From IMG/VR virus record IMGVR_UViG_3300045996_002979, positions 1-23,974 of that record: 23,974 bases of DNA; one strand, written 5' to 3'. Source of the DNA: a virus. Every line of letters begins with the position of its first letter. Within the stretch, counting starts at the first letter, position 1. Under the pieces are notes generated by a model. That model was not told the DNA's origin. It saw only the letters and a list, made by a program, of their open reading frames with translations, and made no database searches. The position numbers and the translations under genes are program-made. This document shows, in pieces, positions 1 through 23,974 of the stretch.

Positions 1-1583
1 GTGCCAGTCGCCGACTTGGCGATCGTAAGGTTGCTGCCCGAGATCGAGATCGTGATCTGGTAGACCGTGTTGGCAACGAAGTTAAAAGCGTTGGACCCGC
101 TGGGGGACACGGTCACGGCGCCGCCCGCGCCGTCGAAGCGGGAGAGCACGATAACATTGGTCGAAGCGGCGTCGTTTTGCGCCTGGCCGTTGAACTGCAC
201 GCGAAACCCGGCAGCCGCATTGTTGCTCATGATGGCGGTGCCCAGACCGCCCCATTCAGCCGCTGTCCACCCGTTTGGATCCTGCCCCGGCGTCGCCTTG
301 CCGAGATAGGCCAGGAACATCTTGCTTTGGACGATGCTGGCGCCGGTCGCGGTAATTGCGTCCAGCCACTCGTAAAGAAAGGTAAAGCTCCAGGTATTCG
401 TAGACGGGCGATTCTTTGCCCACATCATCACGTCGGCGCCCGGATCGGTGATATCCGGGCCAGCGCGCAGGATGACGGCGTTCGTCTCCTGAACAACGTT
501 GGCGGAAAGCGGTGCTGCCTGCTGCACCGTCCAGCCCGCCTCAACGTCCGGCCCGAAAGCCGGGAATACCGGGGGCGGGGGTGGTGGGGGTGGCGGCACC
601 GGCGGGGGTGGCGCTGGCGGGGGCGGCGCCGGCGGAGGCGGCACGGGCGGCGGCGGAGGAGGAGGTGGCGGGGGCGCCGACGCCGTGTTGTCGCGAAGCT
701 GCTGAACCGACCAGTTATTGCCACGCCAGCGGATCGGCGTGCCGCTGGCGGCATACCATAGGTTGTATCCCTCGGAGACTTGAGCTGAATCTCGGGTGCC
801 GACAATCAGCCCAACGAACGTTCCAGTAGAATAGCTGATGTTGTTGCGTATCTGAATGTTCTGGACACCGACGTCGCCATGGCCGTTGATCGAAATCGGG
901 CTGTTGTAGAACGTGTTATGGTATATACGAATGTTGGTGGCACGATCTGCCAGAATTATGCCGGGGTAGGATGCGCTACCGGTCTGCCCTACATTTGTGT
1001 TGAATACATTGCTGTATATGTCAAAATTGCTTCCGCTTTGATCGTGGTAAAAGTGAATTGCCGCGCCTGGAACGGACCCGAAATAGTTCCTACGGATGAT
1101 GACATTCGACGCATTGCCGGCGCCGGGGTAGATGTGGTGGTCGAGGTCATCGAGGCCGTTTTCATCAAAAACACACTGCTCGATGATAAAGTGGTGGCCG
1201 CCATCGAGCGAGATGGCGCCGTTGCCCCACTCGTCGCCCCAGTTCTCGATGCCAATACGGACTATGTTGACGTACTGATGACCTTCCTGGAAGGTGATAA
1301 AGTAGCCCTGCCTGGCGTCAGGGTCGGAAGCATTTTTGTTGCCATCAAAGATGGCGAACTCGCCCGGATAGGACGTAAATGTTATTGGCGCTACGGATGT
1401 GCCGCTGACCGTCCAGTCGACCCATTCTCCGGCATTGAAGTACCGACCGCCTCTGGCGTACAGTGTATCGCCGGGCTTGAGGAAAGCTTGCGCCCGTTTG
1501 TACGTAGCGAACGGCGAAGCCAGCGTGCCCGGATTGCTGTCAGAACCGCCAGCACTTCGGAGGGCCATATAGTAGGAGGCCAT
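1..1583 (-). CDS. Right-handed beta-helix tail appendage protein with proline-rich joint (partial, runs off left edge)
   Basis: The frame stays open from an ATG at 1583 to the window edge, about 527 codons. Residues 1-300 look like a right-handed beta-helix of the pectate-lyase/choice-of-anchor Q kind: an opening with GGSDSNPGTLASPF and KPGDTLYARGG, then short beta-rungs rich in N, I and G (FIIEQCVFDENGL, IRIYHNTFYNSPI). Residues 304-338 form a proline tract (P10-V-P4-A-P4-A-P4-V-P9). After it comes a beta-rich domain with aromatic residues (TWSFTFLYEWLDAI, KMFLAYLGKA), possibly a concanavalin-like fold, cut by the window edge. The expected beta-helix C-terminal cap (DPLFV, DFHLQAGSPAI, GAFE) is missing here but present at the end of the upstream gene. 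The start follows a weak ribosome site. It lies in the same frame as the upstream gene, separated only by one TGA. Role inferred: a host-polysaccharide binding or cleaving tail appendage. No catalytic residues could be assigned. Confidence 0.85.
   Translation of the reverse strand, partial: MASYYMALRSAGGSDSNPGTLASPFATYKRAQAFLKPGDTLYARGGRYFNAGEWVDWTVSGTSVAPITFTSYPGEFAIFDGNKNASDPDARQGYFITFQEGHQYVNIVRIGIENWGDEWGNGAISLDGGHHFIIEQCVFDENGLDDLDHHIYPGAGNASNVIIRRNYFGSVPGAAIHFYHDQSGSNFDIYSNVFNTNVGQTGSASYPGIILADRATNIRIYHNTFYNSPISINGHGDVGVQNIQIRNNISYSTGTFVGLIVGTRDSAQVSEGYNLWYAASGTPIRWRGNNWSVQQLRDNTASAPPPPPPPPPPVPPPPAPPPPAPPPPVPPPPPPPPPVFPAFGPDVEAGWTVQQAAPLSANVVQETNAVILRAGPDITDPGADVMMWAKNRPSTNTWSFTFLYEWLDAITATGASIVQSKMFLAYLGKATPGQDPNGWTAAEWGGLGTAIMSNNAAAGFRVQFNGQAQNDAASTNVIVLSRFDGAGGAVTVSPSGSNAFNFVANTVYQITISISGSNLTIAKSATG
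570..674 (-). repeat. Proline-coding tract (35 codons, P4-A/V units)
   Basis: On the minus strand this stretch encodes ten prolines, then V, P4, A, P4, A, P4, V and nine prolines. It joins the beta-helix body to an unrelated C-terminal domain. The codons vary (CCA, CCC, CCG, CCT), so it is kept as protein sequence as well as being a low-complexity DNA repeat. Its organisation matches the tract at 1788-1886. Confidence 0.95.
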
Positions 1584-1598
1584 GCTATAGATCCGTGC

Positions 1599-3290
1599 TC
1601 ACGGCTTTTCGAAGGCTCCCATATCCGAGGCTGGTCCTTGCGGTCGCAGCACGCCGTCGAAGTCGACGGGCACTGCCCATGCGCCGTGGGCCGCGTTGAT
1701 CGCCGGCGAGCCCGCTTGCAGATGAAAATCGGTTGAGGAAACGAAGAGCGGATCGGCCTGAATCGAGCCAATGCCCTGACCGCCCACCGGTGGTGGCGGG
1801 GGTGGTGCGGGCGGGGGCGGCGCCGGGGGCGGCGGTGCGGGCGGTGGCGGTGCGGGCGGCGGAGGAGGAGGTGGGGGCGGAGGTGGCGCTACGCCGGCAA
1901 TGACAACGCTTACTGCGGCTTCCGCGCTGCGGTCTTGGCTGGAAACGCGAACCAAGAATGCGTCTGCGCCAGAAGCAGATACATTGGCCTGATAGAATAG
2001 GCTGCTGCCGTCAACAGTAGCTACGCCCTGCTGCGGCAGGGTGCTAAGGCTGGGGACTAGCGGCGTCCCATCCGGGTCGGCGCCGCCGCTCAAGATGTCT
2101 ACGTTGATTGTGCCGCCGGGCGCGCAGGTTGTCCAGACAGGCGCAACCACAGGCGACCGATCGGCAATCGCGGCACTCTCGGTATTGCTCAGCCCGTAAG
2201 CCGATCGCGGGTTTGCTTGGCTCCGATAGAGGTGTCGGATCGCAGCCCCGCTAAGGGCGCGCCGGCAGACGAAGATTCGGCCAAAACTCCCGGCGATGCC
2301 GGCGCCATCGACGTTGGCGCCAAGGCGCAGGCCATGCCCGACGCTGACGGCCAGGGAACCGGTGGGCGGCGTGCCGGTGAGCAGGGTCGGAAGAAGCTCA
2401 CCGTCTTTATACAGCTCGGGCTCATCGCCAAGGCCGGGACGGCCAACGAAGGCGATGAACTGCGGGGTGTTAAGCCCAACCGAGCCGGACGGACCCCAGG
2501 CCGTCACCGTCTGGCCGCCGACGGTATGGCTGACCGCCCACATGTTCACGCGACCGGAGGCCGCGGAAGATGTAGCGGCGTGGAAAACCGAGAGGCGCCC
2601 GGTGCCAGCTGTTGTGCCGCCGACGCGGATCCAGGAGCCCGTGGCGGCGATGCTCGTTGGCCTGAGCCAGCCGGCTATCGTCCACTCCGCAGCCCCGTCC
2701 AGCCACGTCGCATCGGCAATCTCGCCGTGCCCGGTCGTGGCCAGCGCCGCCGTCGGCATGCCCAGGATGGTGACGCCGGTCGTCGCGCCGACCATCGTCA
2801 TATTGCGGCCGGCCCCCGAGACATCGGTGCCGGTCGGCATTTTCAGGACAGCGTGATAATCGCTCCAGACCCCTGCCGGATCGCTCTCGGAAGCGACCAA
2901 CCCCGCTTTGCCGAGGTAGGCGAACAGATCAGTATTCGAGCGGGGATCGAGGGACGGAAGTTTCAGGTAGCCGGCGGCGCGGCCTGCCACCGGGTCGTAC
3001 GTCTCGAGTTCATGGGACCTTTTGGCGCCCGTAGACGACTCGACCCGAAAGTCGAAGCCAAGATCGCTCGCAATCAGGCCGCCTTGCGCGACGCTGCGAA
3101 GATCGGCATGAACCTCGTCAAAACGAACAATAAGGTTGGTTTCCGGATCGAGGCCGCCCAGCGTCGCGCCCGCCATCCGTTGAGGCACGCGGTATACGTA
3201 CCCGTTCGGGTAGGTGACCGGTCCCGGCGGAGGCGGCGGCGGAGGCGCCACGCCAGAGCCGCCCGCCGTTGGAAACAGGTGGAAGAACAT
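1599..3290 (-). CDS. DUF2341/LamG-type modular tail appendage protein with orphan beta-helix cap
   Basis: 563 residues. After a short N-terminus comes a seven-proline joint (residues 16-22). A DUF2341-like domain follows at about 26-150, with the typical HADLRSVAQGGLIASD and HELETYDP motifs. A LamG/concanavalin-like domain lies at about 185-360 (EWTIAGWLRPTSI, LYKDGELLPTLL, GRIFVCRRALSGAAI). An Ig/cadherin-like domain lies at about 375-467, then a 33-residue proline tract at 469-501. The last 62 residues match the C-terminal cap of choice-of-anchor Q beta-helix proteins (DPLFVSSTDFHLQAGSPAI, GAFE), yet no beta-helix precedes it. The family assignments are by recognition of motifs, not search. 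Probable role: carbohydrate binding on the tail. The gene follows a fibre gene by 14 bp, and no strong ribosome site precedes the ATG, so a start slightly upstream or coupling to the fibre gene is possible. Confidence 0.85.
   Translation of the reverse strand: MFFHLFPTAGGSGVAPPPPPPPGPVTYPNGYVYRVPQRMAGATLGGLDPETNLIVRFDEVHADLRSVAQGGLIASDLGFDFRVESSTGAKRSHELETYDPVAGRAAGYLKLPSLDPRSNTDLFAYLGKAGLVASESDPAGVWSDYHAVLKMPTGTDVSGAGRNMTMVGATTGVTILGMPTAALATTGHGEIADATWLDGAAEWTIAGWLRPTSIAATGSWIRVGGTTAGTGRLSVFHAATSSAASGRVNMWAVSHTVGGQTVTAWGPSGSVGLNTPQFIAFVGRPGLGDEPELYKDGELLPTLLTGTPPTGSLAVSVGHGLRLGANVDGAGIAGSFGRIFVCRRALSGAAIRHLYRSQANPRSAYGLSNTESAAIADRSPVVAPVWTTCAPGGTINVDILSGGADPDGTPLVPSLSTLPQQGVATVDGSSLFYQANVSASGADAFLVRVSSQDRSAEAAVSVVIAGVAPPPPPPPPPPPAPPPPAPPPPAPPPPAPPPPPPVGGQGIGSIQADPLFVSSTDFHLQAGSPAINAAHGAWAVPVDFDGVLRPQGPASDMGAFEKP
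1788..1886 (-). repeat. Proline-coding tract (33 codons, P4-A units)
   Basis: The minus strand encodes P11-A-P4-A-P4-A-P4-A-P6, preceded by GVA and followed by VGG. It joins an Ig-like domain to an orphan beta-helix cap. It is the counterpart of the tract at 570-674, in the same reading frame and of the same P4-A unit type. Confidence 0.95.
3225..3245 (-). repeat. Short proline-coding joint (7 codons)
   Basis: Encodes seven prolines after GSGVA near the N-terminus of the DUF2341/LamG protein. The VA-P(n) entry motif is the same as at 1886 and 9138, which suggests one recurring joint sequence. Confidence 0.85.
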
Positions 3291-3304
3291 ACGGCGGGGC
3301 CAGC

Positions 3305-3853
3305 CTAAATCATGGTATTGCCCCAGACGAACAGCTTCGTCTCGAAAATCTGGACGGTCATGGCGCCGCCCTGAAAGGCGATCCGAAAAGCGGACGTCAG
3401 AGGCTCAAAAGAGCTGTCTGGGATCAGGCGAACGGTACCGGTTCCAACCTGGATTATCTGGCAGATGAATCCCTCGTCCAGGCCCTCGTCTGGATTCGCA
3501 TCTCGGTTTGCAGAAAGAACGATCTCGGCCGCGCTCTCGCAGAAAACCTGGGCGCCATGGTGCTCATTCCACGTCAGCGCCCGAGTCGCTGTAACCTTGA
3601 CCTGATGCGGAGCGGCTCGTATCACGCGGCGGTTGGCGAAATCCACGCCTGTAACCGTAGGCGCCCCGACCGGGGCGGTGCCGCCCGCTGGCTGGACCAC
3701 GATCAGCTGATCGGGGTAGCTCGTGGTGTCGCGGGGAATATCGCCAATGCGGTCGGCGATGGAGCGAATAACGTCCTGAAAGTCTTCCTTCTTCAGCTCG
3801 ACGCCAGTCTGCGGCCAGCCCTCGAGGGCTGCTTGGGCAAGGTCCTTCGGCAT
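3305..3853 (-). CDS. Tail fibre-type protein
   Basis: 182 residues, not recognised as a named family. The N-terminus is helical and charged (KKEDFQDVIRSIADRIGDI). The C-terminal 80 residues have the plan of the two fibre caps at 9180 and 10652: a strand-turn start (VTATRALTWNEHHGAQVF), a middle like GFICQIIQVGTGTVRLI, and a final strand ending in a short polar tail (ETKLFVWGNTMI). Like those genes it stands directly before a gene whose product begins with a proline joint. The start lies 4 bp after the stop of the upstream gene, consistent with translational coupling. Role inferred: a fibre or fibre-cap subunit of the tail. Confidence in the coding call is high, in the role moderate. Confidence 0.75.
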   Translation of the reverse strand: MPKDLAQAALEGWPQTGVELKKEDFQDVIRSIADRIGDIPRDTTSYPDQLIVVQPAGGTAPVGAPTVTGVDFANRRVIRAAPHQVKVTATRALTWNEHHGAQVFCESAAEIVLSANRDANPDEGLDEGFICQIIQVGTGTVRLIPDSSFEPLTSAFRIAFQGGAMTVQIFETKLFVWGNTMI

Positions 3854-3856
3854 GGA

Positions 3857-5224
3857 TCAGTTCCGGTCCACTGGCACGAGGCGAGTTCCGGTCTCGCTGT
3901 CGCCTACAGTGACTTTCGCGACCGTGCTGGAGCGGAGGATGTCGTCTTCCTGCGCCGTGGCGATGCCCGGCTCGTCGGAGACGCACAAGAGATCGCCGCC
4001 GTGCACCGGACCTTTGACGAGGCATTCGGTGGCACCGGCGCCGTATACCCGGAGGCGATGCTCGGGCAAAAACTGGGCGAACATGCCATACACCCGACGC
4101 GAGCCCGGCTGAGCCAGCCTCACTCGAGGGTGGTGATCGCCCGGCTCCAATCGCTCATCGGCCGTTTCCAGAACCATGCCGTACTGCAGGGGAGGAGGGA
4201 GACCATCAGCCCAGGCGCTATCATGCGCGAGAACCGCACCGACGAGGGAGACGGTCGTGCCGGCAACGGAGATCGAGCCTTCGGAGGTCCCGGCTTGCTG
4301 GAAGTCGATCAGCGTACCGTCGTTTGTCAGGCGATTCACTACGAGCGGCGTATCGCCCGAGACCGTGATCCATGTCTTCCCGGTCTCGTGCGCCTCAAAC
4401 CCAGCCGTGCCCGGCGCGCTGGCTGTTTTGCTGCCGACGAGCAGCTTGTTGCCGGCAGCGACATAGAAGACGCCGGTATTGGAACCGATGACCGTGGTCG
4501 CTGCCCCGGCCGTTGTAGTCTCTATCGAGAACCGGGTGTCCACGGTGCTGGCGGATACGTCAGGAACCCACCATCGTATCTTCCCGGCGGTCACCTCCGC
4601 GCCCGAGTCGTCGAGAAACGTCCAGCGGACTACGCCGATGTCCATGTTGTCGACGGGGCTCGGGTTCGCCCGCAAGAGCCGCAATTCTGGACCGTCACCC
4701 ACGCTCGAGTCCACGTCGCGGACGCGCAGCCGCCCAGACACGCCATCGAAACGGATCAGCTCTTCAGCATCGGCGACGAAGATGAGAATGTTCGGGCTGT
4801 TGTTGCTGTGGAGGTAGGAAGTGGAGTTGCTGGCGTCGCCAAAATACAGTCTGATCGCGTTCGCGATTCGCTGATGCTGTGTCCACGTCTGCGCGCGGTC
4901 GAGAAGAGCCGTGTACTTGCCCAGCAGGGGGATCGATACCGTCTTCTCGCCGGCCGGAAGGGTCCGCAGATCCGTTGTGTTGATGTCGTTCGCAAGCACC
5001 TGATTGCGCGCCAGCGTGTGCGTGCTGCCGACGAGCGTGTAGGTTCCGAGCCCGACCTCGCGAACACCGTTGGCATGCTCGATGGAGTAGGGAATGCCCG
5101 ACGTGCCGGTGGTGTAGTGGTCGCCGAAGCGGCGGTAGCCTGGCTTGGAATCCAGAGTGACAGCACTCGTTCCCTCAGTGACCGTCGTCTCTATGATCAG
5201 ATTGCCCGGTTCAGCAATCGGCAT
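3857..5224 (-). CDS. Tail fibre/spike protein with conserved C-terminal domain
   Basis: 455 residues. Residues 1-110 resemble phage fibre N-termini (EPGNLIIETTVTEGTSAVTL, GTYTLVGSTHTLARNQV). The middle is beta-rich with repeated short strands (SYLHSNNSPNILIF, GVFYVAAGNKLLVGS), as in fibre shafts that carry image-like repeats. From about residue 305 the sequence GSISVAGTTVSLVGAVLAHD, then GMVLET and GDLLCVSDEPG, recalls the C-terminal domains of many phage tail spikes that help fold or cap the trimer, some of which cut themselves off. I could not identify cleavage residues here. The gene begins one codon after the preceding stop (TAG then ATG), so coupled translation is likely. Role inferred: host adsorption appendage. 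Confidence 0.8.
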   Translation of the reverse strand: MPIAEPGNLIIETTVTEGTSAVTLDSKPGYRRFGDHYTTGTSGIPYSIEHANGVREVGLGTYTLVGSTHTLARNQVLANDINTTDLRTLPAGEKTVSIPLLGKYTALLDRAQTWTQHQRIANAIRLYFGDASNSTSYLHSNNSPNILIFVADAEELIRFDGVSGRLRVRDVDSSVGDGPELRLLRANPSPVDNMDIGVVRWTFLDDSGAEVTAGKIRWWVPDVSASTVDTRFSIETTTAGAATTVIGSNTGVFYVAAGNKLLVGSKTASAPGTAGFEAHETGKTWITVSGDTPLVVNRLTNDGTLIDFQQAGTSEGSISVAGTTVSLVGAVLAHDSAWADGLPPPLQYGMVLETADERLEPGDHHPRVRLAQPGSRRVYGMFAQFLPEHRLRVYGAGATECLVKGPVHGGDLLCVSDEPGIATAQEDDILRSSTVAKVTVGDSETGTRLVPVDRN

Positions 5225-6007
5225 CTAAAGCCTCTCAAACACGGTCATGGTCATGGAGTACCGCTGAAAGCTGGGCTGGGTGATCGCCGGCAGTTCTTCG
5301 AGGGGACCGATGATGGTTTCGCGCGCAAGATTGCTTGCGTCAGGGTCGCGCATGATCATCACGTCGTCGCCCACAGAAGTGAGCCTCTGCAAAATCTCAG
5401 CGTGACTTTGCCGATCGGTTTCTGTTAGTGAGGGCATGGTGAGACGGACGCCACGCTGGATGCCGCGCTGCTCGACGTACACCTGTCCAGTCTCGGAAAC
5501 GGACCGTACGCTCAGGTCTCGTGCCAGCGCCTGCCAGCCATACTCGTAGGAGCTGCGCGGCGACTGGAGCACGCGACCCGCCCACCAGCGGCCTGCTTGC
5601 AGATACGACAATGTCGCGTCGGTCAGGGTCAGCCGCAGGTAGCGGACGCTGACCGAACCCGTGAAGAGATGGACAAAGAGTCTGTAAGCAGGATCGATGG
5701 CCGGCGAGAGCGTGCCGCTGTCGTAGAGCAGACTGGACGACACCTCGGGGTTGGATGCGCTCGCCCGCACGCGGACAGTTCCGGCCGCCGACAGGTTGGT
5801 ATTCGCCAGCGCCGTCCAGCCGGTGGTGTAAATACCGCCCAGGTCCGCGACGATGTCGGCCGTGGTTATGCCGGCGCTCGTGCGCCACAGGCGCGTGAGA
5901 TGGGGCTTGGCCAGATTCGTCGCCGGCAGCGACGACAAGGCATTGGTAGCCGAGATCGTCAACGCGTTGGCGATGCGGTCGCGGTAGCCGATGGCGATTC
6001 TGGCCAT
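5225..6007 (-). CDS. Minor tail protein (tail-tip associated), unknown family
   Basis: 260 residues, beta-rich, no signal peptide. It has an N-terminal segment ending WRTSAG, a likely beta-sandwich in the first 140 residues (DIVADLGGIYTTGWTALA, GTVRVRASASNPEVSSSLLY), and a C-terminal part with a QRGVRLTMPSLTETDR motif and a final SFQRYSMTMTVFERL strand. The layout resembles minor tail proteins that sit at the tail tip and bind other tail subunits, but I do not recognise a named family. The ATG at 6007 has no visible Shine-Dalgarno sequence (AGCAAAAT precedes it). That fits disruption of its leader by the plus-strand cassettes beginning at 6026. It overlaps nothing and is followed at once by the next fibre gene. 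Confidence 0.8.
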   Translation of the reverse strand: MARIAIGYRDRIANALTISATNALSSLPATNLAKPHLTRLWRTSAGITTADIVADLGGIYTTGWTALANTNLSAAGTVRVRASASNPEVSSSLLYDSGTLSPAIDPAYRLFVHLFTGSVSVRYLRLTLTDATLSYLQAGRWWAGRVLQSPRSSYEYGWQALARDLSVRSVSETGQVYVEQRGIQRGVRLTMPSLTETDRQSHAEILQRLTSVGDDVMIMRDPDASNLARETIIGPLEELPAITQPSFQRYSMTMTVFERL

Positions 6008-6025
6008 ATTTTGCTACGCTAGGGG

Positions 6026-6042
6026 TGAGGATTAGGAGAGAG
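6026..6042 (+). repeat. 17-bp direct repeat, copy 1, carrying a Shine-Dalgarno sequence
   Basis: TGAGGATTAGGAGAGAG occurs here and identically at 6259-6275. Each copy holds AGGAGAG and stands just before an ATG on the plus strand, so each is the ribosome site of a small gene. The repeat is exact and ends at mismatches on the left side. Confidence 0.9.
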
Positions 6043-6046
6043 CAGG

Positions 6047-6268
6047 ATGGAGCTGAGCCGAGAAGAGAACCTTGAGTTTTTGCTTCTGGCAGAGCTGATC
6101 AAAAGCTGGCCCGATATGGATCCAATCCGCTGGCTTCCGAACGTCAGCGGCAAAGTCCTGGAGCAGGCCCGCGCCTTTCAGGCAGGAGTGCTGGAAACCC
6201 GCGAGGGATTTGAGAAAGCGATGGCCCGGCTCACCCAAACAGCACCAGCCGCTGAGGCTGAGGATTAG
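6047..6268 (+). CDS. Small acidic helical protein, plus-strand cassette gene
   Basis: 73 residues, unknown function. The ATG follows AGGAGAG with good spacing. The product is acidic and mostly helical (MELSREENLEFLLLAELIK, then VLEQARAFQAGVLETREGFE) and ends TQTAPAAEAED. It lies against the direction of all surrounding tail genes, as expected of an inserted accessory gene (moron). Its stop codon lies inside the ribosome-site repeat of the next small gene, so the pair is translated together. Near its 3' end it holds an 18-bp copy of the last bases of the neighbouring minus-strand tail gene, suggesting it arrived with a duplication of that gene's end. No clear promoter is visible; a weak extended -10 (TGCTACGCT at 6012-6020) is the best candidate. 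Confidence 0.65.
   Translation: MELSREENLEFLLLAELIKSWPDMDPIRWLPNVSGKVLEQARAFQAGVLETREGFEKAMARLTQTAPAAEAED
6231..6248 (+). repeat. 18-bp direct repeat, copy 1
   Basis: TCACCCAAACAGCACCAG here is identical to 6414-6431. In the plus strand both copies are read in the same frame as TQTAP. In the minus strand the sequence is the LVLFG-stop end of the tail gene at 6414-8132. The copy here is a detached duplicate of that gene end. Confidence 0.9.
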
Positions 6269-6275
6269 GAGAGAG
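6259..6275 (+). repeat. 17-bp direct repeat, copy 2, carrying a Shine-Dalgarno sequence
   Basis: Identical to 6026-6042. It contains the TAG stop of the first small plus-strand gene and the ribosome site of the second. Confidence 0.9.
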
Positions 6276-6277
6276 TG

Positions 6278-6478
6278 ATGTGGCTCTACTGCCCGCAGCC
6301 GGACGGTTCGTATCGGAAAGTTCGCTACACCGGAGGCCGTGCCGTCTTCTTCCACGACAAAGAGTCAGGCGTGTACTCAGAACGAGACTCTATGCTTGAT
6401 GGAGTTCGAATCGTCACCCAAACAGCACCAGACGCGTCTCCCGCGTCCGGCCGTCTTCCTCGATCGAGGCAACCCTGA
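6278..6478 (+). CDS. Small plus-strand cassette gene overlapping the tail gene end
   Basis: 66 residues from the ATG at 6278; a GTG one codon earlier would leave poorer spacing to AGGAGAG. Function unknown. The first 50 residues look like a compact beta-strand protein (MWLYCPQPDGSYRKVRYTGG, AVFFHDKESGVYSERDSM). The last 22 residues, after TQTAP, are read antisense through the 3' end of the minus-strand tail gene and look less natural. It shares its ribosome-site repeat and its TQTAP frame with the upstream small gene, although the middle of the two proteins is unrelated. It could be a genuine accessory gene or a remnant. The coding call is less certain than for the first cassette. Confidence 0.5.
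   Translation: MWLYCPQPDGSYRKVRYTGGRAVFFHDKESGVYSERDSMLDGVRIVTQTAPDASPASGRLPRSRQP
6414..6431 (+). repeat. 18-bp direct repeat, copy 2 (end of tail gene)
   Basis: Second exact copy of TCACCCAAACAGCACCAG. On the minus strand it encodes the last residues LVLFG and stop of the tail gene, so this is probably the parental copy. Confidence 0.9.
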
Positions 6479-8132
6479 ACGGTACCCCGGAGCCCAGGCC
6501 CAGCTTCGGCAGGCGAAGGATCACCGTCTGCCAAAGTTCGAGCTTGCCAAAGGCACCGTAGCAGCGGACCGAAAGCATCCGGCGGCCAAGCGAGTACAGC
6601 TCAAACAGCTCGGCCAAGACCGTGAGCGCCTGGGTCCGGATTGTGAGCAGCGACTCCAACACACCGGTCTTGTTGCCTGTCAGGTCTCCTGGATAGAGCG
6701 CCTTCAGCGTCGCATCCGCCGTCTCAACGTAGTCGGCCGTGTTTCGCAGGAAATTCCGCGTGTTGCCGCCGACGGAAGTGGCAATGTCAGTATCGTTCAA
6801 GGCCGCGTGACGTCTATTCCAGCCCACTCGCCACCGGGGCCACGGATACCGATAGGGAAGCTCCGTGACTTCAATGCCTGAGCCTTGCGCCAGCATGTCC
6901 TGGGTGATCGTCAGCACGCCGGCCTTGGTCGGTGGAGCCAGCTTGTTGACCGTCCACTGGCCAAGCCGGTTGCGCGAACAGAACATCAGCCCCGATCGCA
7001 TTAGCTGCGTGATGACATCGCGGGAGGTCGACTGCCCGCCCAAAGGTAGGAAAATGCCCGCTGCCGGATCCGTGCCCTGAAGTATCTGGGCGCTGTCAAT
7101 CTGCTCCACGGGCACATCGGCGAAATCGCGCAAGATCATCAGCGTCAACGCCTTGACCCCGCCGGCATAGGCCACCTCGGTTCGCGCGGTCCCGAAGCCG
7201 AAGCCGTCCGTGAAAATCGTTTCGTCGGTCCAAGGCTCCTGCCGCAACGAGGCGATGTAGCTGCCTCGCCCGCGACCATCGAGCGTCAGGCGCCCGGCTG
7301 GGATGCCGCCCAGACGAAAGCAGCCCTCCCGGTTGCACGTGGCGAACTGGCCGATTCTGATGATGGCGCCGGTCGCATCGGTATCTTCGTCGTCCGGATT
7401 CTCCTGGCGGAGGTTTTCCAGGTCGGCGTACGTTTCGACGTCCCAGACCTGCTCGAGCAGAACGCCCATATCTCGGAGGCGCTGCACAAGCAGCGCCGGC
7501 CCGGCGCCATGCCATTGATAAATCAGGCGTAAGGGGTCGAGCAGCACCGGCTCGGCGGCAAGAACTTGCCCCAACGCTACGGGCTTGGTCTGCCCCTGCA
7601 GCTCCGGCGTGCCGTCGAGCCCCCCTGATCCACCGTAAACCGCCCTCTGAATCGGCTGATCAAGCCTACGGTGGTCGGGCTGAAGAGAGAGGCGAACCTC
7701 GGTACCGGGGTAGCTGATGCCGCCGACAATCCCCTGCCACACGGTGCCGAACTCGAAGAGAGGCGGGCATTCGAGGTGGCCGTGATCGTCCTTCAGCGCC
7801 GCGCCGATCTTCAGCCGGACCGGGCGGCCGATGAAAGCATGCGTGCCGGCGTAGGCATCGAGGCCGCGATCGGTGTTCTCGAGAACCTGCTCGCTGATGA
7901 AAGTGTCGACCAGACCGCTCCAGGCGCCATTGCTGTCCACCTGAACATGGCGGGAGATCGTAAATCCCTCCCGCGCCCGCCCCTCGACAACGGTGTTGTC
8001 TGGATTGTCCTCCGGGGTTGTGACAAACCCGCGGCTGGCCCAGCGGAGCGTCTCCGTGACAGCCGACTGGGTCCGCTCCGGAGCCGAAATGCCCGCCAAA
8101 CCGCTGTCGCGGACACCGGCTAAACCGCGCAT
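6414..8132 (-). CDS. Tail-tip type structural protein with GLAG N-terminal motif
   Basis: 572 residues. The N-terminus MRGLAGVRDSGLAG resembles the start of the lyase-like protein at 11296-12546. Next comes a segment common to phage tail-tip proteins of this sort (ETLRWASRGFVTTPEDNP, then TFISEQVLENTDRGLDAY and GRPVRLKIGAA). The C-terminus has the pattern of tail hub proteins that end in a small strand domain (LPKLGLGSGVPFRVASIEED, then TRLVLFG). I recognise the style, not a named family. It may connect the appendages to the tail tip. The ATG is preceded by GAGG and GAGAGGA, a usable ribosome site. Its last 18 bases are duplicated at 6231-6248, and a plus-strand gene overlaps its 3' end. Confidence 0.8.
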   Translation of the reverse strand: MRGLAGVRDSGLAGISAPERTQSAVTETLRWASRGFVTTPEDNPDNTVVEGRAREGFTISRHVQVDSNGAWSGLVDTFISEQVLENTDRGLDAYAGTHAFIGRPVRLKIGAALKDDHGHLECPPLFEFGTVWQGIVGGISYPGTEVRLSLQPDHRRLDQPIQRAVYGGSGGLDGTPELQGQTKPVALGQVLAAEPVLLDPLRLIYQWHGAGPALLVQRLRDMGVLLEQVWDVETYADLENLRQENPDDEDTDATGAIIRIGQFATCNREGCFRLGGIPAGRLTLDGRGRGSYIASLRQEPWTDETIFTDGFGFGTARTEVAYAGGVKALTLMILRDFADVPVEQIDSAQILQGTDPAAGIFLPLGGQSTSRDVITQLMRSGLMFCSRNRLGQWTVNKLAPPTKAGVLTITQDMLAQGSGIEVTELPYRYPWPRWRVGWNRRHAALNDTDIATSVGGNTRNFLRNTADYVETADATLKALYPGDLTGNKTGVLESLLTIRTQALTVLAELFELYSLGRRMLSVRCYGAFGKLELWQTVILRLPKLGLGSGVPFRVASIEEDGRTRETRLVLFG

Positions 8133-8166
8133 GCTACCTCATTCCTCTCTGAGAGTCGGGCAGAGG

Positions 8167-9228
8167 TCAGGACGCGCTGTGCGACTTGAGAATCGTCATC
8201 TGCGGCTTGATCGTGCCAGCAAGAGTAGGCACCGGCTCGATGTTGTACATATAATCAACACCAGTGGTGCTATTGTACCACCAGGGGCCGCCTGCCCAGT
8301 ATATGGGGCTTATCCAGACATCCCGGTTCGCATCCATGTAATCGAGTATGGCCTCTCCCTCGACATTGCCTTCTGGGCTGGCCCAGCCGACCTCGCCAAG
8401 GATTGCTCGCCGACCCAAGGCCCGACACCAGTTGGTAAAGTTTACCAGCCGCGTGCTACCGGCCCCGGCAGTGGCTGTTCGCGAAGTGCCCGAGCTGTCC
8501 GGGTCAAGATACTGATGGACCTCATAGCAGAAGTTGCCGACGCTATCGACCACTTCACCCATGACTGCAGCGTTGTTATTCAACCAGCTATGCGCGCCAG
8601 TCCAATCCGTACCCGGAACAACTATGAGATGATCAGCGCCTTCAGCCCGGATAGCCGCGATTGCAGCGTTGGCCGCGACCAGCCAGTCCGCGGCCGAGAT
8701 GCCGTCAGGCTGCGTGACCGCCTTTGGCTCGTTGATCAACCCGTAGATAACATTGAGATTGGACTTCGTGGCCGCAGCCAGGTCAGTCCAGTACTCGACA
8801 AACTGCGTCCTTGCCGTGCTGTTGCTTACCGGCACTCCATCTATCTTGCCGTACTCATGTGGATCCAGCAGGCTGTAGCAGCCCTTGCTGGTGATGTAAT
8901 TCGCCAGAGACACCAGCGTGGCAATGCCGGTTGGCAGTATTCTGTGGAACAGGAATGGAATGCGGAATATCTTTATGCCCTGGCCGACATAATAGTCGAC
9001 TTCGGCATTGGTTGGCCAAGTGTAATGCGTTCCAAGAACGTCCCCAACACCGTCGCCAAACTCGGCGCCGGCCAAGTTGACGCCCAACATCCAGGGGGCG
9101 CTACTCGCTTGTAGCAAGACCGGGGGCGGGGGTGGGGGTGCGACCGCCCCACGCTGATACCCCTGAAGCCCCAGCAGCTTCAGGTAAGGTCTCCCATCAG
9201 CACCCAGGTGTCCGTTGCCACCTTCCAC
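8167..9228 (-). CDS. Endo-beta-1,4-glucanase (glycoside hydrolase family 5), virion-associated type
   Basis: 353 residues counted from a GTG at 9228. Residues 31-36 are a proline joint, and the enzyme domain fills about 45-345. Family 5 signatures are clear: LGVNLAGAEFG, YTWPT, IFRIPFLFHR (Arg89), SLLDPHEYG (His124), YGLINEP with Glu167 as acid/base, YEVHQYLDPDSSGT (His238), ILGEVGW with Glu279 as nucleophile, and a late WAGGPWW. This pattern fits subfamily 5, whose members hydrolyse cellulose and related beta-1,4-glucans. Both catalytic glutamates are present, so activity is likely. There is no signal peptide. With the proline joint and its place among fibre genes, this points to a tail-borne enzyme rather than a secreted one. 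The start is uncertain: the frame overlaps the upstream fibre gene by 49 bp and lies in its -1 frame. Substrate inferred: exopolysaccharide cellulose of the host or its biofilm. Confidence 0.93.
   Translation of the reverse strand: MEGGNGHLGADGRPYLKLLGLQGYQRGAVAPPPPPPVLLQASSAPWMLGVNLAGAEFGDGVGDVLGTHYTWPTNAEVDYYVGQGIKIFRIPFLFHRILPTGIATLVSLANYITSKGCYSLLDPHEYGKIDGVPVSNSTARTQFVEYWTDLAAATKSNLNVIYGLINEPKAVTQPDGISAADWLVAANAAIAAIRAEGADHLIVVPGTDWTGAHSWLNNNAAVMGEVVDSVGNFCYEVHQYLDPDSSGTSRTATAGAGSTRLVNFTNWCRALGRRAILGEVGWASPEGNVEGEAILDYMDANRDVWISPIYWAGGPWWYNSTTGVDYMYNIEPVPTLAGTIKPQMTILKSHSAS
9121..9138 (-). repeat. Short proline-coding joint (6 codons)
   Basis: Encodes six prolines after GAVA at the N-terminus of the GH5 enzyme. 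It has the same VA-P(n) entry as the joints at 3245 and 1886. Confidence 0.85.
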
Positions 9229-9707
9229 AGGGTGGCGCCGGAATACTGAACTCGGATCGACAGGGCACGATCGGACGCCTTCTGGATCGTGACGCCTGTT
9301 CCCGCTGCTATGACAAAAGCGCCGGTCCCGTAGCGGACCAGGTTGATCGTCTGATTCACAGGAAAGGCAACGGTGCCGTTGGGCGGCACGGTGCCGGTCA
9401 CGCTGGATGCGGAGTTCGAGCGGGTGATTTTGGAAGTCGAGGCGTCGGCAAGCGCAAACGTGAAATTGGCCGTTTTGTCGTTCGGCGCGGCCTGGGTAAC
9501 CACATCCTGAACGAAAGCCGTGGTGGCGACCGAGGTATCGTCATCGGTAAAGCTCGGCGTCGGCGCCGTTGGGTTGCCAGTGAAGGTCGGCGAGGCGAGC
9601 GGCGCCTTGGCGTTTACCTCGAGCTCGATATTGTCAAAATTCGTGTCGTGCTGCGCTGTGCTCAGCGGCGCGCCGTTTGGCACGCGCTTGGATAGGGCCA
9701 GAACCAT
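9180..9707 (-). CDS. Tail fibre protein, paralogue of 10652-11299
   Basis: 175 residues. The N-terminus LSKRVPNGAPLSTAQHDTNF is followed by the fibre repeat ASPTFTG and a TSVATTAFVQDVV motif typical of phage side-tail fibres. The last 98 residues (from KTANFTFALADAS to TWVLMGDLT) are a beta-rich cap that matches the other paralogue at 72 of 98 positions by direct comparison. The start has a strong ribosome site, GGAGG, inside the end of the preceding gene. The stop lies inside the open frame of the GH5 gene. Role: fibre subunit, probably carrying or neighbouring the enzyme on the tail. Confidence 0.88.
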   Translation of the reverse strand: MVLALSKRVPNGAPLSTAQHDTNFDNIELEVNAKAPLASPTFTGNPTAPTPSFTDDDTSVATTAFVQDVVTQAAPNDKTANFTFALADASTSKITRSNSASSVTGTVPPNGTVAFPVNQTINLVRYGTGAFVIAAGTGVTIQKASDRALSIRVQYSGATLWKVATDTWVLMGDLT

Positions 9708-9711
9708 GGAA

Positions 9712-9963
9712 TTACGCCTCCAAGACTGCTCGGATGGCGTTCAGCCGGGTTTTGACCGCGGTATTGCTCTCGGCCGCATCCATGGCGTCAAAGAGTGCCG
9801 CCAGAAATTCCTTAAAGGCGGCGTCGTACTGCACGACCACCTGCTGTCTGGTAACCTTGCCATCGACGTCCACGCTAAGCTGCGTCTGAATGGCCAGCAT
9901 GTCCTGCAGCCCTTGACGCAGCCACGTTTTGGCGGTCGCGAGCGGACCGCGCGGTATTGGCAT
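9712..9963 (-). CDS. Small helical protein between fibre genes
   Basis: 83 residues from the ATG at 9963, which overlaps the upstream stop as TAATG; an in-frame TTG two codons earlier is less likely. Unknown family. The sequence is largely helical (KTWLRQGLQDMLAIQTQLSV, AAFKEFLAALFDAMDAAESN) and has no membrane or signal segment. Such small helical genes beside fibre genes often encode fibre assembly chaperones or connector peptides, but nothing here proves it. It ends with GAGGCG, which also serves as the ribosome site of the next fibre gene 4 bp further on. Confidence 0.7.
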   Translation of the reverse strand: MPIPRGPLATAKTWLRQGLQDMLAIQTQLSVDVDGKVTRQQVVVQYDAAFKEFLAALFDAMDAAESNTAVKTRLNAIRAVLEA

Positions 9964-10655
9964 TACCAAAGCTCCAGGATGTGACCGGCCCAGTGGTCAA
10001 AGGCGGTCGCAGAGGTGACGGTGGGGCCGTCCGTGGCGCCAGCTGTCCCGCCGACCTTGGTGAACAGCGCCGCCGAAGCGTCGGACCCGGGATTCGGACC
10101 GTTGTCGCTCTCGCCGAGCTTCGTCCAACCCGTAGCGGAATACGGGTCGCAAGCCCCGCTGATCGCGCCGCCAATGGCCAGGAGCCGCCGACCGGTTCCG
10201 GCCAGCGTCTTCGTGGGCGAAATCGATGTCGTCCCGGCGGTTGTCGATCGAACCGGCGTTCCGGCAGAAACGCCACCCGTCCAGGAGACCAGGTCGGTCA
10301 CGAAGAGAATAATGTTGCCGAGCGAGGAAGCGGAACCATCGACGACCACATCCTGCGCTGAGCCTGTCGGAACGCCTGAGGCGGTCCCGCCCCAGACCCA
10401 GGATTGACCATTCGCCGAGCCGAAGGCTGAGCCCTGGGCGGTTATTGTCACGCCGCCCACGGTGACGGCGTCCATAGCCGGCGGGGTGGCCTGCACACGC
10501 CCGATCATCAGGACCGCAACGCTCCCGGTCGTGCTTGTGTGCGCAGCGCTCCAGGTTTCGGCCGTGATGAACGTGGAGACGGTGAGAGTGGTGACAGTCC
10601 CAATCGTTACGGCCACCGTGGACGTCCGGCCGCCGAATAACCCCATCGGGATCAC
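9963..10655 (-). CDS. Beta-sandwich tail appendage protein, unknown family
   Basis: 230 residues from a GTG that overlaps the preceding stop as GTGA; an ATG three codons on (10646) is an equal alternative. The product is rich in T, S, G, V and A and almost free of charged residues, with long alternating strands (VTIGTVTTLTVSTFI, GSVAVLMIGRVQATPP, AVTVGGVTITAQGSAF), and ends HWAGHILELW. This is the composition of jelly-roll or carbohydrate-binding domains on phage appendages. No catalytic motif is visible. It sits between the first fibre and the small helical gene and mirrors the position of the GH5 enzyme behind the second fibre, so it may be the matching appendage tip. Confidence 0.75.
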   Translation of the reverse strand: MIPMGLFGGRTSTVAVTIGTVTTLTVSTFITAETWSAAHTSTTGSVAVLMIGRVQATPPAMDAVTVGGVTITAQGSAFGSANGQSWVWGGTASGVPTGSAQDVVVDGSASSLGNIILFVTDLVSWTGGVSAGTPVRSTTAGTTSISPTKTLAGTGRRLLAIGGAISGACDPYSATGWTKLGESDNGPNPGSDASAALFTKVGGTAGATDGPTVTSATAFDHWAGHILELW

Positions 10656-11299
10656 GTCAAATCACCGAGCAAGACCCAAGTGTCGGTGGCTTGTTTCCAA
10701 AGTGTGCCGCCGGAGTGCTGGGCACGGAGAGACAAGGACCGGTCGGACGGCTTGTTAATCGTCACCCCCGCACCGGCCGCAATGACGAAGGCGCCGGCGC
10801 CCGATCGATACAGATCAAGGCGCTGGCCAATTGGAAAGGCGACACTGCTGTTTGGCGGCACAGTGCCGGTGACAGAGCTGGCCGAGTTCGACCGGGTGAG
10901 CTTCGGCGTCGCCCCATCGGCGAGAGCGAAAGTGAAGTCGACCGTCTTGGCGTTGTCAGCCTGCTGGGTGACCGAATCGTTGACCGCGGCCATGGTCGCG
11001 ATCTGCGTCGTGTCGGTGCCGAGCGCTGCGCTGGGGGCGGCAGGCGTCCCGGTCAGGGTCGGGCTGGCAATCGGGGCCTTCAGATCAAGAGCGGTCTGCT
11101 GGGCGGTAGAAACCGGCTTTGCTGTGTCGGCCGTGTTATCTACACTGCCCAGGCCGACCATTGATTTGGTGATGCCCGAAACAGTGCCGGTAAAGGTAGG
11201 CGATGCGAGTGGCGCCCGGAGCGTGATCTCGTCTACGTTTCCGTCGTGCTCGGCGGCGGTAAGGGCTGAGCCCTTGACGAGCCTCTTGGTCAGCGTCAT
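10652..11299 (-). CDS. Tail fibre protein, paralogue of 9180-9707
   Basis: 215 residues. N-terminal LTKRLVKGSALTAAEHDGNV is followed by two fibre repeats (LASPTFTGTVSG and IASPTLTGTPAAPS) separated by the stretch LGSVDNTADTAKPVSTAQQ, which is common in lambda-type side-tail fibres. The 98-residue C-terminal cap (KTVDFTFALADGA to TWVLLGDLT) is shared with the second fibre gene, whose shaft lacks one repeat. The start overlaps the upstream stop as ATGA, and the stop overlaps the next start as GTGA, so translation is coupled on both sides. Role: fibre subunit in host recognition. Confidence 0.88.
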   Translation of the reverse strand: MTLTKRLVKGSALTAAEHDGNVDEITLRAPLASPTFTGTVSGITKSMVGLGSVDNTADTAKPVSTAQQTALDLKAPIASPTLTGTPAAPSAALGTDTTQIATMAAVNDSVTQQADNAKTVDFTFALADGATPKLTRSNSASSVTGTVPPNSSVAFPIGQRLDLYRSGAGAFVIAAGAGVTINKPSDRSLSLRAQHSGGTLWKQATDTWVLLGDLT

Positions 11300-12546
11300 T
11301 CGAAAATTCCCGCCTCGAACACACCCGCCTCGAAGACGGTTCCGATTACTGCCGAGCCCTCATAGACGCCGGAGGCATAGACCTCGGTCGCATAGACGCC
11401 GGTCCCTGCGGGCGGCTCTTCGACAGGGGCCTGGCCCTCGCGCCAGTAGGTGATTTCCTTCAGCCACACGCTCTGTGTCGCTGGAGGAACTCCGTCGCCC
11501 CACTGGTCGCTGAACATCGCGCCGCGAACGCCGTAGGTACCGTCGAGCGAGTAGACTGCGTCGCGCTCTTCGGCCCAGAGCGTGCCGTTGATCCACACGC
11601 GGGCGATGCCGTCTGCCACGCCCGGCGTGTTCATTTTGACCTCGTAGTCGAGATGAACCCACTGCCCGCGCGGCCAGACACCGGTATTGGGGCCGATGTT
11701 CCGGCCCTCCATATCGCCGTCCGGAAGACGGGGCTCCCGGCGATTGAACGAGTAGCTGTAGAGACGGCAGCGAGCGTCAAACTGATCCGGACTCGTGGCG
11801 GTACCATTCGACCACGAATTGCGTATGCTGACGCCCTGCTGAAGCTCAGGCGGGGTGCCGCCAGTGCTCAGGTCGCGGTCGCCGATAATGAGCCCAACGC
11901 CCAGCTTTCCGCCCGTCAGCGCGGTCGACGGGTTGCCCCAGTCGAAGGTGGACGCCCACCAAACCCGGCAGGACAAGCCCACAGCATGAAGACCGGGGCT
12001 GCCGAATGTGTTCAGAGTGAAGTTGACATCCTGCGTCGCGACGCCGGACGTATACGTGTACCGCAGGCAGAGAGGGGACCCATCAGGAGCGCTGGCAATG
12101 GAGGCGCGGTTTTGCGTGTCCAGGAACTCTGCATCATGCAGGGAAGGGTACCGGGCCGGCGTGATGACGTTCTTTGCAAGAAGCCCACTGTCAGAGGTGG
12201 TGAGATCACTGAGCACCGGCGTGCCGTACCATCCCGTGCGCGCGCGCGGGGGCAGGGGGGCCGGAAGAATCGGACCAGCCACTCCGGTAGACCGCACGGC
12301 GAGCTGGCTGTCGAAATACTCGTCATTGCCTGCCGCCACCGCGCCGAGGGCTTCAGGGATACTGTAAAAATTCGTGCCGGAGAAACCTCCGGTGGCCAGC
12401 GTGAGGCTGACGGCATCGACTTCCAGCAGATAGACGAGACTGGCGCTCTGCTTCTCCAGTTCGACCAGCCATCGGGGCGACGGCGCCAGTGTGTGGGCCG
12501 CTACCCCGGCTAGGCCGGTATCGAGCGTGCCGGCGAGACCTTGCAC
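11296..12546 (-). CDS. Polysaccharide-lyase-like tail protein with GLAG N-terminus and pentapeptide-like tail
   Basis: 416 residues from a GTG that overlaps the tape measure stop as TAGTG. The N-terminus MQGLAGTLDTGLAGVAAH resembles that of the tail-tip protein at 6414. From about residue 115 to 375 the fold looks like the concanavalin-like polysaccharide lyases (families 14/20): PLCLRYTYTSGV, GKLGVGLIIGDRD, then GVWPRGQWVHLDYEVKMNTP, DGIARVWINGTLWAEE, and a final WLKEITYWREG strand. The catalytic residues of those families could not be fixed by eye, so binding without cleavage is possible. The last 34 residues form five-residue units of the type GVYAT and VFEAG. It is the first gene after the tape measure, where lambda has tail-tip genes. 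Role inferred: tail-tip polysaccharide recognition or depolymerisation. Confidence 0.8.
   Translation of the reverse strand: MQGLAGTLDTGLAGVAAHTLAPSPRWLVELEKQSASLVYLLEVDAVSLTLATGGFSGTNFYSIPEALGAVAAGNDEYFDSQLAVRSTGVAGPILPAPLPPRARTGWYGTPVLSDLTTSDSGLLAKNVITPARYPSLHDAEFLDTQNRASIASAPDGSPLCLRYTYTSGVATQDVNFTLNTFGSPGLHAVGLSCRVWWASTFDWGNPSTALTGGKLGVGLIIGDRDLSTGGTPPELQQGVSIRNSWSNGTATSPDQFDARCRLYSYSFNRREPRLPDGDMEGRNIGPNTGVWPRGQWVHLDYEVKMNTPGVADGIARVWINGTLWAEERDAVYSLDGTYGVRGAMFSDQWGDGVPPATQSVWLKEITYWREGQAPVEEPPAGTGVYATEVYASGVYEGSAVIGTVFEAGVFEAGIFE
11299..11400 (-). repeat. Five-residue tandem repeat at protein C-terminus
   Basis: The last 34 residues of the lyase-like protein divide into seven units: GVYAT, EVYAS, GVYEG, SAVIG, TVFEA, GVFEA, GIFE. 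Each has a hydrophobic/aromatic pair at positions 2-3. The pattern suggests a small stacked-strand structure, akin to but not matching the classical pentapeptide consensus. Confidence 0.7.
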
Positions 12547-15500
12547 TAAGCAGCCTGTGACAGCGGCGAGCCCGCCTTCGTTGCCTTGATCGCTCTCTCG
12601 AGCCGCTCGTTCGCTTCGAGGAGCCGCTTGAAGCCGTCCACCAGCGTTCGGACAGTTTCAGCGCCCGTCCGGGCAACCTCGGCCGGGATGCTTTTCATCA
12701 CCTCAAATTCACGATCCCTGTAGCGCTGCGTCACCTGCTCGTTCCCTCGGGTTACCTCTTCCAAGATCTTCCGGAACTCGGGACCGCTGGCACCGTACTG
12801 GCGAGCCAACTGGATAAGCTGCTGGCTGACGCCTGGCAGGGCCTGCGCAGCTCCGACGTCATCCCTGTTGAGAGCACGGGCGAGCGTGGACCGGTACTCA
12901 CGCAAACCACTGTTGATGCTTGCCTGCGGCGCCGCAATGCCCTGCAGGCCGCCGAAAGCGCTCGTGCTCTGACGCAGGGGCTCGAGGATGCCCCTGAAGA
13001 AGTTGCGAATGTTGTCGGCCTGGCCGAGAAGAGCCTCGCGCGACTGCTCGCGGCGCTGCTCGACCATGTCCGCCTCGGCTCGCCTGCGGGCGGCCGCCAG
13101 ATCGATTTCCGAGATGCCCAAGTCCCGGGCGTTTTCGTTGGCCGCCCTAAAGGCGTCGCGCAGATTGAGGATTTCGCTGGCAAGCGGATCAATCTCGCCC
13201 ATCATCACGCGCAGATCGGTCGAGAAACGGGTGCTCAGCAGGGCTCGCTCTTCGTCCCGGGCCTCGTTCAGCCTTTCGATGCTCAGACCAAGATCGATGG
13301 CATGCTTCCTCGCTTCGTCGAAGCGGGCATTCAGCTCAAGCATCGCCTCATCGAAGCTGCCGAAATCTCCCGTCGCCCGCTTCACGATGCGCTCCGAGTT
13401 CGCCCGGAGAAGAGCTCGCTCCCGGTTGCGGGCATCGTTCAGATCGTTGGTGCTCTTGCCGAGGTCGATCGCGAGTTTCTTGGCTTCCTCGTACGTCCTG
13501 TTGAGCTTGAGAAGCTCCTGTTGATACGGGCCAAGCTCGCCGGTCAGGCCACCGATGCGATATTCGGCGTCCTCAAGGAGCTTGCCCCTCGCCTGGTCGC
13601 GAGCATAGTTCAGGTCCTTGGTGCTCATGCCAAGGTCGATGGCCAGCTTTTTCGCCTCTTCGTAGGTATCGTTGAGGCTCTTGAGCGCCTGCTGGTACTC
13701 TCCGAGTTGCCCGGTGAGAGCTCCGACCCGATACTCGGCGTCCTCACGGATCTTGGCCCGCTCCTGGTCGCGAGCATAATTCAAGTCCTTGGTGCTCATA
13801 CCAAGGTCGATGGCTGCTTTTTTGGCTTCCTCGTAGGTGGCGCTGAGGGCGACAAGCGCCTGGCGGTATTCGCCAGCGTTGCCGGTCAGCACATCGATCC
13901 GATGCCGCGCCTCTTCCTTGAGCTGATGGATCTGTTCGTCCTGCACGGCCTCAAGCTTGCGGGTGCTGAGGCCCAGCTCCTCGGCCCGCATCTGCAGCGC
14001 GGCGAATTGATCGGTGATCGCCTGGATCGAGCGGCCGAGATCGCCGCCGCCCCGCGTCAGGCGGTCGAACTCCTTTCCGAACTCCAGATCCGCCTGGAGC
14101 TGCTGGGCCGAGGCCGCCTTCGTATTCTCCAGGATCGTTGCAGTGGTTCCGCCGCCCGGAAACCGCGTGCCCTGGTCGGCAAGCATGCCAATGGCGGCTG
14201 CGATTGCGTCTTCAATCGAGCTATAGCTCTTACCGGCAACGCTAATGCCGGAATTGTTGCCCGACTTGATCCTCAGGCCGAAGTCGGCAGAGAGCTGCCC
14301 GCCAACCAATGTGATGACTTTGGACGCTTTCTGCAGCTCGGCGATGATTGCATCGACCTTGCTGATGTTTTGCGGGTCCTGGGGGGTCTCGGAGTAGGTG
14401 ACGCCCTTCTTTGCGTTCCAATAACGGCCGAAATTGTTATCGCCGCTATTGTCGTCTCCACCGCCGAACATGCCGCCGAACAGACCGCCGCCGACGCTGC
14501 CGAGCAGGCCACCTATCGCCGTGCCGATGCCGGGGAGGATGGCAGTACCGATCGCAGCACCCGCCGCACCGCCGAGAGCACCACCCGTGCCGGCATAGCT
14601 GTTCGGTCGGCCCATGAGGGCGCCGCCGACGCTGCCGATCATGCCACCAGCAGCCGCTCCGGCCAGACCGGCGTTGAGCGGGCTTGCCGTCGTCCACTTG
14701 CCGAGCGCGCCTACCTGGCCCATGAGGCCGCCGCCGGTTCCACCTTGAGATACCGGGAGCGCGGCCTGCTGAAGCTGGGCGCTAAGGGTGCTTACGGCGG
14801 CATTGATCGGCGCCGACAGCAGCGTGCCGGCCAGATTTGCCCCTATATTCTGGATGCCTTCGGTGAACCGTTCCGCGAAGGCCTTCCCGCTCAGCTCGCC
14901 GCTGCGGGTGAAATCCAAAACGGTGCTGCTGGCAACACTGGAGATGGTGCTGGTCAGATCCTTGAACGGCTGCTCGAATACGTCGCGAAACGCCTCGGCC
15001 GAACGCTTTGCAGCGTCCTCCATGGACTTGACGGTCCTGTCATTGGCCTCATCGCGAGTCCGAGCCTCGATTGTGAGCTTTTTCAGCTCCTCACGATCTT
15101 TTTCGGCTAGACCAACGCCCTTCTCGCGAAGCTCGTTCTCGACCTCAATCTCGATCCTTCGCTGCCTGTAGACTTCAAGCCCCTCCTTCAGGGCTTCAGA
15201 CAGCTTCTTCTCCTGATCAACAGAACGCCTGGTGTCGGCTATAGCATCCAGGCCCTTGGCCGCAGCGTCCGCCGCCTTGCCCTGCTCGTAGAGGGAGATG
15301 TTCTGGCGCAGTATTTCCGCACGCTTCGTCGGATTCGTTATGCCTTTGAGCTTCTCCTCGATCTGGCTGAGCGCTTTGACGCGCTCCTGAAGGCCCTCGA
15401 AGGAAATCGCCTGGTCGCCGCGCGCCCGTGCGTCGTTGTAGGCGCCTTCAAGCGCGGCCTTGGTCACGTCGTCGGTGATAGGGCGCTGACCAAGCCCAGC

Positions 15501-17225
15501 GGCGAGGCGCTCCTGTAGCTTGGTGGCGGCGGTCACATCCTCGCGGGCATTCAGCTCCGCCTTCAGACTGGCCTCCAGCTCCTTAGCGGCGACGCTCTCG
15601 TCAATCCTTTTCTTGATCGAAGCGTCCTGGACGTTCAGGCCCGCTCGGCGGAACTCATTCTCTTCCTTCAAGTAGCGTAGCGCGTGCTCGGTCTCCTGGG
15701 CCGTGCCCCGAATGGCCTCGGCTTCGCGGCGCGTTGCCTCGGCCTCCTCTTTCTTGCGCTCGAGAAACTCGGTCTGGCGCCCCGCCGTCGTGGCCGCCTT
15801 GTTGGCTTCCTGAATGGCCTTGGCTTGATCGTACTTAGCCAGAGCTATGCGCTTGGCATCCTGCACCTGCTGCTCGGTAGCGCCCTCCTGGGCGCGCATG
15901 GAGGCGGCGGCCTGCTCTCCTGCCCTAGTCCGCTCATTGATGGAAAACGTCAGCTCTTTTTCTGCGGCAGCCAATCGGTGCTGAATGGCGATGGTCTTGT
16001 TCGATAGCTCCTGGGCTTCTTTATCCCGAGATTCTGCCCGAAGGGCAGCCTCAGCACCTACTCTTGCCTCTTGCCGCTCCTCCGGAGGGAGCTTGTCGAT
16101 CTGGAACTTGCCGATGTGCTGCTCGACGTACCGGTCTTCAGCGGTGAGGGCCTGACTCCTGGCCAGCGTCTCCGCCATGGCCTTGCCGTAAGCCTCGGCG
16201 GCAGACGTGGCGTCAGCCATCGCCTTAGCCTGGTTGACGACAGCAAGAGCAGCAGCATTGGTTGGATCGACCAAAAGGGTCTGACGAGCCTCGACCAACT
16301 CGATCTGTTTGGCGAGTATCTCAGCCTTCTCGGCAGGCTGCGCAAAGGCCTCCGAAAGCTCGCTCGCGAGTGTCTCAATGCCCGGCACATCGGCCAGGCC
16401 CTGCATCGCGGCGCGGAACTCGGCGGGACTGGAATCCCCCGTCATAAAGAGACGGATTTCCTCCTGAACCGTCCTCAACGCATCCCTGAAGCGCTCCAAG
16501 GCCTCCTCTTGGCTGCCCAGCGCCGGGCTATCTATGCCAGAGCCAAACTCGCGGGCGGCCTTCTGGAGCGTGCCCGCGGACGCAAAACGGACATTGGGTA
16601 TGTCGGCAGCAGCGAAGCTGGCCGTATCCCGCATTTGATCCCGCAGCGATTCAAGCTCATCACGCTGCTGCTTTAGGGTGTCGGTTAAGCGCGATCCTGT
16701 AAGAAGCTCCTGCTCACGGCTGAGCCGCTGCAACGACGCTGTAAACTCGTCGGCTGACCCGGTCGAAACCTTGAAGGCGTCAAAGAGCCCCCTTAAAGCG
16801 TCTTCCTGCTCCGCAGTCTTCTTGGCGGCAGCTTCCGACGCGTTGCCAAAGAGGCCCATGCTGGCTGCCAGCCCGCCGACAGCCGCGGCGGCAATGCCGG
16901 CGGCGATGCCGAGCGGCCCGAAATTGAACGCCGAAAGCAGCTGCGGCACCTGCTGGGCAGCTGCCTGCATCACGCTGGTACCGGACGAAATCTGGACAAC
17001 AATGTCCTGGATTTGCGCCCCGGCGTTGCTGAACTGCTGTGCGGACTGCCGCGCCGCCTTGGTCGACTCCGTCGTTACTTCTTTTAGACCGGCGGACGCC
17101 TTCTTCGACCCGACTCCGAGCCGTTCCAGTGCCTCCTCGCCGTCCGTGCCGAGCTTTTTCAGCGCGCGAATCGCCTCTTCGGCGTTTCGGATCGCCACCC
17201 GAAGTGTGATATCGCGTTCGGCCAT
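12546..17225 (-). CDS. Tail tape measure protein
   Basis: 1559 residues, the longest gene here. It starts MAERDITLRVAIRNAEEAIR. A hydrophobic segment lies at about 88-125 (FGPLGIAAGIAAAAVGGLAA), long coiled-coil helices at about 290-760, and a glycine/alanine-rich membrane-active segment at about 840-925 (AAGGMIGSVGGALMG, AIGGLLGSVGGGLFGGMFGG). Six tandem 57-residue repeats lie at 1068-1409, then a helical C-terminus. Length, helix content, hydrophobic patches and position right after the tail chaperone frameshift are all typical of tape measures, which set tail length and help DNA cross the membrane. If one residue spans about 1.5 angstroms, the tail would be roughly 230 nm (inference). No peptidase or lysozyme motif was seen. 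Its stop overlaps the next start, so translation continues into the appendage block. Confidence 0.95.
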   Translation of the reverse strand: MAERDITLRVAIRNAEEAIRALKKLGTDGEEALERLGVGSKKASAGLKEVTTESTKAARQSAQQFSNAGAQIQDIVVQISSGTSVMQAAAQQVPQLLSAFNFGPLGIAAGIAAAAVGGLAASMGLFGNASEAAAKKTAEQEDALRGLFDAFKVSTGSADEFTASLQRLSREQELLTGSRLTDTLKQQRDELESLRDQMRDTASFAAADIPNVRFASAGTLQKAAREFGSGIDSPALGSQEEALERFRDALRTVQEEIRLFMTGDSSPAEFRAAMQGLADVPGIETLASELSEAFAQPAEKAEILAKQIELVEARQTLLVDPTNAAALAVVNQAKAMADATSAAEAYGKAMAETLARSQALTAEDRYVEQHIGKFQIDKLPPEERQEARVGAEAALRAESRDKEAQELSNKTIAIQHRLAAAEKELTFSINERTRAGEQAAASMRAQEGATEQQVQDAKRIALAKYDQAKAIQEANKAATTAGRQTEFLERKKEEAEATRREAEAIRGTAQETEHALRYLKEENEFRRAGLNVQDASIKKRIDESVAAKELEASLKAELNAREDVTAATKLQERLAAGLGQRPITDDVTKAALEGAYNDARARGDQAISFEGLQERVKALSQIEEKLKGITNPTKRAEILRQNISLYEQGKAADAAAKGLDAIADTRRSVDQEKKLSEALKEGLEVYRQRRIEIEVENELREKGVGLAEKDREELKKLTIEARTRDEANDRTVKSMEDAAKRSAEAFRDVFEQPFKDLTSTISSVASSTVLDFTRSGELSGKAFAERFTEGIQNIGANLAGTLLSAPINAAVSTLSAQLQQAALPVSQGGTGGGLMGQVGALGKWTTASPLNAGLAGAAAGGMIGSVGGALMGRPNSYAGTGGALGGAAGAAIGTAILPGIGTAIGGLLGSVGGGLFGGMFGGGDDNSGDNNFGRYWNAKKGVTYSETPQDPQNISKVDAIIAELQKASKVITLVGGQLSADFGLRIKSGNNSGISVAGKSYSSIEDAIAAAIGMLADQGTRFPGGGTTATILENTKAASAQQLQADLEFGKEFDRLTRGGGDLGRSIQAITDQFAALQMRAEELGLSTRKLEAVQDEQIHQLKEEARHRIDVLTGNAGEYRQALVALSATYEEAKKAAIDLGMSTKDLNYARDQERAKIREDAEYRVGALTGQLGEYQQALKSLNDTYEEAKKLAIDLGMSTKDLNYARDQARGKLLEDAEYRIGGLTGELGPYQQELLKLNRTYEEAKKLAIDLGKSTNDLNDARNRERALLRANSERIVKRATGDFGSFDEAMLELNARFDEARKHAIDLGLSIERLNEARDEERALLSTRFSTDLRVMMGEIDPLASEILNLRDAFRAANENARDLGISEIDLAAARRRAEADMVEQRREQSREALLGQADNIRNFFRGILEPLRQSTSAFGGLQGIAAPQASINSGLREYRSTLARALNRDDVGAAQALPGVSQQLIQLARQYGASGPEFRKILEEVTRGNEQVTQRYRDREFEVMKSIPAEVARTGAETVRTLVDGFKRLLEANERLERAIKATKAGSPLSQAA
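12999..14024 (-). repeat. Six tandem 171-bp (57-residue) repeats in the tape measure gene
   Basis: Units run 14024-13854, 13853-13683, 13682-13512, 13511-13341, 13340-13170 and 13169-12999 with no insertion or deletion. The leucine-glycine step at unit positions 17-18 recurs exactly every 171 bp. The core is TYEEAKKLAIDLGMSTKDL, then NYARDQ and LTGxLGxYQQ. Units 2 and 3 are most alike; units 1 and 6 are most diverged, which suggests growth from the middle. Confidence 0.95.
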
Positions 17226-17261
17226 CGGAGACTCGTGCGTTATGTCACTGACGGCCGAGCC

Positions 17262-17275
17262 GATGCCATGGCATC
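17262..17275. promoter_or_regulatory. Perfect 14-bp palindrome between tape measure and lipoprotein genes
   Basis: GATGCCATGGCATC is a perfect inverted repeat in the 77-bp divergent gap, 27 bp before the lipoprotein ATG and 36 bp upstream of the tape measure start. It could be an operator for a dimeric regulator. No matching -35/-10 pair was convincing. Confidence 0.35.
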
Positions 17276-17302
17276 AGGCTCTGCGAGCAAAGGGAACGGA
17301 AA

Positions 17303-17533
17303 ATGCGACGTTCAATCGTTCTACTACTGGCGCTTACCGCCTGCGCCGCCCCGCCGGAAAACTGGACCAAGCCAGGCGGAACAGCCGTGATGCTGGAGCA
17401 GGACAATAAGCAATGCGGCTATGAAGCCATGGTCGCGGTCGCACCCATGAACGCGGATTGGGCGTATAAAGGTGGCTACGCTGCTGAGCTGGGCAGACAG
17501 TGCATGCAAGCCCGAGGCTGGGCCAAGTCCTAG
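17303..17533 (+). CDS. Small lipoprotein on the opposite strand (probable moron)
   Basis: 76 residues. MRRSIVLLLALTAC is a complete lipoprotein signal: two arginines, a hydrophobic stretch and the lipobox LTAC, with Cys14 as the lipid site. The mature part of about 63 residues has two more cysteines (NKQCGYEAMV and GRQCMQARGWAKS) and would face the periplasm. AGGGA precedes the ATG by 7 bp. It is the only well-formed gene in this part facing rightward, and its end overlaps the tail chaperone reading frame by 4 bp. Independent orientation and membrane anchoring suggest an accessory gene expressed from a lysogen, for example a superinfection-exclusion lipoprotein. Known exclusion lipoproteins of phages act against incoming tape measures or receptors, which makes the position beside the tape measure gene suggestive, no more. 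It lacks the proline content and partner gene of an Rz1 spanin. Confidence 0.8.
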   Translation: MRRSIVLLLALTACAAPPENWTKPGGTAVMLEQDNKQCGYEAMVAVAPMNADWAYKGGYAAELGRQCMQARGWAKS

Positions 17534-17862
17534 CCCCGCCGCGGCATCCGCTCGTTGATGAGCCCGGCAGCAGCGCTCATCTCATTGAAACAGGCTATCA
17601 ATCCAGCCGGCTGCTGAGCATACCCGCCGCTGAACGGCAGGTGCCCCGACGACATCTCGTTCCCGCGGCAGGCCATCCAGAGCGACAGGATCGTTCGCTC
17701 CGTCTCGTCCAGCATGTTGGCGGGATGCACACGCAACCTCGGGAACCCCAGCCACCCCAGGGCGAACCATCGACCATCGCCGGTCAGTGGCTGTTCTCGG
17801 GTTGCGTGTTCTCGTCCCCTGAAGGCGTCTGGCCGGGTAGCGGCAAGAACGCCGAGTCGGAG
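17530..17862 (-). CDS. Tail chaperone extension (T part), reached by -1 frameshift
   Basis: This frame is open from 17877 to the TAG at 17530-17532 and lies at -1 to the chaperone frame. If ribosomes slip at the GGGAAAC heptamer, the product is residues 1-206 of the chaperone followed by 110 residues read here, 316 in all, comparable to lambda gpGT. The later part (MLDETERTILSLWMACRGNE, then IACFNEMSAAAGLINERM) is helical and gene-like. The first 40 codons are less so, since they overlap the chaperone frame. No good ribosome site serves an internal start, though an ATG at 17715 could be used. In lambda the T extension links the tape measure to tail tube subunits; this extension should do the same here. 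Confidence 0.75.
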   Translation of the reverse strand, partial: LRLGVLAATRPDAFRGREHATREQPLTGDGRWFALGWLGFPRLRVHPANMLDETERTILSLWMACRGNEMSSGHLPFSGGYAQQPAGLIACFNEMSAAAGLINERMPRRG

Positions 17863-18479
17863 TTTCCCATTAGTAGCTCAGGGGGGTCCACCAAGAGTTC
17901 GACCTGATCGCCGATCAGCACCATGTGGGCGCTGGGGATCAGGTTCATCAGCTCGTCCGGCACGCCTGAGATCGTGCGCCGGAAAGGCGGCAGGCCTTTG
18001 CCCTCCCAGTCGCCCAGGAACATCTGCGCGGCGGCAATGCCCGCATATTCACGATAAGACGCGCGATCCGCCTGCATGTTGGCGTAGGTCAGCGACGCTG
18101 CCGTGATCTGCGTCTCGATGCCAGTCACGAGCTCCGGCGGAACTAGTGCCTTGGTCAGAGCAGCACTGTTTTCATCGCTACGCTCGTCGCGCCAGGCAGC
18201 GACGGCAGTCTCAATGCCGGCGATATACCCGTCGATGGCCTCGAGGAACTGAGCCCCGGTTGGATCGTCGCCCAGAAAGCGTTCGACCTCGCGACGGAGA
18301 GCCATCGCGAGGTCGAGCTGACCCCAGCGCCTGCCGCCAAGCGCCGCCACAGAATGGCGCCACCGCGGCTTCTCCAGAAAGGTTGGGTTCCTCACCCAGT
18401 AGATGCGGCCAGAGCGGGGCGGCTCAACCGCAACCCGCTCCCCAGGGGCGTAGAGGACGCCATTCAGCTTGCTTGTCAT
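17784..18479 (-). CDS. Tail assembly chaperone (G-like)
   Basis: 231 residues. It lies in the canonical place between the tail tube and tape measure genes, and its frame carries a frameshift signal near its end, the hallmark of this gene class. The N-terminus holds GRIYWVRNPTFLEKPRWRHS and RRWGQLDLAMALRREVERFL; the middle is helical (GIETAVAAWRDERSDENSAA, then AAQMFLGDWEGKGLPPFRR). The last 25 residues past the heptamer are low-complexity and acidic (GDENTQPENSH). Its ATG overlaps the preceding stop as ATGA. Role by family and position: binds the tape measure and recruits tube subunits during tail assembly, without being part of the virion. Confidence 0.8.
   Translation of the reverse strand: MTSKLNGVLYAPGERVAVEPPRSGRIYWVRNPTFLEKPRWRHSVAALGGRRWGQLDLAMALRREVERFLGDDPTGAQFLEAIDGYIAGIETAVAAWRDERSDENSAALTKALVPPELVTGIETQITAASLTYANMQADRASYREYAGIAAAQMFLGDWEGKGLPPFRRTISGVPDELMNLIPSAHMVLIGDQVELLVDPPELLMGNSDSAFLPLPGQTPSGDENTQPENSH
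17862..17868 (-). promoter_or_regulatory. -1 ribosomal frameshift site GGGAAAC
   Basis: The minus strand reads ATG GGA AAC in the chaperone frame, so the heptamer G-GGA-AAC is in exact register for a X-XXY-YYZ slip at codons 205-206. Seven bases downstream a short CGGC/GCCG stem (17854-17841) could form; a longer GGCGT/ACGCC pairing is also possible. Both are modest. Confidence 0.85.
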
Positions 18480-18601
18480 GGCTGAACGGCTCCGAGCCCG
18501 AGCTTCCGCAGCGCGGATTCCCCTTCCTCGGCCAGAAGGCGCAAAGCCTGGATGGCGGCCTGTGCGTTACGGACCACCACGCGTATCTTCACCACTGTCA
18601 T
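18476..18601 (-). CDS. 41-residue protein resembling the tape measure N-terminus
   Basis: From the ATG at 18601, which overlaps the upstream stop as ATGA, to a TGA that overlaps the chaperone start as ATGA. The product (MTVVKIRVVVRNAQAAIQAL then RLLAEEGESALRKLGLGAVQP) aligns without gaps to tape measure residues 6-40, with 17 of 35 residues identical, including RNA, AIxAL, LxxxxEEAL and LGxG. Both overlaps imply coupled translation with the chaperone, so it is likely made. Function unknown. It could occupy the same binding site as the tape measure N-terminus on the chaperone or tail terminus, or be a relic of a partial duplication. A longer start upstream in the same frame is possible but would run through the previous gene. 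Confidence 0.7.
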   Translation of the reverse strand: MTVVKIRVVVRNAQAAIQALRLLAEEGESALRKLGLGAVQP

Positions 18602-18843
18602 GCGGCCGGGCTCTTCTCTCCCTTGGCCTTGGGCGCAGCGAACTCTTCCTTCGGGGAATCCGCGTCCCACACCACCTGGGTGGAGCCGTCCGTCTGAAGC
18701 TGGGTAACCAGGCCGTGATCCTGGCTAAGCCACCGCTCCTCGCGGTCCTTGCCTTTGCCAGCCATGTATTCGCGGGCAGAGCCCTCGTCATTGGCGCGCA
18801 GAATGAGGTCCCGGCCGAGGCCGGTTACACGAAATAGAGGCAT
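18598..18843 (-). CDS. Small protein after the tail tube gene, unknown
   Basis: 81 residues, not recognised. The first 60 residues look folded (MPLFRVTGLGRDLILRANDE, HGLVTQLQTDGSTQVVWDAD), and the tail is a lysine/alanine-rich disordered stretch (KAKGEKSPAA). It starts 6 bp after the tail tube stop, without a strong ribosome site, and its stop overlaps the next small gene, so coupling is likely. It may aid tail tube assembly, judging only by position. Confidence 0.7.
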   Translation of the reverse strand: MPLFRVTGLGRDLILRANDEGSAREYMAGKGKDREERWLSQDHGLVTQLQTDGSTQVVWDADSPKEEFAAPKAKGEKSPAA

Positions 18844-18849
18844 GTTGGC

Positions 18850-20037
18850 TCACCACAGATAGAGGAGGAGACCAGAGTCGACATCGCCGGCCCTGAAGGG
18901 AACAGTGTCGTGGATGAAACCGTCCTGCGCCGCCTGACTGACGCCCGAGAAGACAGCCTTCTCGATGTAAACCGCGACGCGATTACCAGCGACACTGCCG
19001 TAGAGGGCGGTGAGGCCGTACTGCGTCTGATTCAGCCAGCTGGTGAACACATCCAGCTCGCTTTCGAGTAACATCGGGAAGCGGAAACTGCCGGCGACAC
19101 GACGACCGGTGATGCCGGCAAGGCCCCGGCCGTAGGAGGCATTCGGATCCGGCTCGACCGTGACGCGATTGCCGGTGTCGAAGGTCAGCTCGTTCAGTGG
19201 CAGCTTTGTATTGCCGAAATAGACCTGACCAGCGAGAAACCCGGGCGCCGCCTTGTTGAGGAATGTGGCTGCACCCGGATGCGTCACGTCGGAACGGCCA
19301 GAAATGCCGCCTTGCAACTCGAAGGTGAGCTGGCCGGAACGGTTGGGAGCCAAGCTCAGCCGCATGTTTCCGCAGGCGCCGACCAGTTTGGCCAGCTTGC
19401 TGTTGCCGCCGTCGTTGCGATGGAAATAGTGGTAGACAGTAACCAGTGGCAGGGTCGTGGACTGCAGTTTGAACAGATTGCCCTTGCGAATGGCATAGGC
19501 AGAAGTCGCATCGGGAACGACATTGCTCGTTACCGAGGCCCAGCTGGGCGAGACTGTCGCGACTTTCGTCGAGCCAACGTACCCTGTAATTATTCTAGGG
19601 CCGTTAGCAGCTCCAGTGCCGCCAGTAAGCTGGATGATCTGTCCGCGATAGAAGTTGTCCACCGCCGAAGCACCGCCGGCCAGCGTGATCGTGCTAGCAC
19701 CGCCCGCTGTGGCCGTCCCGGTCACGTCCGTCGCGAAAGCGGTCGGCGCGAAGCCCGCGCACTCCATCAGCGGCGTGTAGTCTGGCGCCGTACCGGCCGT
19801 GCCAGAGCCCTTCAGGTTGACGACGGTCGTGAACGACCGGGTGCCACCGGCAGGAACACCCTGCGGATCATCGAGCGTGCCGCCAACCTCGTTGGTCTCG
19901 AAGTTCTCGGCATTCAGCGTGCTGTCCGGAGCCTCGGCCCAGAGAGCGTTGGACCCAACCGTGGGCGCCGCATCGGTGCCCGGCGTGGTCTCCTTCTTCA
20001 CCAGGACGAGCTGGTTACGTTCGGCATAATAGGACAT
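18850..20037 (-). CDS. Major tail tube protein with inserted beta domain
   Basis: 395 residues. The start MSYYAERNQLVLVKKETTPG and the ETNEVGGTLDDPQGVPAG segment fit phage tail tube proteins, which stack as rings to form the tail shaft. Between about residues 107 and 183 lies an extra beta domain (GGASTITLAGGASAVDNFYR, IIQLTGGTGAANGPR, PDATSAYAI) of a kind found inserted in many phage structural proteins; it probably decorates the tail surface. The C-terminal part continues the tube fold (LNQTQYGLTALYGSVAGN, VPFRAGDVDSGLLLYLW). AAGGA stands 11 bp before the ATG. It sits after the tail terminator and before the chaperone, as in lambda V. Confidence 0.88.
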   Translation of the reverse strand: MSYYAERNQLVLVKKETTPGTDAAPTVGSNALWAEAPDSTLNAENFETNEVGGTLDDPQGVPAGGTRSFTTVVNLKGSGTAGTAPDYTPLMECAGFAPTAFATDVTGTATAGGASTITLAGGASAVDNFYRGQIIQLTGGTGAANGPRIITGYVGSTKVATVSPSWASVTSNVVPDATSAYAIRKGNLFKLQSTTLPLVTVYHYFHRNDGGNSKLAKLVGACGNMRLSLAPNRSGQLTFELQGGISGRSDVTHPGAATFLNKAAPGFLAGQVYFGNTKLPLNELTFDTGNRVTVEPDPNASYGRGLAGITGRRVAGSFRFPMLLESELDVFTSWLNQTQYGLTALYGSVAGNRVAVYIEKAVFSGVSQAAQDGFIHDTVPFRAGDVDSGLLLYLW

Positions 20038-20100
20038 GGCAGCCCGTCCTTATCGAGACGATCAGGGTGGTTGGGATGGCGCTGGACGGCGCCTGGATGA

Positions 20101-20547
20101 TCAGAGCGAGTAGGGGTCGGTCTCGGACTCGATCCGAGTGGCCTCGAAAGTCATCGTTTGCGCGATGGTCGGCAGATCATCTTCCGCTTCCGAGAGCGGA
20201 ACGGGTTCGTTGCATCCCGAATACAGAAGGGATAGTACCTTACCCGACAGATACGGATCGGCGCCCAGCGCGGCGCGGACCTTGGCATTCCAGTCGGTGA
20301 GAAGCGTGCCGAGGTCGGCATCGGTCGCGGTGCGGACGATCACTACCACGCCGATATCGGTCATCATGGTGAGCGCGCCCGACATGGCATCGATGCGGTG
20401 CTCTCCGCCGTCGATCTGAATGAGCGCCGGCAACTTCGTGTAATCGAGCCGATAGGTCGGCATCCGGGCAATGAGCCCGGCTCCTGGAATGGTCCCCAAG
20501 CGCGCGAAAAACGCGGCCAGAACCTCTTCGCGCTTGGATGTTGGCAC
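20101..20547 (-). CDS. Tail terminator / tail completion protein candidate
   Basis: 148 residues from a GTG that overlaps the upstream stop as TAGTG. Size, helix-strand order (KREEVLAAFFARLGTIPGAG, LPALIQIDGGEHRI, IGVVVIVRTATD) and position right before the tail tube gene fit the lambda gpU-type terminator, which caps the tail tube and joins it to the head. The motif evidence is general rather than specific. Confidence 0.7.
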   Translation of the reverse strand: MPTSKREEVLAAFFARLGTIPGAGLIARMPTYRLDYTKLPALIQIDGGEHRIDAMSGALTMMTDIGVVVIVRTATDADLGTLLTDWNAKVRAALGADPYLSGKVLSLLYSGCNEPVPLSEAEDDLPTIAQTMTFEATRIESETDPYSL

Positions 20548-21251
20548 TAACCGAAGACCTTGCGGCGGCCGAGCGATAGGAAGAAGAGCAAGGGAAGCCT
20601 CTGCTCCGCGAACTCTCGGATCACGGAAAACTCAAACCGCTTCGGTATCTGACTCTGTTTTACCAGAAGGAAGATCGGGGCAATTTGCGACTCAAGTCTG
20701 CCGCGGTAGCCGGCACGATTGGACTTCACGAGGCGACGACCGGTCCCACTTCCACGCTTAAGACCCTTCGCGTCGGGGCGACGAATCGCCAGCAGCGTAT
20801 GGCCGGCGCGGGAGCGGATCCGGAACAGCTTCTGCCCGGTGACGCGCTCGAAGATGCGCGGCGTTACACGCCGTTGCGCCATGCGGCCATCTGTGAACTG
20901 GCCACTATCCCACCAGCTCGTGCCGCTGTCCTTGAGCGGGATCGCCAGTGCTGTCGCCGCCCTCGGCCGAACGGTGGCGCCATAGGCAAAAGCGGCCAGC
21001 ACATTTTCGCTGCGATTCCACCATCGGCTATACAGCCAGCCGACGATGGGCTTGTCCTGCTTCGGATAATACTTGTCGGTAACGGTGTTGCCGGCTCGCC
21101 GACTAAGCGCAGCCGACACCATCTCGCGGGCGCGGAACTTGGCGCTGGCCGTCGTTTCGGTAACCGCCTCGTCGGCGCCTTCGCGAATGGCCGAGCCCAT
21201 CCGCTCCATCTCGCGGGCGAGATGGGTTTCGACCGTGACCGAAATGTCCAT
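20547..21251 (-). CDS. Neck/minor tail protein (HK97 gp10 or lambda Z type)
   Basis: 234 residues. It is rich in arginine, with an N-terminal helix (ETHLAREMERMGSAIREGAD) and a positively charged, tryptophan-containing core (GWLYSRWWNRSENVLAAFAY). Position between the head-tail joining gene and the tail terminator, and the mixed helix/basic profile, fit neck proteins that bring head and tail together. The ATG shares one base with the preceding stop (TGATG). Confidence 0.72.
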   Translation of the reverse strand: MDISVTVETHLAREMERMGSAIREGADEAVTETTASAKFRAREMVSAALSRRAGNTVTDKYYPKQDKPIVGWLYSRWWNRSENVLAAFAYGATVRPRAATALAIPLKDSGTSWWDSGQFTDGRMAQRRVTPRIFERVTGQKLFRIRSRAGHTLLAIRRPDAKGLKRGSGTGRRLVKSNRAGYRGRLESQIAPIFLLVKQSQIPKRFEFSVIREFAEQRLPLLFFLSLGRRKVFG

Positions 21252-21562
21252 CAGGCAATACGCGAAAGCGGCAGGAGCCAGAGAATGCCACGCGTGTCGG
21301 CATCGCGCGGATCCCGCACGCTATACGTCATGTCATTGTAAAGCAGTTCGGCACCCTTCACGGGAGCAGGCAGTTCAGTCTTGCGGACCTTGACATGCAG
21401 CCCCTGCCTGGCAACTACCTGCCCGCCAAGATCAGCTTCATAATCCGGATTATCCACCAGGACGGTGATAGTCTCTGCCCATCCGTCGGGAGGCGTGTAT
21501 TCCGCCTGCTCACCCGCCTGCGCAAAGAGCGCTTCGTACATGGCGACGAGGTGCTCGCGCAT
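21251..21562 (-). CDS. Head-tail joining protein candidate
   Basis: 103 residues. An N-terminal helix (MREHLVAMYEALFAQAGEQA) leads into a small beta-barrel-like part (ETITVLVDNPDYEADLGGQV, LLYNDMTYSVRD). Size, fold pattern and location match lambda gpFII-like connector proteins that stop up the filled head and bind the tail. It starts with AAGGCGG just upstream. Confidence 0.65.
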   Translation of the reverse strand: MREHLVAMYEALFAQAGEQAEYTPPDGWAETITVLVDNPDYEADLGGQVVARQGLHVKVRKTELPAPVKGAELLYNDMTYSVRDPRDADTRGILWLLPLSRIA

Positions 21563-21568
21563 ACCGCC

Positions 21569-21922
21569 TTAGCCGCGTGGCGCGCCGCGCATCGGCATGC
21601 AGTAGACCGAGCCGGTAGCAGTCGATGCCGCCCGCAGCGAAATCGTGCGGTCGGTGCTTTGCAGTAAGAACGTATCTTCCGCACCGGACGCGAGCGGTGT
21701 CGAGGTCCCGTCATCGGTGGCGGAACCATCGTCGGTGCGGACGAAAACGAGAACGTTGGTCAAGTTGAAGAGTTTGACCGCACCCGCGTCGGCGAACGCA
21801 GAACTTCTGCTGCCGCCGGTCACTGGCGTGATCTTCTGACCTTCCTCCCAATTCTCGACAAAAAGTGGGAGGTTGCCGCCACTTTGAGACGTGACGGCTT
21901 CCACGTAATTCGTTCGCGCCAT
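21569..21922 (-). CDS. Small beta-rich head-completion region protein, unknown family
   Basis: 117 residues, hypothetical. It is beta-rich (GAVKLFNLTNVLVFVRTDDG, TFLLQSTDRTISLRAA) with a polar N-terminus. Placed directly after the capsid gene and a hairpin, it may be a head fibre, decoration or completion protein. The ribosome site is weak (GGA at 7 bp), which would keep its output low relative to the capsid. Confidence 0.65.
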   Translation of the reverse strand: MARTNYVEAVTSQSGGNLPLFVENWEEGQKITPVTGGSRSSAFADAGAVKLFNLTNVLVFVRTDDGSATDDGTSTPLASGAEDTFLLQSTDRTISLRAASTATGSVYCMPMRGAPRG

Positions 21923-21939
21923 AATCTAGTCCAAGGATG

Positions 21940-21971
21940 CGGCCGAGCCCCCTTGCGGAAAGGCCCGGCCG
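21940..21971 (-). terminator. Hairpin after the capsid gene
   Basis: A 10-bp stem (CGGCCGGGCC with GGCTCGGCCG, one G-T pair) and a 12-base loop form 4 bp after the capsid stop codon on the minus strand. No run of T follows, so it is better read as a partial attenuator or an mRNA-protecting 3' structure than a full terminator. Confidence 0.5.
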
Positions 21972-21975
21972 TCGA

Positions 21976-23007
21976 TCAGGTCAGCTTTGCGAAGGCAACG
22001 GTGCGCGGACGGCTGTTGAAGTTGACCGGGTTTGTCTGCGCCTCGAGATGCCGCAGAACATTCCGGCCGCCGTCGTCCCACTGCTTCGCATAGCGAGGCA
22101 GGCCCAGAGTATTCACCGTCTCCATGTACGGAGCCGGCGCATACCAGGTCTGGAACAGGTTCGGCACTCCGAGCGGGAAGAAGATCGCCTCGTCATCAGC
22201 GACGAACTTCTGTCCGTTCACATCGCCCGGATACTCCTCCAGGGTCACGCCGAAGGCATTCACCGCGATGCTTGCACCTGGATCCGTGCTGACCGCCTGC
22301 TGGCGGAGCTGCGCAGCATCCGTCCCGCCGAACGTCGAGATGTACTGCGGGTGGGCCAGCAGGGCCTCCATGAAGGCGTAACCGCAGAACCCGTGAACGC
22401 GGGTGAACAGCACGCCGCCAAGCTCGGTCCTGATCTGGCGGATGATCGTGTTAAAGCTGGCCCGCAGCGCGCCACTGGCAGGGCTCGCGTTGGCCAGGTC
22501 CATATCGATCACGGTCTGCGCGGTCTGACCGTGGATGGTGTAGAAGTCGTGAACGACCGACACGCCATCCGAGTCGTAGACCCGGCCCTTCAGGGCACCC
22601 ATGCGGTGCCACTCGAGCGTCATGTCCAGGTGCTGGGACATGCTGTCGAGACGATCGCGGACCAAGCCCTCGATCGTCATGACCTCGGTTTCCGAGCCGA
22701 AGGCCCGGACCCCCTGCACCTCGTCCGCATGCACCGCGTCCTGCAACGCGATGTGCGGAGCGGCGACGCTGATCAGCTCGCGCCGGTCACGCGGCTGGGT
22801 AGGCGGCACGCCGTTACGAGGCGAGGTCGGCACCAGCATCAGGGTCTGGCCGACGCGCTCGATCATGGCCGACAACGTGGTCATCCCACGCTCTCGGAAC
22901 AGACCGAGCTGGCCGATCCGACCGGGCCGGAAGGGCACGTTGTTGATGGTCTGCGTCAGCGAGGAAATGCTGAACGCATCGTTGTTCATGATGTCGAGCG
23001 TCGGCAT
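21976..23007 (-). CDS. Major capsid protein, lambda gpE family
   Basis: 343 residues, close to the 341 of lambda gpE. It has the family's order: N-terminal NDAFSISSLTQTINNVPFRP and IGQLGLFRERGMTT, a middle of FGSETEVMTIEGLVRDRLDS and LEWHRMGALKGRVYDSDG, and the late HGFCGYAFMEALLAHP, FVADDEAIFFPLGVPNLF and APAPYMETVNTLGLPRYAK. It forms the icosahedral shell. A perfect AAGGAG site precedes the ATG and overlaps the decoration gene's stop, so both are made in large amounts. A hairpin follows. Confidence 0.95.
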   Translation of the reverse strand: MPTLDIMNNDAFSISSLTQTINNVPFRPGRIGQLGLFRERGMTTLSAMIERVGQTLMLVPTSPRNGVPPTQPRDRRELISVAAPHIALQDAVHADEVQGVRAFGSETEVMTIEGLVRDRLDSMSQHLDMTLEWHRMGALKGRVYDSDGVSVVHDFYTIHGQTAQTVIDMDLANASPASGALRASFNTIIRQIRTELGGVLFTRVHGFCGYAFMEALLAHPQYISTFGGTDAAQLRQQAVSTDPGASIAVNAFGVTLEEYPGDVNGQKFVADDEAIFFPLGVPNLFQTWYAPAPYMETVNTLGLPRYAKQWDDGGRNVLRHLEAQTNPVNFNSRPRTVAFAKLT

Positions 23008-23018
23008 CGTGGGGCTCC

Positions 23019-23648
23019 TTAGTCCGGGATGATGCCGAGCGCGCGGAGGCCGGTCTTGGCGGTCTCCTTGTTCGCTGCGGTGAGACCGGATTTGTACATG
23101 AGGTGACGAGCATTGACGGTCGCGTCGCGAACCACGGCAGCGGACCGCTTCGCCCCGGCAGAGGCGTCGCAGTAGTCGATAATAATGCCGCCGACAGTCT
23201 CGGACCCATCCGAGTTGGCAGGGTCCCAGGCCTTGGCAGCGCCACGCGCGACCGGAAAGGCCAGCTTGTCACCAGCCGTCCAGTCCGCGGCACCATCGGC
23301 AATGGTAATGTCGATGCCGCCGTTCGTGAAGCGAGTGCCGACAGCGCCGGTCCCGACAAGAGCCCCGTCAGGCGCGCGCACAGTAAATGCGGCCGTGGCG
23401 CCCGTGGTCGTGAAGACCACCGAGTAGTTGCCGACACGGGCGCCAGCCCCAATACCGTGAACGGTAATGGCGCCGTTGCCCACGTTACCGGAGGCAGCGG
23501 TCGGCGCATTCAACGCCGTCAGAAAGCCGATTACCGTGCCGGGCTGGAGCGTCTGCCCCGTTGCGACGACGATATTCTCTCGGCTGCGAAACTCGTTGGC
23601 GAGGCTCAAAAGGAACTCGCCCGAGTGCATACCCTCTGTGAGCGGCAT
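23019..23648 (-). CDS. Head decoration protein (lambda gpD family) with inserted domain
   Basis: 209 residues, longer than the usual 110-130. The family's core is in two parts: EGMHSGEFLLSLANEFRSRE with ATGQTLQPGTVIGFLT at residues 5-45, and GGIIIDYCDASAGAKRSAAV with ALGIIPD at the end. Between about 55 and 134 lies an extra beta domain (VGNYSVVFTTTGATAAFTVR, DGALVGTGAVGTRF, DWTAGDKLAF) seen in many elongated decoration proteins, probably displayed on the head surface. It starts with AAGGAGG, a strong ribosome site. It stabilises the expanded capsid. Confidence 0.93.
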   Translation of the reverse strand: MPLTEGMHSGEFLLSLANEFRSRENIVVATGQTLQPGTVIGFLTALNAPTAASGNVGNGAITVHGIGAGARVGNYSVVFTTTGATAAFTVRAPDGALVGTGAVGTRFTNGGIDITIADGAADWTAGDKLAFPVARGAAKAWDPANSDGSETVGGIIIDYCDASAGAKRSAAVVRDATVNARHLMYKSGLTAANKETAKTGLRALGIIPD

Positions 23649-23663
23649 ATTCTCTGCCCCTCC

Positions 23664-23963
23664 TTATGCGCGGTCAGGGAAGACGGCGCCGGGCGGCTGC
23701 CCCGGCACGGCGGGATCGCGGACAACGCCGTCGCGCTCGGCCTGCGCCTGAGCCTCGGCGTCCTCAGGCTTCGGGCTGTCCTGGAAGCCCGATCGATCCA
23801 TGACGGACGACGGGTCGGGCTCCTGCTTGGCGTCGCGCGGATCGCGCTCCGCCTCGGCCTTCTTCAGCTCTTCCTTCTGCTGGACGCCCTGCTCGAGAGC
23901 GCGCTGCTCCCGCTCGGCGTCCGCCTTCCGCGCTTCCTCAGCCGGATCCGGCTGATTTGGCAC
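23664..23963 (-). CDS. Highly charged protein at the right edge, possibly the end of a longer head gene
   Basis: 99 residues from a GTG at 23963 with AGGA seven bases upstream. It is low-complexity and rich in E, K, D, A and P (EEARKADAEREQRALEQGVQ, QQKEELKKAEAERDPRDAKQ). The frame is still open to the window edge, so this may be a stand-alone gene or the C-terminal scaffold-like part of a prohead protease, which is what precedes the decoration gene in lambda-like phages. The window does not decide between them. It ends 15 bp before the decoration gene. Confidence 0.55.
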   Translation of the reverse strand: MPNQPDPAEEARKADAEREQRALEQGVQQKEELKKAEAERDPRDAKQEPDPSSVMDRSGFQDSPKPEDAEAQAQAERDGVVRDPAVPGQPPGAVFPDRA

Positions 23964-23974
23964 GTCGTCTTCCT

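What the first reader, a model, noticed from the sequence alone, without database searches (positions are those of the whole stretch)
570..1886. A beta-helix protein appears split from its own cap at a proline joint, as if one gene circle had integrated into another
The upstream gene reads [DUF2341-LamG-Ig]-Pro tract-[beta-helix cap]-stop; the downstream gene reads start-[beta-helix body]-Pro tract-[other domain]. The cap begins GQGIGSIQADPLFV, exactly what should follow the body's end (GNNWSVQQLRDN). One crossover at the proline tract, of a circle carrying body-Pro-cap into a gene carrying LamG-Pro-other domain, gives this order. Both tracts are in the same frame, so recombination between them would leave an in-frame fusion. 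The tracts could thus be swap points for appendage domains.
Basis: partly seen in the sequence, partly recalled or inferred. Interest (0 to 1): 0.8.

Follow-up and report, generated by a model that had tools for sequence, protein, structure and literature searches.

The report
Phage adhesin split from its cap
Two neighbouring tail genes of an uncultured phage together hold exactly one beta-helix protein, cut cleanly at the joint between helix and end-cap and put together in the wrong order, with the cap at the end of the first gene and the helix at the start of the second, which suggests an adhesin made of two chains or a frozen rearrangement.

Summary
Gene A (3290..1599, minus) ends in a proline tract plus a choice-of-anchor-Q cap (NF041518). 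Gene B (1583..<3) starts with a right-handed beta-helix body, then a proline tract, then another domain. A profile from 11 intact relatives gives body 15.0 bits, cap 52.8 and body+cap joined 78.0, as one match; every deletion or insertion tried at the joint lowers the score. In all 12 records where both ends were found, body precedes cap in one frame; only the window has the reverse order, without an intact unit. None of 7 genuine caps sampled in viral contigs follows a proline tract. Tandem body-cap arrays, with cap-stop-4 nt-start-body beside a LamG gene, do occur in a viral contig (L040); a unit read out of register from such an array gives this layout. I favour that origin, and infer (not shown) that A's cap docks on B's body in trans. 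Limits: one metagenomic contig, B truncated, no relatives of A or B, no reads.

The parts
1599..3290 (-). Gene A: N-terminal leader with short Pro7 run, DUF2341-like, lectin-like region, Big_9 Ig domain, proline tract, cap, TGA stop
   Evidence: ORF; Big_9 E 2e-6; DUF2341 E 0.21; choice_anch_Q E 1.7e-11
1905..2153 (-). Bacterial Ig domain (Big_9, residues 380-462 of A)
1788..1886 (-). Proline tract A, 33 residues, P11-(APPPP)3-AP6
1602..1781 (-). Cap: choice-of-anchor Q end domain GQGIGSIQADPLFV...GAFEKP (60 aa)
   Evidence: NF041518 44.2 bits; own-profile match to model 107-162; 49-52% identity to caps of L010 and L016
1584..1601 (-). TGA stop plus 15-nt spacer (five sense codons ARIYS in the same frame), then ATG of gene B
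   Evidence: sequence
3..1583 (-). Gene B: beta-helix body, proline tract, other domain; truncated by the contig end
   Evidence: ORF open at the edge; the record is the whole contig
684..1583 (-). Beta-helix body, residues 1-300, ending ...IRWRGNNWSVQQLRDNT
   Evidence: Beta_helix and Pel9A-like, PelN E 7e-10, start-of-body profile 55 bits
570..674 (-). Proline tract B, 35 residues, P10-VPPPP-(APPPP)2-VP9
3..569 (-). Other domain of gene B (incomplete); no reliable family match
   Evidence: no relatives in phages, no PDB match, only a weak Asparaginase_2 hit

Best explanation
Genes A and B are neighbouring appendage (adhesin or polysaccharide-active) genes of a siphovirus-like tail. Together they hold exactly one beta-helix plus choice-of-anchor-Q cap unit, in permuted order. 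Shown: the two parts are complementary at the body/cap joint, with nothing visibly lost or duplicated, and each cut end is next to a proline tract. Inferred: the source was a tandem array of body-cap genes, as seen in a viral contig and in bacteria. The stretch from the middle of one copy to the middle of the next (cap-stop-start-body) was taken up into a Pro-linked appendage gene, much as swaposins arose from the saposin array. Inferred: because relatives always carry the cap on the end of the helix, and B has no N-terminal anchor of its own, the cap on the flexible proline arm of A probably docks on the open end of B's helix. That would hold B on A as a two-chain adhesin made from adjacent, closely spaced genes.
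For: Joined body+cap behaves as one family member: 78.0 bits against 15.0 and 52.8 apart, best at the exact joint. Seamless match to an intact viral protein and to Massilia and Spirosoma proteins across the joint. Order body then cap in all 12 records with both ends. No Pro run of 4 or more in any of the 41 pattern-matched frames, 7 of them genuine distinct caps. Arrays: L040 body-cap-body-cap-stop-4 nt-start-body-cap, followed by a LamG gene (PF13385, E 2e-12); L011 two tandem genes; L008 and L009 repeated units in one frame. Permutation from tandem copies is an established route (PMC3320104). Fibres in which one protein holds another, and separate proteins that sit on the end of a beta-helix, are known: DT57C LtfA/LtfB (PMC4728585), T4 gp5-gp5.4 (PMC7600766), S16 gp37-gp38 (PMC6851490).
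Against: Only one contig shows it; no relative of genes A or B was found, so conservation, and hence function, is untested. The trans docking rests on inference alone: AlphaFold of the read-through cap-body chain was uninformative (pLDDT 40), and complexes could not be predicted. The array origin needs the unit's two outer ends to become joined to proline tracts, by events not traced. Nothing shows that A or B is in the virion.
Confidence: 0.45

Rival explanations
1. Circle integration, the reader's model: a circular molecule carrying body-Pro-cap recombined once, at its proline tract, with a LamG-Pro-other gene, giving LamG-Pro-cap / body-Pro-other.
For: Gives the single clean cut and two full-length, similarly built tracts in one frame. 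Removing the 1212 nt between tracts would leave an in-frame fusion. Deletions by recombination between identical sequences in two adjacent fibre genes are known: phage DT530(1) (PMC4728585).
Against: No body-Pro-cap protein found; relatives have no proline tract at the joint. Tract similarity beyond codon use is marginal (p 0.03-0.05). A 1.2-kb gene circle is an extra assumption.
Confidence: 0.2
2. Unlinked module shuffling: A picked up a free-standing cap as one of many Pro-linked end domains, while B separately lost its cap to another Pro-linked domain; the match of the two cut ends reflects only the natural domain border.
For: Pro runs precede domains elsewhere in the module (GH5 gene, N-terminus of A). 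The domain border is the likeliest place for any cut.
Against: Needs two independent events that leave cap and body 18 nt apart (stop included) and exactly complementary. No Pro-linked cap was found in 41 pattern matches, 7 of them genuine distinct caps.
Confidence: 0.17
3. Assembly effect: the record joins pieces wrongly at the GC-rich proline repeats, or collapses a longer array such as LamG-Pro-cap, body-Pro-cap, body-Pro-other.
For: Metagenomic contig, no reads; both joints fall in low-complexity tracts, and the contig ends about 570 nt past the second.
Against: The longest word shared by the two tracts is only 20 nt, too short to mislead assemblers with longer k-mers. The cap-stop-body joint lies in unique sequence and would be real in any case. 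Third tracts outside the contig cannot be excluded.
Confidence: 0.13
4. Relic: the rearrangement broke a former adhesin, and cap and body are now non-functional remains awaiting loss.
For: Body without cap and cap without body are each incomplete relative to the relatives.
Against: Both frames are open over their whole length, and GC3 of the parts (0.66-0.79) lies near that of other phage genes. B retains a start codon next to A's stop.
Confidence: 0.05

Closest known systems
Right-handed beta-helix proteins with a C-terminal choice-of-anchor Q / DUF5123-like end (e.g. L010, L016, Massilia WP_193689246.1, podophage MW202608)
   Same: Same type of body start, last turn and cap motif (IxADPLFV...DFHLQAGSPA...GA[FY]E)
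   Different: They carry body and cap directly joined in one protein; here the two are on separate chains in reverse order and next to proline tracts
Permutation by duplication (saposin to swaposin; PMC3320104)
   Same: A permuted unit taken out of register from a tandem array
   Different: Here stop and start lie inside the permuted unit, so it is split over two chains; a parental array was seen only in other records
Two-protein lateral fibres LtfA/LtfB of T5-like phage DT57C (PMC4728585)
   Same: Adjacent appendage genes, one proposed to attach the other; in-register fusion by recombination between identical sequences is recorded (DT530(1))
   Different: Attachment there is inferred through regions related to phiEco32 gp14/gp15, not a cap taken from the partner's own fold
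Separate tip proteins on phage beta-helices: T4 gp5.4 on gp5 (PMC7600766), S16 gp38 on gp37 (PMC6851490)
   Same: A separate polypeptide attaches to the end of a beta-helix
   Different: Those are trimeric helices with dedicated tip proteins; here the cap is the family's own intramolecular end moved to another gene, and binding is untested

Membership tests
choice-of-anchor Q domain (NF041518) | Score above the curated cut-off (25 bits) | tested here: met
   44.2 bits for gene A, residues 521-561; 47.5 bits
Body-cap beta-helix protein (one chain) | Cap directly follows a beta-helix in the same protein | tested here: not met
   The cap is preceded by a proline tract and an Ig domain; the helix is in the next gene
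Right-handed beta-helix (PF13229 / pectate-lyase-like) | Family score of the body | tested here: inconclusive
   24.5 bits against cut-off 25.9; Pel9A-like 22.7 against 25.2; start-of-body profile 55 bits
Right-handed beta-helix (PF13229 / pectate-lyase-like) | Beta-helix fold | tested here: inconclusive
   The window's own chain gave a poor model. The L016 relative gave a moderate all-beta model (pLDDT 54.5) with weak matches to polygalacturonases and phage tailspikes
Body-cap unit (both genes joined) | Body end and cap start continuous, about 28-29 residues from the Trp to the ADPLF motif | tested here: met
   Only after joining the two genes: 28 residues against 29 in the L010 and L011 relatives, counted on the alignment; best score at the seamless joint
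Permutation by duplication | Tandem body-cap precursor exists in nature | tested here: met
   L040, L011, L008, L009, none in a close relative of this phage
Permutation by duplication | Precursor in the same lineage | not testable with these tools
   No relatives of genes A or B found
Two-protein branched fibre (LtfA/LtfB-like) | Second protein attached to the virion through the first | not testable with these tools
   Needs complex prediction or experiment
Proline-tract recombination site | Tracts share DNA ancestry beyond codon use | tested here: inconclusive
   79% in register, p 0.05; longest word 20 nt, p 0.03

The most novel reading that the evidence does not exclude
A permuted, split beta-helix in which one adhesin gene carries the missing end-cap of the next on a flexible proline arm, so that cap complementation in trans is itself the coupling that holds the second adhesin on the virion; domains beyond the proline tracts could then be exchanged without disturbing the joint.
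Probability: 0.27. Interest if true: 0.75.

Novelty: new variant of a known kind. Interest (0 to 1): 0.5.

Why it matters
If the cap docks in trans, it is a simple natural way to link two phage adhesins: a fold cut in two whose halves find each other. That would be a model for how split genes keep a working structure and how tail modules are exchanged. If it does not dock, the locus is still a clear snapshot of how beta-helix genes are cut and rejoined next to proline linkers in phage appendage evolution.

Tried and rejected
Single-protein scans of viral contigs for A, the body, and tail genes g6414 and g5225 found no relatives; two genome-contig scans found none. A capsid relative (L002, 94%) is only 9.4 kb and does not reach the tail-fibre genes. 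An alignment of 7 ends was too varied to scan with. AlphaFold of the TGA read-through cap-body chain gave pLDDT 40, so no conclusion was drawn. Base composition was tried to see whether cap and body share an origin: GC3 cap 0.68, body 0.66, LamG part 0.74, other 0.79; the direction fits, but with 60 codons it is too weak to use. TGA read-through into one protein was considered: the frame is open, but no known read-through context was identified, and one chance in three gives the same frame. The podophage MW202608 stretch 'TASAP' resembles B's 'TASAP' but is judged chance.

Full report
What is there. The window is a complete IMG/VR record of 23,974 bases, a fragment of an uncultured tailed phage; the structural genes I examined lie on the minus strand. 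Gene A (3290..1599) ends with a bacterial Ig domain (Big_9, E 2e-6), a 33-residue proline tract, and a 60-residue end domain that NCBIfam names choice-of-anchor Q (44.2 bits, cut-off 25). Gene B (1583..<3) begins after a TGA stop and a 15-nt spacer. It has a 300-residue beta-helix body, a 35-residue proline tract, and a further domain cut off by the contig end. The DUF2341 part is only weakly supported (E 0.21), and no Pfam LamG model fired.

Does the cap belong to the body? The end of B's body and the start of A's cap were joined in a query and searched. The joined end matched proteins in which both sides are continuous: Massilia and Spirosoma plasmid proteins, a bacterial-looking record filed as a phage (MT837514), and a viral contig at 41% identity over 79 residues with no real gap. 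A DNA pattern for the cap motif gave 41 viral stretches. Seven of these, after removing duplicates, are genuine caps (the motif is followed by the SPA/SPC part), each directly after beta-helix sequence, none after a proline run. A profile built from 11 intact relatives, without the window, scored the body 15.0 bits (model 7-93) and the cap 52.8 bits (model 107-162). Joined they score 77.5-78.0 as one match over 7-162. Deleting 3 to 25 residues, inserting 5 to 30, or leaving the proline tract in place all scored lower; 200 scrambles of the last 40 body residues never reached the real score, although the best came within 0.6 bits. So the two genes hold the two complementary parts of one unit, with nothing visibly missing or doubled.

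Is the order unusual? Profiles for the start of the body and for the body-cap end were run over all frames of the window and every fetched locus. In all 12 distinct records where both were found, the body comes first and the cap follows in the same frame; in the window the cap comes first, in another gene, and no intact unit is present. This is a permuted and split unit. Eleven of the sequences behind the profiles come from these same records, so the profile scores there are not independent; the order is.

How could it arise? The layout fits. But no body-Pro-cap protein was found, and the two tracts are only slightly more alike than shuffling synonymous codons gives (79% in register, p 0.05; longest shared word 20 nt, p 0.03). 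Tandem body-cap units, by contrast, are easy to find: one frame with repeated units in Runella and Spirosoma plasmids (L008, L009), two head-to-tail genes 52 nt apart in L011, and in the viral contig L040 the sequence body-cap-body-cap-stop-4 nt-start-body-cap, followed by a LamG gene (PF13385, E 2e-12). Taking the stretch from one joint to the next out of such an array gives cap-stop-start-body directly. This is the swaposin route of permutation by duplication (PMC3320104). I rank it above the circle, but the data do not decide: both explain a single clean cut.

How might it work? This part is inference. Relatives carry the cap at the end of the helix, and B has no N-terminal extension before its body that could anchor it. 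A's cap on a long proline arm could dock on B's helix end, so that A holds B. Precedents for the two separate elements exist: LtfA/LtfB of DT57C, where the second fibre protein is thought to be attached through the first and where a deletion by recombination between identical sequences fused the two genes in register (PMC4728585); and separate tip proteins that sit on beta-helices, T4 gp5.4 and S16 gp38 (PMC7600766; PMC6851490). Structure prediction could not test it: the read-through chain gave pLDDT 40. The model of an intact relative (L016) had moderate confidence for the helix, with weak matches to polygalacturonases and phage tailspikes, and low confidence for the cap.

Limits. There is one contig, no reads, no close relatives of A or B, and B is truncated. 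A joining error between these two tracts is unlikely (20-nt shared word), but a third tract elsewhere in the genome cannot be ruled out.

Noticed in passing
window 8167-9228 (-): GH5 cellulase-like gene (PF00150, E 4e-36) inside the tail module, with a Pro6 run after a 30-residue leader.
   Followed up: partly
window 11296-12546 (-): Polysaccharide-lyase-14-like gene next to the tape measure (PF21294, E 9e-10); the module seems rich in glycan-active parts.
   Followed up: no
window 9180-9707 and 10652-11299 (-): Two paralogous fibre-like genes, 50% identical over 215 aligned positions, with APLASPTFTG-type repeats.
   Followed up: partly
window 8132 and 12546 (-), first ~30 codons: Genes g6414 and the PL14-like gene share a similar N-terminal leader (GLAGxxDxGLAG), perhaps a common attachment signal; the match is weak (E 0.45).
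   Followed up: partly
window 1584-1601 (-): Genes A and B are separated by one TGA and five sense codons in the same frame; read-through would give one chain of both.
   Followed up: partly
L040 1-3113: Viral contig with tandem beta-helix/cap units, stop and start only 4 nt apart, next to a LamG gene.
   Followed up: partly
L011 (MT837514.1): Record filed as 'Bacteriophage sp.' looks like bacterial chromosomal DNA (lipoprotein-like starts, IPT/NHL-like proteins).
   Followed up: no
L002 (IMGVR_UViG_3300045996_003458): A related phage fragment with a capsid protein 94% identical to the window's, 9.4 kb only.
   Followed up: no
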